Made by a program: the position numbers and the translations under genes. Positions 1 to 64,000 of a DNA stretch of 64,000 bases are shown here, in pieces. Below the pieces are notes generated by a model that had not been told where the DNA came from, did no database searches, and worked only from the letters and a program-made list of their open reading frames with translations. Numbering within the stretch: the first letter of the stretch is position 1; each line of letters begins with the position of its first letter. This DNA comes from Anoxybacteroides tepidamans (GTDB taxonomy: Bacteria > Bacillota > Bacilli > Bacillales > Anoxybacillaceae): NCBI RefSeq assembly GCF_014201465.1, contig NZ_JACHEP010000001.1:476833-540832 (forward strand), read 5' to 3'.

Positions 1-648
1 TGAATCTTTCACTAATAGATCACGAATATCATCACCCGGCTTGTACGAATGTTTCGTTTTTTTCAATGCTTCATATAAATCGATACGGTAATCGACATAA
101 ACGTCCCCGTTATAATCAATGACAAACGGCAAGTTGTTCCCGGAAAACGGACTTATGGCATAGGGTGGTTCTTTATATCCTAGCTTTTTATAATCGAGCG
201 TAAAAATTCCTTTGGCAATCATTTTTTTAAACGGCGGATATCCGTACGAGTCGCGATACATTTTTAAGCGCAAGTTGATATCGCGAATTTGTTCCGCTAT
301 GCGTAAATCAAGCAGTTTAACGGTCGGGTTCGTTTCGGCATTAACGATGACGTATTGAAAAACACCCCCGCTTTCAAAGGCGTTGCCCGGCGGCTCTTGC
401 ATATAGCGCGGGATCAGCCTTTGAAAATCGATCGGATATTTTTGATAAATGGGCGTTTTCATATCGCGCGTTTTGATCGGCAACAATCCTCCGGTCGCTT
501 TGCGATATTGATTGACCGCCTCTTGCACGCTGGCCACTTGGTCTTTATACGGAATTTGATTTTGCTTTAATCGCTCGTCCGGATACAAACATCCAGACAA
601 CAACAACATAATCACGCTAGCGACAACCCATCGAAAAGCACGTTTCAT
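1..648 (-). CDS. yphF: YphF-like sporulation-region lipoprotein, 3' end cut by window
   Basis: The frame opens at ATG 648 and stays open to the window edge, giving 216 residues without a stop. The N-terminus has basic residues (MKRAFR), a hydrophobic stretch and a lipobox LLSGC with Cys at residue 20, so a membrane-anchored lipoprotein is expected. The position beside yphE and gpsA matches B. subtilis yphF, which lies next to spoIVA. The function of YphF is not known to me. A GGATGGAG ribosome-binding site precedes the ATG. Identity rests on the lipobox and gene order, not on a recognised catalytic motif. Confidence 0.75.
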   Translation of the reverse strand, partial: MKRAFRWVVASVIMLLLSGCLYPDERLKQNQIPYKDQVASVQEAVNQYRKATGGLLPIKTRDMKTPIYQKYPIDFQRLIPRYMQEPPGNAFESGGVFQYVIVNAETNPTVKLLDLRIAEQIRDINLRLKMYRDSYGYPPFKKMIAKGIFTLDYKKLGYKEPPYAISPFSGNNLPFVIDYNGDVYVDYRIDLYEALKKTKHSYKPGDDIRDLLVKDS

Positions 649-674
649 ATAAACTCCATCCTTTTACTTGTCCA

Positions 675-878
675 TTATTGTGGCGTTGGTCCGCTAAAAA
701 CAACGAAAATAATGATGATTCCGGCTAAAATCATTAGTATATACGCAATGAATGCTAGCACCACTTTAACGATTTTGTTTTTTGCTTTATAGCGGCTAAA
801 ATAAATCGAAAAAACAGAAATAAACATAAATGCCATCGAAGTCAGTGCAATCCACATTTTCGCTAACGCTGGCGACAT
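675..878 (-). CDS. yphE: YphE, DUF2768 small membrane protein
   Basis: A 67-residue protein with two hydrophobic segments (about residues 5-25 and 38-60) separated by a basic loop (SRYKAKNK). This fits the DUF2768/YphE family in length and topology. I chose ATG 878 rather than an in-frame start 24 bases upstream, because the G-rich ribosome-binding site (a run of ten G followed by AG) lies inside the longer version, just before 878. It sits 26 bases upstream of yphF, so the two are probably co-transcribed. No function is known to me. Confidence 0.8.
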   Translation of the reverse strand: MSPALAKMWIALTSMAFMFISVFSIYFSRYKAKNKIVKVVLAFIAYILMILAGIIIIFVVFSGPTPQ

Positions 879-986
879 TTCTCCCCCCCCCTTTTTCGAC
901 AATTATTATACAAGATACCTACGAAAAGCGGAAGCGAGCGCTTAACCAATAAAATAGCTGTAAAAAGACTTAAATTTTATACTTGC

Positions 987-1024
987 AAAAAAAACTGAAG
1001 TAAAGCGGGGCTCTTTACTTCAGT
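987..1024 (-). terminator. Rho-independent terminator downstream of gpsA
   Basis: A perfect 12-bp stem (994-1005 with 1013-1024) and a 7-base loop are followed on the minus strand by a run of T (A-run 987-994 on the plus strand). It lies between gpsA and yphE and should end transcription from der-gpsA. Confidence 0.85.
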
Positions 1025-1112
1025 AAACTAGATACCCTTTGTCCGGAAGTTCAAGTCTATGATTGTTCGCCATATTGTATGCACGGACAAAGCCCACTGC
1101 ATCGTCGAATGC

Positions 1113-2141
1113 CTATTTTCCTAAAATATTGACCAAATCTTCCATTTCATGCGTTTTGACGCGCGCCATGAGAGAGTCTGCCCCTTCTTTCGGGTCTTTG
1201 CCGTTAAACAATACATCATAAAGCACTTCCGTAATCGGCATTTTCACACCGAGTTTTTGCGCGAGCTGATAGGCGGCTTTTGTCGTTCGCACTCCTTCGA
1301 CAACCATCCCCATACTCTCTAGCACTTCGTCAAGCGGCTTCCCCTTTCCAAGCAAATGTCCCGCCCGCCAGTTACGCGAATGAACGCTCGTGCACGTGAC
1401 GATTAAATCGCCGATTCCTGTCAATCCAGAAAACGTGAGAGGATTGGCGCCGAGTGTGCAGCCTAACCGCGCAATTTCAGCAAGCCCTCTTGTCATGAGA
1501 GCCGCTTTCGCGTTATCGCCATAGCCTAATCCATCGGTAATACCTGCGGCAAGGGCGATAATGTTTTTGAGCGCCCCACCGATTTCAACACCGATTAAAT
1601 CCGGATTCGTATAGACGCGGAAGTATTGCGAGTTCATAAATAAATCTTGGATGCGTTCCGCCGCTTTCATATTTTTTGAAGAAACGGTTACTGTCGTCGG
1701 ATGGCGCAAACTCACTTCTTCGGCATGGCTCGGTCCTGATAAAATAACAACATCTTGTAAAAGCGAACCCATTTCTTCTTCAATAATTTCCGAAATGCGC
1801 TTATGCGTATCCGGCTCGATTCCTTTGCTGACGCTGACGATCGTAATCGGCTGTCGAATGCATTCGCGCACCTTTTTCAGCACGTCGCGAATCGCTTTCG
1901 TCGGTACGGCAAGCACGACCGTTTCGATTGATTCCAGCGCCCCGCAAAGGGACAAATAACCAACGATCGCTTCAGGCAGCTGAATTCCCGGCAAATACTT
2001 TTCATTCGTTCGCTTATGATTAATCTCTTCGATCTGCTCCGGGCGCTGCCCCCACAAACGAACGGCATGCCCATTATCAGCGAGCACGATCGACAGCGCC
2101 GTTCCCCAGCTTCCTGCTCCTAACACCGCAATTTGTTCCAC
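1113..2141 (-). CDS. gpsA: NAD(P)H-dependent glycerol-3-phosphate dehydrogenase
   Basis: GpsA reduces dihydroxyacetone phosphate to sn-glycerol 3-phosphate, the backbone for phospholipid synthesis. The 342-aa product has the N-terminal dinucleotide motif GAGSWGTAL (residues 8-16), the SKGIE and SGPSHAEEV signatures of the family, and the catalytic-domain segment [18 protein letters not shown] around residues 190-207. Length is normal for the family. The start is GTG (2139-2141), preceded by GAGGAAGTG. It follows der by 19 bases, as in B. subtilis. Confidence 0.96.
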
Positions 2142-2160
2142 CCTATATCACTTCCTCATT

Positions 2161-3471
2161 TTATTTTCTCGGCCTCGCAATGAGTTTAATCGGGGTGCCT
2201 TCAAAACCGAACGCATCACGAATACGGTTTTCTAAAAAGCGTTCATACGAAAAATGCATGAGCTCTGGATCGTTGACGAATACGACAAACGTCGGCGGCT
2301 TGACCGCTACTTGGGTGACGTAGTAAATTTTCAGCCGCTGACCATTATGCGTCGGTGTCGGATTCATCGCCACCGCATCCATAATCACTTCGTTCAATAC
2401 GTTCGTTTGCACGCGCATCGCGTGGTTTTCGCTCACCATTTTTACAAGCGGCAACAATTTATGTAAGCGCTGCTTCGTTTTCGCCGATACAAATAATATC
2501 GGGGCATAATCGAGAAATTGGAAATGGTCACGAATTTTCCGCTCAAATTCGATCAACGTTTTATCATCTTTTTCAACCGCATCCCATTTGTTGACGACGA
2601 TCACGACGCCGCGCCCAGCTTCGTGAGCATATCCGGCAATTTTTTTATCTTGTTCAATAATGCCTTCTTCCGCGTTGAGCACGACTATCACGACGTCAGA
2701 TCGTTCAATCGCTTTAAGCGCGCGCAATACACTATATTTTTCAGTCGTTTCATAAATTTTTCCTCTTTTTCGCATTCCGGCCGTATCGATGATCACATAT
2801 TCTTGTCCTTCGCGCGTAAACGTCGTGTCAACTGCATCGCGCGTCGTTCCGGCAATATCGCTGACGATGACGCGCTCTTCACCTAAAATCGCATTCACAA
2901 GCGACGATTTGCCAACGTTCGGACGGCCGATTAAACAAAACTTAATCACATCATCTTCATAATCTTCTTCGCTTCGCTTCGGGAAATGCTGGGCGACCGC
3001 ATCCAACAAATCACCAAGCCCTGTTCCGTGCGATCCGGAAATCGGATACGGCTCGCCAAATCCGAGCACATAAAAATCGTAAATGAGATCGCGCATGTCT
3101 GGATTATCAATTTTATTGACTGCTAGCACGACCGGTTTGTTCGAACGGTGCAAAATTTTGGCGACTTCTTCATCTGCCGCTGTCACACCATCGCGTCCGT
3201 TCGTCATAAAAATAATAACATCCGCTTCATCGATGGCGATTTCCGCTTGCTGGCGGATTTGCACGAGTAGCGGCTCATCCCCGATATCAATCCCGCCTGT
3301 ATCAATAATATAAAACTTATAATTTAGCCATTCTGCGCTGCTGTATATTCGATCCCGTGTCACTCCTGGTACATCTTCAACAATCGAAATACGCTCGCCT
3401 GCAATTCGATTAAAAATCGTTGATTTGCCGACGTTCGGACGACCAACAATCGCTACCACTGGATTGGCCAT
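2161..3471 (-). CDS. der: Ribosome-assembly GTPase Der (EngA)
   Basis: Der is an essential GTPase with two tandem G domains that helps mature the 50S subunit. The first P-loop GRPNVGKS lies at residues 10-17 and the second GRPNVGKSS near residue 185, with DTAG (second domain) and NKID/NKWD base-specificity motifs, then a C-terminal KH-like domain ending in the basic tail ARPRK. ATG 3471 is preferred to an in-frame start 24 bases upstream because GAAAGGGTGAT lies directly before it; this gives 436 aa, the same length as the B. subtilis protein. Likely operon with gpsA. Confidence 0.97.
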
Positions 3472-3563
3472 TGTATCACCCTTTCTTTTCATCATTGCGG
3501 CGAATCAAAAACACAGCTGTTTTATTTTATCAAAAACGATGACGCTCAACAATAGAAAGAGCG

Positions 3564-4160
3564 CTACAACGGCTTATTTCTCCTCATTTGTTTTTGAATC
3601 ACATCAGCATAGACCGGCATATTTTCAAGCACTGACCAACCGACCAAGCACGCACAAGAAAGCGATAGCACATCAAAAAATGAAAGCGAACCGATCGTAT
3701 ATGGAAAAACTCCCTTTACTGCCGCGGCATACACGATATCGCCTTGACAGCTTCCAACGATCATCGATAACATTCTGACCGCTAAATCGTGATGTAACAT
3801 TAAACTGATAACGACGATCACAATCGCTATCATCCATCGTTCATCCATCCACACCCAAACCGGATCCACAATTGCAAGCAAGCGGAAAGCAGCGTACAAA
3901 AACGCAATGGTCATCGTCGACACAAACATATAACCGAACTTCCAACCGCTGTTTTGGCTGACCACATATAATGACACGAAAAGGAGAAACAAAAAAGAAA
4001 GCGTGACAGAAAAAGTCCCCATCACCATGCGATAGGTGGAAAAAATGATCAATAAAAGAACACTAGCCGCAAAAAACGTGCGCCGTTTCGTCTTTTTCAT
4101 CAAAAACGTCGCCCATATCCAACATACCCATGAACACCAATAAAAATAAGACCCTTCCAT
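3564..4160 (-). CDS. yphA: YphA family multi-pass membrane protein
   Basis: A 198-residue protein made almost entirely of hydrophobic segments (roughly five or six transmembrane helices), with conserved-looking short polar links. Size, topology and position just upstream of der match B. subtilis YphA. A GCAGGTG ribosome-binding site precedes ATG 4160. Its function is unknown to me. The 92-base gap to der has no clear terminator, so read-through from yphA into der is possible. Confidence 0.75.
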   Translation of the reverse strand: MEGSYFYWCSWVCWIWATFLMKKTKRRTFFAASVLLLIIFSTYRMVMGTFSVTLSFLFLLFVSLYVVSQNSGWKFGYMFVSTMTIAFLYAAFRLLAIVDPVWVWMDERWMIAIVIVVISLMLHHDLAVRMLSMIVGSCQGDIVYAAAVKGVFPYTIGSLSFFDVLSLSCACLVGWSVLENMPVYADVIQKQMRRNKPL

Positions 4161-4294
4161 CCCTACACCTGCTTCCCTGTTTTCAAACTCCTAACAATTC
4201 CATTATTTCATATTTTCAAAAAAATAATCTTGTATAGAAGAAGAAAAACGTAGAAAGACTAATGACGACATGAAAGAAAAAGGAGGAATTGTCC

Positions 4295-4429
4295 ATGGGA
4301 AAAGACCGTCAAGAGAAAAAATTAAAAGAATCGCGCCGCGTCGAATCGGATCGTGACCCGTCCGTCGCAAACAAAGGCGCCACACGACTCGAAACACCAG
4401 ACGATGCAAGAGAGCGCAATCAACATTAA
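4295..4429 (+). CDS. ypzI: YpzI-like small protein
   Basis: A 44-residue, highly charged, soluble-looking protein starting MGKDRQEKKL and ending ERNQH. The opening residues match the conserved N-terminus of the YpzI family (about 42-45 aa), small proteins of unknown function in spore-forming bacilli. A strong ribosome-binding site AAGGAGGAATTG lies directly upstream and a terminator follows 23 bases after the stop, so it looks like a monocistronic gene. A longer minus-strand frame covers the same bases but lacks these signals. Confidence 0.8.
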   Translation: MGKDRQEKKLKESRRVESDRDPSVANKGATRLETPDDARERNQH

Positions 4430-4452
4430 CCATTCCCGTCTCCGTTCCTTAC

Positions 4453-4490
4453 AGGCGATCAAACGTTGACTCGTTTGGGCGCCTTTTTTT
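4453..4490 (+). terminator. Terminator after ypzI
   Basis: AGGCG...CGCCT flanks an inner TCAAACG/CGTTTG pairing, followed by seven T (4484-4490). It separates ypzI from the germinant-receptor operon. Confidence 0.75.
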
Positions 4491-4579
4491 ATACGTTTCC
4501 TTCTTCTAAAAGATTATTTTACCGCTAAAATGGGAAAACTAGCGATAAACATATGGAGCGTTAGAAAGAAGGGATGTAA

Positions 4580-6154
4580 ATGCGTTTTTTTAAGAAAAAC
4601 AGTGCACAAAACCTGCACATAGAACACCAACACGAGCAACTACACGTTCTTTCTTTCGATTTAAAGCAAAACATGCAAGTGTTACAAAACGTCTATGACA
4701 ATTGCATGGACGTCGTTTTTCACTCGTTTCAAATCGGTGGAACGACAAACGCGGCGCTCATTTATATCGACGGCTTCGTAAACATCGAAGAACTTGATTC
4801 GGTCGTGCTTCCTTCTTTAATGAAGCACCCTTTTTCCAATATATCAATCGATATCGATCGTCTACTCGAACAAACGTTGACCGTTTCAAAAACAAAAAAA
4901 ATACAAACGATCGCCGAATGTATCGAGCATATTTCTTCTGGCAGCGCTGTTTTGCTTATTGACAGCCAAAACAAAGCGTTCGCTTTAGGCATATCGAAAT
5001 GGGAAAAACGTTCGATCGAGGAACCAACGGGAGAGTCAACCATCCGCGGACCGCGCGAAGGATTTACGGAATCACTTGGAACAAATCTTTCATTATTGCG
5101 GAGAAAAATTAAAAGTCCGCAGTTAAAAATGAAAACAATGAAAATTGGAACGTATACGCAAACGGAAGTGGCGATCTCTTACATTGAGGAAATTGCCAGT
5201 CCGACGTTGCTTGAAGAAGTCGAAGCGCGGCTTCATCGCATTAATATCGACGGCATTTTAGAAACGAGCTACATTGAAGAACTAATCGAAGACAATCCAT
5301 ATTCTCCGTTTCCGCAAGTATTAAATACGGAGCGTCCGGACGTCGTAGCGGCGAACTTGCTAGAAGGCCGTGTCGCCATTTTACAAGATGGCACTCCTTT
5401 CGTGATAATTGTGCCAGTTTCATTTTATTCGTTGCTGCAGTCAAGTGAGGATTATTATCATCGCTCGTTAATTGGGACAGCCATTCGCTGGTTGCGGTAT
5501 TTATTTCTTTTCATATCGCTTTTACTACCATCATTGTACGTGGCTATTCTCACCTTTCATCAAGAAATGGTACCAACTTCTCTATTATTTACGATGTCTG
5601 CTTCGCGAGAGCTCATTCCGTTTCCTGCTCTAGTGGAAGCGTTAATGATGGAAATTGTATTTGAAGCGTTGCGGGAAGCAGGGGTGCGCCTTCCGAAGCA
5701 AGCAGGAGCAGCGGTCAGCATCGTCGGAGCGCTCGTCATCGGACAAGCGGCCGTTCAAGCTGGAATTGTATCCGCTCCGATGATTATGGTCGTCGCCTTA
5801 ACAGGAATTGCATCGTTCACGATACCGCGCTATGCGGCTGGAATTGCGTTGCGCATGTTGCGCTTTCCGATGATTTTTTTGGCTGGGTCATTAGGACTGC
5901 TCGGCATTATGCTTGGCATCTTGCTCATACTGACTCATATGGCGACGCTTCGTTCATTCGGCGTTCCGTACTTATCGCCGATAGCGCCGATGCAAGGACG
6001 CGAAATGAAAGATGTGCTCATTCGTGTACCTTTATGGAAACGAAATACACGTCCGCGTTTAACAGGAACGAAAAATATCACCCGACAAAGTCCCGAGCAA
6101 AAACCGAATCCGCTTGACGGTGATGACAAAATGGAAAAAGGAGGAGGAGCATGA
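4580..6154 (+). CDS. Spore germinant receptor A subunit (GerAA/GerKA family)
   Basis: The A subunit of a GerA-type receptor sits in the spore inner membrane and takes part in germinant sensing. The 524-aa protein has a large hydrophilic N-terminal part (to about residue 285), four or five membrane helices (about 300-460) and a hydrophilic C-tail of about 65 residues; family signatures include the segment around DNPYSPFPQ and ERPDVVAANLLEGRV, and PRYAAGIALR. Ribosome-binding site GAAGGGATGTAA precedes ATG 4580. The stop overlaps the B-subunit start as ATGA. Which germinant it recognises cannot be read from sequence. Confidence 0.92.
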   Translation: MRFFKKNSAQNLHIEHQHEQLHVLSFDLKQNMQVLQNVYDNCMDVVFHSFQIGGTTNAALIYIDGFVNIEELDSVVLPSLMKHPFSNISIDIDRLLEQTLTVSKTKKIQTIAECIEHISSGSAVLLIDSQNKAFALGISKWEKRSIEEPTGESTIRGPREGFTESLGTNLSLLRRKIKSPQLKMKTMKIGTYTQTEVAISYIEEIASPTLLEEVEARLHRINIDGILETSYIEELIEDNPYSPFPQVLNTERPDVVAANLLEGRVAILQDGTPFVIIVPVSFYSLLQSSEDYYHRSLIGTAIRWLRYLFLFISLLLPSLYVAILTFHQEMVPTSLLFTMSASRELIPFPALVEALMMEIVFEALREAGVRLPKQAGAAVSIVGALVIGQAAVQAGIVSAPMIMVVALTGIASFTIPRYAAGIALRMLRFPMIFLAGSLGLLGIMLGILLILTHMATLRSFGVPYLSPIAPMQGREMKDVLIRVPLWKRNTRPRLTGTKNITRQSPEQKPNPLDGDDKMEKGGGA

Positions 6155-7262
6155 TGGAAAAAGGAAAAATATCGGCAGTACAAATGGGAATAATAATGCA
6201 TCCAGCCATCACCGCCACCGCCATTTTATTAGTTCCCGCTATTACCGCCCATGATGCGAAACAAGATATGTGGATATCTCCGTTTTGGGCGTCACTTGTC
6301 GGTTTTTTGACAGTATATATCGCCGTTCAGTTGCATAACCGTTATCCGCAAAAAACAGTGATCGAATATAGCGAACAAATCGTTGGAAAGTTTCTCGGAA
6401 AAATCGTTAGTTTCATTTTTTTATTTTTTTATTTGCATGTAACTGGAATTATTGTTCGCGAATATGGCGAGTTTATCGTTGGTAATTTTTTTGTTCGCAC
6501 ACCACTAATCTTTGTGATGGGAAGCATGATTTTCGTATGTGCGTTTGCAGTTCGTGGCGGTGTAGAAATAATTGGAAGACTTTCAGAACTAATCGTTCCG
6601 ATCGTAATGACCATCATTCTTTTTTTATTATTCTGTTAATTCCTGATATGAAAATAGCAAATATGCTACCGGTCATGGAAAAAGGATTGCTGCCTTCCAT
6701 TAAAGGAGCGGTGACGCCACAAAGCTGGTTTAGCGAATTTTTTCTCATTTCCTTTTTGCTTCCGTACGTCGCCGATCGAGAAAACGGACAAAAATGGGGG
6801 ATGATCTCGGTAACAGCTGTCTTATTCACGTTATTCCTCGTCAATATATCCGTTCTTTTCGTGTTAGGCGGAATTACAGCTCGCTTCGTTTATCCTGTTA
6901 TGAGCTCAGTCCGGTACATTAGCCTTGCCGATTTTCTCGAACATCTTGAAGCGTTTGTGATGGCGATTTGGGTCGCAGGAACATTTTTAAAAATTGCTAT
7001 ATTTTATTACGTACTAGTGCTTGGCACAGCGCAATGGCTTCATTTGTCAGACTATCGTCTCATCGTATTTCCAATCGGCTTTTTATTGCTTTTATTTGCC
7101 GTGTGGGTCGCGCCTAATTTAATGGAATTATCCCATTTTTTAGGAACAACAGCCCCGTTTTATTTGAGTTCTGTCCAAACAGCGTTACCTCTTCTGCTTC
7201 TACTGATCGCTAAATGGCGAAAGCAGCCGAATACAAACGACATGAGAGTGGAACAATCGTGA
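6151..7262 (+). pseudogene. Germinant receptor B subunit (GerAB family), frameshifted
   Basis: GerAB-type subunits are APC-superfamily membrane proteins that bind germinants. The reading frame from ATG 6151 ends at TAA 6637-6639 after 162 residues, but the frame one base earlier continues directly with the rest of the family sequence to 7262. Adding one T to the T7 run at 6620-6626 restores a continuous protein of about 370 residues with ten membrane segments, the normal family length. So this is either a real single-base deletion or a homopolymer sequencing error. Both neighbours in the operon are intact and overlap it normally, which favours a recent or technical event. Confidence 0.85.
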
Positions 7263-8458
7263 ATTGGATTAAGCGATGGAAACAAGCTTTTATTTTTCTT
7301 TTAGTTGGCATACATTTTCTCATATTAAGCGGCTGCTGGGACCGAACAGAGTTAAACGATTTAGCGCTCGTCACAGGGATCGGCATTGACCAAAAAGGAA
7401 AGTATGTTATGCTGACCGGCCAGCTTGTCGTTCCGAAACAGCTTGGAGCCGGAACGGCAATGAGTGGAAGCAATATCGGAGGAGGAGGAGCAACAATCGT
7501 TCTATCAGGAACTGGACGGACAATAGCGGATGCCATTGCCAACTTGCAAGAAAAACTGCCGCGCCGCATCTTTTGGGGGCACGTTAAAGCGATCGTGTTC
7601 GGGGAAAAAGCGGCAAAAGCGGGCATTCGGCAACATCTGGATTTTTTAAGCCGCCAGCCGCAAACGCGCCTTCGTTCCAACGTATTAATTGCCAGCGGAA
7701 CGGCAAAAAGCGTGCTTGAACTGCTTCCACCGATCGAGCAAAGTTCTGCTGAAGTGTTGCGAGAGTTATCTAAATCACAAATTTTATTGAACGTCACGCT
7801 GAAAGATGCTTTGCAAATGCTCAGTAGTGACACTGGAGCAGCCGCATTTCCGATGGTAAAAAGGCTGCCTTTAGAAAAAGGGAAAAAAGAACTGGAAACA
7901 ATTGCATTTATTCAACGCACCGCCATCTTTAAAAAAGATAAAATGATTGGATCAATTGATGATAAATTGACGCGCGGCGTGCTCTGGATTCGAAACGAAA
8001 TTAAACAAGCGAATATTACCGTTTCGATCAAAGGAACGAAAGGAAAAATTACAGCAACAATCATTCGGGCACATGCTGAATTAATTCCGAAATATGAAAA
8101 AGGGAAATGGAAAATGATTGTGAACATAACGTCAGAAGACGATATATTACTAAACGGAACGAATTTGAGTTTGTACAATGAAAAACATCTTCATATGCTG
8201 GAAAAAGAATTGGCTCATACAGCGACCGCCCGGGTAAAAGCGGCGCTGCAAAAAGTGCAAAAAGAAATGAATGCTGACATTTTCGGATTTGCCGACGAAT
8301 TTCACCGCGCCTACCCAAAAGAGTGGAACCGCGTGAAAGATCGGTGGGACGACATTTTCCCGACCGTTGAAGTCGTGGTGAAAACAAAAGCATACGTCCG
8401 CCGGCCGGGCATGAACGCCGCTCCACAAGGGTTTCCGGAACAAGAGGTGAAAAAGTAA
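7259..8458 (+). CDS. Germinant receptor C subunit, lipoprotein (GerAC family)
   Basis: The C subunit is a lipoprotein on the outer face of the spore inner membrane. The N-terminus carries a signal peptide ending in the lipobox LILSGC (Cys 26 from the chosen start) followed by WDRTELNDLALVTGIGID, the hallmark of Ger(x)C proteins. I chose GTG 7259, giving a 4-base GTGA overlap with the B gene and a normal 399 residues; an ATG at 7214 would add a polar extension before the signal peptide. The C-terminal domain runs from about residue 200 to the end. Confidence 0.92.
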   Translation: MNWIKRWKQAFIFLLVGIHFLILSGCWDRTELNDLALVTGIGIDQKGKYVMLTGQLVVPKQLGAGTAMSGSNIGGGGATIVLSGTGRTIADAIANLQEKLPRRIFWGHVKAIVFGEKAAKAGIRQHLDFLSRQPQTRLRSNVLIASGTAKSVLELLPPIEQSSAEVLRELSKSQILLNVTLKDALQMLSSDTGAAAFPMVKRLPLEKGKKELETIAFIQRTAIFKKDKMIGSIDDKLTRGVLWIRNEIKQANITVSIKGTKGKITATIIRAHAELIPKYEKGKWKMIVNITSEDDILLNGTNLSLYNEKHLHMLEKELAHTATARVKAALQKVQKEMNADIFGFADEFHRAYPKEWNRVKDRWDDIFPTVEVVVKTKAYVRRPGMNAAPQGFPEQEVKK

Positions 8459-8682
8459 TGAAGCTCGGGTTTATTTTCGGTATCGTTATGCTCGTTACAT
8501 GTATTTGGGCATTCGAATGGCCGCGGTTCAAACGTGCTCCGAAAAAAGAAAAGACCGTATTCGCCATTTTATTAGGCATGGGGGCGGCATTGGCCATCGT
8601 ATTGTTATACTACCCCGACATTCCCGGCCCGACGCAACTGATCGACTATATTTACAAATCGCTCGGGCGGAGGCTTGAATAA
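8458..8682 (+). CDS. Small two-helix protein, D subunit of the ger operon
   Basis: A 74-residue protein with two transmembrane helices (about residues 3-20 and 33-52) and a polar C-tail. It overlaps the C-subunit stop by one base (TAATG), so translation is coupled. Short two-helix D proteins of about 60-80 residues are known in some GerA-type operons, where they modulate receptor output; position, size and topology fit. It has no catalytic motif. The link to germination is inferred from operon context. Confidence 0.75.
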   Translation: MKLGFIFGIVMLVTCIWAFEWPRFKRAPKKEKTVFAILLGMGAALAIVLLYYPDIPGPTQLIDYIYKSLGRRLE

Positions 8683-8712
8683 TAGGAAGCGGAGGCGACT
8701 GCCTAGCCGAAG

Positions 8713-8752
8713 GCAGATAAAAAGCTGACTTTTAGGTCAGCTTTTTATCTGC
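8713..8752. terminator. Bidirectional terminator between ger operon and fni
   Basis: A perfect 17-bp stem (8713-8729 with 8736-8752) with loop TTTTAG contains A5/T5 runs in its arms, so it can work on both strands. It lies between convergent genes and overlaps the fni stop codon. Confidence 0.85.
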
Positions 8753-9794
8753 GGCTATACGCTTTCGTATCAAATCCCCGCTCCGTCAACCAATGATGCG
8801 TATCGCCGCGAATGACGAGAGGAACGCTCTGCAGCTCTTCGATCGTTTTAGCGCCAAGAGCGGTCATCAACCGCACGAGGTCCGTATGCCACGCCTCAAT
8901 TAAAGCAACGACCGACTCCATTCCTCGTCCGACAAGCTCTTGCAAAAACGGGCGAGCGACACCGACGGCATTCGCTCCGAGTGCAATCGCCTTGGCCGCA
9001 TCGAAAGCGGTGCGAATTCCGCCGCTCGCGATCACTGCAACAGATGGAGCACCTTGCAATACTTCCACAATCGAAGCGGCGGTTGAAATGCCCCAGTCAT
9101 TAAAATATGAGATCATCTCTTCACGCCGTTTGTTTTCAATGCGCGCAAAATTCGTTCCGCCAAAACCGCCGACATCAATTAGCTTCACCCCAACGTTTAC
9201 AAGCTGCAACGCCGTTTCTTTGCTGATGCCAAAACCGACTTCTTTGACGATCACCGGTACGCCGACATCGCGAACAATTCGCTCAATGCGCGCTAGCGCC
9301 CCGGTAAAATCGCGATCCCCTTCCGGCATGACGAGCTCTTGCACGACGTTAAGGTGAATTTGCAAGCCGTTTGCTTCAACCATCTCAACCGCCCGCTTCG
9401 CTTCATCCACGGTCGCTTCGCTGCCAATGTTGGCAAAAATGAGGCCGTTCGGATTCACTTGACGCACAATTTCAAACGACGGACGTTCACTTGCATCTTT
9501 CACCGCCGCCATTTGCGAACCGACAGACATGGCGATGCCGCATGCTTTCGCCGCTTCTGCCAATCCTTTATTAATGTCAAGCGTCGCCTGCCCTCCTCCG
9601 CCCGTCATCGCATTGATAAAAAGAGGCGAACTTAATGAAAGTTCGCCTAAAGTTGTATGCAACTTCACATCATTTGTCCGGATGCCAGGCAGGCTTTGAT
9701 GCACAAACACGATGTCATCGAACCCGTTTGCGCCTTCTTGCTCGAGCAAAAGCGCATGTTGAATATGTTCGAGTTTCCGTCTAGCCCTGTTCAC
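8745..9794 (-). CDS. fni: Type 2 isopentenyl-diphosphate delta-isomerase
   Basis: This FMN- and NADPH-dependent enzyme interconverts isopentenyl and dimethylallyl diphosphate for isoprenoid synthesis. The 349-aa product equals the B. subtilis length and shows the family segments RKLEHI near the N-terminus, [10 protein letters not shown] (about 58-67), [29 protein letters not shown] and [10 protein letters not shown], which surround the flavin and substrate. The start is GTG 9794, twelve bases after the ypfD stop, suggesting co-transcription. Confidence 0.95.
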
Positions 9795-9806
9795 TATCTA
9801 TCACCA

Positions 9807-10964
9807 TTATTTTAATTTCTTTAATTGTTCACCGATCACTTCACCGAGCTGGAATCCCGTTGACTCAGCCGGCTTTGTATATTGGCTGTAATCTTCTTCA
9901 ACAGACGTTTCTCCCATTAGTTCGCGCATGCTTAATGAGATGCGGCGGTCCGCTTCATTCACTTCCAACACTTTCGCTTTCACTTCATCGCCCTCTTTTA
10001 ACACTTCGTGCGGCGTACCGATATGCTTGTTCGAAATTTGTGAAATATGCACAAGTCCTTCGACGCCAGGGAAAATTTCGACGAACGCGCCAAACGGTAC
10101 AAGCCGTTTCACTTTTCCAGTGACGACATCGCCAAGAGCTAACTTTTCCGAAATTCCTTCCCACGGCCCCGGCAGCGCTTCTTTGATTGACAGCGAAATG
10201 CGGCCGCTCTCTTCGCTCACGGACAGCACTTTCACTTTCACTGTTTCACCTTCTTGAACGACTTCGGACGGATGGGCGACGCGAGCGTGTGAAAGCTGTG
10301 AAATATGTACGAGTCCATCAAAGCCGCCAATGTCGACAAACACGCCGAAATCGGCAATGCGGCGCACCGTTCCTTCAAGCACTTGTCCTGCTTTGATATT
10401 TTGGAACGCTTGCTTCCGCTTTTCTTCCTGTTCTTGTTCTAAAACCGCACGATGCGATAAAATAACGCGATTTTTCTCACGGTCTAATTCGACGACTTTC
10501 ACTTTCAGCGTGCGGCCTTTATAGTCGGAAAAATCTTCAACAAAATGTGTTTCCACAAACGACGCCGGAATGAATCCTCTCACGCCGACATCCGCCACAA
10601 GTCCGCCTTTGACGATGTCTTTCACCACGACATCAAACGCCTCGCCGCTTTCAAACTTCTTCTCTAACTCTTCCCAAGCGCGATCGGCATCGACCGCTTT
10701 TTTCGATAAAATTAACAATCCTTCGTCTTCGTTTTCGCCTTCCTCTACTTTTTTCACTTTTGCTGTAATCTCGTCGCCGACGGAAACGGCATCGCTCGTC
10801 TTTTCGATGTGAAGGCTTGAAAGCTCGCTAATCGGGATGAGGCCGCTTTGCTTGCTGCCTTCAATGTCGACAAGCACTTGCTTGTCTTCGACTTTCACCA
10901 CTTTTCCGCGAACGAGATCACCTACCTTATATACGTTTACTTCCACATTCATGTCCTCTACCAT
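9807..10964 (-). CDS. ypfD: S1-domain RNA-binding protein YpfD (RpsA homologue)
   Basis: The 385-aa protein carries four S1 repeats, visible as GDLVRGKVVKVEDKQVLVDI, AFDVVVKDIVKGGLVADVG, GQVLEGTVRRIADFGVFVDI and GDVVTGKVKRLVPFGAFVEI. E. coli S1 has six; bacilli have this shorter homologue, which is not a standard 30S component. It probably binds RNA. GAAGGAGGG lies just before ATG 10964. A promoter with an extended -10 is seen about 95 bases upstream of the start. Confidence 0.92.
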   Translation of the reverse strand: MVEDMNVEVNVYKVGDLVRGKVVKVEDKQVLVDIEGSKQSGLIPISELSSLHIEKTSDAVSVGDEITAKVKKVEEGENEDEGLLILSKKAVDADRAWEELEKKFESGEAFDVVVKDIVKGGLVADVGVRGFIPASFVETHFVEDFSDYKGRTLKVKVVELDREKNRVILSHRAVLEQEQEEKRKQAFQNIKAGQVLEGTVRRIADFGVFVDIGGFDGLVHISQLSHARVAHPSEVVQEGETVKVKVLSVSEESGRISLSIKEALPGPWEGISEKLALGDVVTGKVKRLVPFGAFVEIFPGVEGLVHISQISNKHIGTPHEVLKEGDEVKAKVLEVNEADRRISLSMRELMGETSVEEDYSQYTKPAESTGFQLGEVIGEQLKKLK

Positions 10965-11056
10965 TCAAAACCCTCCTTCGTCAACTACCCACATGGCTAA
11001 AGCACGACCATCCGGAAAAACGTACCGATTTTTCCACAAGGCCCACTTTTCTATTT

Positions 11057-11065
11057 ATTATACCA
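11057..11065 (-). promoter_or_regulatory. Extended -10 promoter element upstream of ypfD
   Basis: On the minus strand TGG-TATAAT forms a TGnTATAAT extended -10 about 95 bases before the ypfD start. No good -35 is seen at 17-18 bases, as is usual for extended -10 promoters. Confidence 0.55.
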
Positions 11066-11095
11066 TATTTTTTCAAAAAGCATGTATTCGGATGC

Positions 11096-11683
11096 TTATT
11101 GATATGCATCTAATAGCGCTTGAATATGGCTCATAATATATTCCGTCGCTTCTTCCGGCGATGCTTTCCGCTCGCGCAATGAATCGATCGCAATCGGCGC
11201 ACCGTATACGACTTTCAATTTTTTTAGCGGACGGTACGGGCCGATAATCGCGCAAGGAACGACTTGGGCGTCGGTCCTAAGCGCAAAAAATCCAACGCCG
11301 GACAGTCCTTTTTTCAGCTTTCCGTCTTTGCTTCGCGTTCCTTCTGGAAAAATACCTAACACATGTCCTTGTTTTAATACCTCTAACCCTGTTCGCAACG
11401 CTTGGCGGTCGCTCATGCCCCGCTTGACAGGAAACGCGTGCAATGGCGGAAGTAGCTTTTTTAAAACCGGTACGCGAAACAGCTCTTCTTTTGCCATAAA
11501 ATAAATCGGTCGTGGAGCGGTAATGCCAACGATCGGAGGGTCAAGGTTGCTAATATGGTTCGAACAAAGAAGCACGCCCCCTTCTTTCGGAAAATGTTCT
11601 ATACCGATCACTTCCACACGGTAAAGCGGCTTTAAAACGCTCGATACAACTCCCTTCGCAAACGAATAAAAGTCCAAAGCCAT
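11096..11683 (-). CDS. 1-acyl-sn-glycerol-3-phosphate acyltransferase (PlsC-like)
   Basis: This membrane-associated enzyme acylates lysophosphatidic acid to phosphatidic acid. The 195-aa product has the acyltransferase motifs NHISNLDPP (NHx4D, near residue 38) and FPEGTRSKDG (near residue 115), plus the KEELFRVP segment in between. ATG 11683 overlaps the cmk stop as TGATG, so translation is coupled; AAAGGAT precedes it. In B. subtilis the corresponding slot after cmk is empty and plsC lies elsewhere; here the acyltransferase sits between cmk and ypfD. Confidence 0.9.
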   Translation of the reverse strand: MALDFYSFAKGVVSSVLKPLYRVEVIGIEHFPKEGGVLLCSNHISNLDPPIVGITAPRPIYFMAKEELFRVPVLKKLLPPLHAFPVKRGMSDRQALRTGLEVLKQGHVLGIFPEGTRSKDGKLKKGLSGVGFFALRTDAQVVPCAIIGPYRPLKKLKVVYGAPIAIDSLRERKASPEEATEYIMSHIQALLDAYQ

Positions 11684-12351
11684 CAAATCCTTTCATTTAC
11701 GATTTTCATAATCTCGTTTACGACATCGTCAATTGATAAAGAAGTGGTATCAATTTCAACGGCATCTTCTGCTTTTTTAAGCGGTGCAACTTCCCGCTCG
11801 GAATCGATTTTGTCGCGACGAGCGATTTCTTCCTTTAACGTTTCTAAATCTGAGGCAAACCCTCTGGCGATATTTTCCGCATGACGGCGCTTTGCCCGCT
11901 CTTCAACAGATGCTTTTAAAAAAATTTTCACTTCTGCATGCGGAAGAACGTGCGTGCCAATATCGCGCCCATCCATCACTACGCCGCCTTGAGCTCCTAA
12001 TGCTTGCTGGCGCGCCACCATTTCTTCGCGCACAAGCGAATGCTTCGCCACGAACGAAACGTTATTTGTCACATCTTCACTGCGAATGACGTTCGTTACA
12101 TCTTCCCCGTTGACAAATACACGTTGTCCGTGTTCAGACGGTTTCAATTCAATATATGTATTGCGCAATAGTTGCAATAGCGCCTGTTCATCGTCCACAT
12201 CGATTCCTTTTTGCAAAGCGAGATAAGTGAGCGCCCGATACATCGCTCCCGTATCAATGTAAAGATAAGAAAGTTTTTCTGCCAGCTTTTTGGCGACCGT
12301 GCTTTTTCCTGCTGCAGCCGGTCCATCAATGGCAATCGATATTTGCTTCAT
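11683..12351 (-). CDS. cmk: Cytidylate kinase
   Basis: Cmk phosphorylates CMP and dCMP, recycling cytidine nucleotides. The 222-aa product starts with the P-loop [11 protein letters not shown] (residues 8-18), followed by [10 protein letters not shown], the MDGRDIGT segment (about 125-132) and the lid-region arginines [11 protein letters not shown]. Length is typical. AGGAGG precedes ATG 12351. It overlaps plsC by one base. Confidence 0.96.
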
Positions 12352-12435
12352 AAAACCTCCTAATAATCATCCGTATTTTTTCAAAGAAAAAAGCAGGAGA
12401 ACCCTGCGTACTTCGATGATATTTTATCATATGAA

Positions 12436-12618
12436 TTATGAACGGTCGACGGTTGTTTCGATCGTTTTCGTCTTTTCTTGTTTTGTGACCCCTTCGTATT
12501 CATACACTTTCGTGACGTACGGCGCAAGCGGTGTGTATAAAAGCAAACATTGCGCGAGCAATAAAAAGAGAAATTGAACGATCACGATTTTGATCAAGAC
12601 TCGTTCGATTTGTTTCAT
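12436..12618 (-). CDS. ypfB: YpfB, DUF5359 single-pass membrane protein
   Basis: A 60-residue protein with one N-terminal membrane helix (about residues 10-30) and a charged C-tail (TKQEKTKTIETT). Size, topology and location between ypfA and cmk match B. subtilis YpfB. A ribosome-binding site AAAGGCGGTTG lies upstream. The function is unknown to me. Confidence 0.75.
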   Translation of the reverse strand: MKQIERVLIKIVIVQFLFLLLAQCLLLYTPLAPYVTKVYEYEGVTKQEKTKTIETTVDRS

Positions 12619-12670
12619 CCAGCAACCGCCTTTTCGTTTTTGCTTTTATCCTTCCACATTTTTCTTTCGG

Positions 12671-13342
12671 TTATTCTTGTATCCCTTCTTCTTTTTTCCG
12701 CATTTCCAATTGTCTTTCAAAGCTGTAACGGATCAATAGCACGCGCTCTTTTGGCTCCATCGTCAAAAATTGCAGTGATGCTTTATACACATGGCTCCCT
12801 TCTGCTTGGAAAATGCGCACAATTTTCGCCGGCACTTTTATATAATGGTAATCGCCTGATTTCATATGCAAAACAAGCCATGCTTCGACGACCGTTCCTG
12901 GAAGAATCGTCGCCGCTCGCTCTGGCAACACGATCGCGGCGCCCCCTGCGCTTATATCAGTCGTCATCGTCGCAAACGGCAAAAACTCGCCGTGAAGCGG
13001 ATGGATCGCTATATCGACATTCGCTTCGACGCGAACATATTGGCGGCGCTGAATGCGAACAAGTTGATCATCGCCCGGATACGAAAGGACAATCATCGGG
13101 ATCGGATCGCGCACTTTCCCTTTCACTTCCGTATCGAATAAATAAAGGCATTCATCTTTCCCAACGAAACTCGCTTTAAATTGCATGCCGTTGATTAAAT
13201 ACACTGTTTTCCCCGTTTTTTTATTGACCGGATAATCGATATGTATAAGATCCGGAAAGATTTCGACCACTTTGCTTTTGTATTCGTGCACTTCTTTTTC
13301 ATTTCTCGATTCAAGAATTAGCGTATCCCCAATTTTAATCAT
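12671..13342 (-). CDS. ypfA: c-di-GMP receptor YpfA/MotI (YcgR-type PilZ protein)
   Basis: In B. subtilis this protein binds cyclic di-GMP and inhibits the flagellar motor by acting on MotA. The 223-aa product has an N-terminal YcgR-like domain and a C-terminal PilZ domain with both ligand motifs, RRQYVR (RxxxR) and DISAGGAAIVL (D/NxSxxG). ATG 13342 is chosen over an in-frame start 78 bases upstream because GAGGGAGAACAG lies directly before it and the length then matches the family. No flagellar genes are in this window. Confidence 0.9.
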   Translation of the reverse strand: MIKIGDTLILESRNEKEVHEYKSKVVEIFPDLIHIDYPVNKKTGKTVYLINGMQFKASFVGKDECLYLFDTEVKGKVRDPIPMIVLSYPGDDQLVRIQRRQYVRVEANVDIAIHPLHGEFLPFATMTTDISAGGAAIVLPERAATILPGTVVEAWLVLHMKSGDYHYIKVPAKIVRIFQAEGSHVYKASLQFLTMEPKERVLLIRYSFERQLEMRKKEEGIQE

Positions 13343-13388
13343 CTGTTCTCCCTCACATTTATCCATCTCTTCTTTATATTTAAACAAA

Positions 13389-13417
13389 AAGGAAAAGCTC
13401 TTGACAAGCTTTTCCTT
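13389..13417 (-). terminator. Terminator of sleB-ypeB
   Basis: An 11-bp stem (13389-13399 with 13407-13417) is flanked on its left by an A-run that reads as T on the minus strand. It overlaps the first base of the ypeB stop codon. Confidence 0.75.
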
Positions 13418-14769
13418 CAATCGTACGTGCGCTCTGCGTTTTGCAGTTTATCGACTTTTTCTTCGATGCCGTTTTGCGCATTGATGAAAATTTGATACGT
13501 ATCGTCTCCTAATGTGCCTAAAAATTCATAACAAAGCACTTCTTGATTTAAGTTGTTCGTAATGACCGCTTGGCGCTCTTCCATTACTTTGACGTTCGGA
13601 TTGAGCTTCGCTTTCGCCTGCGCAAGCGAAATCGCCGGTTTCGGAAAATGATGCACGACAGGAGACGATAAGTAATCGCGGGCGGAAAAACCGACAACTG
13701 TTCCGTCATCTAGCGCCACCTTCATTTTAATCGCCTCCGGATATATGCGAACGCCCCGCTCATTTATGACAAACGTTAACACCGCAATATTGTCATATTG
13801 CGTGCTGTCATAAAGTTCGACATTCGTAAAACGATGCTTCTTTAAGAAATCCATCCCTTTTATGCTTGCTTCATGCAAGCTGATCGCTTGTTTTTTAATC
13901 GGACGGTTATCAATCACCCAAATCGGATAACCGCCTTTTTCGGTAATATCCATATATGTTTCGGTTCTCGTTTTCGGATCGTAAATCGTTAAGCTATAAA
14001 AGCGGTCATCCGCTCCTTTGCCGCTGCGAACTACTGTGATTTTCTCTGTTCCTTTGAGTCCTAAAAACGATGTGGCGATCGCTTTTGCTTCTTCTTTTGT
14101 AATCCGCTTTCCTTGCGCCCGAATAAATCCTTTTTCTCTGTTCGTAATGCTTGTAAATGTCGGCGCAAAATCGGTCGTTTCGGAAAATGATTCGACATTG
14201 TTTTCGACCGCTTTAAATCCATCAATGATCGTATTATCACTCGGCCGATTGTTCGTTGCCAGCGCAAGTTCCACATCCATCCAGCGCAAATTGTTTTTTA
14301 ATACTAAATGCTGCACGTTGCGAAGTTCGTTTTGAATATCTGCCGATTTTTGGTAAAGCGTCTGGAGCGTTTTATATTCTTCTTTTGTCAGCGGCTCTTT
14401 TTCCAAATCGCGAACGGCCGTGCGGTAGCTGAACGCACCGATTTGCGACAAAAATTGCTGCGTTTTATTAAAAGGAAGAAGAGAAAGCGGCAGCTGTCCG
14501 ACATCGGAATGCGCTTCAGAAGCGATGCGCCATACTTCCGTAAGCGCCGGAGATAGCGATACTTTCGAATTCATCGCCAATGTCGTGCCGATTTGATCGT
14601 GCAATAAATCGATTTTGTACGTCAAATCGTGGAACGCCCGTTGGTAGTTGTTCTCGGCGTGCACTAAAATCGCGTTTTTTTCTTGATGTTCCCGATATCC
14701 CCAATACGCCGTTCCGACGATGCCAAGCGATAAAAAACCAATAAGCAACACCCGTAACATATTGATCAC
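13417..14769 (-). CDS. ypeB: Germination protein YpeB
   Basis: YpeB is needed for assembly and stability of the cortex-lytic enzyme SleB in the spore. The 450-aa product has an N-terminal membrane anchor (about residues 5-25), a long helical part and, in the C-terminal half, PepSY repeats (segments around ITKEEAKAIATSFLG and ISLAQAKAKLN). It lies eight bases after sleB, the usual arrangement. Length is in the family range. Confidence 0.95.
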   Translation of the reverse strand: MINMLRVLLIGFLSLGIVGTAYWGYREHQEKNAILVHAENNYQRAFHDLTYKIDLLHDQIGTTLAMNSKVSLSPALTEVWRIASEAHSDVGQLPLSLLPFNKTQQFLSQIGAFSYRTAVRDLEKEPLTKEEYKTLQTLYQKSADIQNELRNVQHLVLKNNLRWMDVELALATNNRPSDNTIIDGFKAVENNVESFSETTDFAPTFTSITNREKGFIRAQGKRITKEEAKAIATSFLGLKGTEKITVVRSGKGADDRFYSLTIYDPKTRTETYMDITEKGGYPIWVIDNRPIKKQAISLHEASIKGMDFLKKHRFTNVELYDSTQYDNIAVLTFVINERGVRIYPEAIKMKVALDDGTVVGFSARDYLSSPVVHHFPKPAISLAQAKAKLNPNVKVMEERQAVITNNLNQEVLCYEFLGTLGDDTYQIFINAQNGIEEKVDKLQNAERTYD

Positions 14770-14777
14770 CTGCCTTT

Positions 14778-15581
14778 TTATTTAGAAAAAATATGCTTTC
14801 CGATTCGCTTAATTTGTGGACGGCTCCAAATCCACCCGTTCGTTGCCGTATTCGGGTTAAAGTAATAAATCGCCCCGCCGGAAGGATCCCAACCGTTAAT
14901 CGCATCCAACACCGCTTTTTTCGCTGTTTCATTCGGCGTCAGCCAAATTTGTCCGTCAGCAACCGCCGTAAATGCTCCCGGCTGAAAAATCACCCCGGCT
15001 ATGCTATCTGGAAACGACGGATGCTCGAGGCGGTTTAAAATGACCGCCGCTACCGCCACTTGGCCAATGTAAGGTTCGCCGCGCGCTTCACCATATACCG
15101 CGTTTGCCATTAATTGAATATCATTTTGCGAAAACCCTTTTGGAATGTTTGTCGCTGTCGCTCTCCCAGACGATGCGGCTTTTTGGTTTCGGTTCCCCTC
15201 CCGTTTCACCTGCTCGCTTAACGGTTTCCCGCCGTAATGGGTAAAGGAATTGCCGTTTCGAATTTGTTCTTTTACAAACGATTCATAATACTTCGACACT
15301 TTCACAAGTTTTGCTTTCGTGCTTTCGCCGACTAATCCGTCCACCGGCAGTCCGAACTTATACTGAAAGTTGCGCACCGCCCAATATGTACCCCAACCAA
15401 AAACCCCATCAATTTTCCCGTTGTAAAACCCGATATATTGCAGTCTCGCTTGCAACTCAATGACATCGTCGCCAACCGCCCCACGCTGAATCACTTGACT
15501 CGAAAACGCGTGTACTTCCTTCGTAGACCATTCATACGTCCATAAAAAAATGACTAAACATACAATCATTCGCCAGCGCAT
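14778..15581 (-). CDS. sleB: Spore cortex-lytic enzyme SleB
   Basis: SleB is a lytic transglycosylase that degrades spore cortex peptidoglycan during germination. The 267-aa product has a signal peptide (cleavage likely near residue 25, after VHA), a peptidoglycan-binding domain (about residues 30-90, GAVGDDVIELQARLQYIG) and the C-terminal hydrolase-2 domain (about 160-267), with ANAVYGEARGEPYIGQVAVA containing the catalytic Glu. GAAGGAGGG precedes the start. First gene of sleB-ypeB; a forespore promoter is expected but I could not assign one with confidence. Confidence 0.96.
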   Translation of the reverse strand: MRWRMIVCLVIFLWTYEWSTKEVHAFSSQVIQRGAVGDDVIELQARLQYIGFYNGKIDGVFGWGTYWAVRNFQYKFGLPVDGLVGESTKAKLVKVSKYYESFVKEQIRNGNSFTHYGGKPLSEQVKREGNRNQKAASSGRATATNIPKGFSQNDIQLMANAVYGEARGEPYIGQVAVAAVILNRLEHPSFPDSIAGVIFQPGAFTAVADGQIWLTPNETAKKAVLDAINGWDPSGGAIYYFNPNTATNGWIWSRPQIKRIGKHIFSK

Positions 15582-15644
15582 TCATAACCCTCCTTCATCG
15601 ATCTGGCTATATCCGTATTTTTCGCCTAAATTGCCTTTTTATGC

Positions 15645-15674
15645 AAAAAAAAAAGCCAAGCTTTACGCTTGACT
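15645..15674 (-). terminator. Terminator of prsW
   Basis: An 8-bp stem with one G-T pair (15654-15661 with 15667-15674) is followed on the minus strand by a long T-run (A-run 15645-15654). It overlaps the prsW stop codon. Confidence 0.8.
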
Positions 15675-16337
15675 TTTCATGGAAGGAACGATTGAGTTGG
15701 CATACATTCCTTTTGCTTGCTTTACTTTTCGTAGCGCCATCCACCATAACATAAGCATAAACGGCACCATATAATAAGCCCACTTTTCTTGCGTAAGCAA
15801 AATAAAGTCATACGTGCCGTGCAACAAAAACGGTAAAACAAAAGAAAGCACTAAGTAAAAACGCTTTCGCCCTTGAAATTTCGCTTTTCCGATATAAAAG
15901 CCCATCATCACTGCAAAGAGCGCATGGCTGGAAACTGGCAGAAGCGCTCTTGTGACGGCAAACTCGACACCGTTGGCAAGTAAATAAAGAATGTTTTCGA
16001 GCGTTGCAAACCCGAGCGACACGCTGGCGCTATAGACGATGCCGTCATACGGTTCATCGAACTCGCGATGGTCAAAAATAAAAAAGTACACGACAAACCA
16101 TTTGACAAACTCCTCAAGCAAACCGGAAGATAAAAACGCCTGCGCCCATTTGGAGGTCACGACCCCTTCGAGCTGTAGGACATGCTGAATAAACATAATA
16201 GGAAACACGAGAATCGCACCAAATATAAACGTGCGCAATACGAGCGACAGCGGCTCGGTTTCGTATTCGTCTTTTAAATAAAAATAGCTGAGTAGCGCCA
16301 CACCTGGGGCAATGCCAGCAGAAATAATCGTAAACAT
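15663..16337 (-). CDS. prsW: Membrane protease PrsW (site-1 protease for anti-sigma factor RsiW)
   Basis: In B. subtilis PrsW starts the cleavage of RsiW and so releases SigW after envelope stress. The 224-aa product has several membrane helices and the family motifs EEFVKW (about residue 75), [23 protein letters not shown] and LLHGTYD, which hold the Glu and His residues proposed to bind metal. ATG 16337 is preferred to a start 39 bases upstream because GGGGATTTAT lies before it and [12 protein letters not shown] is the conserved beginning. Confidence 0.92.
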
Positions 16338-16430
16338 ATAAATCCCCGTTTCCATCTGTTTATTATATGGTAACATAAGATTATCACAATTGAGAATAAC
16401 CTTTCGCTCAACGCATGGAGGGAATACAGC

Positions 16431-17402
16431 ATGAAAAAAATTTTAATTATTCATACTGGCGGAACGATTTCGATGAAAGAAGATGAAAAAACAGGTGCTG
16501 TTCAACCGGATGAGAAAAATCCGCTTCATGACACGACACCCTCGCTCATGAACCTCGCAGATCTTCACGTTGAAGAGCTGTTTCATCTGCCATCGCCGCA
16601 TATCACGCCGATGGAAATGCTTGTATTGCGCAATAAAATCGAAGAAAAAGTGACAAAAGAAAAAATCGAAGGAGTCGTGATTACGCACGGGACGGATACG
16701 TTAGAAGAAACGGCCTACTTTCTCGATTTAACCGTGCAAGCGGACGTGCCGATCGTCGTTACCGGAGCAATGCGCTCAAGCAACGAAATCGGCGCCGATG
16801 GGCTGTATAATCTCATCTCTTCCGTTAAAGTCGCCGCAAGCGATGAAGCGCGCGGCAAAGGGGTGTTAGTCGTCTTAAATGATGAGATTCACACGGCCAA
16901 AAACGTCACAAAAACGCACACTTCAAACGTGGCGACCTTCCAAAGTCCGCAATATGGGCCGATCGGCATTGTCACTAAGCGCGGTGTGTTTTTCCATCAC
17001 GCGCCGACGAAACGAGCGACATATCCGATCGAACGCATTTCTAAAAACGTCATATTATTAAAAGCGTATGCCGGCATGGATGAAAGCTTGTTTCGAGCGA
17101 TTCAAACGCTACCTTTAGACGGCGTCGTTATTGAAGCGCTAGGGCAAGGAAACCTTCCGCCAAGGGCTGCCAAAGGCGTCTGTTCCTTGTTAGCTGCCAA
17201 CATTCCTGTTGTCCTTGTTTCTCGCTGCTTTAATGGCATCGTCCAAGACATATACGGCTATGAAGGCGGCGGCAAACAGCTGAAAGAAATGGGTGTCATC
17301 TTTTCCAACGGATTAAGCGGGCAAAAAGCGCGCATTAAGCTGCTTGTGGCGCTTGAAATGACGAACGAGCCGCAAACGTTGCAACAAGTATTTATGGAAT
17401 AA
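16431..17402 (+). CDS. ansA: Type I L-asparaginase
   Basis: Hydrolyses L-asparagine to aspartate and ammonia in the cytoplasm. The 323-aa product has both catalytic threonine motifs, HTGGTISM (residues 8-15) and [11 protein letters not shown] (near residue 87), and no signal peptide. Ribosome-binding site GGAGGGAAT precedes ATG 16431. It is transcribed alone, divergent from prsW and convergent with ypdA. Confidence 0.93.
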
Positions 17403-17418
17403 GCATCCGCATAATACT

Positions 17419-17445
17419 AAAAGCCGATCAGCGCTGATCGGCTTT
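17419..17445. terminator. Bidirectional terminator between ansA and ypdA
   Basis: A palindromic stem GCCGATCAGC/GCTGATCGGC with A4 before it and T5 after it can stop transcription from both convergent genes. It overlaps the ypdA stop codon. Confidence 0.85.
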
Positions 17446-18408
17446 TTCCCGTTTCACAATACAAGCTGCAATTTGCTCCCCGTGAAAGCGGCCGTTTTCA
17501 ATAAAAATTTCGTTCGCGTCATTTCCTGCCGCGATGACACCAGCGATAAAAATGCCACGGACGTTCGTTTCCATCGTTTCATGGTCGTAAAGCGGCCGGC
17601 CGGTTTCTTCATCAATGCCGACTCCCATCGTTTTTAAAAATTCATGATCCGGATGATACCCTGTCATTGCAAACACAAAGTCGTTTTTAATTTTCTTCAC
17701 TTCATCACCGACTGTATAAATGACCGCATCTTCCGTAATTTCTTTCACATGGGCGTTAAATTCCATTTGAATAACCCCCTGCCGGACAAGCGAATCAAAT
17801 TCCGGTAAAATCCATGGCTTAATGCTCGACGAATACGCGCTGCCCCGATACAAAACGGTTACGCGTGCACCCGCTTTGACAAGTTCTAACGCCGCATCGA
17901 CGCTTGAGTTTTTCCCGCCGATAACGACACAATCCGTGTTGTAGTATGGATGCCCTTCTTTAAAATAATGTGTCACCTTCGGCAATTCTTCTCCCGGCAC
18001 GTTCATGTAGTTCGGATGGTCGTAATATCCAGTCGCAATAATGACATAGTCGGCTTCGTATTTGTCCTTTGCCGTTGTTACGATAAACTTCCCATTCGCT
18101 TGTTTCTCGACCGCTTCTACTTTTTCAAACGTATTGACACGAATTTGCTTGCGTGTCACGACTTCACGGTAATAAGCGAGCGCTTGGTTTCGCTTTGGTT
18201 TCCGATTTTCGGTGATGAATGGAACACCGCCAATTTCTAACCGATCGCTTGTGCTAAAAAATGTCTGATGTGTTGGGTAATGATAAATCGCATTCACAAT
18301 ATTTCCTTTTTCTATGACTAATGGCTTGTAACCAACATCTTGCAACGCTATTGCCGCAGCAAGTCCACAAGGCCCGCCGCCAATGATGATGATTTTTTCG
18401 AATTTCAT
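17428..18408 (-). CDS. ypdA: Bacillithiol disulfide reductase YpdA (Bdr)
   Basis: An FAD- and NADPH-dependent enzyme that reduces oxidised bacillithiol. The 326-aa product has an N-terminal FAD motif IIGGGPCGLAAA (residues 8-19), a second nucleotide motif VIGGKNSSVDAALE (about 165-178) and a late GVIAAGNDANEIFIENGR segment. It has no CxxC redox pair, as expected for this family. ATG 18408 is chosen because AGGAGGGAAAGCC directly precedes it; an upstream start would add 23 non-conserved residues that overlap the gudB terminator. Confidence 0.9.
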   Translation of the reverse strand: MKFEKIIIIGGGPCGLAAAIALQDVGYKPLVIEKGNIVNAIYHYPTHQTFFSTSDRLEIGGVPFITENRKPKRNQALAYYREVVTRKQIRVNTFEKVEAVEKQANGKFIVTTAKDKYEADYVIIATGYYDHPNYMNVPGEELPKVTHYFKEGHPYYNTDCVVIGGKNSSVDAALELVKAGARVTVLYRGSAYSSSIKPWILPEFDSLVRQGVIQMEFNAHVKEITEDAVIYTVGDEVKKIKNDFVFAMTGYHPDHEFLKTMGVGIDEETGRPLYDHETMETNVRGIFIAGVIAAGNDANEIFIENGRFHGEQIAACIVKREKADQR

Positions 18409-18427
18409 GGCTTTCCCTCCTAACAGC

Positions 18428-18463
18428 AAAAAATCCCCTACCGTAAACATGATAGGGGATTTT
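18428..18463 (-). terminator. Terminator of gudB
   Basis: AATCCCCTA pairs with TAGGGGATT across a 12-base loop, with an A6 run at 18428-18433 that reads as T6 on the minus strand. It lies between gudB and ypdA. Confidence 0.85.
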
Positions 18464-18477
18464 GCCGCAGATTGCAA

Positions 18478-19755
18478 TTAAATCCAACCGCGGAAACGGC
18501 ACGCCTCTGCCATTTTTCTAACGCCGACCATATATGCCGCAAGGCGCATGTCAACGCGACGAGTTTGCGCCGTTTCATATACGTTATTGAACGCTTTGAC
18601 CATCACTTTTTCTAATTTTTCTTCGACTTCTTCTTCCGACCAGTAATAGCCTTGGTTATTTTGCACCCATTCGAAGTAAGAAACTGTCACACCGCCAGCG
18701 CTTGCGAGTACGTCTGGAACGATTAAAATGCCGCGCTGCGTTAAAATTTCTGTCGCTTCGAGCGTCGTTGGACCGTTTGCTGCTTCGACGACGATTTTTG
18801 CTTTAATGTTGTGGGCGTTTTCTTCTGTAATTTGGTTTTCAATCGCTGCCGGAACTAAAATGTCGCACTCTAGCTCCAGCAATTCTTTGTTCGTAATTGT
18901 ATTTTTAAATAGCTTCGTGACTGTTCCGAAGCTATCGCGACGATCAAGCAAATAATCAATATCCAATCCGTTTGGATCATATAGCGCACCGTACGCATCG
19001 GAAATACCGATGACTTTCGCACCGGCATCGTGCATAAATTTCGCTAAATAGCTTCCCGCATTTCCGAATCCTTGAACGACGACGCGAGCTCCTTCCAATT
19101 CAATGCCCCGCTTTTTCGCCGCTTCCCGAATGCAAATCGTTACCCCTTTAGCTGTTGCTGTTTCACGACCGTGTGAACCACCCAACACAAGCGGCTTTCC
19201 TGTAATGAATCCAGGCGAGTTAAATTCGTCAATGCGGCTATATTCATCCATCATCCACGCCATAATTTGCGAGTTTGTAAAGACGTCTGGCGCCGGAATG
19301 TCTTTTGTCGGGCCGACGATTTGGCTGATCGCACGAACGTAGCCGCGGCTTAACCGCTCTAGCTCGCGGAACGACATATTACGCGGATCACAAACAATGC
19401 CGCCTTTCCCCCCGCCGTATGGCAAATCGACAATGCCGCACTTTAAGCTCATCCAAATCGACAGAGCTTTCACTTCTCGTTCTGTCACGTTTGGATGGAA
19501 ACGAATGCCCCCTTTTGTTGGTCCAACCGCATCGTTATGTTGGGCACGGTAGCCGGTAAAAATTTTCACAGTACCGTCATCCATGCGCACAGGAATTTTC
19601 ACTGTCAGCATGCGAATCGGTTCTTTCAACAACTCGTATACCTCTTCTGGATATCCGAGCTTTTCCAACGCTCTATGTATGACGATTTGCGTTGCTTTTA
19701 AAACGTCGTGCTTCTCTTCATGCTTTTCCTCGCTCGTATGCTTGTCGGCTACCAT
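18478..19755 (-). CDS. gudB: NAD-specific glutamate dehydrogenase (GudB/RocG)
   Basis: Catabolic glutamate dehydrogenase: glutamate to 2-oxoglutarate and ammonia. The 425-aa product carries the glutamate-binding lysine segment PYGGGKGGI, the catalytic segment GPTKDIPAPDVFTN and the NAD motif VQGFGNAGSYLA. The stretch EREVKALSIWMS has no internal VKA duplication of the kind that inactivates gudB in B. subtilis 168, so it should be active. ATG 19755 is chosen for GGGAGGTTTACGT. Position next to ypdA matches gudB rather than rocG. Confidence 0.95.
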   Translation of the reverse strand: MVADKHTSEEKHEEKHDVLKATQIVIHRALEKLGYPEEVYELLKEPIRMLTVKIPVRMDDGTVKIFTGYRAQHNDAVGPTKGGIRFHPNVTEREVKALSIWMSLKCGIVDLPYGGGKGGIVCDPRNMSFRELERLSRGYVRAISQIVGPTKDIPAPDVFTNSQIMAWMMDEYSRIDEFNSPGFITGKPLVLGGSHGRETATAKGVTICIREAAKKRGIELEGARVVVQGFGNAGSYLAKFMHDAGAKVIGISDAYGALYDPNGLDIDYLLDRRDSFGTVTKLFKNTITNKELLELECDILVPAAIENQITEENAHNIKAKIVVEAANGPTTLEATEILTQRGILIVPDVLASAGGVTVSYFEWVQNNQGYYWSEEEVEEKLEKVMVKAFNNVYETAQTRRVDMRLAAYMVGVRKMAEACRFRGWI

Positions 19756-19810
19756 ACGTAAACCTCCCATACAACTCACTTTTAATGATATTGTCCACCT
19801 TTCATGTCAT

Positions 19811-19838
19811 AGTATACACCTTCCTTCTGTTTATGCAA
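19811..19838 (-). promoter_or_regulatory. SigA-type promoter of gudB
   Basis: On the minus strand TTGCAT (19838-19833), a 16-base spacer and TATACT (19816-19811) lie about 50 bases before the ribosome-binding site of gudB. Confidence 0.65.
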
Positions 19839-19955
19839 AGCAGAAAAAATCGATTTTTTAGAGGGAACTCCTTATTTTGTAATCGCTTTCATCGTTTTTA
19901 TGCTAACAAATTTTTCAGCGTGCTTATTCCTATTCATTCACGCATAATGTTTTCT

Positions 19956-19993
19956 AAAAAAATAAAATCAGCCCCCACTAAACAGAGGGAGCC
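19956..19993 (-). terminator. Probable terminator of mecB
   Basis: GGCTCCC pairs with GGGGGCT (two G-T pairs) and is followed on the minus strand by a T-rich tract. It starts ten bases after the mecB stop. Confidence 0.5.
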
Positions 19994-20002
19994 TAGGGCA
20001 AA

Positions 20003-20596
20003 TTAGCGAGTCGGAAAATAACGAACAAGCTGTTCAATCGCGCGATGGTTCATTAATTTTTTTCCGTATTCCGCCACACGATGAATCGTAATCGTCGACG
20101 GACTGCCGAACTCAGCTAAGATGGCAATAAAATCATCGGTTGCAATCGGCGGTTCTTCTGATACGTGCAAATAAAAGCGTTGATTATATGAATACAGCGT
20201 GCCGTCTGCGCAGCCGATTGTCGACAGACGATGAGCTAACTGAATCACATCTTCAAACGTTTGAAATTCGTAAAATATATCTTCGCTCTCATCGAGCGTC
20301 ACTTGCATTTCAATATAATCGTCATCAGTGAACTCTTCGTCGATGTCGAAGTCTTGGTCCTCGCTCGTTACGATCACAACCATTCCCTGTGCCGGTAAAG
20401 AGTAGACTTCCACCGCAATAGACCCGTTCACTTCAAAGCCGAGTTCTTCGCTTGCTTCCTCGATCATGTCGCGAAATAATTGTTGTACTTTAAACGTATC
20501 TTTCCATAAATCGTCCTTTGTCAAGCCACGATCCATTAAATCGTCAAACGTGAGGAAAATTTTAATTTTATTGTGGGTTAAGCGTTCCAAGCGCAT
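20003..20596 (-). CDS. mecB: MecA-family adaptor protein YpbH (MecB)
   Basis: MecA/YpbH proteins deliver substrates to the ClpCP protease. The 197-aa product begins MRLERLTHNKIKIFLTFDDL, the conserved N-terminal substrate-binding domain, then an acidic linker (about residues 80-95) and the C-terminal ClpC-binding domain. It lacks competence genes as neighbours and sits in the ypb cluster, so YpbH is a better match than MecA. ATG 20596 is chosen over an upstream GTG because AAGGAGGGGTGTTG precedes it. Confidence 0.88.
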   Translation of the reverse strand: MRLERLTHNKIKIFLTFDDLMDRGLTKDDLWKDTFKVQQLFRDMIEEASEELGFEVNGSIAVEVYSLPAQGMVVIVTSEDQDFDIDEEFTDDDYIEMQVTLDESEDIFYEFQTFEDVIQLAHRLSTIGCADGTLYSYNQRFYLHVSEEPPIATDDFIAILAEFGSPSTITIHRVAEYGKKLMNHRAIEQLVRYFPTR

Positions 20597-20719
20597 CAAC
20601 ACCCCTCCTTACCTACACAGCACTTTTCTTATGTTCATTGTATGAAAGAAACGGCAAATGGTTCTATTGTTATTATTGAGTTTACATCGTTTTTGGTGAT
20701 TTAGACAAGCATAATATGC

Positions 20720-21562
20720 TTATATATGCAGTTTTTTCTCCCATTCCATTTTCGTCTTTCCAATATAGAGCGGATGATGTTCTGCCCCTTCGCCGATAAG
20801 GCCGATCGAAACATCAGGAACATGTCGCCCAATGAACAAAATCCATTCGCTCACCCGTTCAATTGACGATGGATCCGTACAAATGGTAAAAAGAAACGCC
20901 GGCCGGAGTTGTCCGATCGCCGCCAGCACATCCGTTTCGGCTACGTGCTCTCCTATATAAATGACGCGGCAGCCCTTTAAGCGAAGAAAAACAGAAAATA
21001 AAAGCAGCGGCAGCTCGTCCGTTTCATCAGGACCCACAATTGACAGCGCAGTAGAAGATGAAGAAACGACCGGAAAAGTCGTCAGCATCATGCCAAGTTT
21101 ATATGTTAAAAGCGAACGAGCAAACTGCCGGTGAGCGCTCGTCAGCTTCCCGCCACGTTCCCATTGATTGAGACGGGATGCAAACAACGGAAACCAATCA
21201 CACACCACTTTTTCTACGCTATATAAGCTAAACCAATGATCCCACACTTGCTGCAGCTGTCGGTCATCAAACGAAACCACAGCCTGCAGCCACTCTGCGA
21301 ATCGGTCGTCCGCTTCCGCGTACGACGATTCCGCTTCCTCCAACAGCGCAACAGCTTGGCGGATCGTCAACCCTTCTTTCGTTTTCGCGACAATTTTTTT
21401 TAACAGTTCCACTTGCGCATCTGTATATAAACGATGACCGGATTCACTTCGCACTGGCGCGATCATCTGGTAACGCCGCTCCCACATGCGAAGCGTCCCC
21501 GGCGGAATTCCAAGCATATTCGACACCGCTTTAATGTTGTATTTTCCTTTATGAGCGGTCAT
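20720..21562 (-). CDS. MerR-family regulator with degenerate B12-binding domain
   Basis: The N-terminal 70 residues form a MerR-type winged helix (YNIKAVSNMLGIPPGTLRMWERRY, HRLYTDAQ). The remaining 210 residues resemble the helical bundle and B12-binding domains of CarH/LitR regulators. Two key positions differ: the lower-ligand motif ExHExG reads ETDELP (residues 180-185), so His is Asp and Gly is Pro; and W-x9-EH reads W134...A143-H144. Cobalamin binding through His is therefore unlikely, and the domain may sense something else. The gene overlaps the end of ypbG by 14 bases; ATG 21562 follows GAGGTGAGG. Confidence 0.82.
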   Translation of the reverse strand: MTAHKGKYNIKAVSNMLGIPPGTLRMWERRYQMIAPVRSESGHRLYTDAQVELLKKIVAKTKEGLTIRQAVALLEEAESSYAEADDRFAEWLQAVVSFDDRQLQQVWDHWFSLYSVEKVVCDWFPLFASRLNQWERGGKLTSAHRQFARSLLTYKLGMMLTTFPVVSSSSTALSIVGPDETDELPLLLFSVFLRLKGCRVIYIGEHVAETDVLAAIGQLRPAFLFTICTDPSSIERVSEWILFIGRHVPDVSIGLIGEGAEHHPLYIGKTKMEWEKKLHI

Positions 21563-22322
21563 CTTCCTCACCTCGTCGGATCGTAATCAAATTTGTTTCC
21601 GCCGGCGCGCCGAAACGAAGTGGAAGATTCGTTGTTCCGTATCCGTTGCTTATAAAAACGGTCGTTCCGTTCACTTGCTTGACGCCGCCTTTTTCATAAA
21701 GTCCGAAACTCCCAAAACGAATTTGTCCCCCGTGCGTATGTCCGCTTAATACGAGCGAAATGCGATGCTCAGGACGAATCGCTCGAACAATTTCTGGATT
21801 ATGGCAAGCGACGATGCGAAACGCCGCATCATCCGCATCCAATAGCGCTAAATCAAGACGGGCGCGTCGTTTGCTAATATCGTCTACGCCTATAAGGGCC
21901 ACTTTTTCCCCTTTTTCCGATTCAAACATCACTGCACAATTATCTAATATGCGTACCCCTTCGTGCAATAAAAGCGCATCAAGCTCGTGATAATCCGCTT
22001 CATAGTCATTGTTCCCCCACACAAAATATACCGGACCAATTTGCTTTAACCGTCGAAGATTTTCTTTGACGCGCGCAAACGGCACCCCTTTTTCCATCAA
22101 ATCCCCGCCAATTAGCACAAAATCTGCTTTTCCTTCCACTTTCTCAATAATTTCCTCGGACACTTTCCGACGGTGAATGTCCGAAATAAAAAAGATGGTC
22201 AACGCCCGAACGCTTTCCGGAAAATCCGCCAATGCTAACTCTACAGAAACGACGCGGTTTCGGTGCGCTTCCCACCACATATAAACGACAAAGCATAATA
22301 AAAGAAAAATAGCAACAAACAT
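21549..22322 (-). CDS. ypbG: Membrane-anchored metallophosphoesterase YpbG
   Basis: A calcineurin-type phosphoesterase of unknown substrate. The 257-aa product has an N-terminal membrane helix (residues 2-16) and all metal motifs in order: SDIHR (DxH), GGDLMEKG (GGD), GNNDYE (GN[NH]D), ACHNPE and SGHTHGGQ. The catalytic domain should face outside if the helix is a signal anchor. It is preceded by a small membrane-protein gene (8-base gap) and overlaps the MerR gene, so the three form an operon. Confidence 0.88.
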   Translation of the reverse strand: MFVAIFLLLCFVVYMWWEAHRNRVVSVELALADFPESVRALTIFFISDIHRRKVSEEIIEKVEGKADFVLIGGDLMEKGVPFARVKENLRRLKQIGPVYFVWGNNDYEADYHELDALLLHEGVRILDNCAVMFESEKGEKVALIGVDDISKRRARLDLALLDADDAAFRIVACHNPEIVRAIRPEHRISLVLSGHTHGGQIRFGSFGLYEKGGVKQVNGTTVFISNGYGTTNLPLRFGAPAETNLITIRRGEEDDRS

Positions 22323-22330
22323 AGCTCCTC

Positions 22331-22726
22331 CTACAAAAGCTTTTTATAACGGCGGCTTCCCGCAAAATCTATCGATATCATACCATAGACAACGGAAAAA
22401 ATGAAAAATAAGAGCGCAAGACGCGCGTTTAACTGAAACAGCCAGTAAAAACTTCCGATGATCCCGCAGCTTGCGAACCATTCCCTAAAGTGGGATGTTT
22501 GCTTCCATATGAAGCGAATCATTCCTTCGATAAACGTCCGAATCACGGCTGCATTCGCCAAAAAGCCGACAAAAAAACAAATCATCGCTAAAAAAGAACG
22601 GAGCGGACGAAATATAAAATCGGTAATAAAATTGGCCCACACAAACGGAGTCACGTTCGGTACCCATGAAATCATTAAATAGCCGCATACACTCCCGATC
22701 GCGATCAAGAAAAGTTGACGGCGCAT
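22331..22726 (-). CDS. Unknown small multi-pass membrane protein
   Basis: A 131-residue protein with about four hydrophobic segments (near residues 4-22, 40-62, 90-105, 108-122) and little else. I do not recognise the family. ATG 22726 is chosen over a start 51 bases upstream because GGAAGGGGGGGTTCC precedes it. It is the first gene of an operon with ypbG and the MerR regulator, and is divergent from cotJA, 107 bases away. Confidence 0.7.
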   Translation of the reverse strand: MRRQLFLIAIGSVCGYLMISWVPNVTPFVWANFITDFIFRPLRSFLAMICFFVGFLANAAVIRTFIEGMIRFIWKQTSHFREWFASCGIIGSFYWLFQLNARLALLFFIFSVVYGMISIDFAGSRRYKKLL

Positions 22727-22833
22727 GGAACCCCCCCTTCCTTTAGATGTATTCATAAAAATGAAAGGAATGAACAAAAAAAAACGGTCATAAACATAGA
22801 CTGAATCTTTGTTTTACAAAGGAGGGGTTATGT

Positions 22834-23064
22834 GTGTTTACGACACGCAAACAATACGAACCGTACGCAAGCCCGTTTGATCCGTGCATGCCAATTCGCG
22901 TCAAAACGTACGTTACGCCACCGAACCTTTACGTCGGCTTTCAACCGCCGAACTTGCCGCAATTTCCTCTTCATGAAGCATTAAAAAAAGGAACGCTTTG
23001 GAAAATGTTTTACGATCCGTATTACAGCCCGTATGAAATGAATATCAAAGGTGATCATCAATGA
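22834..23064 (+). CDS. cotJA: Spore coat-associated protein CotJA
   Basis: CotJA is made in the mother cell and incorporated into the spore coat with CotJC. The 76-aa product is rich in Pro and Tyr with the family segment PFDPCMPIRVKTYVTPPNLY. The start is GTG 22834, six bases after GGAGGGG; an ATG at 22830 is in another frame. The stop overlaps the cotJB start as ATGA. A mother-cell SigE promoter is expected upstream; CATAGACT near 22796 is only a weak -10 candidate. Confidence 0.92.
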   Translation: MFTTRKQYEPYASPFDPCMPIRVKTYVTPPNLYVGFQPPNLPQFPLHEALKKGTLWKMFYDPYYSPYEMNIKGDHQ

Positions 23065-23321
23065 AACAAATGCCAAAAGAATATTATGAACTTCTCGAAC
23101 AGCTGCAAACCGTCGATTTTGCCTTAGTCGATTTGACGCTTTACCTTGATACCCATCCAAACGATTATCAAGCGATTCAGCAATTCAACCAGCTCTCCCA
23201 ACAACGAAAGCAGTTGAAAAAGCAATACGAAACGACATACGGCCCTCTCCAACAGTACGGAAACAGCTACTCAAACTATCCTTGGAACTGGGATGACACT
23301 CCATGGCCTTGGCAAGTATAA
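23061..23321 (+). CDS. cotJB: Spore coat protein CotJB
   Basis: The 86-aa product has the family core YYELLEQLQTVDFALVDLTLYLDTHPND and a Tyr/Trp-rich tail (WNWDDTPWPW). It is the middle gene of cotJABC and overlaps cotJA by four bases. The role in the coat is structural or assembly-related. Confidence 0.92.
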   Translation: MKQMPKEYYELLEQLQTVDFALVDLTLYLDTHPNDYQAIQQFNQLSQQRKQLKKQYETTYGPLQQYGNSYSNYPWNWDDTPWPWQV

Positions 23322-23340
23322 AATCGAGGGGGAAATGAAC

Positions 23341-23910
23341 ATGTGGATTTATGAAAAAAAGCTGCAATATCCGGTACGCGTCAGCACATGCAACCCGAAG
23401 CTAGCCAAATACTTAATCGAACAATATGGCGGCGCGGACGGCGAGCTCGCAGCCGCACTTCGCTATTTAAACCAGCGCTATTCCATTCCGGATAAAGTGA
23501 TCGGACTGTTAACCGATATCGGCACCGAAGAGTTTGCCCATTTAGAAATGATTGCAACGATGGTGTATAAATTAACAAAAGATGCAACACCTGAACAGCT
23601 GAAAGAAGCAGGGTTAGACGCCCATTATGTCAATCACGACCACGCCCTCTTTTATCATAATGCCGGCGGCGTACCGTGGACGGCGGCGTACATTCAAGCA
23701 AAAGGCGATCCGATTGCCGACTTATATGAAGATATTGCCGCCGAAGAAAAAGCGAGAGCGACGTACCAATGGATCATTAACATGAGCGACGATCCCGACT
23801 TAAACGACGGACTTCGCTTTTTGCGCGAACGCGAAATCATCCATGCGCAACGGTTTCGAGAAGCGGTAGAAATTTTAAAAGAAGAGCGTGATCGCAAGAA
23901 AATTTTTTAA
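23341..23910 (+). CDS. cotJC: Spore coat protein CotJC, manganese-catalase family
   Basis: CotJC is related to dimanganese catalases. The 189-aa product is a four-helix ferritin-like fold with metal-ligand candidates in DIGTEEFAHLEM (near residue 60-70) and IAAEEKARATYQW and REREIIHAQRF further on. The length equals that of B. subtilis CotJC when started at ATG 23341 (MWIYEKKLQYP); GAGGGGGAAATGAAC precedes it. Last gene of the operon, with a terminator after it. Confidence 0.93.
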   Translation: MWIYEKKLQYPVRVSTCNPKLAKYLIEQYGGADGELAAALRYLNQRYSIPDKVIGLLTDIGTEEFAHLEMIATMVYKLTKDATPEQLKEAGLDAHYVNHDHALFYHNAGGVPWTAAYIQAKGDPIADLYEDIAAEEKARATYQWIINMSDDPDLNDGLRFLREREIIHAQRFREAVEILKEERDRKKIF

Positions 23911-23916
23911 TGATGG

Positions 23917-23954
23917 GAAAATAGCTGAATGGCACCGTTCATTCAGCTATTTTC
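23917..23954. terminator. Bidirectional terminator between cotJC and ypbF
   Basis: A perfect 15-bp stem (23917-23931 with 23940-23954) with an 8-base loop has A4 and T4 tracts in its arms. It lies between convergent genes and overlaps the ypbF stop. Confidence 0.8.
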
Positions 23955-24392
23955 GTAAAATAAGTTGATTCCGTATTTCGTTTTCATGATTTCAAACCAT
24001 TTATGCCGTTCGTTCCATTCCTGTTCGCCTCGCCATAAATCCGCGCTTTTTTGAATAATTTCACAGCGCAGCGCATGAAACTCCCCTTCTGCTTTATCGC
24101 ATTTATTTTTATAAAACAAAATCCCCCCATACGATGTAAACAACAACAGCAATATATACAAATGTTCCAAGCGGCCTAAAAATGCCGCAGTAACGGAAGT
24201 GATTGTTTCGTTTGGGATGATTAATTTCCAAACGATATAGATGAAAAATACCGCAAATCCAACGCTTGTAAAAACTTGCAATACCTTCACTTTGATTTTC
24301 AACCGTTCCCATTTTTCCTTTTTTTCAATCACACTAAATAACATTTGCTTCGTCACTTCATCTGTCAATTCAGAGAGCCAGTTATCCACCAC
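23943..24392 (-). CDS. ypbF: YpbF, DUF2663 membrane protein
   Basis: A 149-residue protein with a helical N-terminal part rich in Lys and Glu, two membrane helices (about residues 37-60 and 74-95) and a charged C-terminal tail. Size, topology and its place in the ypb cluster match YpbF. AAAGGAG precedes ATG 24392. The function is unknown to me. Confidence 0.75.
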   Translation of the reverse strand: MVDNWLSELTDEVTKQMLFSVIEKKEKWERLKIKVKVLQVFTSVGFAVFFIYIVWKLIIPNETITSVTAAFLGRLEHLYILLLLFTSYGGILFYKNKCDKAEGEFHALRCEIIQKSADLWRGEQEWNERHKWFEIMKTKYGINLFYENS

Positions 24393-24453
24393 GACCGTTC
24401 TCCTTTATTCCGTCTTTATTGCCAACATATGTACAAGCGCCATCATTTAGAAC

Positions 24454-24480
24454 AAAAAAGAGACGCATTTCGTCCCTTTA
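24454..24480 (-). terminator. Terminator of ypbD-ypbE
   Basis: GGGACG pairs with CGTCTC (one G-T pair) around AAATG and is followed by T6 on the minus strand. It directly follows and overlaps the ypbE stop codon. Confidence 0.65.
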
Positions 24481-25074
24481 TTTTGACAAGTCGACTACTG
24501 GTATTTGCAATACTTGTCCTTTATGAAGCTGTGACGTTTTTAAATGGTTCCACTTTTTAATAATGTCCATTCCTTCTTTTGTTTCGTAATAATGCATCGC
24601 AATGCTATAGAGCGTTTCGTTTTCCTGAACGACGTGCGTGATTACTTGTTGATCGGATGCTCTCTCCGCTAACGCGCTTGAATCGGAAGGTGGCTTTTTG
24701 TTGTCTGTTGCTTTTGCATCAGAAAGAGGATCTTTTTTCAGTTCATTTTCTGATGGCAATGACGAAGACGGCGCGGTTTCATTTTCGATATCGATCGGCT
24801 CATAGCTGGCACTTTTTTTCACGGTAACAATAGACGGCGTATCGTTCGCATAATAAATGCCTAAAATAGATATCGGCAACAAAATAAAAAAGAGCGCCAA
24901 CAGCCGAATAAGCGGATATTTGATTTTCCATTTCGTTTTCTTTTTCGTTTGCTTTTCTTTGTGCACTTCACTGCGCGGCGGAAGCGACAGTACGTCGATC
25001 TCCGTTTCTTTTTTTTGTTTCCGGTCTTCGATTTGCTTCCGCAGCTGCTCTGCTCGGTCGTGAGCACGTTTCAA
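24478..25074 (-). CDS. ypbE: YpbE, membrane-anchored LysM protein
   Basis: The 198-aa product has a basic, charged cytoplasmic N-terminus (about 55 residues), one membrane helix (about 57-75), a low-complexity Ser/Lys/Asp linker and a C-terminal LysM domain (about residues 148-195, THVVQENETLYSIAMHYY...GQVLQIP). It should anchor in the membrane and bind peptidoglycan outside. It overlaps ypbD by four bases (ATGA). Confidence 0.85.
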   Translation of the reverse strand: MKRAHDRAEQLRKQIEDRKQKKETEIDVLSLPPRSEVHKEKQTKKKTKWKIKYPLIRLLALFFILLPISILGIYYANDTPSIVTVKKSASYEPIDIENETAPSSSLPSENELKKDPLSDAKATDNKKPPSDSSALAERASDQQVITHVVQENETLYSIAMHYYETKEGMDIIKKWNHLKTSQLHKGQVLQIPVVDLSK

Positions 25075-25676
25075 TGTTGTTCACCCCAATCTTCATGACG
25101 CCTTCCTTGAAGATAAGTAAGGCGAATGTGAACCGCTAGCACAAAATCAATAAGAAAATGGGCGAAAATTGTTACCCAAAGGTTTTCCGTCACATCGTAC
25201 AAATAACCAAGGAAAAAGCTTAACAGCACCACCGTCGTAAATAAAAACCATTTTGATAAATAGCGGACGTGCAAAGCGGCAAAAATGGCACTCGCCATAA
25301 GCAACCCGAAACTCGTTTGAATGACGCCACGAAACAACAGCTCTTCGCTGAAGGCTATCAACATGCATAGCAAAAACAGATGCGGAATCGAACGAGTTCG
25401 GAATATTTTTTCGTTAATGCCGCCATCATCGTACCACTTTTTCGGCAAATAGCGCATCATGAGGAAATCAAGCGCTAACACCACAAGCGCCCCGCCGCCA
25501 CCATATTGAACAATCATCGGAACATCCACGCGAAAAAGCCGCTGAAACGATGATCCATCGAAAAGCCACCAGCTCATTAAGCCGGCAGCCGCCAATAATA
25601 AAAACTGCGTGATATATAAATGCAACAACACTTCCCGATCGCTCATTGAACGAACTTGTTCGCTTTGCCGTTTCAT
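25071..25676 (-). CDS. ypbD: YpbD, CPBP-family intramembrane metalloprotease
   Basis: The 201-aa product has several membrane helices and the three ABI/CPBP motifs: EELLFRG (about residue 112), FAALHVRY and HFLIDF. These Glu and His residues form the proposed metalloprotease site. Substrate unknown. I chose ATG 25676 because AGAGGA lies six bases before it; two earlier in-frame ATGs are too close to that site. It ends four bases inside ypbE and follows recQ by 16 bases. Confidence 0.85.
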   Translation of the reverse strand: MKRQSEQVRSMSDREVLLHLYITQFLLLAAAGLMSWWLFDGSSFQRLFRVDVPMIVQYGGGGALVVLALDFLMMRYLPKKWYDDGGINEKIFRTRSIPHLFLLCMLIAFSEELLFRGVIQTSFGLLMASAIFAALHVRYLSKWFLFTTVVLLSFFLGYLYDVTENLWVTIFAHFLIDFVLAVHIRLTYLQGRRHEDWGEQH

Positions 25677-25692
25677 CGCCATTCCTCTCATT

Positions 25693-27165
25693 TCAAAAAA
25701 ACATTCGTTTCAACTCTTCTTCCCATCCGCAAAACGTCCATGCTGTTTGATCGTGTCGTTTCAGTCCGTATTCATCCAGCGGAAATCCGCATATATCACA
25801 GCACTTCTCTGGCTTTTGCGCAAGATGCTGGTCAAAATACGAAACGATCTGTTCGCGGCGACATGACGAGCAAAACAGCCATGCGCGCATTTGCTGTAGC
25901 TTGTTTCGCTTCCACCGCCTTCTCTCTTCCGTCATCTGAAATATGTTCACTTTCATTTCTTCGGGTGCGCTCGCAGAAGCTCGCTCTTTTTCAAACATAT
26001 ACTGCAACATTCGCCATTGGATATCACTGAATCCTAACATCGTGCGAAGCCGCTGCAGCGATAATTCAATGTGTGAAAACGTCATGTGCTCCACAAACAG
26101 CCGAATTTGTTCTTCTGACAGCAATTCTGCCTCTATAAGGGATTGTACCATGTCCTCATCGCCATGGGTATACAGTAAAATGGCGATGCTATTTTTACCA
26201 TCACGCCCCGCTCGTCCAATTTCTTGCACATATGCTTCCATTTGCCCAGGAAGATGAAAATGAATGACGTAGCGGATGTTTTCTTTATTAACCCCCATGC
26301 CAAACGCGTTCGTGCAACAAACGATTTGCAGCTGATCACATAAAAACTGCTGCTGAACGAGCATACGCTGCTCTGGATCCATTCCACCATGATAATATGC
26401 GACGTGTTCGATTCCTTCCGTCTGCAGCTTCCGAGCGATCGCTTCCGCCCATTGCCGGCTCGATACATAAATGATCCCTGGTCCTTGCAATGTTTTGACG
26501 TAATGAAACAGCCGCTCCAGTTTTTCGTCAACCGACGGCACACATTCAACTTTGATGGCAATATTCGGGCGGTCGACGGGATAAATATGCTTTCGGACGT
26601 TTGTAAGCTGCAGCGTTTCGACCACATCGTTCACGACTTCCGGCGTTGCAGTCGCCGTTAACGCTAAACAAGGCGGATGGCCTAATTGCTTTCTAATCTC
26701 TCCTAGCCTTAAAAAGTCTGGCCGAAAATCATGACCCCATTGCGAAATGCAGTGCGCTTCGTCCACGACAAATAAAGAAATGCCCACTTTTTTTAGCGCA
26801 TGCAACCAATTCGGCGACTGCAATATTTCCGGTGATGCATAAATGAAGCGAAAGCGCCGCAAATTAGCCAATGCCGCTTTTTTCAAGTCGTCCGGCAAAA
26901 AGCTATTTAAGGCAATGACCCGCTTTTCCCCACGCTTTCTCAGCTGTTGCACCTGATCTTCCATAAGCGAAACGAGCGGGGAAACAATGAGCACACTTCC
27001 GGACAATATATAACCAGGAAGCTGATAACAAAGCGACTTGCCTCCGCCTGTCGGGAGCATCGCCAATACATCACGCCCGCTGACGACATCTTCTATGATT
27101 TCTTTTTGTCCTAAACGGAACGAGCGATAACCGAACGTTTTTTCAAGAAGTTGTTCAAGATGCAC
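25693..27165 (-). CDS. recQ: ATP-dependent DNA helicase RecQ
   Basis: A 3'-to-5' DNA helicase of recombination and fork repair. The 490-aa product has motif I TGGGKSLCYQLP (about residue 39), DEAHCISQWGHDFR (motif II and aromatic loop, about 145-158), SSRQWAEAIA, FGMGVNKENIRYVIHF and the motif VI segment QEIGRAGRDG. A zinc-binding cluster follows (CSSCRREQ...CCDICGF). It ends soon after, so it lacks an HRDC domain, like the short RecQ of bacilli. It overlaps ypbB by 11 bases. Confidence 0.95.
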   Translation of the reverse strand: MHLEQLLEKTFGYRSFRLGQKEIIEDVVSGRDVLAMLPTGGGKSLCYQLPGYILSGSVLIVSPLVSLMEDQVQQLRKRGEKRVIALNSFLPDDLKKAALANLRRFRFIYASPEILQSPNWLHALKKVGISLFVVDEAHCISQWGHDFRPDFLRLGEIRKQLGHPPCLALTATATPEVVNDVVETLQLTNVRKHIYPVDRPNIAIKVECVPSVDEKLERLFHYVKTLQGPGIIYVSSRQWAEAIARKLQTEGIEHVAYYHGGMDPEQRMLVQQQFLCDQLQIVCCTNAFGMGVNKENIRYVIHFHLPGQMEAYVQEIGRAGRDGKNSIAILLYTHGDEDMVQSLIEAELLSEEQIRLFVEHMTFSHIELSLQRLRTMLGFSDIQWRMLQYMFEKERASASAPEEMKVNIFQMTEERRRWKRNKLQQMRAWLFCSSCRREQIVSYFDQHLAQKPEKCCDICGFPLDEYGLKRHDQTAWTFCGWEEELKRMFF

Positions 27166-28216
27166 CGATCTCCCCTACCTTTGCCAACACGAGACGAATT
27201 TCAAAATAACTCACATGATCGCCGACAGCATCGCGAATTTTTTTTAATTGCCTTGTCTTAAGCCGCTTCGCTTCTTCTAAAACACGTTGCTTCGTTTTGG
27301 AATCCACAAACGGTTCAATCGAAAATTCATGCACATTTGCCGCAATTTCCACAATATGGTCTTCAATCGTACTTCGCTTTAACCCCCGAATGTGGGCAAT
27401 TTCTTCAATCGTTTTTCCTTTACATAACCATTCGTACGTTTTTTGCGCTGATAACGTTAAAGAAACCGGGGAAACAAGATCTTTCACAAAATCATGCAAA
27501 ATGGGGAACGCCAACGGTTCACGCTCCGCTCTTTTCATCATATAATGCAGTATATGTTGAAACGTTAATTGAATGTAAAGAGGGTCTTTTTGTAAAAATA
27601 GAGAAAGCTGTTCATTCGTCCAACCGATTCGTTCAAAGCTTGTGAAGCGCAGTGTCGCGATCGTCGCTTCCTCCTCCGGCAGCGAAGAAAAAAGGGCATG
27701 AAGCTCTTGATAAAGCGCCTGTGCCAATTCACTTATCGACCGTTTTTGCGAAAACAAATACCGCTTCACCCATGCTAAAGTCGCTTCATGCCGATGAATC
27801 GGTTCAAATGGACGCTTATGGATAATGTTAGAAATGGTCTGCACGACTAAAGACAGCCGATACCAAAAAAGCGCATCCACCGAATGATATAAAAAGCCAT
27901 TGAGATGGTTGAAAAAACGGGCCGAAGGAAGCCATTGTTCAAGTTGCTCAATACCTCTTTTTGTTAATGTGTACGACCGTTCGGCGACCGGAATGAGCCA
28001 CTCTTTTGCGACAAGTTCATGCACCGTTTGCTCTAATTCATGCATCGATATGTCTTTGCCTACCCCGAATAAATGCTCAAGCTGAAACCATTTGCTGTCT
28101 TGCAACGTTTGTGCCGACTTTTTCCCGGATAACAAATGATATACCGCTGATAGCGAGCGCTCTCCGTTGAACCGATGCAAACAATATAGAAGCAAAAGTG
28201 GCAATACGTCATTCAT
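27155..28216 (-). CDS. ypbB: YpbB, helix-turn-helix protein upstream of recQ
   Basis: The 353-aa product is largely alpha-helical and soluble. Its C-terminal quarter has a helix-turn-helix-like segment TYEWLCKGKTIEEIAHIRGLK with RSTIEDHI following. It is the partner gene of recQ in bacilli and overlaps it here by 11 bases, which suggests a shared role in DNA transactions, but its activity is unknown to me. ATG 28216 follows AAGGCGGT. Confidence 0.8.
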   Translation of the reverse strand: MNDVLPLLLLYCLHRFNGERSLSAVYHLLSGKKSAQTLQDSKWFQLEHLFGVGKDISMHELEQTVHELVAKEWLIPVAERSYTLTKRGIEQLEQWLPSARFFNHLNGFLYHSVDALFWYRLSLVVQTISNIIHKRPFEPIHRHEATLAWVKRYLFSQKRSISELAQALYQELHALFSSLPEEEATIATLRFTSFERIGWTNEQLSLFLQKDPLYIQLTFQHILHYMMKRAEREPLAFPILHDFVKDLVSPVSLTLSAQKTYEWLCKGKTIEEIAHIRGLKRSTIEDHIVEIAANVHEFSIEPFVDSKTKQRVLEEAKRLKTRQLKKIRDAVGDHVSYFEIRLVLAKVGEIGAS

Positions 28217-28265
28217 GTACACACCGCCTTTCTAGCGGATATATATCGATTTTACCAAAAGATGA

Positions 28266-28697
<432 letters not shown>

Positions 28698-28703
28698 AAT
28701 TCT

Positions 28704-28732
28704 CCCCTCTTGTTTTCGCAAGAGGGGTTTTT
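28704..28732 (+). terminator. Terminator of fer
   Basis: CCCCTCTTG (28704-28712) pairs with CAAGAGGGG (28719-28727), followed by T5. Confidence 0.9.
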
Positions 28733-28735
28733 ATG

Positions 28736-28765
28736 TTGCTAGCTTTTGTCACCCTATTTTATAAT
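28736..28765 (+). promoter_or_regulatory. Probable promoter of ppa
   Basis: TTGCTA (28736-28741), an 18-base spacer and a perfect TATAAT (28760-28765) lie directly after the fer terminator and about 22 bases before the ppa ribosome-binding site. Confidence 0.6.
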
Positions 28766-28802
28766 AAAGAAGTATACATATCAGTTAAGGAGGAAAATGA
28801 CG

Positions 28803-29306
28803 GTGGCTTTTGAAAACAAAGTGGTAGAAGCGTTTATTGAAATTCCGACAGGCAGTCAGAACAAATACGAATATGACAAAGAGCGTGGCATTTTTAAACT
28901 CGATCGCGTCTTATTCTCGCCGATGTTTTATCCGGCGGAGTACGGCTATTTAGAAAATACGCTTGCGCTTGACGGCGATCCTCTTGACATTTTAGTCATT
29001 ACGACAAATCCGACATTCCCAGGCTGCGTCATCGACACGCGCGTCATCGGTTATTTAAACATGATCGACAGCGGCGAAGAAGATGCAAAATTAATCGGTG
29101 TCCCGGTTGAAGATCCTCGTTTCGACGAAATTCGCAGCATTGAAGACCTTCCGCAGCATAAATTAAAAGAAATCGCTCATTTCTTTGAACGATATAAAGA
29201 TCTACAAGGCAAAAAAACAGAAATTGGCACATGGGAAGGCCCAGAAGCAGCGGCAAAGCTCATCGACGAGTGCATCACCCGCTACAATGAAGCAAAAAAT
29301 AAATAA
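28803..29306 (+). CDS. ppa: Family I inorganic pyrophosphatase
   Basis: Hydrolyses pyrophosphate, pulling biosynthetic reactions forward. The 167-aa product has the family I signature DGDPLDILV with its metal-binding aspartates, plus EIPTGSQNKYEYD and EDARFDE-like metal and substrate segments. I chose GTG 28803, nine bases after AAGGAGG, because the stearothermophilus-type mature protein begins AFENK, which directly follows; an ATG six bases earlier is only three bases from the site. B. subtilis uses an unrelated family II enzyme, so this gene marks the thermophilic lineage. Confidence 0.94.
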   Translation: MAFENKVVEAFIEIPTGSQNKYEYDKERGIFKLDRVLFSPMFYPAEYGYLENTLALDGDPLDILVITTNPTFPGCVIDTRVIGYLNMIDSGEEDAKLIGVPVEDPRFDEIRSIEDLPQHKLKEIAHFFERYKDLQGKKTEIGTWEGPEAAAKLIDECITRYNEAKNK

Positions 29307-29313
29307 TACAAAA

Positions 29314-29346
29314 AACCAAGTGGACATCTGTTCACTTGGTTTTTTT
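29314..29346 (+). terminator. Terminator of ppa
   Basis: AACCAAGTG (29314-29322) pairs with CACTTGGTT (29333-29341), followed by a T-run to 29346. Confidence 0.85.
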
Positions 29347-29351
29347 GGTCA

Positions 29352-29364
29352 AATTCCGAACATT
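29352..29364 (+). promoter_or_regulatory. PurBox-like site upstream of serA
   Basis: The 13 bases match the PurR box consensus AWWWCCGAACWWT at every position. The site lies about 80-90 bases upstream of the likely serA transcription start. PurR normally needs a second, inverted box 16-17 bases away; the bases at 29381-29393 match that poorly. Confidence 0.35.
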
Positions 29365-29407
29365 CTTGTTAAAAACGTTTACATTTGTATGACTTCTTCT
29401 GATTTCA

Positions 29408-29436
29408 TTGACAGACGCTAGTTCCTGTGATAAATT
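29408..29436 (+). promoter_or_regulatory. SigA promoter of serA with extended -10
   Basis: A consensus -35 TTGACA (29408-29413), a 17-base spacer ending in TGA and a -10 TAAATT (29431-29436). Transcription should start near 29443. Confidence 0.75.
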
Positions 29437-29478
29437 ATCAGAAATTTAATTCCAATGATAAAAAATTATCAGAAATTT
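29433..29478 (+). promoter_or_regulatory. Two CodY-like boxes over the serA promoter and leader
   Basis: The same 15-mer occurs at 29433-29447 and 29464-29478. Each matches the CodY box AATTTTCWGAAAATT at 13 of 15 positions. The copies are 31 bases apart (about three helical turns). The first overlaps the -10 and start site, the second lies in the leader, a layout suited to repression when branched-chain amino acids and GTP are high. Confidence 0.6.
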
Positions 29479-29510
29479 AAAATTGTTGTTGCAGAAAGGA
29501 GTGCATCATC

Positions 29511-31085
29511 TTGTTTCGCATTTTAGTGTCAGACTCTATGAGTGAGGAAGGTTTGGCTCCTCTCCGAAAATCCGAACAAATCGAAATCGTGCAAAAAAAG
29601 GTCACGGAAGTTGAAGACCGTCTGCATGAATTTGACGCATTGCTCGTGCGCAGCGCAACAAAAGTAACCGAAGAACTGCTGCAAAAGATGCCGAATTTAA
29701 AAATTGTCGGCCGTGCCGGTGTCGGCGTCGATAACATTGATATTGATGCCGCGACGCGACATGGTGTCGTTGTCATTAATGCGCCAAACGGCAACACAAT
29801 TTCCACTGCTGAACATACGTTTGCGATGATGGCCGCCCTTGTCCGCCGCATTCCGCAAGCGCACATTTCTGTGAAATCGCGCGAATGGAACCGCAACGCT
29901 TTTGTCGGCAACGAGTTATACAGCAAACATTTAGGCATCATCGGTTTTGGCCGCATCGGTTCGGAAGTAGCGAAACGGGCGCGTGCATTCGGTATGCAAG
30001 TTCATGTATACGATCCGTTTTTAACAAAAGAACGGGCCGAAAAACTTGGCGTTTCCGTTTGCACTCTCGATGAAGTGCTCGCTCTTTCCGATATCATTAC
30101 GGTACATACGCCTCTCACAAAAGAAACGAGAGGGTTACTTGGCGAAAAAAATCTCGCCAAAACGAAAAAAGGGGTTTATCTTCTCAACTGCGCTCGCGGG
30201 GGCATTATCGATGAACAGGCACTTGTCAAATTTTTAGAAAACGGGCACGTAGCCGGCGCCGCTCTTGACGTATTCGAACAAGAACCGCCGGGCGATCATC
30301 CGCTTCTTTCCTTTGACAATGTCATTGTCACGCCGCATCTTGGTGCATCAACGGTCGAAGCGCAACTGAACGTTGCAGCGCAAGTCTCTGAAGAAGTGCT
30401 GCAATTTTTAGAAGGGAAGCCGGTGACGTCTTCGATTAACTTGCCAACATTGTCGAAAGACGTGTACGCAAAAATTCAATCATTCTATAACCTTGCCAAA
30501 AAAATGGGCATTGTCGCCTCGCAATATATGAATATTCCTGTTCAAGAAATTACGGTCACGTATGCGGGAACAGTGGCTGATTTAGAAACGACGTACATTA
30601 CGCGAAGCTTGCTTGCGGGCTTTTTGAAACCGCGCGTCGCTTCAACGGTCAACGAGGTGAATGCGGCCATGGTAGCCAAAGAGCGCGGCATTACGTTCGG
30701 CGAAAAATTTTCCGATGAAACGCACGGCTATGCGAACTGCATTTCTTTAACTGTGTATGGCGAAAACAAAGTGTTTACGATTAAAGGAACGCACATTCCA
30801 AACTACGGCGACCGCATCGTTCATTTTGACGGATTCTCGATCGATTTTGCGCCGGAAGGATACCTTCTTTACATTCAACATCAAGATAAACCGGGAATGA
30901 TCGGAAAAGTCGGTAACGTATTAGGCAGCCATGATGTCAACATCGCGACGATGCAAGTCGGCCGCCAGCAAGTTGGCGGAAAAGCAATCATGATGCTTAC
31001 CCTTGACAAGCCGCTCGATGATGAAATATTAGAAAAACTAACAGAAATTGAAGATATTGAGGCTGCGAAGAAGCTGGAAGTATAA
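29511..31085 (+). CDS. serA: D-3-phosphoglycerate dehydrogenase
   Basis: First step of serine synthesis: oxidation of 3-phosphoglycerate with NAD. The 524-aa product has the nucleotide motif GIIGFGRIGSEVA (about residues 145-157), the catalytic NCARGGIIDE and DVFEQEPP segments, TPHLGAST with the active His, a substrate-binding domain and a C-terminal ACT domain (about 450-524, KPGMIGKVGNVLG). The start is TTG 29511 after AAAGGAG; a rare start may keep expression moderate. Monocistronic. Confidence 0.96.
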   Translation: MFRILVSDSMSEEGLAPLRKSEQIEIVQKKVTEVEDRLHEFDALLVRSATKVTEELLQKMPNLKIVGRAGVGVDNIDIDAATRHGVVVINAPNGNTISTAEHTFAMMAALVRRIPQAHISVKSREWNRNAFVGNELYSKHLGIIGFGRIGSEVAKRARAFGMQVHVYDPFLTKERAEKLGVSVCTLDEVLALSDIITVHTPLTKETRGLLGEKNLAKTKKGVYLLNCARGGIIDEQALVKFLENGHVAGAALDVFEQEPPGDHPLLSFDNVIVTPHLGASTVEAQLNVAAQVSEEVLQFLEGKPVTSSINLPTLSKDVYAKIQSFYNLAKKMGIVASQYMNIPVQEITVTYAGTVADLETTYITRSLLAGFLKPRVASTVNEVNAAMVAKERGITFGEKFSDETHGYANCISLTVYGENKVFTIKGTHIPNYGDRIVHFDGFSIDFAPEGYLLYIQHQDKPGMIGKVGNVLGSHDVNIATMQVGRQQVGGKAIMMLTLDKPLDDEILEKLTEIEDIEAAKKLEV

Positions 31086-31091
31086 GAGATA

Positions 31092-31129
31092 AATAGAAAA
31101 GGAATGGGGATACCCATTCCTTTTCTATT
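31092..31129. terminator. Bidirectional terminator after serA
   Basis: A perfect 17-bp stem (31092-31108 with 31113-31129) with a 4-base loop; arms contain A4 and T4. It separates convergent serA and the PHP phosphatase. Confidence 0.85.
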
Positions 31130-31148
31130 TGCGTTCGCCGCTTCTTTT

Positions 31149-31961
31149 TTACCCCAACGGTACTGCTTTTCGTTCACCTTTATGGAACGTCATGAGTTCG
31201 GTATAGCCGACTTTTTTCGCAAGCGCAATCGCTTTGTCAAAGTCGGCGCCGACATGTTCCGGCACGTGGGCGTCGGATGAAAACACGATCGGAATGCGTT
31301 TGTCATAGCACATTTGCAATAAACGCGGATCCGGATATAGTTCGCCAACTGGTTTACGCAAGCCGGCGGTACTGATTTCCACGCACGTTTTCGAATTGGC
31401 GAGCGCCGTTGTCGCCCGGTCGTATTGCTCAAGCAAAAACTCTTCATCTTCCGGAACGTATTTAAAAATTTTCACTAAATCTAAATGGCCAATAATATCA
31501 AACAAGTTCGACTCCGCCAATGTGACAACCTGATCGAAATATTTGCGGTATGTATCATATAAATCGCGACGCTCCCATTCTTTTCTGTATTCCGCCAAAT
31601 CAATGCCAAAATCATCGACCCAATGAATCGAACCGATGACGTAATCAAAATCATATGCGCGAATAAACTCGGCCATCTCCGCATGTTTCCCCGGCGTATA
31701 ATCCATTTCAATCGACATTTTTACATCGATTCCTGCATTCCACGCTTCGTGAAATAAGCGGACATAATCGGCCATGTCATAATATCTTCGCTCTTCGATC
31801 CACGGATTCGAAAGAATGTTTTTCGTTTGATAAAAATGATACGCATGTTCCGAAATGCCGAAGTGCTGAATTCCTTTTCGCGCGGCTTCGTCCGTAAATT
31901 TCTTTAAATAATCAAGCGTCAATGTTCCCCGCTCTAAATGGTTATGATAGTCTGTGAGCAT
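31149..31961 (-). CDS. PHP-domain phosphatase, histidinol-phosphatase-like
   Basis: The 270-aa product is a PHP-family metallophosphoesterase. Metal-binding motifs are all present: DYHNHLE (residues 4-10), SEHAYH, SIEMDY, GSIHWVDD, GHLDLVK and SSDAHVPEHVG. Such proteins are usually annotated as HisK-type histidinol phosphatases, but no his genes are near, so the substrate is uncertain. The sequence differs from the HisJ/YtvP type. GGGGAGGAGACCACC precedes ATG 31961. Probably monocistronic. Confidence 0.82.
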   Translation of the reverse strand: MLTDYHNHLERGTLTLDYLKKFTDEAARKGIQHFGISEHAYHFYQTKNILSNPWIEERRYYDMADYVRLFHEAWNAGIDVKMSIEMDYTPGKHAEMAEFIRAYDFDYVIGSIHWVDDFGIDLAEYRKEWERRDLYDTYRKYFDQVVTLAESNLFDIIGHLDLVKIFKYVPEDEEFLLEQYDRATTALANSKTCVEISTAGLRKPVGELYPDPRLLQMCYDKRIPIVFSSDAHVPEHVGADFDKAIALAKKVGYTELMTFHKGERKAVPLG

Positions 31962-32047
31962 GGTGGTCTCCTCCCCACTACGTTTTTCTTCTCAATTATA
32001 TCCATTTACACGCGGAAGGACAATCACTTTTACTCATTTTCAAAATG

Positions 32048-32134
32048 TTAACTAGCAAGCCCGATCATAAATAACAAGCGAATGCACACGACCATCCCCG
32101 CCACCGCAAGCAATCGTTTTATCACATCTTCCAT
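32048..32134 (-). CDS. Possible 28-residue membrane peptide
   Basis: A short frame encoding a 28-aa peptide with a basic start (MEDVIKRLL) and one hydrophobic helix. GGGAGG lies nine bases before ATG 32134. It sits between the PHP phosphatase and the restriction island. I do not recognise it; the ribosome-binding site and membrane-helix composition are the only evidence. The rest of the 31962-32221 gap shows no further gene. Confidence 0.35.
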   Translation of the reverse strand: MEDVIKRLLAVAGMVVCIRLLFMIGLAS

Positions 32135-32221
32135 CACTTCATTCCTCCCTTTCGTGATATCAACCATATATGTATTATGTGAAAAAGGGAACGATTAGAA
32201 CTGGTTTTGTTCGACAGGGAT

Positions 32222-32515
32222 TTATAGTAATTCGCTAAAGTATTTAATCTGTATATTTTCTATTTTGGCCACCTCCAGCAATAGCTTTTCATCAAATTCA
32301 TCTTCTAACGGTTTTTCAAGGACAATGATATCCATTTTACTTGACGCTGAGTGAAGTAATTCATAAAACTCACTTCTCTCCGCATGTTGATCGATAAATA
32401 CACCTTTTATTACATGATCCGTTTCTAATTGTCGGATAAAATCATTGATGAACGCAATTACTTCTTCTATTTTTTGATTTTCCTTCATTTGATAATAAAT
32501 TGCGATTGTTGCCAC
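32222..32515 (-). CDS. Serine-recombinase-fold protein lacking the catalytic serine
   Basis: The 97-aa product follows the layout of the resolvase catalytic domain: a first strand VATIAIYY where resolvases have VAIYARVS, a helix, a strand GVFIDQ, the helix RSEFYELLHSAS, a strand MDIIVLEKPLED, and a last helix and strand ending IQIKYFSEL. The catalytic Ser position is occupied by other residues (YYQMKENQ), and no DNA-binding domain follows. GTG 32515 lies nine bases after GAGAGGG. It is divergent from the methyltransferase gene. Function unknown; the fold assignment is my inference. Confidence 0.5.
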   Translation of the reverse strand: MATIAIYYQMKENQKIEEVIAFINDFIRQLETDHVIKGVFIDQHAERSEFYELLHSASSKMDIIVLEKPLEDEFDEKLLLEVAKIENIQIKYFSELL

Positions 32516-32600
32516 TTGTATCAACCCTCTCTTTCAGGGTATTGCCAAAATCGGCTTTAATATTTTAACACTTCGCCAACCACTCAACAACAAAATTTGA

Positions 32601-32606
32601 TATAAT
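32601..32606 (+). promoter_or_regulatory. -10 element upstream of the methyltransferase
   Basis: A perfect TATAAT 36 bases before the start of the methyltransferase gene, in the divergent gap with the resolvase-like gene. No convincing -35 is seen. Confidence 0.4.
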
Positions 32607-32641
32607 GAACCTAGGACAAATGTTCGCTGGAGGTGTTCCAT

Positions 32642-33637
32642 TTGTTGTACCGGTTTATTGATCTTTTTGCTGGTATCGGAGGTATGCGGCTTGCTTTCGA
32701 ACCATATGGTATTTGTGTATTTTCATCTGAATGGGATATAAAAGCACAGGAAACGTATATAGCCAATTTTGGCGAAAAACCGCATGGAGATATCAGAAAG
32801 ATTGACGCAAAAGATATTCCAGACCACGATATTTTGTTAGCTGGTTTCCCGTGTCAACCATTCTCTATTGCAGGTGTCAGCAAAAAAAAATCATTGGGGA
32901 GACCGCATGGCTTTCTCGATGAAACACAAGGAACATTGTTTTTTGATATTGCGCGTATCCTAAAGAAAAAACAACCGCAAGCGTTTTTGTTAGAGAATGT
33001 AAAAAATTTAAAAAGCCATGATAAAGGTAGGACATATCGCATCATAAAAAATGTGTTAGAGTACGAACTAGGTTATACAGTGTATGATGCGATATTAAAT
33101 GCAAAGGGACTTGTCCCGCAAAATCGTGAACGTATCTACATTGTCGGCTTTAAAAAACCTATTAAATTTGAATTTCCTAAAATCCCCGAAAAAGGACCTG
33201 CACTTCGTTCGATTTTAGAAGAAAATGTAGAAGATAAATATACTTTATCAGATAAATTATGGGAATATCTTCAATCATATAAAGAGAAACATGCCAAAAA
33301 AGGAAACGGATTTGGATATGGAATAGCTGATCTTAATTCTTATAGCAGAACGTTATCTGCTCGATACTATAAAGACGGAAGCGAAATTTTAATTCCTCAA
33401 AAAGGGAAAAATCCTAGGAGATTGACTCCACGAGAATGCGCTCGTTTACAAGGATTCCCAGAAACATTCAAGATTGTAGTTAGCAATACAGCTGCATATA
33501 AACAGTTTGGAAATAGCGTTGCTGTTCCCGTCGTAAGATTAATTGCAGAAAAAATGATCCAAGCTATCGAAAAGGATGAAGTGATCGAAAACAATCTGAA
33601 TGTGAAAGAGGGAAAGATCGAATATGCAACAAAATAA
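32642..33637 (+). CDS. DNA (cytosine-5) methyltransferase, Dcm/EcoRII type
   Basis: Protects host DNA from the adjacent nuclease. The 331-aa product has the C5 motifs in order: [13 protein letters not shown] (I), GFPCQPFS with catalytic Cys near residue 71 (IV), ENVKNL (VI), [11 protein letters not shown] (VIII), [15 protein letters not shown] (IX) and [10 protein letters not shown] (X). Segments [15 protein letters not shown] and GNGFGYG resemble Dcm and M.EcoRII, which methylate CCWGG. TTG 32642, eight bases after GGAGG, is the likely start. Base composition is clearly AT-richer than the flanks. Confidence 0.92.
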
Positions 33638-34799
33638 TTCCGAAAAACTGATGAGTGCAATTGGAGCGGCCAAAAAGTTTGGTCGCTTTTATTGCAAAAT
33701 AATTTCTGCTAATGATGTTGATTTGACAGGAGCCCACCAAGCAGGTATTTACATCACAAAACAAGCTTGGCATATCTTTTTTGAGGAAAAAGGGAGAAAA
33801 GGAGAGAATAAAGATAAATTTATAAAAATCTATATTGAAGGTTATATCCCATTTGAAAGCCGAGTCATTTACTATGGTAAGGGAACACGAAATGAATATA
33901 GACTTACTAGATTTTGGAATCAATCACCTTTCCACAAAGAAGAGCAAGTCGGAAATTTAATCATCTTTATTCCGGTTGACCAAGAGAATTTTAAAGTTTG
34001 GATTTTAGACACAGAAGAAGAGATTGAACTATTTTTGAATACATTTTCTTTATCCATTATGGAAAATCATGCAGTATACGATGAGGGAAAGATAAAAGAT
34101 ATTGACTTATCTGAAAAACTTGAGCAAGAAATTGAGAAAATTTCCTCATTATTTCATGATTTCCCTGAAACGATTCAACTTGCTGAAACAGCAAGAGCAG
34201 TACATAAACGCGTATATAAGAAAAAAGCATTTTCACCTGACCATATCCTCCTAGAATGGGTAAAAACAGAGTATAATGTATTTAGGGCGATTGAAAAAAA
34301 TGTATATAAAGACTATCTCACAAAACCTTTTAATGATTTAGAAACACTTATTACGGTTGCAAATAGTGTATTAAACAGAAGGAAAAGCCGAGCTGGAAAA
34401 TCTTTAGAGCATCATGTTGATTTTTTGTTAGCCTCCTATAACATTCCATTTAGCCATCCAGGCAAATCGGAAGGAAATAAAAAACCGGATTTTTTATTTC
34501 CTTCAAACGAAGCATATGCAAATTTTTCGTTTCCTGAAACAGATTTAATCTTCTTAGGAGTAAAAACTACTTGCAAAGATCGATGGAGACAAATACTTAA
34601 TGAAGCAGACAGGATAAAAGAAAAGCACTTATTAACGCTACAACAAGGGATATCTCCAAACCAATTAGATGAAATGGCAGAAGAAAAAGTAATTCTAGTC
34701 GTTCCCAAACCGTATCATTCATTTTATCCAGCAACACATCAGCACAGGCTATGGACGATTGAAAAATTTATACGTTTCGCCGAAGAAAAATATCGTTGA
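33624..34799 (+). CDS. EcoRII-type restriction endonuclease
   Basis: The 391-aa product is close to EcoRII (about 400 aa) in length. Its C-terminal part (about residues 250-391) contains the EcoRII catalytic-domain pattern: [19 protein letters not shown] (the PD), [13 protein letters not shown] (the catalytic Lys) and [11 protein letters not shown]. The N-terminal 170 residues fit the effector DNA-binding domain of type IIE enzymes, which need two sites. The gene overlaps the methyltransferase by 14 bases. Recognition of CCWGG is inferred from both proteins. AT-rich, like its partner. Confidence 0.9.
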
Positions 34800-34811
34800 G
34801 AAAAAATAACT

Positions 34812-34845
34812 AAAAACAGGTGCCTCTTATTTTTAGGGCACCTGT
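34812..34845 (-). terminator. Terminator of sigX-rsiX
   Basis: ACAGGTGCC (34816-34824) pairs with GGCACCTGT (34837-34845) and is followed by T5 on the minus strand. It also closes off the restriction island. Confidence 0.8.
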
Positions 34846-34852
34846 CGAACAG

Positions 34853-35968
34853 TTAGTGAACCGGCACAGGATTTGGCGCGACCGGCACTTCGATTTTTTC
34901 GTTGAACCGGTACGGGCCAATATGATCGACGTTCCCGCCTGTAAACGTCACGTACCGAAAACGGAATTCTTTTGCTGTCAACAAGATTGCCTCGAGCATC
35001 CATTGAGAAGTAGCGGGATCCGCAAATGACGAATTACTAGCAAATTGAACAATGAGGTTGTCGTTTTGTTTTTGTACTGAAGCAATATGCACTTGTTGCG
35101 AAATCGAAGGACGAAATAGATCACCCGTAACGTTTTGCATGCTTTCAAGCGCTTTCTCAATTGTCGCAAACTCTTGTAATGACGGTGCAAGAAGCAGCGG
35201 ATGGGAGTCATCTAACTGATAAAAATAGTACGCCCGTTTTTTTTGTGGAATCGTTATTGATTCAAGATGGCCGGTATTCGGCAAATCGATTCCTTTTTGA
35301 TCTCCCGTAAAAAATTGTACGCTTGTTCCTCCCATCCAGCGCACCGTCTCTTCCACGCTCGAAAGAAACATCACTTCATTCGCAGAACCTCCCGAGAAAA
35401 CAGGGTGTGTTTTTGGAATGCGAATGATCCATACGTTCGGACGTTCAGGCGAAACCGACATCGTCACTCCTTCAAACCAGCGGCTGTCCAGCCCCCATTG
35501 GTCTGTAAGCTGCGCTTTCGCCGCTTCGATTTGCTTGTCGCGGAATATTTGTTCATTTGATACGGGAATGCTGACAGGAATGACTGTTTGCGCGCTTGCA
35601 TCCGGGAGACCGAAAACGACCGCTTCTCCGTTCGTGATGATGCGCGAAGAAATAACGTCCGCTTGATCGGTTTGCATCATCATGTTTTGCTTTTTCGCAG
35701 ATTCTCCCGTTCTCATCGCGATCGACATTTCCTGCTTCTGTTCGGCGTTTTTTTCTTTTGTTGACAATGAAGAGGAATAAAACGATACACCGATCACAAC
35801 AAACAAACAAGCCGCCGCAATCGAAACAAGCGTTGGAACGATTCGCTTGTTTTTTTCCATCATCCGTACTTGCCGATATATTTCGTCTTTCGAGCGGCGA
35901 TCGCTCACCATTGGCATTCGCTGTAAGACCAACCGAATGTCTTCCTCATTCCATTGGGATTTTCTCAT
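34853..35968 (-). CDS. rsiX: Anti-sigma factor RsiX
   Basis: RsiX holds SigX inactive at the membrane. The 371-aa product has a cytoplasmic N-terminus of about 42 residues, one membrane helix (about 43-64) and a large extracytoplasmic part, as in B. subtilis RsiX (similar length). GGGAGGGTGGC precedes ATG 35968. It overlaps sigX by 23 bases, so the two are translationally coupled. Identity rests on topology and the sigX neighbour. Confidence 0.87.
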   Translation of the reverse strand: MRKSQWNEEDIRLVLQRMPMVSDRRSKDEIYRQVRMMEKNKRIVPTLVSIAAACLFVVIGVSFYSSSLSTKEKNAEQKQEMSIAMRTGESAKKQNMMMQTDQADVISSRIITNGEAVVFGLPDASAQTVIPVSIPVSNEQIFRDKQIEAAKAQLTDQWGLDSRWFEGVTMSVSPERPNVWIIRIPKTHPVFSGGSANEVMFLSSVEETVRWMGGTSVQFFTGDQKGIDLPNTGHLESITIPQKKRAYYFYQLDDSHPLLLAPSLQEFATIEKALESMQNVTGDLFRPSISQQVHIASVQKQNDNLIVQFASNSSFADPATSQWMLEAILLTAKEFRFRYVTFTGGNVDHIGPYRFNEKIEVPVAPNPVPVH

Positions 35969-36494
35969 GATGCCACCCTCCCTTTGCTGCTTCTTCTTCC
36001 ATTTGCTGCTTGAGACGTTTTAACGCCCGATGCTGCGTTGTTTTTACTTTGCTTTCCGTCCAGCCTAGCGTTTCGGCCGTTTCCGCTACCGACAGCCCTT
36101 GAATAAACCGAAGCACGACGACGAGCCGCTGATCGATCGTACATCTTCCTAAACAGCGGTACATGAGCTGAATTTCTTCTTTTTGAACAGCGATCTCTTC
36201 CGGCAGAGGGTAGGGATCATGAAGCGGTTGCGACATCCAATCGAACGTTGTCATCATTTTTTCGCGCCAGCTTCTCTGTTTGCGAAAAAAATCAATCGCC
36301 ACATGCTTTGCAATTGATAACAGCCACGTTTTTTCGCTGCTTCGTCCTTCAAATCGCTCATATGAACGCAACACTTTCACATATACTTCTTGAACAAGAT
36401 CTTCCGCTTGCTCCCGATTCCGCACCATATAAAATAAAAATTGAAACAAATCTTGATGGTATTTTTCATACAGTTCATCAAAAACGGAATCCAT
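35946..36494 (-). CDS. sigX: ECF sigma factor SigX
   Basis: Directs genes for cell-envelope modification. The 182-aa product has the sigma-2 region (DLFQFLFYMVRNREQAEDLVQEV), EGRSSEKTWLLSIAKHVAIDFFR and the sigma-4 helix-turn-helix (IQGLSVAETAETLGWTESKVKTTQHRALKRLK). These segments are highly similar to B. subtilis SigX. The gene lies next to rsiX. GGGAGGGG precedes ATG 36494. Confidence 0.94.
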   Translation of the reverse strand: MDSVFDELYEKYHQDLFQFLFYMVRNREQAEDLVQEVYVKVLRSYERFEGRSSEKTWLLSIAKHVAIDFFRKQRSWREKMMTTFDWMSQPLHDPYPLPEEIAVQKEEIQLMYRCLGRCTIDQRLVVVLRFIQGLSVAETAETLGWTESKVKTTQHRALKRLKQQMEEEAAKGGWHHEKIPME

Positions 36495-36521
36495 CCATTC
36501 CCCTCCCGTTCTACAGCGTTA

Positions 36522-36548
36522 GTCGTGAAAAAAACCGCTTTTGTTACA
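36522..36548 (-). promoter_or_regulatory. SigX-type autoregulatory promoter of sigX-rsiX
   Basis: On the minus strand TGTAAC (36548-36543), a 17-base spacer and CGAC (36525-36522) match the ECF pattern of SigX promoters. It lies 28 bases before the sigX start. Confidence 0.75.
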
Positions 36549-36572
36549 ACATCATCTTAAAAATTGTATAAC

Positions 36573-36606
36573 AAAAAAGGAAGAATATGACGTGATATTC
36601 TTCCTT
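36573..36606 (-). terminator. Terminator of the cobalamin operon
   Basis: A perfect 12-bp stem (36577-36588 with 36595-36606) around GACGTG, followed by T6 on the minus strand. It separates the operon's last gene from sigX. Confidence 0.85.
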
Positions 36607-36651
36607 ATTATATATTCAACGTACGAAAAACTCTTAAGAACGGAGCGGTTA

Positions 36652-37221
36652 CTAATCTTCCTTCTCGCGAAACACAATGGCGCTTCGTTCGTATTCGACA
36701 TCGCGGACGCCTAAGCGGGCATTAATGACGCGGGCCACCGCAAAAAAGTAGTCGGAAAGGCGATTGACATATTGCAACACAATCTCGTTGATCGGCTCGG
36801 CTTTGCTAAGCGACACGATGCAGCGTTCCGCCCTTCTTGTGACCGTGCGGGCGACATGAATGGCGGCTGCTGCTTCCGATCCACCCGGCAAAATAAATTT
36901 TTCCAAAGGCGGCGCTTCTTTAATGTATTCATCGATCCGTTGTTCTAAAAACGCCACCATTTCCGCCGTCACTTTATACGGAAGCTTTTCGTTCACAATC
37001 GCTAAATCGCCGCCGCAATCAAACAATTCATGCTGAATTTTTTGCAGTTCGGCGTAAATGTCTTGAAATTGCTCCCCAGCAAGCAACGTCATCGCCTGCC
37101 CGACGAACGAATTGACTTCATCTAACGTCCCGTACGCTTCAACGCGCAAATGATCTTTATCGACGCGCCCGCCAATCAAGCTCGTTTTTCCTTTGTCTCC
37201 CGTTCTCGTATACAACCTCAT
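36652..37221 (-). CDS. PduO-type cob(I)alamin adenosyltransferase
   Basis: Transfers the adenosyl group of ATP to cob(I)alamin or cobinamide. The 189-aa product has the ATP-binding N-terminus YTRTGDKGKTSLIGGRV (residues 4-20), GTLDEVNSFVG and the C-terminal VARTVTRRAERC and NRLSDYFFAVAR segments typical of PduO enzymes (B. subtilis YvqK type). Last gene of the operon. A run of nine G forms the ribosome-binding site. Confidence 0.94.
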   Translation of the reverse strand: MRLYTRTGDKGKTSLIGGRVDKDHLRVEAYGTLDEVNSFVGQAMTLLAGEQFQDIYAELQKIQHELFDCGGDLAIVNEKLPYKVTAEMVAFLEQRIDEYIKEAPPLEKFILPGGSEAAAAIHVARTVTRRAERCIVSLSKAEPINEIVLQYVNRLSDYFFAVARVINARLGVRDVEYERSAIVFREKED

Positions 37222-37239
37222 GCTCGGTTCCCCCCCCCT

Positions 37240-37653
37240 TTATTTCATTCGTTCCGCCAGCCCGCACCATAGGCGGTCAACGCGGTCGCATCGTCTAGAT
37301 AATTGTTGGTAACACCATCCGGTCACATCGCGCCAATGCCGCTCTTCTTTGGCGATCGGTACAATCCCTTGCGTAATATCGCAGCCGATCCAAATAACGC
37401 ATCGTTCGTCCTTTTCTTGTTCCCACTCATGCCATGTTTGAAAAAACGACTCCCAATACACGCGATCCGGCAGGCGGCGAATAAGTGCTTCCAACCCTTC
37501 AAATACGACAATGCGCTCTTTCATTTCGTCCGGAAAAAACGCGTCTTGTTCATAGCCGTTGCACCAGCGATGCGAAGTCGCTTTATCTAGCTCGTAATAG
37601 CCGCGCACCCATTTCCGTTTCCCTTGAAAGGCACCTCCGACAACGAAATGCAT
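37240..37653 (-). CDS. Short CobU-like P-loop protein
   Basis: The 137-aa product begins MHFVVGGAFQGKRKW, a P-loop like that of CobU, and ends with a CobU-like C-terminal segment (GIVPIAKEERHWRDVTGW...CDRVDRLWCGL). It is shorter than the full CobU encoded 1.3 kb upstream and lacks the middle nucleotide-binding part. Similar proteins in bacilli are annotated as adenosylcobinamide kinases. ATG 37653 follows GGAAGGAGC; the gene overlaps cobC by 67 bases, unusually long. Whether it is a kinase, a guanylyltransferase or neither is open. Confidence 0.72.
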   Translation of the reverse strand: MHFVVGGAFQGKRKWVRGYYELDKATSHRWCNGYEQDAFFPDEMKERIVVFEGLEALIRRLPDRVYWESFFQTWHEWEQEKDERCVIWIGCDITQGIVPIAKEERHWRDVTGWCYQQLSRRCDRVDRLWCGLAERMK

Positions 37654-38240
37654 CGTTTTCGCTCCTTCCATCGCTCTATCGTCGACTGCAATGTAAACCC
37701 GCCACCAAACGGAACGAGCCATTCCCAAAACGGGCGTTCCAACGGCGCGTACTGCTCTAATAAATAGCGAATCGGACCTCCGTGCGTAATCACCAAAATG
37801 TGTGAAACAGCGTGTTGTTCAGCAAGCTTGATCGTCTGCGTGAGCGCCTGTTCGACCCGCTGCTGAAAATCGCGATAATGTTCCCCGTTTGGCGGAGCGA
37901 CAGAAAACGGTGATTCGAGCCACTCGCTGTACTCTTTTACTTCTTTCAACTCCGCAAACGTTTTTCCTTCCCAATCGCCAAAATTTATTTCACGCCACTC
38001 TCTCATTTCGTAAATCGGAATGGACATATTCCCGAATAACATGTCGCACGTTTGCCGGCATCGCAGCAAATCGCTTGTAACAATCAGATCGGGATAAGAC
38101 CCTAAACGAATGTCCGCTTCCCGAAGACGTTTCATTTCTTGTTCCGTCACCGGCACGTCTGTAAAACCGATATAGCGCTTTTCTTCATTTTCTTTCGTTA
38201 TTCCGTGACGAAGAAAGGTAAAAGCCAGATGATGAACCAT
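37587..38240 (-). CDS. cobC: Alpha-ribazole phosphatase-like histidine phosphatase
   Basis: Removes the 5'-phosphate from alpha-ribazole phosphate or adenosylcobalamin phosphate. The 217-aa product has the histidine-phosphatase motif FLRHGIT (catalytic His about residue 13), the second Arg in SDLLRCRQT, the Glu segment REINFGDWEG and ITHGGPIR. ATG 38240 follows GGAGG by seven bases. It overlaps cobS by 43 bases. The specific role is inferred from the operon. Confidence 0.86.
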   Translation of the reverse strand: MVHHLAFTFLRHGITKENEEKRYIGFTDVPVTEQEMKRLREADIRLGSYPDLIVTSDLLRCRQTCDMLFGNMSIPIYEMREWREINFGDWEGKTFAELKEVKEYSEWLESPFSVAPPNGEHYRDFQQRVEQALTQTIKLAEQHAVSHILVITHGGPIRYLLEQYAPLERPFWEWLVPFGGGFTLQSTIERWKERKRCISLSEVPFKGNGNGCAAITS

Positions 38241-38974
38241 AACCACGCCTCCGTCCCTTCTACAAATGCGCCAAGCATATCGCCGGTAATACCGCCAAAC
38301 TGCTTGTCATAAAACGACCGCGCCCAAAAAAAGCTAATAAGAGCGCCCATCGCTAATACAGTTGTTTCAACAGGATGAAAAAAGCTAAAGCCTGCAACCC
38401 CTACACATAAAATAACAACGATGAAATAGGCATCGCTTTTTGTGAGATGCTCGCGAAACGCCGCCGCCATTCCTGTCGGTTTGGCCAAACGTCCGTATAT
38501 AAGCAACAGCGACATCAACACGCGCGCAAGAAACGGGATAATGATGAACACAATCGGTGATACGTGCTTAACAATCGTTTCATACAAAAATAAAAACCGA
38601 AACGATAAAAGAAAAACAATTGATAACACCGCAAACGCCCCGACGCGCGAATCTTTCATAATTTCAAGCCTTCTTTCGGCATCGCGATACGAAAAAAACG
38701 CATCGCTCACATCCATCCACCCGTCCGCATGCAGCCCTCCGGACAAAAAAATGGACAAAAACAGAAGGGAAAGCGAAAGAAACAATGGCGACACCGGCGT
38801 CAATGACAAAAGCCAATACCAAACAGCCAGCACTCCCCCGATGAACAAGCCGACCATCGGAAACATTCGCACCGACCAGCGCGCCGTTTCCGGTTCCCAT
38901 GAAATTTCTTTACGCAGCGGAAAAACGGTTAAAAACTGCAACGCCAACAACAATCCATGCCTTATCGCTTTCAT
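38198..38974 (-). CDS. cobS: Adenosylcobinamide-GDP ribazoletransferase (cobalamin synthase)
   Basis: Integral membrane enzyme that joins adenosylcobinamide-GDP and alpha-ribazole. The 258-aa product has about six helices and the family motifs QFLTVFP (residues 13-19), SGGLHADGWMDVSDAFF with the acidic metal-binding residues, MKDSRVGAFA and FGGITGDMLGA. The first Met overlaps the cobU stop by four bases. Confidence 0.94.
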   Translation of the reverse strand: MKAIRHGLLLALQFLTVFPLRKEISWEPETARWSVRMFPMVGLFIGGVLAVWYWLLSLTPVSPLFLSLSLLFLSIFLSGGLHADGWMDVSDAFFSYRDAERRLEIMKDSRVGAFAVLSIVFLLSFRFLFLYETIVKHVSPIVFIIIPFLARVLMSLLLIYGRLAKPTGMAAAFREHLTKSDAYFIVVILCVGVAGFSFFHPVETTVLAMGALISFFWARSFYDKQFGGITGDMLGAFVEGTEAWLWFIIWLLPFFVTE

Positions 38975-39528
38975 GGCAAGCTTCCTCCCTTTTTCACGAT
39001 CGGAATGCCGTGCTGCACAAGAATCGCGTGCGAAGCGAGGTGGACGATGTGCTGATGCAGCCAGCCGAGCATTTTCATAAAATGATACGTCCCGATGTCT
39101 TGCGGAACTCCGCCGGAAAATAACTCGTTTGACACAATCACAAGCGCGTTGCTGGAAGATTCAAGCTGCGCGATCGTTGTCAATATTCGCTTCGCCTTTT
39201 GCCGACAGCGTTCTTCTTTCTCCCATCCTTCCTCATGAAACAATTCGTTCGCAAGCCAGTTCGTCAAACAGTCGAGCAAGACGACGTCGTTCTGAAAATG
39301 CGGAAGAAGTTCGTGCACATGCAGCGGCTGTTCCCACGTCACCCATCGTATCGGTTGCATGCTTCGCTCTCGTTGATGGCGGGCAACGCGCTCTTTCATT
39401 TCCTCATCCGTTACTTTTGCCGTCGCAATGTAATGAACGATCCCTCGACAAGAAGCGAGCGCTGCCACGCACCGTTCCGCCATTTTGCTTTTTCCGCTGC
39501 GCACGCCGCCGCTAATGAACACAATCAT
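38971..39528 (-). CDS. cobU: Adenosylcobinamide kinase / adenosylcobinamide-phosphate guanylyltransferase
   Basis: Phosphorylates and then GMP-activates adenosylcobinamide. The 185-aa product has the P-loop SGGVRSGKS (residues 5-13), ATAKVTDEEMKERVARHQRER, with the His expected to carry GMP, VLLDCLTNW and VSNELFSGG. ATG 39528 is chosen because AAGGTG lies six bases before it. It overlaps the cobD stop by four bases. Confidence 0.92.
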   Translation of the reverse strand: MIVFISGGVRSGKSKMAERCVAALASCRGIVHYIATAKVTDEEMKERVARHQRERSMQPIRWVTWEQPLHVHELLPHFQNDVVLLDCLTNWLANELFHEEGWEKEERCRQKAKRILTTIAQLESSSNALVIVSNELFSGGVPQDIGTYHFMKMLGWLHQHIVHLASHAILVQHGIPIVKKGGSLP

Positions 39529-40595
39529 GACAGCCACCTTGTTAAAAACGATAATAATTGGTCGTTTTCGCCTTTTGTTTTGACGGCTAATCGCAAATAA
39601 TGTCCGTCCAAGCCGCGGAAATTTTTCGTATGGCGCGGGATCAAGCCTTCGCGCAACAAATCGTACAGCAATTTTTCTGCCGATTGGTGTGGCGCTCGCA
39701 ACAAATAAAAATTCACGACCGACGGCGATACGTAATAGCCTGCTTTTTGCAACACTGCCGTGATTCTCTTTCGCTCATGGTCGATCATCCATCTCGCATG
39801 CACCACAAATTCGTTCATCGGCAAGAAATGCAGCGCCAACTTTTGCGCCACTTGACCGACGCTCCATGGCGGTTGAAAAGCTTTGAGCTTCTGAACGACC
39901 GCTTCGTTCGCCGCAATGTATCCGATGCGCACACCAGCTAAATGATACATTTTCGTAAGCGAACGGATTACAATCAGACGCGAAAACGAAGAAATCCATT
40001 CCAGCGCCGTATATGCGCCATTCCAAAAATGATAAAACGCTTCATCGATCACAACGAACGTTCCAGCTTGCTCCGCTGCTTCGAGAAGCGAATACAGCTG
40101 TTCTTTTTTCATCACGGTTCCCGTCGGATTATTCGGATGGCATAAAAACAACACATCGACTTGTTCGACCAATTCGAGCAACTGCTGTTGATCATACGCC
40201 CAGTCTCTTTGTTCATCAGAAACGATGGAAACAATCGTACAACGATTTGCCTCACATGCCCGGCGATATTCGGAAAACGTCGGCTCGAAAATGCCGACAC
40301 GTTTCCCGGAAAATAATCGGGCAAGAAGATCAATGCATTGCGAAGCGCCGCTTCCGATGAGCAGCTGCTCACTTGAAAGTCGCTCCGTACGAGAAAGATA
40401 GTTTATTAGCTCCGAAGCATCAGGGTCCGGGTATTCCGTTGCCCAACGGCAAAAGTCCGCTTGCGTCGGCCATAGCGAAAGCGGCAACGAATACGGATTC
40501 GTATTAACACTAAAATCGATCCACACATCTGGAAACGGAAGATCGAGACTTTTATATAGCTTGTACGGATTCGCTCCATGTGATGGCCAATTCAA
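39525..40595 (-). CDS. cobD: L-threonine-O-3-phosphate decarboxylase
   Basis: A PLP enzyme that makes (R)-1-amino-2-propanol phosphate, the linker of the nucleotide loop. The 356-aa product has the class II aminotransferase features HPNNPTGT, VIDEAFYHF and the PLP lysine in RSLTKMYHLAGVRIGY (near residue 218). HGANPYKLYKSL is typical of the decarboxylase group. The start overlaps cbiB by 44 bases. I follow the Salmonella name; other organisms call it cobC. Confidence 0.93.
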   Translation of the reverse strand: MNWPSHGANPYKLYKSLDLPFPDVWIDFSVNTNPYSLPLSLWPTQADFCRWATEYPDPDASELINYLSRTERLSSEQLLIGSGASQCIDLLARLFSGKRVGIFEPTFSEYRRACEANRCTIVSIVSDEQRDWAYDQQQLLELVEQVDVLFLCHPNNPTGTVMKKEQLYSLLEAAEQAGTFVVIDEAFYHFWNGAYTALEWISSFSRLIVIRSLTKMYHLAGVRIGYIAANEAVVQKLKAFQPPWSVGQVAQKLALHFLPMNEFVVHARWMIDHERKRITAVLQKAGYYVSPSVVNFYLLRAPHQSAEKLLYDLLREGLIPRHTKNFRGLDGHYLRLAVKTKGENDQLLSFLTRWLS

Positions 40596-41523
40596 CGATC
40601 ACCCCTCCAATCGAAAGCAATAAAATAAACACGATAACGGTGCGAATCATGACATGAACGGATTTGCGAATATGCTGTTTTTGTAGTTCGCAAACGGCAT
40701 CGCCGATTTTCGGACGATGAGAGACGACTCCTTGATATGTATTCATTCCCCCGAGCTGCACTCCTAAAATTGCTGCCATTGCCGCTTCTCCCCAGCCGCT
40801 ATTTGGGCTCGGATGTTTGCGGGCATCGCGCAACAGAAGCCGAGCCGATCGGCGAATGGAGCGGCTGTTGACAATGACCATCACCCATGCAGTCAAGCGC
40901 GCCGGCACATAATTAAATACATCATCCAAGCGCGCCGATGCCCAGCCAAACTCGCGATACATTTCATTTTTATATCCAAGCATGGAATCACACGTATTAA
41001 CGGCTCGATACACAAGCGCAAGTGCGCCTCCGCCGATCAGCGCGTAAAAAAGTGGAGCGGTAATCCCGTCGCTCGTATTTTCCGCGACCGTTTCGACACA
41101 GGCGCGAACGATTTCCGGTTCATCAAGCGCTTCCGTGTCCCGGCCGACAATCATGCTAAGCTCTTGCCGCGCTTTCCTCAGATCACCTTGCTCAAGTGGA
41201 ATAAGCACGTTCCATGCTGCTTCCTGTAAACTTTTTGCCGCAATCGTCGTAAAAATCAAAACGGCTTCAACAGCAATGCCTAATGCAGTAGAAAGGCGGT
41301 AACTTTCGTATATAAGCGCATACCCAATCACATAGACGATGCTGATGACGATCATCAAAGTGATGATTCCTTTCATCCGCCGATAGCGCCCTTTGTTCAA
41401 TCGGCGATCGAGCCATGCAATCAATCGCCCCATTCCGCGCACCGGATGCGGCAGCCAGCGCGGATCGCCGATCAAAAAGTCGATGATTATTGCTAAAACG
41501 ATTGCTAACAAGTGATTCAACAT
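40552..41523 (-). CDS. cbiB: Adenosylcobinamide-phosphate synthase
   Basis: Membrane enzyme that attaches aminopropanol phosphate to adenosylcobyric acid. The 323-aa product has five or so helices and the family motifs IDFLIGDPRWLPHPVRGMGR (residues 15-34), ENTSDGITAPLFYA, YKNEMYREFGWASARLDDVFNYVPARL and KHPSPNSGWGEAAMA. It overlaps btuD-cbiZ by seven bases. Confidence 0.95.
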   Translation of the reverse strand: MLNHLLAIVLAIIIDFLIGDPRWLPHPVRGMGRLIAWLDRRLNKGRYRRMKGIITLMIVISIVYVIGYALIYESYRLSTALGIAVEAVLIFTTIAAKSLQEAAWNVLIPLEQGDLRKARQELSMIVGRDTEALDEPEIVRACVETVAENTSDGITAPLFYALIGGGALALVYRAVNTCDSMLGYKNEMYREFGWASARLDDVFNYVPARLTAWVMVIVNSRSIRRSARLLLRDARKHPSPNSGWGEAAMAAILGVQLGGMNTYQGVVSHRPKIGDAVCELQKQHIRKSVHVMIRTVIVFILLLSIGGVIVELAITWSESVQAI

Positions 41524-42998
41524 TCAACATCGCCTCTTCGCTTTCGATACTTTCGCAACGCTTCTACAGTCGCTTTATACACGGAACGGCCAATCGCTTT
41601 TCCGAGCGGCGTTGCGGTCCCCGCGTAGTCGAACACCGCTCCTTGTTGTGAAGCGGCAATCGCCACGCAATCGGTCGACGTGCCGGTCGCGATCGTGTTC
41701 GTGTTTGGATCGAGAACGTGTTCATCATACAGCGCTTTCGCTTTTGCTTCAGTTGCCGTCATCATCGCTTGGACGAATGCGGCATCTGTTAACTGTCCAT
41801 CAATCAATATGATGATGTTAATCGTTCCGATCGTTTGCGCCACACTCTCATGTTCCCATGCTTTTGCCGCATCGACGGCATTGCCTACTCCGGCTGTGAC
41901 GACCGTATATAGCGCCACATCGGCTTCCTTTCGATATACGTAAGCGGCATCTTCTAAACATACAGCGGTCATCATGCCGACCGTCCGATGCACATTAAAC
42001 GAGCGTGCCTTTAAATATTGCTTCATTTCTTCTTCGGCGTCATCGCAACAATAATCGTTTGGCACATGCCGATTGACAAAATGGGTCGCCCATTGAAACC
42101 CGGCACCGACAACAGCGGATGATAAAGTTTTAAACGGTTTGGATGCCGCTACCACGATTTGCTCCTGACTTTTTGTCACCTTGAGCGAATCGAGAACATC
42201 GCGCTCCTTTTTTATTGGTTCGATTTTTGGCAAAAACGTAACAAGCGGCGTTGGCACAACCGGATGCGCTTGACGCCGGACAGCGGCATCGAACACATGC
42301 TTTAACGCCGATTCTTCAATGATGTCGCTCGGTTCGCCGATGCATACCACTCTCCCCTCATGAAGCAAAAGAAGGCGATCACAATATAAGCTCGCTAAAT
42401 TGATGTCATGAAAAATCGCCACAACGGTTAGCCTCTTTTCATTTGTCCATTGTTTTAGCTGGTCAAGCAAGTTCATTTGCTGGGCCATATCCATATGGTT
42501 CGTTGGCTCATCTAACAGCAACAAGCTCGGCTGTTGCGCAAGCGCCCGCGCTAAATAGACACGCTGGCGCTCTCCCCCGCTTAAACGGTCGATTCCTTGT
42601 TGTTGCTTCGCATGCAAGCCGACTCGTTCGACCGCTTCGATGACCGCTCGTTCGTCATCATCCGTCCATTTTGGAAACAATCCCCGCTGGTGTGCATAGC
42701 GCCCAAGTTCAACCGTTTCTTTTACCGTATAGCCAAACGACGTTTCTACATTTTGCGGCAACACTGCCACAAGCTGCGCCAACTCTTTTTGTGAAAACGA
42801 AACAAGCGGCGTCCCGTTGAGCGTGATCATTCCTTTTTGCATCGCCAGCTCTTTGCTTAACAGTTTTAACAACGTCGTTTTGCCGCTGCCGTTCGGTCCT
42901 AAAATGCCAAAAAATTCTCCTTTTTCCACCGTAAATGTTACATCGTGCAGCACCGTTTTTTCATCATACCGATACGACAGATCATGGACTTCTAACAT
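41517..42998 (-). CDS. Fused corrinoid ABC ATPase (BtuD) and CbiZ amidohydrolase
   Basis: The N-terminal 250 residues are an ABC ATPase: Walker A GPNGSGKTT, Q-loop LPQN, signature LSGGERQR, Walker B LLLLDEPTNH and His in FHDINLA. The C-terminal 220 residues are a CbiZ domain (SSAVVGAGFQWATHFVNRHVPNDY..., MMTAVCLEDAA, TGTSTDCVAIA), which removes the nucleotide loop from pseudocobalamins so that they can be rebuilt. The same fusion occurs in B. subtilis YvrA. Start: ATG 42998, or GTG 43007 with a GTGA overlap with btuC; both are possible. Confidence 0.93.
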   Translation of the reverse strand: MLEVHDLSYRYDEKTVLHDVTFTVEKGEFFGILGPNGSGKTTLLKLLSKELAMQKGMITLNGTPLVSFSQKELAQLVAVLPQNVETSFGYTVKETVELGRYAHQRGLFPKWTDDDERAVIEAVERVGLHAKQQQGIDRLSGGERQRVYLARALAQQPSLLLLDEPTNHMDMAQQMNLLDQLKQWTNEKRLTVVAIFHDINLASLYCDRLLLLHEGRVVCIGEPSDIIEESALKHVFDAAVRRQAHPVVPTPLVTFLPKIEPIKKERDVLDSLKVTKSQEQIVVAASKPFKTLSSAVVGAGFQWATHFVNRHVPNDYCCDDAEEEMKQYLKARSFNVHRTVGMMTAVCLEDAAYVYRKEADVALYTVVTAGVGNAVDAAKAWEHESVAQTIGTINIIILIDGQLTDAAFVQAMMTATEAKAKALYDEHVLDPNTNTIATGTSTDCVAIAASQQGAVFDYAGTATPLGKAIGRSVYKATVEALRKYRKRRGDVEC

Positions 42999-43003
42999 CG
43001 TTC

Positions 43004-44056
43004 TCACGTCTTTCTTTTCGTTCTTTTTAAAAATAAATACGCAAACAGCGGTGCGCCGATCAATGACGTAATCACTCCAATCGGCAACTCCCTTGGCGAG
43101 ATGATCGTCCGTGCCGCCAAGTCAGCGAGCACTAAAAACGCACCGCCATACAAAAGCGACAGCGGCAAAAGCAGGCGATGGTTCGGCCCGATGACAAGCC
43201 GAATCATATGCGGAACGACTAAGCCGACAAAGCCGATCGCACCGGAAACAGCGACGGCCGCGCCAGTCAATAGCGAAGCGCCGGTTAAAATGATCAGCTT
43301 TCGCTTCGCAACATCGACGCCAATATGTGCCGCTATCGCTTCGCCAAACGCAAAGGCATTGAGTTCGCGGCTATTCATTAACAGCAACAAGCCGCCAACG
43401 GCAAAAAACGGAGCGATCATGAGCGTATAATTCCAGCCGCGCATCGCCACGCTTCCCATGAGCCAGCCGATTATTTGCCGCAACTCTTCGCCCGTCAAGG
43501 CGATCATAAGGGAAATGAGCGCACTAAAAAATGCACTAAAAATAATGCCGGTTAAAATAATCGTTTCGACTGACAGACGGCGGTCAACCGCTCTCGCAAA
43601 AAAAAGAACGAGAAAAAGAGTGATCAGTCCAAAAGCGATGCTGACAAGCGGCAATGTAAACGTGCCGATCCACGGCAGTTGCCAATGGAAAAAAAGAACG
43701 ATGACCGCTCCGACAGAAGCGCCGGATGATACGCCGAGCGTATACGGATCGGCAAGGGGGTTTTTTAACAGCCCTTGAAACGCCGCTCCGGCAAGCGAAA
43801 GCGAGGCGCCAACGAAAAACGCTAAAACGACGCGCGGCAGGCGAATCGCCATCACGATTTGCACGAGATTATCAGGAATCGGATGCGGGGCGGAAACCCC
43901 AAACCATTGCGATAAAAAAATATCGATAATAGTAGAAAAGGGAATCGATAGAGAGCCTATCGATATCCCTAATAGCATACATATCGCCACCGATGCGCCC
44001 GTAACAGCATAAATGATGGCATTATTGAAAGACTTCTGGATAAATGACTTTAGCAA
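43004..44056 (-). CDS. btuC: Corrinoid ABC transporter permease (BtuC)
   Basis: FecCD-family permease for vitamin B12 uptake. The 350-aa product has about ten helices and the family motifs RLPRVVLAFFVGASLSLAGAAFQGLLKNPLADPYTLGVSSGA and GFVGLVVPHMIRLVIGPNHR, the latter containing the ATPase-contacting region. It overlaps btuF by 35 bases and btuD-cbiZ by zero to four, depending on the start. Confidence 0.93.
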   Translation of the reverse strand: MLKSFIQKSFNNAIIYAVTGASVAICMLLGISIGSLSIPFSTIIDIFLSQWFGVSAPHPIPDNLVQIVMAIRLPRVVLAFFVGASLSLAGAAFQGLLKNPLADPYTLGVSSGASVGAVIVLFFHWQLPWIGTFTLPLVSIAFGLITLFLVLFFARAVDRRLSVETIILTGIIFSAFFSALISLMIALTGEELRQIIGWLMGSVAMRGWNYTLMIAPFFAVGGLLLLMNSRELNAFAFGEAIAAHIGVDVAKRKLIILTGASLLTGAAVAVSGAIGFVGLVVPHMIRLVIGPNHRLLLPLSLLYGGAFLVLADLAARTIISPRELPIGVITSLIGAPLFAYLFLKRTKRKT

Positions 44057-44987
44057 GTTCCTCTACCCCTTCAACAAGGCGCGGGCCTGGACGTGACACT
44101 AAATCAGAATTCACATCATACACTCGTTTATTTTTGATGGCCGGAACGTCTTTCCAAGCAGGGCGAGCGAGCACTTGGTTTACGGCATCTTTCACATAAT
44201 AGCCGTATGTCGTAATAATAACATCTGGATTTAATGCGACCGCTTTTTCTTCCGTAAACATCGGCCATCCTTCTTGATCTCCGGCTACGTTTTTCGCGGA
44301 AATCGCTTGTAACATATCGTCAATAAACGTGCCTTTTCCTGCCGTATAAATTTCCGGCGCTGGAGATACTTCGACCCATACTTTGACCGGATTTTTCACG
44401 TTTTTCGCTTTTTCTTTAATCTCTTCCAATTTTGTTTTCATATTTTCAACGATTTCATTCGCTTTTTCTGTCGTTCCAGTCGCTTTTCCGATCAGTTCAA
44501 TAGAGCGATAAACATCATCAAACGATTTCGCATCGTTCACGACAAGCACCGTAATGCCCGCATCTTTTAGTTGCTGCAAGCCGTCTTTGGAGTTATGGGC
44601 GCCTGATGCATGAGCCAGCACCAAATCCGGCTTGAGTGAAATAATTTTTTCGACGTTAAATTCCATGCCGCCGATTTTTTCTTTATTTTTTACGTCTTCT
44701 GGATAGTTGTCAAAATCGCTTACTCCGACGATTTTGCCGCCTAATCCTAGCGCATAGGCGATTTCCGTATTGCTTGGAATGAGCGATACGATTTTTTTCG
44801 GTTCGGCTTTGATCGTTACATCCTCGCCTAATCCGTCTTTGACCGTCACTGGAAAGGCAGCTTTTGTCTCTTGTTTCGCGTTGGATTCATTGGCTTGTTT
44901 GCTTGTTTCGTTGCTACCACATGCGGCGATCAAGCCAAGCATCAACACAAAAACAAGCAACAACGCGTAATGCTTCAGCTGTTTCAT
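44022..44987 (-). CDS. btuF: Corrinoid-binding lipoprotein (BtuF)
   Basis: Extracellular substrate-binding component of the B12 transporter. The 321-aa product has a signal peptide with lipobox LIAAC (Cys 23), a short Ser/Asn/Lys linker and a two-lobed helical-backbone binding domain (PKKIVSLIPSNTEIAYALGLGGKIVGVSDF, KPDLVLAHA). ATG 44987 is chosen for AGGAGGAGAAAGC; upstream in-frame codons overlap the riboswitch terminator. First gene of the ten-gene operon. Confidence 0.93.
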   Translation of the reverse strand: MKQLKHYALLLVFVLMLGLIAACGSNETSKQANESNAKQETKAAFPVTVKDGLGEDVTIKAEPKKIVSLIPSNTEIAYALGLGGKIVGVSDFDNYPEDVKNKEKIGGMEFNVEKIISLKPDLVLAHASGAHNSKDGLQQLKDAGITVLVVNDAKSFDDVYRSIELIGKATGTTEKANEIVENMKTKLEEIKEKAKNVKNPVKVWVEVSPAPEIYTAGKGTFIDDMLQAISAKNVAGDQEGWPMFTEEKAVALNPDVIITTYGYYVKDAVNQVLARPAWKDVPAIKNKRVYDVNSDLVSRPGPRLVEGVEELAKVIYPEVFQ

Positions 44988-45018
44988 GCTTTCTCCTCCT
45001 AGATGTATGTGTATGAAA

Positions 45019-45050
45019 TAAAAAAAGCGCTCACTCCGGACGGAATGAGC
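45019..45050 (-). terminator. Riboswitch-controlled terminator before btuF
   Basis: A 10-bp stem (45029-45038 with 45041-45050) is followed on the minus strand by a T-run (A 45019-45026). It lies 76 bases after the cobalamin aptamer and should form when the ligand is bound. Confidence 0.85.
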
Positions 45051-45125
45051 GGGAAACGACAAAATACGGGAGCATAAAATCCCTCGCCGTTTCGCCATCT
45101 CACTCCCCGAAGATAGGAAACTTAT

Positions 45126-45290
45126 GCAAAAAAGGCAGGTCTACTGACTCATGCTTCACCCTACTTTGAACCTTCCCATACGGCCTTGCCGTACAGTGGT
45201 GACTTCATTTCGTCTGCATTTACAGTTGCGGGGACAGTTCTGGACTTTCACCAGATTCCCTATTAAGTCTTTCCGACACCTTTTTTACTT
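45126..45290 (-). promoter_or_regulatory. Cobalamin riboswitch controlling the btu-cob operon
   Basis: On the minus strand the region contains the conserved core GGGAATCTGGTGAAAGTCC, CCCCGCAACTGTAA, and the B12 box AGTCAGTAGACCTGCC. A P1 helix is visible between AAAAAAGG at the start (45279-45286) and CCTTTTTT at the end (45128-45135). The terminator downstream makes this a transcriptional OFF switch: high cobalamin should stop synthesis of the whole salvage and uptake operon. Confidence 0.95.
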
Positions 45291-45362
45291 TGTATGCAAT
45301 TGTATAAAATAATCGAACAATTGACAGTTATAATATTAAAGGAAGAAGAAGTGTTTGGCAAT

Positions 45363-45396
45363 AAAAAAATGGGGAGCGGCTCATCATCGCTCACCT
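45363..45396 (-). terminator. Terminator of the res operon
   Basis: GGTGAGCG (45396-45389) pairs with CGCTCCCC (45378-45371) apart from one mismatch, followed by T7 on the minus strand. It lies 85 bases after the resE stop. The bases between are non-coding as far as I can see. Confidence 0.75.
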
Positions 45397-45480
45397 CTTA
45401 GCAATTTTTGCAGTTTCACATTTAACCCGTAAACAACCCGAAATACAAAAGTAATCCGCTTTGTCTTTTGCGAGATTCTG

Positions 45481-47268
45481 TTAATGTTTGTTTTCCGGCA
45501 ACGTAAACGTAAACGTTGTACCTTCGCCGAGTTTGCTGTGGACGGTGATCGTTCCTTTGTGCGCTTCGACGATGTTTTTCGCAATCGCAAGGCCCAGTCC
45601 CGTTCCGGAACGGCCGCGGGTGCGCGCTTTATCGGCTTTGTAAAAACGTTCAAACACAAATGGCAAATCATCCTCTGGTATGCCAGAGCCGGAGTCTTGG
45701 ACATGGATCGTCACTGCATCGCCGCTTCGTTCGACAATCACTTTCACCATTCCGTGTTCATTCGTATGGCGAAGCGCATTGTCAATTAAGTTCGTCAACA
45801 CTTGTTCAATTCGGTCTGGATCAATCGTCATATGCATGTCTTCACTACGAAACTCAGCGGATAAATCGATTTCCTTTTCTTTCGCCAGCCCTTGAAATTT
45901 GTGAATAATCCGCTCGATATACGGTCGTAGCTGAACGGTCTCGACATTTAACGTCATATGCCCTGCTTCCATCCGCGCTAAATCCAACAAGTCATTAACA
46001 AGCCGACCCATTCGGAGCGACTCATCATAAATCACTTTCGCCATTTCTTTCTTTTCTTCATCCGTTGCCGCAATATCATCGATGATCGCTTCACTGTACC
46101 CTTGCAGCATCGCAATCGGCGTGCGCAGCTCATGAGACACGTTGGCGATAAAATCTTTGCGCAGCTTATCGAGCCTCCGCTCTTCCGTCATATCGCGCAG
46201 CACAGCGACTGCCCCGCGCACCGCCGTTTGGCTGTAAAGCGGTGTCATTAAAATGACCCACGTCCGTCCTTGCAACGTTACTTCCGCTGCCTGTTCTTGC
46301 TCTTCATTCACTACGCGTGTAAACAAATCTTTTACTTGCGGCGGCAGCGCGGCCATCATTTCTCTTTCGTTTCCTTGTTCAAAATACCATGCTTGCAAAA
46401 ACCGCTCCGCCGGCGGATTCGTAATTAAAATTTCCCCGTCGCGGTTAAACGTAATGACCCCATCGGCCATGCTGCTTAAAATGCTCGCGAGCTGCTCTTT
46501 TTCTTGGTTCAGCGCATTGATATTAAATTGCAGCCGCCTTCCCATTTGATTAAACGCCATCGCCAGCTCGCCGATTTCGTCATGAGTTAAAATCGGCACT
46601 TTCGTATCGAATTTTCCGCGCGCCACTTCAAAAGCGGCTTGGCGCATTTTGCGCAGCGGCGCGGTAATGCGCGTCGATAAAAAAAATGCAAAAACCGTCG
46701 TGAGCACGATCGCGATAAACGCTGCCAGAAAAATAAATTTCGTCGTCTGCTTTGTCGTATCTTCAACTGCTTTTAACGACTGGTAGACAAACACCGCTCC
46801 TTGTTTTCCGTCCGCTGTTAAAAGCGGCACACCGACAATGAGCCATTCGCTATTGCGATCGTTTTGTGCTTGTACGTTCGGCAAGTACGTTTTCTTTTTC
46901 ACTTGCTTTCGCTTCGTGAATGCTTGCTTCAGTTCTTCATCTTTTTCAATGAACGATAACGGCAAGTTGCGAAGCTCGGAATGAGACGGTAAATACCAAT
47001 AATGGGTTTTGTCAACCATGATGATCGCTCTTGACGTATGACCAACTAATGACGAAGCGATGGAGCGAGCAAGCGCTTCATCTTCGTGCTCTTCCATCAC
47101 TTCCGATACTTTCACCGCCAGCTGCGTCAGCTCTTTTTCCGCTTCTTGCACGTGATACGTTTCAAAAAACTTTAACAGCAACATCGTTAACACAAACAAG
47201 ACGCACGACACAAGAAGCAAAATCGTGAACCATAGCTTTCCGACAACGCTTCGCCAAAACCACATCAT
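45481..47268 (-). CDS. resE: Sensor histidine kinase ResE
   Basis: Kinase of the ResDE oxygen- and nitric-oxide-responsive system. The 595-aa product has two membrane helices (about residues 10-30 and 172-192) around an extracytoplasmic sensor domain, a HAMP domain, a PAS domain (about 255-350), the HisKA motif [19 protein letters not shown] with the phospho-acceptor His, then [26 protein letters not shown] and [10 protein letters not shown] of the ATPase domain. The first ATG overlaps the resD stop (ATGA). Confidence 0.96.
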
Positions 47269-47984
47269 TCGTTCACAACCTCAAATTTATAGCCAACTCC
47301 CCAAACGGTCACAATCATTTTCGCCGCTGTTGGCGAAACTTTATTTAATTTTTCACGGAGCCGCTTAATATGCGTGTCGACCGTCCGCAAATCGCCAAAA
47401 AATTCGTAATGCCATACTTCTTTTAACAGCTGCTCGCGGTCAAATACTTTATCTGGCGATTTCGCTAAAAACAAAAGCAATTCATATTCTTTCGGCGTCA
47501 AGTTCACTTCTTTTCCATCGGCCGTCACACGATGGGCGTCATTATCAATTGTTAAATGCGGAAATACGAGCACATCTTTCGCCGTCGTATCCGCCTGAAT
47601 ATATGTTGCATTCGCCGTGCGGCGCAACAATGCTTTTACGCGCAATACAACTTCGCGAGGGCTGAACGGTTTGACGATATAATCGTCCGTCCCCGCTTCA
47701 AATCCTTGCACGCGGTTCGCTTCTTCGCCTTTTGCTGTTAACATAATGATCGGCGTCGCTTTCTTTTCGCGAATTTCTTTACATACTTCTACTCCGTCTT
47801 TGCCCGGCAGCATTAAATCGAGCAAAATTAAATCATAATCGGTTTCCAACGCTTTTTTGAGCGCATCATCTCCATTATCTGCCTCTTCAATCGCATATTC
47901 TTCGCGCTCTAAATACATTTTTAATAAGCGACGAATGCGTTCTTCGTCATCGACTACTAAAATTTTCACTTGTTTATCCACCAT
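47265..47984 (-). CDS. resD: Response regulator ResD
   Basis: OmpR/PhoB-type activator of respiration genes. The 239-aa product has a receiver domain with DDEE (about residues 12-15), the phospho-acceptor Asp in LLDLMLPG, Thr in MLTAKGEE and Lys in VKPFSPRE, and a C-terminal winged helix ([26 protein letters not shown]...[14 protein letters not shown]). GGGAGGATG precedes ATG 47984. It overlaps resE by four bases. In B. subtilis ResD activates resA; see the insertion there. Confidence 0.97.
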
Positions 47985-48052
47985 ATGAACATCCTCCCTT
48001 GCTCACTATTTTACAAAAATGCGGTGATTTTATCTACCTTATTTCCATAACA

Positions 48053-48088
48053 AAAGGATGTCCCATAAAAAGCGAGACATCCCCTTTT
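48053..48088 (-). terminator. Hairpin between resC and resD
   Basis: GGATGTC (48056-48062) pairs with GACATCC (48076-48082), flanked by AAAA on the left and T7 on the right. On the minus strand only a short T tract follows, so termination may be partial, leaving resDE expression linked to resABC. Confidence 0.5.
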
Positions 48089-48089
48089 T

Positions 48090-49274
48090 TTACATACCAG
48101 CATACGAATGCAAGCCGGCGATCACCAAGTTGACTGCAACAAGGTTAAACATGATGATCGCAAAACCGATGACCGCAAGCCATGCTGATTTTTCCCCATG
48201 CCATCCTTTCGATAAACGAAGGTGTAAAAACGCCGCATAAAACAGCCACGTAATGAGCGCCCATACTTCTTTCGGGTCCCAGCCCCAGAAGCGCGTCCAC
48301 GCAATTTGCGCCCAAATCATCGCGAAAATAAGCGCTCCGAGCGTAAACACCGGAAACCCGATCGCCACCGCACGATAACTAATTTCATCTGTTAAATCTA
48401 AATTGACGTTTTTCACAAGCGGCTGAAGAGCGGCGGCCACGCGCTTGCGCAACACAAGTCGGAACAACAAATAAAGCACCGCTCCGCCAAACAACGACCA
48501 AATGACGGTATTTAACCTTTTCGCATTAATGATCGCTGGCATTTCGGCAAGCGGTTGAAAACGGTCAGCGCTTTCTTTCTCTAACTGTCCTTGATTCGGG
48601 CCGACGAGTGCTGGCATATTATAGATTACTTCTTTTTCCATGCCGTTTTTGTCAATCCATTTAAACTTCGCCTCATAACCAGCGATGCTAAACGCGCTCG
48701 AAACAGCGACAAAACCGAGCGTCGTAATCAAACAAAACAGCACAAACTCCAACCAAAACGTGCGCTTGCTCGGCTTCGATTGATCGACGGCACGAATTAA
48801 ATAAATGAGCCCTGCCGCAAAACTAACCGCCAAAATCGCTTCTCCAGCGGCCGCTGTCGTCACATGGATCTTCAACCAGTCACTCTGTAACGCCGGAATA
48901 AGCGGCGTAATCTCGCGCGGGAACATGCTGGCATAAGCGATGATGAGCAATGCGATCGGCAATGTGAACAATCCGAGCACACTTGTTTTATAAATGAAAT
49001 AAATAATAATAAATGCCGCAACAAGCATCATTCCGAAAAAGGTGGTATACTCAAATAAGTTGCTGACCGGCGCATGCCCCGCCGCAATCCACCTTAAAAT
49101 AAAATACCCTAATTGGGAAATAAATCCAGAAATCGTAACCGTAATCCCAATCGTTGCCCAACGGCTCGTGCGCGATGCTCCTTTTTTATCGCGAATCGTG
49201 CCGCCAAAAAAGAGCGTTCCAATCAAATATAGAACAAATGCGATATATAGCAATGTGCTACTGAGTTGCACCAT
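48090..49274 (-). CDS. resC: Cytochrome c biogenesis protein ResC (CcsA/CcsB family)
   Basis: Haem-handling membrane protein that acts with ResB to attach haem to apocytochrome c. The 394-aa product has eight or so helices and the tryptophan-rich motif [23 protein letters not shown] (near residue 313), with conserved His residues in HVTTAAAGE and [20 protein letters not shown] precedes ATG 49274. It overlaps resB by 17 bases. Confidence 0.96.
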
Positions 49275-50913
49275 GCTCGTTTCCTCCTTGCGCTGCTTTC
49301 TTCTTCATTTCAGCCTGATCGACCGGCATCGCTAACCCCGTTCCTTCGATGATCGATTTAATTTCATTTTTTAATCCGAACCAGTTTTTATTCGTATGGG
49401 CGGCAAGCCATACTTCCCCGTTTACTTGCTTAAGCCAAATGCGGCGATGGTTCCAATACATTCCTTGAATAACACCAATCATAAAAATCGTTCCGCCCAC
49501 GCCTAAAATCCATAACGTAAAATCACGGCGCACCGTTAAAGCGGATACATTTCTCGTTTCGATGCCAGCAAACGCCATTTTGTACTTGTTGTTGCCAAAC
49601 GGCTCAATCGTCTGGCGGATCGCTACGAAACTCACTTCCCCTTTTGGCTTGTCTGGTGCGTACATTTTAAAAACGAACGCTGGATTGTTCGGAATTTTTG
49701 TTTTCGTCGCCGGATTGCCGTCGTTATCAAAATAAAAATCAGGAAAATAGCTGAGCAGCTCCACCCGATATCCTTTTCCCAAGTTGTAAGAAGACGTCGG
49801 ATTGCGCAGATCGACCGTCACCGTTCCAAATGATGTCCCCGTTTTTTTGTCGATGAGCTGAAACGACATTTTGCTTAGTTCATTCAATTTAAAATCAACT
49901 TGGTAAAGCGCATAATGATCATATTTTAACGGATCGTTCACACGAATCTTATATTCTTTTACTTTTTGTAATTTCGGCTCATCTCCCGGGATGACTGGAC
50001 CGACACGCTTATATAAAACGGCATTCGTCTGGTATGTTTTGGCGACCATACCGCTGCCGACACGGTCAATCGCTGCATTAAACACTTCGTTTTCTTTCCC
50101 TTTTTCGTACGTTTCAAAAATAAACTTTTCGTTTTTCAAAAAATATTTCCCGTTTGTTCCCGGAATTTCTTTCGTTTCACCTTCGCGAATCCAGAGCACT
50201 TTATCGACGTACATTCCAGGCACAAAGCGAAGCATCGCCCCGATTAAAAAAATGATTAAGCCAATATGATTGACATACGGGCCCCATCGCGAAAAGCGCC
50301 CTTTTTCGGCGAGAATGTTACCGTTTTCTTCGCGGATGTGATAGCGGCGCTTCGCTAGACGCTCCTTCACCGTTTCGAAAAGGCGCTCATCGTTCACATT
50401 CGTTATGCTGAACAAGCGCTGGCGGCGCAAAAAGGTTTCATGACGCACCACTCCTTGATTGTTCAGCGCGCGATAAAGCGGAATCACCCGGTCTAAGCTG
50501 CAAATGACGAGCGAAACGCCGATTGAGGCAAGCAACAGCATGTACCACCATGAACCGTATAAATTGTTGAACCCGAGCTCATAATATAATTTTCCTGCCC
50601 ACCCGTACTGATCTTCATAATATTGGGCCGGTGTTACGTTCGGCGGCAAATACATTTCTTGTGGAAAAATCGTGCCGATTGCCGACGCAATGAGCGTAAT
50701 GACAATGAGCCATACGCCGACTTTAACAGATGAGAAAAAATTCCAAATTTTATCTATGATCGTTTTGTTATACGTTTGGGAACGCCGCGCGCTTCCTTCA
50801 TACCGCATATCCAATAGCGGCTTTGTCGTTTCTTCAATCGGCTTCCCGCATGATTCGCAAAAAGCAGTGCCATATGGATTGACGTGACCACATTCGCATT
50901 TTACTTGTTCCAT
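49258..50913 (-). CDS. resB: Cytochrome c biogenesis protein ResB
   Basis: Partner of ResC in cytochrome c maturation. The 551-aa product begins with a zinc-ribbon-like segment ([18 protein letters not shown], residues 6-23), then [19 protein letters not shown], three N-terminal membrane helices, a large extracytoplasmic domain (about 250-450) and a final helix near residue 465. Sequence and length closely match B. subtilis ResB. GTAGGGAG precedes ATG 50913. Confidence 0.96.
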
Positions 50914-50925
50914 AACAAAAACTCC

Positions 50926-51447
50926 CTACGGTTTAATGCTTTCCATATACTGTTTGACCATCTCTTCTGTCATCGTTCCAGTAATAATTTGTTTAATTTT
51001 TCCATCTTTATCAATTAAAAACGTCGTTGGCAGCGGGTTGATTTCATAGGCGTTCATCACTTGGTCTTCGCGGTCAATGACAACCGGAAACGTCAGTCCG
51101 AACCGGTCGACAAATTTTTGCACGCTTAATTTCGGTTCGCCGACATTGACCGCCAACACTTCAACCCCTTGTTTTTTATAGACCGCATATTGTCGGTTAA
51201 TATACGGCATTTCTTTTTCGCACGGCTTGCACCACGTTCCCCAGAAGTTCAAAAATACCCCTTTGCCACGGTAATCGGAGAGGCGGTGCGTTTTTCCGTT
51301 TAGATCCGTCAGCACGAAATCCGGGGCAGTCGCACCGACTTTAATGTCCGTTTTTTCCGCAAAAATGCTTGAATAAATCGTATAACCGACGGCGCTCAAC
51401 AACAACAATAAAATAACCGTACGCACAACAAGTCGCTGTTTTTTCAT
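50926..51447 (-). CDS. resA: Thiol-disulfide oxidoreductase ResA
   Basis: Membrane-anchored extracytoplasmic thioredoxin that reduces the cysteines of apocytochrome c. The 173-aa product has an N-terminal anchor (residues 8-27), the active site WGTWCKPCEKE and the cis-Pro segment PLPTTFLIDKDG. I chose ATG 51447, the first codon of native sequence (MKKQRLVV); the adjacent upstream ATG at 51450 and further in-frame codons belong to the inserted element. No good ribosome-binding site remains next to either ATG, so translation may be weak. Confidence 0.9.
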   Translation of the reverse strand: MKKQRLVVRTVILLLLLSAVGYTIYSSIFAEKTDIKVGATAPDFVLTDLNGKTHRLSDYRGKGVFLNFWGTWCKPCEKEMPYINRQYAVYKKQGVEVLAVNVGEPKLSVQKFVDRFGLTFPVVIDREDQVMNAYEINPLPTTFLIDKDGKIKQIITGTMTEEMVKQYMESIKP

Positions 51448-51464
51448 CATCTTTGGCGAGGAGA

Positions 51465-51499
51465 CCCCCACTTCACCGACCAAAGGGAGGAAGTGGGGG
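51465..51499 (+). repeat. Left-end hairpin of the IS605-like element
   Basis: A perfect 9-bp inverted repeat (51465-51473 with 51491-51499) with a 17-base loop, 18 bases inside the left boundary. Its arm sequence recurs at the right end. Confidence 0.8.
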
Positions 51500-51540
51500 A
51501 GGAATCGCCCATCCTCCTTTCTTTTGTATATAATATAATA

Positions 51541-51848
51541 AGAATGTGGAGAAAACCGTTGTATCAAGACACTCCAATCCCCGTTACTCGATGTAGGGAG
51601 TTGGTTGCAGGAAACGTTGCAACCGTAAACAATAGAGCGTACATCCGTCTGTTGTGCGTGGAAGTCAAGTACTGCCTACAGACATGCCGAGCCACTCGGT
51701 AGCGATATAGGCATGACCTATGTCGTTGGGTAGTCGTCAACCTGCCCCTAATGCAACCCCAAGTCAAGGAAGGAGATTGATGCCCGTTCGCACTTCTGGG
51801 GAGTTGCAGGCCTCCACTTCAAGCGTTAGCTAAGTGGGGGTAGTTGAC
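51541..51848 (+). ncRNA. Candidate omegaRNA-like structured RNA
   Basis: The interior folds on paper into several nested helices: GGTTGCA/TGCAACC (51603-51609, 51618-51624), CCGAG/CTCGG and GCCTA/TAGGC around 51675-51711, and a long-range TGCAAC/GTTGCA pairing (51752-51757, 51803-51808) next to CCCC/GGGG, then the right-end hairpin. This position and density fit the right-end guide RNA of TnpB-carrying elements. If so, the guide would be the flanking bases from 51849. A TATAAT near 51527 could drive it. No TnpB is encoded here. Ends are approximate. Confidence 0.45.
51811..51840 (+). repeat. Right-end hairpin of the IS605-like element
   Basis: CCTCCACTT (51811-51819) pairs with AAGTGGGGG (51832-51840) with one G-T pair, eight bases inside the right boundary. 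Confidence 0.75.
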
Positions 51849-51893
51849 CCCTCTAACTCTCCCAAAAAGAAAGATATACCCTCTACCATTATA
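51849..51893 (-). promoter_or_regulatory. Displaced native resA promoter and leader
   Basis: On the minus strand TATAAT (51893-51888) is followed by about 30 bases containing GGGAGAG (51864-51858), ending at the element. In the uninterrupted site this would place the ribosome-binding site about ten bases before the resA ATG. The -35 region is poor, as expected for an activator-dependent promoter. TTGTGTGACAA-like sequence near 51932 could be a ResD site, but this is weak. The rest of 51894-51954 shows nothing else. Confidence 0.55.
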
Positions 51894-51954
51894 GCAATAT
51901 CTACTATGGATATAATGAAAATTATATGAATGTTGTGTGACAATTGAGAAATAT

Positions 51955-52692
51955 TTACTTTAGAGCATGTCTTCCCGATAATGCAAGCGCGCGAAGCTGT
52001 TTTACTTCGTGCGGCGACAACTCACGGTAATCGCCAGGGTTCAGTCCTTTTAAATCAAGAAACGCATAACGTTCCCGCTTCAATTTCATCACTTGGCAGC
52101 CGATCGCTTCAAACATGCGGCGCACTTGGCGGTTACGTCCTTCATGAATGCGAATTTCCATAATCGCTGTTTTCTTTCGCTTGTCAAGCGAAAGCATTTT
52201 CACTTTTGCCGGCGCGGTCATTCCATCTTCGAGCATGATCCCTTTTTCGAGTTGTTTGAGCTGCTCACGTGTCGGAATGCCTTTTACTTTTGCTACATAC
52301 ACTTTTTCAATTTCATAGCGGGGATGCATCAAAAGATTCGCAAAATCGCCATCGTTTGTCAACAATAACAGCCCCGACGTATCGTAATCAAGCCGTCCGA
52401 TCGGGTAAATGCGTTGGTTAAGATCTTTAAAAAAATCCGTGACGACTTTCCGCCCTTTGTCATCTTTCACGCTAGAGATGACACCGCGCGGCTTATAAAG
52501 AAGGTAATAGACCGGCTCTTCTCTTTCGACCGGAATCCCTTCCACTTCGATTTTATCTTGCGGACCGACTTTAACGCCAAGCTCGGTCACGATTTTGCCG
52601 TTGACTGTCACTTTTCCTTGTAAAATCAGCTCTTCTGCTTTTCTTCGCGATGCGATTCCAGCACGAGCGATCACTTTTTGCAATCGTTCCAT
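51955..52692 (-). CDS. rluB: Ribosomal large-subunit pseudouridine synthase RluB
   Basis: Makes pseudouridine in 23S rRNA. The 245-aa product has an N-terminal S4 domain (MERLQKVIARAGIASRRKAEELI), then the RsuA-family core with KPRGVISS, the catalytic Asp in IGRLDYDTSGLLLLTNDG and HEGRNRQVRRMFE. ATG 52692 is chosen because GAAGAGGTG directly precedes it; the longer upstream frame has no family similarity. In B. subtilis this gene (ypuL) likewise lies between spmB and resA. Confidence 0.95.
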   Translation of the reverse strand: MERLQKVIARAGIASRRKAEELILQGKVTVNGKIVTELGVKVGPQDKIEVEGIPVEREEPVYYLLYKPRGVISSVKDDKGRKVVTDFFKDLNQRIYPIGRLDYDTSGLLLLTNDGDFANLLMHPRYEIEKVYVAKVKGIPTREQLKQLEKGIMLEDGMTAPAKVKMLSLDKRKKTAIMEIRIHEGRNRQVRRMFEAIGCQVMKLKRERYAFLDLKGLNPGDYRELSPHEVKQLRALALSGRHALK

Positions 52693-52784
52693 CGTTTTCA
52701 CCTCTTCACTCATCTTACTCTTTTCGACATAAAGATACAAGCATACGACACTATTTTTTATCATACCTTTCTTTATTTCAACAA

Positions 52785-52810
52785 ACAAAAAAGCAACCAA
52801 AACCGGTTGC
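52785..52810 (-). terminator. Terminator of dacB-spmA-spmB
   Basis: GCAACC pairs with GGTTGC around a 6-base loop, followed by T6 on the minus strand. It begins directly after the spmB stop codon. Confidence 0.75.
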
Positions 52811-53347
52811 CTACTTTCCAAATACAAGCAATACAATTAAAAAGGAAACGATAAAGCTTAAGATGTCGGCTAAAACGCCGACTTTCAACGCATCACCCAT
52901 CTTTTTGATGCCGACAGCGCCGAAGTAAACGGTTAAGACGTACAACGTTGTTTCCGTGCTGCCTTGAATCGTCGCGGCAAGCCTGCCGATAAATGAATCC
53001 GGGCCATATGTCGCAATTAAATCAGTTGTCATTCCTAAAGCGGCCGTGCCGGAAATGGTGCGCATCATCGCCAGCGGCACAACTTCAGCCGGAAGGCCAA
53101 CCGCTTCAGCCATCGGTTTGACAAACCCGATCATATAATCAAGCGCTCCGGAAGCACGAAAAATCGACACCGACACAAGCATCCCCACTAAATATGGGAT
53201 AATTGAAAATGCAATGTGAATGCCTTCTTTTCCCCCTTCGACGAACGATTCATAAGTCGGCACTTTTTTCCACGTTCCGTACAGAAGAATGAAACCGATT
53301 ATCGCCGGAATAAGCCAAAGCGAAATTGATTGAACGATTCCCATCAT
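52811..53347 (-). CDS. spmB: Spore maturation protein SpmB
   Basis: With SpmA and DacB, needed for normal dehydration of the spore core. The 178-aa membrane protein (Gate-domain family) contains PTYESFVEGGKEGI and GPDSFIGRLAATIQGSTETT. ATG 53347 gives exactly the B. subtilis length, follows GAGGTGG, and overlaps the spmA stop as ATGA. Confidence 0.95.
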   Translation of the reverse strand: MMGIVQSISLWLIPAIIGFILLYGTWKKVPTYESFVEGGKEGIHIAFSIIPYLVGMLVSVSIFRASGALDYMIGFVKPMAEAVGLPAEVVPLAMMRTISGTAALGMTTDLIATYGPDSFIGRLAATIQGSTETTLYVLTVYFGAVGIKKMGDALKVGVLADILSFIVSFLIVLLVFGK

Positions 53348-53937
53348 CGCTTTCCACCTCGCGTTCGTTTCCAATAATAATACCGGTCAATGAAAATCGC
53401 CCCAATGGTGGAAATGGCGGAAGCAACAAACGTCGTACCGATAATTTCGCCCGGTGCCATCGATTCGTATGTCATGCGAATCGAAATAACCGTTGCAGGA
53501 ATGAGTGTAATTCCGGACGTATTCATCGCTAAAAATGTGATCATCGAGCGGCTTGCCGTATCTTGATCGCCGTTCAGTTTTTTCAACTCTTCCATCGCTT
53601 TAATCCCCATTGGGGTTGCGGCATTACCAAGTCCAAACATATTGGCGATCATATTGGAAACGATGTAGCCTAACGCCGGATGATTGGCCGGCACTTCCGG
53701 AAACAGGTAGCGCACGAGCGGCTTGCACAAATGAGCGAGCTTATCAAGCAATCCGGCGTCTTCAGCAATTTTCATCAAGCCGAGCCAAAACACTAAAATA
53801 CTGATCATTCCTATACCGATGGTAACGGCTTCTTTTGCCCCTTTAAATACAGCTTCGTTCACTTCATTGATTGTGCCGTTCGCAGCCGCAAAGACAATTC
53901 CGACAAGCGCCATGATCGCCCAAATCAGATTAACCAT
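53344..53937 (-). CDS. spmA: Spore maturation protein SpmA
   Basis: The 197-aa membrane protein contains the Gate-domain segment NEAVFKGAKEAVTI, the family core FGLGNAATPMGIKAMEEL and AMNTSGITLIPATVISIRM. It probably pairs with SpmB to form a transporter-like complex. ATG 53937 (MVNLIWAIMA) is preferred to an upstream GTG because it is the conserved beginning. It overlaps dacB by eight bases. Confidence 0.94.
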   Translation of the reverse strand: MVNLIWAIMALVGIVFAAANGTINEVNEAVFKGAKEAVTIGIGMISILVFWLGLMKIAEDAGLLDKLAHLCKPLVRYLFPEVPANHPALGYIVSNMIANMFGLGNAATPMGIKAMEELKKLNGDQDTASRSMITFLAMNTSGITLIPATVISIRMTYESMAPGEIIGTTFVASAISTIGAIFIDRYYYWKRTRGGKR

Positions 53938-55069
53938 CGCGCCCCACACCTAAAAAGAAAAATAGCTTCCAAATGGTCGATGTCTCTTGCATGTTACGGT
54001 TATGCTTATATAAAAGTGGTACTTCATCGATCGGCTCACCGTCTAAATACAACACTGCTTTGCCAACGACGGTCGGGATGAGTTGCTCATCTTCTTTCCA
54101 TTGTTTTTTCGGTTTGATGAGCTGGATGTGAACGCGCAACTTCGCGATCTCCTGTTCCGTTACCGGATATAATAGATCACGGCTTGCTTGAATGCGGTTT
54201 TTGTAAAAACGGTCATTCACTTTTTGGTCGATTCGTTTTTTGGCGATTTTCGCGAGCACATAATGTTCGAAACCGTATTCATACATGGTGATATGGTCAT
54301 TCCAATCATCAGGAGCGTTGAGCGTGACCGCGATCAACTCCATTCCGTCTTTTTCCGCCGTTGTTACAAGCGTCCGTTTCGCCCGTTTCGTATAGCCTGT
54401 TTTACCACCTGTGCAATATTCATAGAGGTTTGTTAACAATTTATTTTTGTTGCGCCAGATCCGGTCCCATTTTTCATCAGGATTCGGGGCGCGGTACACT
54501 TTTGTGCCAGAGATTTTGCGAAATTCTTCGTTGTGCATCGCATAACGCATCAAAAGCGCCATATCGTAAGCGGTCGAATAATGGTTTTCCACATCATCTA
54601 AACCGTGCGGATTCGCAAAATGCGTATTTCTCATCCCAATTTCTTCCGCTTTTTGGTTCATTAAAAATACAAACCCTTCGACGCTTCCGCCGACGTATTC
54701 AGCGATCGCAATAGCAGCATCGTTTCCCGAGCGAAGCATTAACCCGTAGACGAGGTCGCGCAATTTAATTTTTTCGCCTTCCTTCAAATAAACCGATGAC
54801 CCCTCCGCCCGCACCGCCCGAGAACTCACCGTCACCGTATCGTTCATTTTTCCTGATTCGATCGCAATAATGGCTGTCATAATTTTCGTAATGCTAGCAA
54901 TGCGCCGCTTTGTATAGGCGTCTTTTTCAAACAATACGCGCCCTGACGTTTGTTCCATTAATATCGCACTTTGTGCGCTGACACCTTGTGCCTTTGTTTG
55001 CTTCGGAATACATGAAAAAATGAGCGCCAACACTATGATGAAAACGATCCAGCGTTTCCTTTGCTCCAT
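53930..55069 (-). CDS. dacB: Sporulation D-Ala-D-Ala carboxypeptidase DacB (PBP5*)
   Basis: Mother-cell carboxypeptidase that limits cross-linking of spore cortex. The 379-aa product has a signal peptide (residues 5-27), the serine-peptidase motifs SITK (SxxK), SGN in MLRSGNDAA and KTG in CTGGKTGYTKRAKR, and a C-terminal domain ending in a hydrophobic amphipathic stretch likely to bind the membrane. AAAGGGATGGG precedes ATG 55069. First gene of dacB-spmA-spmB. Confidence 0.95.
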   Translation of the reverse strand: MEQRKRWIVFIIVLALIFSCIPKQTKAQGVSAQSAILMEQTSGRVLFEKDAYTKRRIASITKIMTAIIAIESGKMNDTVTVSSRAVRAEGSSVYLKEGEKIKLRDLVYGLMLRSGNDAAIAIAEYVGGSVEGFVFLMNQKAEEIGMRNTHFANPHGLDDVENHYSTAYDMALLMRYAMHNEEFRKISGTKVYRAPNPDEKWDRIWRNKNKLLTNLYEYCTGGKTGYTKRAKRTLVTTAEKDGMELIAVTLNAPDDWNDHITMYEYGFEHYVLAKIAKKRIDQKVNDRFYKNRIQASRDLLYPVTEQEIAKLRVHIQLIKPKKQWKEDEQLIPTVVGKAVLYLDGEPIDEVPLLYKHNRNMQETSTIWKLFFFLGVGRDG

Positions 55070-55178
55070 GTAATCCCATCCCTTTTGCCGTTTTGTACAA
55101 GTGTATGCGGCAAAAGGGAGGATATGCGCAAAAATTGTACAAGTCTAAGCGAGAAGAGGAGGCCTTCCCTCTCGTTCA

Positions 55179-56345
55179 TCAAAACGCCTTCCAGCGCAAT
55201 TTACTTGCTTGTTCAAACCGGCGTTCCACATCACGCCAATTCACGACATTCCACCAGCTGTTAATATAGGCGGCTCGATCGTTTTTATATTGTAAATAAT
55301 ACGCATGTTCCCATACGTCTAACACAAGCAGCGGAATCGTATCCCATTGCGTCATGAACTGATGCTTTTCGGTTTGTAAAATTTCGAGACGGTGGGCACG
55401 CGGCGACCAGACGAGCAATGCCCAACCGACTCCTTCAACTTTTTTGGCCGCTTCGGTAAAATGTTGTTTAAAGCGGGCGATACTGCCAAAGTCGGCTTTG
55501 ATTTGTTCAAGCAGCGCTCCTTGTGGTTCTCCTCCGCCTTTTGGGGTCATGTTATACCAAAAAATCGTATGCAAATAATGGCCAGAACCGTGGAACGCTG
55601 CTTCGCGCTCCCAATGTGTCAACAGCTCGTAATCGTTCGTTTCCCGGGCTTTTTGCATCATTTTTTCCGCCTTGTTTAAACCGTCGACATAGCTTTGATG
55701 ATGCTTCGTATGATGGAGTTGCATCATTTCTCCGGAAATATGCGGTTCCAACGCGTCATATCGATACGGAAGCGGTGGGAGCGTATGTCCTCCAGCAGAA
55801 ATACGGTCATGTTCTTGACGCAACATTTCTTCGTCTATTGCCTCGTCCGTCACGTCGGCCGTTTTTTCTTCCAACTCCTCTTCCGTTTGATACAGTTGCA
55901 GCGCTCTTTCGTAAAGCGCATCGGCCATCCCTTGAATCTCGCAAATCGCTTCTTCCGTCCATTCTCCTTCATGTTGTGCAAGGCGAACAAGGAAATCTTC
56001 CACTTCACCGCGTGCTCCCGACTGTTGTGCCAGCTGTTTTCCCCATTCCGTCACTTCATGAACATATTGTTGGAACTGCGTTTGCCATTCGACTTTTTCC
56101 GATGTTGATTCTTCTGTTTGTCCCGTCATTTGTTCGTTACGTTCTTGAAACAGTTGCATCGCTTTTTCATAAAGCACGTCGACTGTCATTTGAATGTCGT
56201 AAATCTCTTCTTCGCTCCATTCACCTTCATGCTGTTTGAGGCGGACAAGCAGCTCTTCCACATCCGCACTTCCCTCTTCGCGTAGTTGCTTTCCCCATTC
56301 CATCACTTCATGTACATATTGTTGAAACTGCGCTTGCTGTTCCAT
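55179..56345 (-). CDS. sodF: Fe/Mn superoxide dismutase with duplicated N-terminal module
   Basis: The SOD domain covers about residues 188-388, with the four metal ligands H211 (HHTKHH), H259 (HYLHTIFW), D343 and H347 (LDVWEHAYY) and the gateway Tyr 219. Before it lie two tandem copies of a roughly 62-residue helical module (6-67 and 90-153), each with QFQQYVHEV.EWGKQL and HEGEW.EE.I. and each rich in Glu/Gln. B. subtilis SodF has one shorter extension. Metal preference cannot be read safely. ATG 56345 follows GAGGAGG. Monocistronic between dacB and ypuI. Confidence 0.9.
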   Translation of the reverse strand: MEQQAQFQQYVHEVMEWGKQLREEGSADVEELLVRLKQHEGEWSEEEIYDIQMTVDVLYEKAMQLFQERNEQMTGQTEESTSEKVEWQTQFQQYVHEVTEWGKQLAQQSGARGEVEDFLVRLAQHEGEWTEEAICEIQGMADALYERALQLYQTEEELEEKTADVTDEAIDEEMLRQEHDRISAGGHTLPPLPYRYDALEPHISGEMMQLHHTKHHQSYVDGLNKAEKMMQKARETNDYELLTHWEREAAFHGSGHYLHTIFWYNMTPKGGGEPQGALLEQIKADFGSIARFKQHFTEAAKKVEGVGWALLVWSPRAHRLEILQTEKHQFMTQWDTIPLLVLDVWEHAYYLQYKNDRAAYINSWWNVVNWRDVERRFEQASKLRWKAF

Positions 56346-56418
56346 AGCCAACCTCCTCATTATTTTTATCCGCCATTATCGTATGAGTGATGGGGAAAAA
56401 TCGTTCCCGCCCTTTTTA

Positions 56419-56455
56419 AAAAGAAAAAGCCACCTTCCCCAATCGGAAAGGCAGC
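56419..56455 (-). terminator. Terminator of ypuI
   Basis: An 11-bp stem with three G-T pairs (56429-56440 with 56445-56455) is followed on the minus strand by T5. It lies 11 bases after the ypuI stop. Confidence 0.75.
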
Positions 56456-56466
56456 TTGTTTCTTAA

Positions 56467-56958
56467 TTATTTCGACTGAAGCATTTTTGTCCGGTAATCT
56501 GTTTCATAAAATTCAAGTTCTTCGCGCATTGCTTGGAAACTGCTTTCAAGCGATGCAACTAGCGCTTTGAGCGACGGAGGCGGCGTTTGCCGGAATTTGA
56601 TCGAGTTTCGGCCCGTATACGCCGAACGGCTGTCTTCATACCACACATCATTTTTTGGTGCAAAAAATTCGGTAATGCACGAATGGTAAATGCGATACAG
56701 TGTCTTTTCCGCAGCGGCTTTGCGGAACGGTTCATCGTTCAACACAATGCGGCATGCTTCCAATCCTTCTTCACAATACACAACGAGTCGGCGCAAATTC
56801 GACAGTAGCAATTCGTAATACGCTTTGTCTCCATTTTCTTGCTCGTTCAACAAACCGGTAAGCGTTATTTCATTCAAATATCCCGCAATCGCTTGGACGG
56901 TTTGCTGCAAAAACGCCTCCACTTGCTTCGTTTGATTCATGACAATGGAATTTCCCAT
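56467..56958 (-). CDS. ypuI: YpuI, DUF3907 protein
   Basis: A 163-residue soluble, helical protein with the segments YELLLSNLRRLVVYCEEGLEACR, YRIYHSCITEFFAPKNDVWYEDSRSAYTGRNSIKF and KALVASLESSF. Size and location between dacB and scpB match B. subtilis YpuI. Function unknown to me. TTGGGGGTC precedes ATG 56958. Operon with the unknown gene upstream (17-base gap). Confidence 0.8.
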   Translation of the reverse strand: MGNSIVMNQTKQVEAFLQQTVQAIAGYLNEITLTGLLNEQENGDKAYYELLLSNLRRLVVYCEEGLEACRIVLNDEPFRKAAAEKTLYRIYHSCITEFFAPKNDVWYEDSRSAYTGRNSIKFRQTPPPSLKALVASLESSFQAMREELEFYETDYRTKMLQSK

Positions 56959-56975
56959 AAAAAGACCCCCAATGT

Positions 56976-57395
56976 TTATGATGGTTGCACGATAAACAAA
57001 AGCGGCGATGCGAGTTCATATTCCCCTTTTGTTTCTAAAGCGGCAAAGACTTCTTGAAGCTTTGTAAATTCAATATGCTCAAAATAGCGGTGAAATTCCT
57101 TTTCTTCATTGATATACACCCGTTTTCGATGGCGGAAGCTCGGGTTTTTCAGCAAGCATACGAGCGCCACAATATCTTTAAAATAGACGTCACGTCCGTT
57201 CACCGTAAAAATCGGATTTTGTTTATACGGAGTAAATGACGGAAACAATTCGTCAAAATAGCGCACATATAACACGTGCAGCGTCTTTTCCTCTCCGTCT
57301 TCGACAAACGTCACCTCGGACCGGTTAAAAAAATCTTCGGACGTGTTCGGTTGCGCTTTTTCCAGTTCATACCCGTGACAGCGGCGAATTCGCAT
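56976..57395 (-). CDS. Unknown conserved-looking protein between scpB and ypuI
   Basis: A 139-residue soluble protein of mixed composition, no signal peptide, no membrane helix. AAAGGAGGCTATTG lies directly before ATG 57395 and codon use is like its neighbours, so it is very probably expressed. I do not recognise a family. It is likely co-transcribed with ypuI. A region KNPSFRHRKRVYINEEKEFHRYFEH is strongly charged. Confidence 0.75.
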   Translation of the reverse strand: MRIRRCHGYELEKAQPNTSEDFFNRSEVTFVEDGEEKTLHVLYVRYFDELFPSFTPYKQNPIFTVNGRDVYFKDIVALVCLLKNPSFRHRKRVYINEEKEFHRYFEHIEFTKLQEVFAALETKGEYELASPLLFIVQPS

Positions 57396-57462
57396 ACAAT
57401 AGCCTCCTTTGTTTGCAAAAAGAGAGAAAATTTCGTTACTTTTATCTTATCATACTTGCCAG

Positions 57463-58047
57463 CTATTGTTTCAATGTTTCTGCAAATTTTTCAAAGAATA
57501 AATCGGCTTCCCGTTCCGTTTCATCATCGTCTTGCAATTCCGGAAGCGGCGGCAACTCTTCAAGCGTCTTTAGCCCGAAGTAATCCAAAAACTCTTTCGT
57601 CGTTCCGTATAAAATCGGCCGGCCCGTCCCTTCCGCTCTTCCTACTTCTTTCACAAGCGCTTTCGCCATGAGCGTCTGCAACGGTTTATCGCTTTTTACA
57701 CCGCGAATTTCTTCAATTTCCGCCCTTGTAATCGGCTGGCGATACGCGATGATCGCCAGCGTCTCGAGCGCCGCTTGCGACAAAGAAGAAGAGCCGGGAG
57801 ATTCGACGAGTTTTTTTAAATACGGTGCATGCTCTTTTTTCGTCGCCAATTGAAACACACCGGCAAGTTCGATTAACTGAATGCCGCGGCCCGGCTCGTC
57901 GTAATCCGCTTTGAGCTCACCGATGATTGGCAGCACCTGCTCTTCTGTCATTTCTAACACGGAAGCGATTTGTTTCAGCGACAATCCTTCATCTCCGGCC
58001 GCAAACAATAAGCCTTCGATGATCGCTTTATACTCGTTCATCTTCAT
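57463..58047 (-). CDS. scpB: Segregation and condensation protein ScpB
   Basis: Winged-helix subunit of the SMC-ScpAB condensin. The 194-aa product has the family segments [77 protein letters not shown]. An acidic C-tail follows. ATG 58047 follows GAGGGTGGGG. It overlaps scpA by 20 bases. Confidence 0.95.
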
Positions 58048-58798
58048 GTAGCCCCACCCTCTCATTGCTCGCAACGAAAATGTCGGCAAAATTCCGCTCT
58101 TGTTCGATGATGATTAAATTTTTTTTCATCAGTTCTAAAATCGCTAAAAACGTCACCACAATATGTTCGCGGTCGTAATACGGGAACAAATCGAAAAAGT
58201 TTTTCCGCCTTTTCGCTTTCCGCAATTCGCTTAAAATTTCCTCCATTCGCCGTTCAATTGGAATTTCTTGACGAGCTACTTTTGTACGGAGCGGCTTTTG
58301 CAGTTTTTTGCGGCGCAACAGCTTCGAAAAAGCGACGAGCATATCGTAGACGGTCACATCGAGCGGCTGCTTTTCCGCTTCGATTTCTGATGCGTACACG
58401 CTTAAATCGCTTGGTGGCTTCGTAAATAACAGCGCCCGTTCTTCTTCGCGCTTTTTCAATTCATGCGCCGCTTCTTTATATTTTTTATATTCAAGAAGAC
58501 GCTGCATTAACTCTTCGCGCGGGTCTTCTTCCAAATCGCCTACTTCCTCATCGAGCAACTCTTCTTCATGTTTCGGCAGCAACATTTTGCTTTTGATTGC
58601 CAAAAGCGTCGCCGCCATTACTAAATATTCGCTCGCGATATCTAACTGCAATTCTTGCATCGCGTGAATGTAGGCCATATATTGTTCGGTAATTTCCGCC
58701 ACGGGAATATTATAAATGTCAATTTCGTACCGGTTAATTAAATGCAATAACAAGTCAAGCGGACCTTCAAATACTTCAATTTTCACCTTATACTGCAC
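58028..58798 (-). CDS. scpA: Segregation and condensation protein ScpA
   Basis: Kleisin subunit of the SMC condensin. The 256-aa product has the conserved N-terminal [31 protein letters not shown], an acidic middle and a C-terminal winged-helix region ([20 protein letters not shown]). I chose GTG 58798 ([12 protein letters not shown]), six bases after GGTGGG; the ATG six bases earlier abuts that site. Translationally coupled to scpB. Confidence 0.94.
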
Positions 58799-58921
58799 GT
58801 TCATCCCACCATTTTCAATGACACTACCGTTAAGTATAGATGATAATCGTGCGTTGTCCAAGCAAATTTTTCCCGATCCTATGATACAATACAAATATCA
58901 TATAGAAAGAAGGGATCATCA

Positions 58922-59434
58922 TTGTATCCAAACGCCTATATCGAGTATTTGCTTCATTTTCATACCGACCGCGATTATTTTGAATGTCACGAAATATTAG
59001 AAGAACATTGGAAAAACGATGAAAAAAAACAGGTGTGGGTGGCGCTCATTCAAATAGCGGTAGCGCTCTATCACCATCGGCGCGGAAACGTACTTGGAGC
59101 GAAACGAATGATGCAAAAAGCAATCGCGCTTGTTGAACAAGAAAAGGAAGCGATCGAACAGCTCGGCCTTGATTATGCCGAACTGCTTCCACTCTTAAAA
59201 CGGTACATCGAGCAAATCGATAAAGGAGAGCGATACGAAAGCATCTGCCTGCCGATCGCCGATGAAACGCTGATGCAAACGTGCCAAACGATATGCAAGC
59301 AGCGAAGGCTTGTCTGGGGGAACAAAAGCGATCTCGACAACGAGTTTTTGCTTCATAAACATGCGTTGCGCGACCGCTCCGATGTCCTTGCTGCGCGCAA
59401 GGAGAAAAAAAAGAAAGGGATGCCTAACAGCTAG
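58922..59434 (+). CDS. ypuF: YpuF, DUF309 protein
   Basis: The 170-aa helical product has the DUF309 core DYFECHEILEEHWK and QIAVALYHHRRGNVLGAKRMMQKAI; conserved acidic and His residues suggest a metal site. Function unknown to me. The start is TTG 58922 after GAAGGG. It is divergent from scpA and convergent with ribT, ending inside the shared terminator hairpin. Confidence 0.85.
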   Translation: MYPNAYIEYLLHFHTDRDYFECHEILEEHWKNDEKKQVWVALIQIAVALYHHRRGNVLGAKRMMQKAIALVEQEKEAIEQLGLDYAELLPLLKRYIEQIDKGERYESICLPIADETLMQTCQTICKQRRLVWGNKSDLDNEFLLHKHALRDRSDVLAARKEKKKKGMPNS

Positions 59435-59442
59435 ACATCCCT

Positions 59443-59444
<2 letters not shown>
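59405..59444 (-). terminator. Terminator of the rib operon, overlapping ypuF end
   Basis: AAAGGGATG (59414-59422) pairs with CATCCCTTT (59436-59444). On the minus strand it is followed by a T-rich tract (A-run 59405-59412). The stop codons of ribT and ypuF both fall in or beside the stem. Confidence 0.75.
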
Positions 59445-59850
<406 letters not shown>

Positions 59851-59894
59851 TCATTACGTATTATAAACGCTATTGTGTTACTTGTGAACTATTT

Positions 59895-60359
59895 CTATGA
59901 AAAAGAGCGAAGAAGGTTAGCCATTTCAATCGCGCTGACCGCAGCTTCCCATCCTTTGTTGCCCGCTTTCGTGCCTGCGCGCTCAATCGCTTGCTCGATC
60001 GTATCGGTCGTTAAAACGCCGAAAATGACCGGTGTTCCCGTCGATAGCGACGCATGAGAAACCCCTTTTGCCACTTCATTGCACACGTAGTCGTAATGGC
60101 TTGTGGCGCCGCGAATGACCGTTCCAAGCGCAATGACCGCGTCATATTGTTTCGATTCCGCCATTTTTTTTGCGACAAGCGGAATTTCAAACGCTCCCGG
60201 CACCCATGCGACTGCGACATCATTTTCATCGACGCCGTGGCGCTTAAGGCCGTCTAAAGCACCCGATAATAGCTTGCTCGTAATAAATTCATTAAACCGC
60301 GACACGACAATTCCGACTTTTAACCCTGTACCGACTAAATTTCCTTCCATGATTCTCAT
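59895..60359 (-). CDS. ribH: 6,7-dimethyl-8-ribityllumazine synthase
   Basis: Condenses 5-amino-6-ribitylaminouracil with dihydroxybutanone phosphate, in a 60-subunit capsid in bacilli. The 154-aa product has [36 protein letters not shown] with the active His and [24 protein letters not shown] 60359 gives the B. subtilis length and lies eight bases after AGGAGG. Confidence 0.97.
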
Positions 60360-60435
60360 CACCATATCCTCCTATCTTTTCCGTCAGCCGTTTTCATCAT
60401 AATACAAAAATCCTAAAAGATCGACCGTCTTTACG

Positions 60436-61629
60436 TTAAAAATGCAACATATGGCCTAATTTTTCGTATTTCGTTTTTAAATATTTTTCGTTTTCTTTTT
60501 TCGTTGGCATTTGCAACGGCACACGTTCGACAACTTCTAAGCCATATCCTTTTAAGCCGGCAATTTTGCGCGGATTATTCGTCAAAAGTCGCATTTTCGT
60601 TACGCCTAAATCTTTTAAAATTTGCGCACCGATGCCGTAATCGCGCAAATCGGCAGGGAAGCCGAGCTTTTCGTTCGCTTCAACTGTATCATAGCCTTGT
60701 TCTTGCAGCTTATACGCGCGCAATTTGTTCAATAAGCCGATGCCGCGCCCTTCTTGGCGCATGTAAAGCAAGATGCCGCGCCCTTCTTCTTCAATTTGGC
60801 GAAGCGCCGCATGAAGCTGCGGGCCGCAGTCGCAGCGATACGAGCCAAAGACATCGCCGGTTAAGCATTCGGAATGGACGCGAACGAGAATCGGCTCATC
60901 CGGAATAACTTCCCCTTTAACGAGCGCGACATGCTCTTTTCCATCTACAGAATTCGTATAGCCGATCGCTTTAAATTCACCGAATTCCGTCGGCAGCGTA
61001 ATTTCGACTTCGCGCTTGACAAGCTTTTCTTTTCGGCTTCGATATTGGATCAAATCTTTAATCGTAATCATTTTCAAATCAAATTGATCGGCGATTTTGC
61101 GCAAATCCGGCACGCGTGCCATCGTTCCGTCTTCTTTAATAATTTCGCAAATGACGCCGGCCGGCTTCGCCCCGCACAACCGTGCCAAATCCACCGCTGC
61201 TTCCGTATGGCCGGCGCGGCGCAATACACCGCCTTTTTTCGCTACAAGCGGAAACACATGGCCCGGACGTTTAAAATCGCTCGCTTTCGCATTCGGATTG
61301 AGAAGCTCTTGAATCGTCTTCGATCGCTCGTATGCGCTAATGCCGGTCGTCGTCGATTTATGGTCGATGCTAACGGTAAACGCCGTTCCATGCGGGTCGG
61401 TGTTATGGTTGACCATCGGCGCTAAATCGAGTTTGTCTGCCAATTCCTCCGTCACCGGCACACAAACAAGTCCGCGCCCATATTTAATCATAAAGTTGAT
61501 CACTTCCGGCGTCGCCTTTTCCGCTAATGCGACAAAATCGCCTTCGTTTTCCCGGTCTTCATCATCGCAAACAATAATGACGTTTCCTTGGATCAATTCG
61601 TAAATGGCTTCTTCGATCGTATTGAACAT
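60436..61629 (-). CDS. ribBA: Bifunctional DHBP synthase / GTP cyclohydrolase II
   Basis: The N-terminal half (about residues 1-200) makes dihydroxybutanone phosphate: [10 protein letters not shown] with acidic metal ligands, [46 protein letters not shown]. The C-terminal half opens GTP: zinc ligands in [20 protein letters not shown], then [13 protein letters not shown]. Length 397 is normal. It feeds both substrates of ribH and ribD. GGGGGGGAG precedes ATG 61629. Confidence 0.97.
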
Positions 61630-61644
61630 ATACTCCCCCCCTGA

Positions 61645-62295
61645 TTACTTGTAGCCGTGCTTTTCTAAAAACTCAAGCGTGATCGCCGGCGAAGTCTGCT
61701 CTTCTTCTTTTTTGCGAAGGAACTGCTCGACGTATTTGCCGATCACATCGCATTCGATATTGACAATATCTCCAACTTGCTTGTCTCCTAAAATCGTTTC
61801 CGCCCTCGTATGCGGAATAAGGGAAATTGTAAACGTGTCATCGGTGAGCCCGAAAATTGTTAAGCTTGTCCCGTCAACGGCAACGGAACCTTTCAAAATC
61901 ATATAGTTCCGCAGCTGTTTCGACACTTTAATTTCATAATAAACCGCGTTCGCTACAGACTCTTTGCGAATAATTTCACCGATGCCGTCGACATGTCCGG
62001 AAACGAAGTGCCCGCCGAATCTGCCGTTCGCTGCCATCGCCCGCTCTAAATTCACTTTCGAGCCGCGCATTAATGTGCGGAGCGATGTCGCCCGCACTGT
62101 TTCCGGCATGACATCAACGGTAAAGGAGCGGTTTGTAAACGACGTTACCGTCAAGCATACCCCGTTAACGGCAATGCTGTCGCCAAGCTTCACATCTTCT
62201 AAAATTTTTTTGGCGCCAATCGTAAAAACAATCGCTTCTCCGGATTGCTTCATTTGTTCAATTGTTCCGACTTCTTCAATAATCCCTGTAAACAT
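61645..62295 (-). CDS. ribE: Riboflavin synthase alpha chain
   Basis: Dismutates two lumazines to riboflavin. The 216-aa product has two similar barrels, each with a lumazine-binding motif: the first with MFTGIIEEVG, SIAVNGVCLTVT and GHFVSGHVDG, the second with SVAVDGTSLTIF and SLIPHTR. ATG 62295 lies six bases after GGGTGA; an adjacent ATG at 62298 overlaps the ribD stop and is possible. Confidence 0.96.
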   Translation of the reverse strand: MFTGIIEEVGTIEQMKQSGEAIVFTIGAKKILEDVKLGDSIAVNGVCLTVTSFTNRSFTVDVMPETVRATSLRTLMRGSKVNLERAMAANGRFGGHFVSGHVDGIGEIIRKESVANAVYYEIKVSKQLRNYMILKGSVAVDGTSLTIFGLTDDTFTISLIPHTRAETILGDKQVGDIVNIECDVIGKYVEQFLRKKEEEQTSPAITLEFLEKHGYK

Positions 62296-63395
62296 CATGA
62301 CTCACCCTTTATTTTTGGTATCGCGACGACTTTTATATCGGATCCGATCGTTTCAATGCGTTTGATCGTCAATTCCAGCACATCTGCCATTTTCGCAAAA
62401 CCGACTCCGCCAACCGGTGTTCGCGCATCGTTTCCTCCAATGATCTTCGGGGCAAAATAAGCCACGATTTCCTGAACCGCACCAGCTTGTACAAAACTGT
62501 CATGTACACGTGAGCCGCCTTCGACAAAGACGGACGTCACTTTCTGTTCCGCTAGCATGTGCAACAGTTCACGAATATCGATGTTCGGCGCGTTCATTGG
62601 AATGATGCGCACATGCGGTTTTTCGTACAGCGCCATTCTCTCTTTTGGCACGTCACTGCCGACAATAAGCCACGTTTCCGCTTCCGTGTCCTGAATCACA
62701 TTGGCATGAAACGGCGTGCGCAAATGCGTATCTAAAATGATGCGAATCGGGTTTTTTCCCCCTTCCGAAAGCCTTACCGTCAAGCGTGGATCATCGGCAA
62801 TGACCGTGTTCACTCCAACGAGAATCGCATCGTGCAGCGCGCGATAGCTGTGCACGTCACGCCGCGCTTCTTCGGACGTAATCCATTTGCTGTCACCAGT
62901 TTTCGTCGCGATTTTTCCGTCTAAGCTGCACGCATACTTTAACGTCACAAACGGCGTTTTCGTCGTAATGTAGTGGAAAAAGATGCGGTTGAGTTCATCG
63001 GCTTCTTCCTTTAAAACACCGACCGTCACGTCAATGCCAGCGTTTTGGAGCTTTTCAATCCCTTTCCCCGCTACAAGCGGATTCGGATCGGTCGTTGCGA
63101 TGACGACCCGCTTTACGCCCGTTTCGACTAATAAATCGGCGCACGGCGGCGTTTTCCCGAAATGGCTGCACGGCTCAAGCGTCACATAGACGGTCGCCCC
63201 TTTCGCTTTGTCGCCGGCCATGCGAATCGCATGAACTTCCGCATGCGGCTCACCTGCTTTTAAATGGGCGCCGAAGCCGACAATTTCACCGTTCTTTACG
63301 ACGACCGCACCGACAGCTGGGTTGGGAGCCGTTTGCCCGAGGCCTGTTTTCGCCACTTCCAATGCGAATCGCATATATCGTTCATCGTGCTGCAT
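62295..63395 (-). CDS. ribD: Bifunctional riboflavin deaminase/reductase RibD
   Basis: The N-terminal deaminase domain (about 1-145) has the zinc motifs HAEVHA and PCSHFGKTPPCAD; the C-terminal reductase domain (about 146-366) has LKYACSLDGKIAT, SEARRDVHSYRALHDAILVG and FVEGGSRVH. Length 366 is normal. First gene of the operon, after the FMN riboswitch. GGAGGGATTCA precedes ATG 63395. Confidence 0.97.
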   Translation of the reverse strand: MQHDERYMRFALEVAKTGLGQTAPNPAVGAVVVKNGEIVGFGAHLKAGEPHAEVHAIRMAGDKAKGATVYVTLEPCSHFGKTPPCADLLVETGVKRVVIATTDPNPLVAGKGIEKLQNAGIDVTVGVLKEEADELNRIFFHYITTKTPFVTLKYACSLDGKIATKTGDSKWITSEEARRDVHSYRALHDAILVGVNTVIADDPRLTVRLSEGGKNPIRIILDTHLRTPFHANVIQDTEAETWLIVGSDVPKERMALYEKPHVRIIPMNAPNIDIRELLHMLAEQKVTSVFVEGGSRVHDSFVQAGAVQEIVAYFAPKIIGGNDARTPVGGVGFAKMADVLELTIKRIETIGSDIKVVAIPKIKGES

Positions 63396-63416
63396 TGAAT
63401 CCCTCCTTTTTTCGCC

Positions 63417-63448
63417 ATAAAGAAAACCCTAGGAAAAAAGTCCTAGGG
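63417..63448 (-). terminator. Riboswitch-controlled terminator before ribD
   Basis: A perfect 8-bp stem (63427-63434 with 63441-63448) is followed on the minus strand by TTTTCTTTA. It lies between the FMN aptamer and ribD and should form when FMN is bound. Confidence 0.8.
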
Positions 63449-63537
63449 CAGATGTATATGAAGATCGCCTTTTTTTGCATAGCAAAAATAACCCAGCGCC
63501 ATGCCCATTTTTCAATGAACGGCGTGAGTTGTCGGCA

Positions 63538-63666
63538 ATCCTTCTCCCATCCAGACTATACTGTCGGCTCCGGAATTGCACCGGATCGTGCCTGTACGGC
63601 TCGCGGGCTGAGAAACGTTCTGTTTCATTACCGCCGGTCGGGAATTTCACCCTGCCCCGAAGGATG
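63538..63666 (-). promoter_or_regulatory. FMN riboswitch (RFN element) of the rib operon
   Basis: On the minus strand the element reads ATCCTTCGGGGCAGGGTG, AAATTCCCGACCGGCGGT, then AGCCCGCGAGCC and GGTGCAATTCCGGAGCCGACAGT, closing with GGATGGGAGAAGGAT. These are the conserved RFN core blocks and the closing helix. FMN binding should terminate transcription ahead of ribD. Confidence 0.97.
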
Positions 63667-63690
63667 TGTCGCTATATTATATTTTCATTC

Positions 63691-63718
63691 ATTATATCAC
63701 AATAAAGCGAAATGTCTA
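63691..63718 (-). promoter_or_regulatory. Promoter of the rib operon
   Basis: On the minus strand TAGACA (63718-63713), a 16-base spacer ending TGA and a perfect TATAAT (63696-63691) lie just upstream of the FMN riboswitch. The -35 abuts the stop of the small gene upstream. Confidence 0.7.
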
Positions 63719-63805
63719 TCATTTTGCTACGAACAGCCAATACACTGCTCCCCATGCAAAACTTGCTAATAAAAGGATGAAAAATAATACCCAATTTTTT
63801 TTCAT
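63719..63805 (-). CDS. Possible 28-residue membrane peptide upstream of the rib operon
   Basis: A short frame encoding MKKNW followed by one hydrophobic helix and ending YWLFVAK. AAAGGATGAG lies directly before ATG 63805. It follows ppiB by 17 bases and would be co-transcribed with it. I do not know a family. The membrane-helix composition and good ribosome-binding site support it; length is the main doubt. Confidence 0.5.
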   Translation of the reverse strand: MKKNWVLFFILLLASFAWGAVYWLFVAK

Positions 63806-63822
63806 CGTCTCATCCTTTCTTG

Positions 63823-64000
63823 CTACACTTCGTCCCATACTTTCACTTCTTTCATCACGTCGCCGTTACGCATCGCTTTCACAGCATCCATTCCCACTGT
63901 TACTTGGCCAAACACCGTATGTATCCCATCTAAATGCGGCTGCGGCTCATGAACGATAAAAAATTGGCAGCTGCCTGTATCGCGGCCGCGATGTGCCATC
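63823..64000 (-). CDS. ppiB: Peptidyl-prolyl cis-trans isomerase (cyclophilin), 5' end cut by window
   Basis: The last 58 residues of a cyclophilin-type prolyl isomerase are present, with the family segment [30 protein letters not shown] and a normal C-terminus (EVKVWDEV). The residues FFI and HTVFG line the active site in this family. The gene enters from beyond the window. In B. subtilis ppiB also lies near the rib operon. Confidence 0.93.

Follow-up and report, generated by a model that had tools for sequence, protein, structure and literature searches.

A PATE-like IS200/IS605-type element at the start codon of resA in Anoxybacteroides tepidamans and its proposed portable split ribosome-binding site

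Described mobile elements and split ribosome-binding sites

Selfish genetic elements limit the harm done to the host by splicing, as introns, inteins and IStrons do, or by the choice of safe insertion sites. Transposases of the IS200/IS605 group use single-stranded DNA. HEARO elements sit before the sequence ATGA, and the guide of a TnpB omega-RNA is ∼20 nt long. The TnpB of Geobacillus stearothermophilus and its motifs are reportedly a subject of earlier work.

Among the closest described elements are the palindrome-associated transposable elements (PATEs) of the IS200/IS605 group. These are short, lack a transposase gene, carry palindromic ends that are common to larger elements, and insert 3′ of a short motif but do not duplicate the target (PMC7290912). 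An element of 401 bp, found at the resA gene in the 64,000-nucleotide stretch of A. tepidamans DNA analysed here (the window), shares all of these properties: shortness, absence of a transposase gene, shared palindromic ends, motif-directed insertion and lack of duplication. It differs from PATEs in a conserved Shine-Dalgarno (SD) sequence facing the adjacent gene, in a conserved internal RNA-like region and in ends that resemble those of two element types. IStrons are likewise related to IS605 and themselves contain a means of sparing the host gene (PMC4227781). IStrons splice, whereas a replacement ribosome-binding site is proposed for the present element, in which no intron was found.

A precedent for translation across a hairpin exists in phage T4. 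In genes 25 and 38, a hairpin between a distant SD sequence and the AUG codon brings the two to a working distance (PMC3014915). The hairpin spacer is the point of likeness, and the T4 split sites thus provide an experimental precedent for the arrangement of the element. The T4 sites described there are fixed in phage genes and have a spacing of 22–27 nt, whereas the element is mobile, is found before unrelated genes and has a spacer of 63–80 nt.

The insertion at resA and the element family

The features of the locus are listed below by window coordinates.

50926–51447, minus strand: resA, intact, 173 amino acids, with a thioredoxin-like domain
51443–51447, plus strand: insertion motif TTCAT, complement of the ATGAA start of resA
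51448–51848, plus strand: non-autonomous IS200/IS605-type element, 401 bp, PATE-like, defined by empty resA sites and by its family
51455–51509, minus strand: left-end hairpin, between element SD and resA ATG in the mRNA; it folds, has two-sided stem changes and a terminal stem GGCGA/UCGCC
51513–51520, minus strand: SD sequence supplied by the element, AAAGGAGG, strong in 66 of the 79 listed copies
51703–51848 (element 256–401), plus strand: probable TnpB-type omega-RNA scaffold, from identity to tnpB-bearing loci and a conserved fold, with the function predicted
51811–51840, plus strand: right-end hairpin, from sequence and consensus fold
51849–51868, plus strand: presumed omega-RNA guide, equal to the displaced resA leader, judged by position
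51857–51863, minus strand: native resA ribosome-binding site GGGAGAG, with the ATG now 402 bp further away
51888–51893, minus strand: native resA −10 hexamer TATAAT, within the conserved stretch TTGCTATAAT

The original prediction was that an IS605-like segment, with a hairpin near each end and TTGAC at its terminus, had entered directly 3′ of the TTCAT that complements the resA start, and that GGGAGAG and TATAAT lie beyond it on the minus strand; the sequence bears out each of these points. A simple promoter scan picked other hexamers for resA, TATAAT at 51921–51926 with TTCTCA at 51945–51950. The prediction had also proposed a comparison with relatives, and here the empty site was found: segment 51448–51848 is absent from all 29 resA loci fetched from other genomes. 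The seven nearest loci (the six other genomes of the genus and G011) display GGGAGAG or AGGAGAG, then 7, 7, 10, 7, 8, 8 and 8 nt, respectively, and then ATGAAAAA; the spacing of 10 nt between ribosome-binding site and ATG belongs to locus L037. In locus L040 the empty site reads GGGAGAGTTAGTGTG followed by ATGAAA. When the window is joined at 51849/51447, as had been suggested, it reads GGGAGAGTTAGAGGG followed by ATGAAA and has the same length as L040, so that normal spacing is restored. There is an ambiguity of one base at resA, with C at both 51448 and 51849, which other copies resolve. The insertion is thus exact and without target duplication, as anticipated for an IS200/IS605-type insertion 3′ of a short motif.

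The search for the segment and its full-length relatives, likewise proposed at the outset, revealed a family with at least 79 distinct full-length copies and 74 distinct sequences among the matches listed, as well as tnpB-bearing relatives. Matches to the element are found in all seven genomes of the genus (E 0.001) and in at least 26 of 41 genomes of the bacterial family (E 1e-15). TTCAT is directly 5′ of all 79 distinct full-length copies listed. In 76 of these it was located within 9 bases of the aligned end; three divergent copies from G023 needed a wider search, and the homologous TTCATCG is visible in their flanks and, for two, also in the alignment. TTGAC terminates 78 of the 79. The own genome has one further full-length copy (90% identical) as well as end fragments. 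Both the insertion and the existence of the element family are secure.

Three PATE features are present: the short fixed motif 5′ of the insertion in 79 of the 79 listed copies, exact empty sites without target duplication at resA, pgk and etfA, and subterminal hairpins common to gene-bearing elements. The element is filed as PATE-like within the IS200/IS605 group. Four Y1 transposase genes are found in the own genome, and beside them no left-end pattern like that of the element family was found. Two tiny copies in the own genome (L006, ∼1487–1541, and L097, ∼1309–1363, minus strand) show the left-end motif and the right end seemingly fused around one hairpin, with left-end positions 6–28 overlapping right-end positions 361–401.

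Composite ends and the RNA of the element

Element positions 1–61 or 3–61 match the left ends of tnpB-bearing elements, but within the left hairpin the element diverges from these and matches the end of IscB elements instead. The bases matched in IscB elements code for the IscB C-terminus, ERRKGDSSPTFALA. At the other end, positions 256–401 are 89.7–91.1% identical over 146 nt to the right ends of six tnpB-bearing loci, and in a seventh (L102) the right-end match begins at element position 275. Since the left part matches IscB ends and the right part tnpB-element ends, the element combines an IscB-type left end with a TnpB-type right end. In the same bacterial family, elements that carry tnpB (L099 and others) have the TTCAT motif and a nearly identical left hairpin (1–61) and right end (256–401). 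They differ in the presence of tnpB, in having no SD sequence at the corresponding left-end place (0 of 16) and in being found at no start codon by the machine rule given below (0 of 16). In one of them, L100 (G006:C13:65914-69581), the ends are ∼3.2 kb apart and a 552-amino acid frame between them resembles the transposase of another IS.

Among the 102 pairs in a consensus fold of 14 representatives, 15 show changes on both sides, and this suggests that the element RNA is structured. The 3′ part of this RNA is probably a TnpB omega-RNA with the displaced resA leader as its guide, to judge from sequence identity and position. A stretch adjoining a TnpB gene on an Alicyclobacillus plasmid shares 72% identity with the right end of the element, and the omega-RNA type therefore extends beyond the bacterial family. 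TnpB is found at E 1e-60 in 16 of 41 genomes of the bacterial family. A cognate TnpB was not found in the own genome, where the best matches have 24–31% identity at E 1e-8 or weaker. In the genome searches, the internal region (element ∼75–255) had no match outside full or partial copies of the family among the matches listed. The corresponding window stretch, 51522–51702, is conserved in the family and has covarying pairs.

IscB/HEARO elements (L215, L216, L218–L221 and L224) display the same SD-hairpin-ATGAA sequence as the element. They differ in that their SD stretch codes for iscB, and in that the window element has no HEARO RNA; a HEARO RNA inside the element was rejected, as a search at E up to 5 gave no match there and the positive control, L098, was detected at the default threshold. 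This control locus, in the own genome (G000:C18:52500-54271), carries an intact IscB gene of 443 amino acids and a HEARO RNA at 1512–1734 on the minus strand, and its 3′ end has the same SD-hairpin-ATGAA arrangement. For IscB elements with the same SD stretch, a frame of ≥100 codons follows at one of five distinct sites, L216 (G001:C2). There the IscB element is directly before ATG ATG ATGAA and a 105-codon frame of thioredoxin-like appearance, a site of the same type as resA.

Start sites and proposed translation of the invaded genes

The machine rule scored a copy as a start-site copy if the native SD matched in ≥4 bases and was sensibly spaced, and if a frame of ≥55 codons began at ATGAA. 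By this rule 28 of the 79 listed copies are at start sites; after curation with Pfam and by hand, 30 of the 79 separate an ATGAA start from its native ribosome-binding site, and 49 are elsewhere. Pfam families at the start copies include phosphoglycerate kinase, a queuosine synthesis protein, a phosphoribosyltransferase (which, by its start, we take to be pyrE), dUTPase, NrdR, an NTP transferase (by its start, presumably galU), the DeoC family, an electron-transfer flavoprotein (the gene is assumed to be etfA), thiolase, arginase, PTS EIIC and the thioredoxin-like ResA. In the own genome, each of the two full-length copies occupies a start site, one at resA and the other at etfA. The empty etfA site is exact in three of five loci of relatives, and the start pattern was not picked up by the script in the other two. 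In the single-contig genome G034, the element is found between the native SD and the ATG of the sole pgk, and all four sister genomes have AAGG[A/G]GG next to the ATG at the empty site.

Since ATGAA has TTCAT as its complement, start codons form a natural target. The frequency of start sites was compared with three backgrounds. The 310 TTCAT sites of the window comprise 230 coding, 20 start and 60 other sites; the copies classed in the same way comprise 14 coding, 30 start and 31 other sites (75, four having been dropped for short flanks). Coding sites are thus depleted (14 of 75 copies vs 230 of 310 background sites), as selection would do. When start sites are set against other non-coding sites, the copies are enriched at starts relative to the window (p=0.003 curated, p=0.01 by machine rule). 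TTCAT in the 29 resA loci, a background in which the resA start is over-represented, gives 39 start and 87 other sites (p=0.04, machine), and other TTCAT sites in the flanks of the copies give 13 start and 62 other sites (p=0.0004, machine). Start-site copies are present in all three sequence groups of the family (7 of 17, 18 of 54 and 5 of 8).

The preference is associated with the SD sequence. Start sites are occupied by 29 of 66 copies with a strong SD and by one of 13 with a weak SD (p=0.011), but a single variant is common to 10 of the 13 weak-SD copies, so that they are not independent. The tnpB-bearing elements with the same TTCAT motif, none of 16 at a start site by the machine rule (p=0.002), are mostly ∼1.37 kb in length, longer than the window element, and this greater length alone could make them less tolerated.

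Read toward the gene, the element has an A-rich stretch, then in most copies AAAGGAGG or AAAGGGGG, 2–3 nt, the left-end hairpin and the native ATG. From the hairpin to the native ATG there are 6–9 nt in the representatives that fold so and 7 nt in the window. The linear SD-ATG distance of 63–80 nt, found across the 30 start-site copies, is too far for initiation, and the SD would therefore be usable only with a folded spacer; with the left-end hairpin folded, the effective gap becomes ∼8–11 nt (window ∼10 nt). An SD far from the ATG in line with a hairpin between the two is the arrangement of a split site. In the minimum folds of 15 of 19 representative leaders the hairpin is formed and the SD is free, and the other four pair at least part of the SD, three of them with UUCCUC or UUCCUCC. 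The leader of the window folds slightly better than shuffled sequences (z −1.13, with 26 of 200 shuffles as good), and that of pgk does so more clearly (z −2.47). Across the family, five of the 14 pairs of the left hairpin have changes on both sides, and pairing is kept in the terminal stem variants GGCGA/UCGCC, GCGCA/UGCGC and CGCGC/GCGCG. Because transposition presumably also requires the hairpin, the covariation alone is no proof of a role in mRNA.

It is probable, on the basis of sequence comparison, that the resA insertion is a selfish non-autonomous element with a portable split ribosome-binding site. Such a site is strongly inferred from the sequence, the site statistics and the presence of a copy at a central-metabolism gene that is the only one of its kind in a one-contig genome. 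According to this proposal, with the element placed 3′ of TTCAT, where it precisely separates the resA start codon from the native ribosome-binding site, the native promoter would transcribe through the inserted DNA. Toward its end, the long leader would have AAAGGAGG and then the left-end hairpin, with 7 nt between the hairpin and the native ATG. Folding of the hairpin would put the SD ∼10 nt from the ATG, so that ribosomes could initiate at the original codon, and TnpB with the omega-RNA would act in trans to retain the element. Insertions at start sites would be tolerated because the element brings a replacement, and relatives are apparently often found there because it supplies a ribosome-binding site that folds up beside the start codon.

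The original prediction had gone on to conclude that resA is split from its expression signals. It is correct that the native ribosome-binding site is displaced by 402 bp, but the native promoter, which is intact, could drive transcription across the element, the element brings its own SD with the left-end hairpin between it and the resA ATG, and 30 of 79 sister copies are at like sites, one before a sole pgk. The conclusion is thus probably incomplete, and resA appears more likely to have been re-equipped than disconnected by the element. A simple disruption, with resA silenced or weakly expressed and the SD-like sequence incidental, is considered unlikely. The displacement itself and the 49 listed copies outside curated start sites are in keeping with it, as is the relation of the SD to iscB, since a sequence that is derived from, or common to, iscB coding sequence may be of chance origin. 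However, start sites are enriched and not depleted while coding sites are depleted, the only pgk of G034 carries a like insertion, and start-site location goes with a strong SD. Perhaps the SD began as iscB coding sequence and was kept for sparing the host gene. Equally unlikely is a target bias alone, by which the transposase favours single-stranded DNA at gene starts and tolerance is unrelated to the SD. The use of single-stranded DNA by these transposases and the identity of TTCAT with the complement of ATGAA fit such a bias, but the absence of the 16 TTCAT-motif tnpB-bearing elements from such starts and the single start site among the 13 weak-SD copies argue against it, with length and lineage as confounders of both comparisons.

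Expression may also be kept by another route, such as a promoter within the element, read-through translation that yields an N-terminal fusion, or coupling to a short frame further upstream, and this is rated somewhat less probable still. In 27 of 30 start copies the reading frame stays open for 38–128 codons upstream of the native ATG, and in the window a frame from TTG at 51567 runs into resA. Three start copies (L170, L166 and L111) nevertheless have an in-frame stop 8–15 codons before the ATG, and fusion is therefore rejected as a general mechanism. Coupling to a short frame right after the window SD was set aside, the ATG of this frame resting on a base that is absent from the other aligned representatives. 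A simple scan, of a kind that misses many promoters, called none on the gene strand inside the element, and read-through from the native promoter is assumed. Removal of the element from resA mRNA as a self-splicing, IStron-like intron is highly improbable. Some IS605-related elements are IStrons (PMC4227781), but neither strand of the region has a match to any Rfam intron family at E up to 5, and the HEARO control locus was detected at the default threshold. A group I intron or IStron is accordingly rejected.

A fuller account, beyond the portable split site itself, is put forward with the chances for and against it evenly balanced. Here the family would be specialised for start codons, the motif being the complement of ATGAA, and the transposition hairpin would double as the mRNA spacer of the split ribosome-binding site. 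The omega-RNA would take the displaced leader as its guide, so that the empty allele could be cleaved by a TnpB acting in trans. The element would then be a portable 5′ leader that spares, and maybe re-regulates, the invaded gene, and pairing of the SD with UUCCUCC could make this leader a switch.

The portable split site is regarded as a new feature of the element. No paper that describes a split ribosome-binding site on a mobile element, or a preference of these elements for start codons, was recognised in the literature covered, which lies mostly outside subscription papers and makes this weak evidence. If the proposal is true, harm is avoided at the level of translation, by an element that supplies a substitute for the displaced ribosome-binding site and whose end hairpin serves as the spacer. 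This would explain why short IS200/IS605 derivatives are found at start codons of important genes, and it would mean that there are many natural split ribosome-binding sites before unrelated genes. Elsewhere in the window, two riboswitches score above the gathering thresholds, both on the minus strand: a cobalamin riboswitch at 45117–45298 and an FMN riboswitch at 63535–63668.
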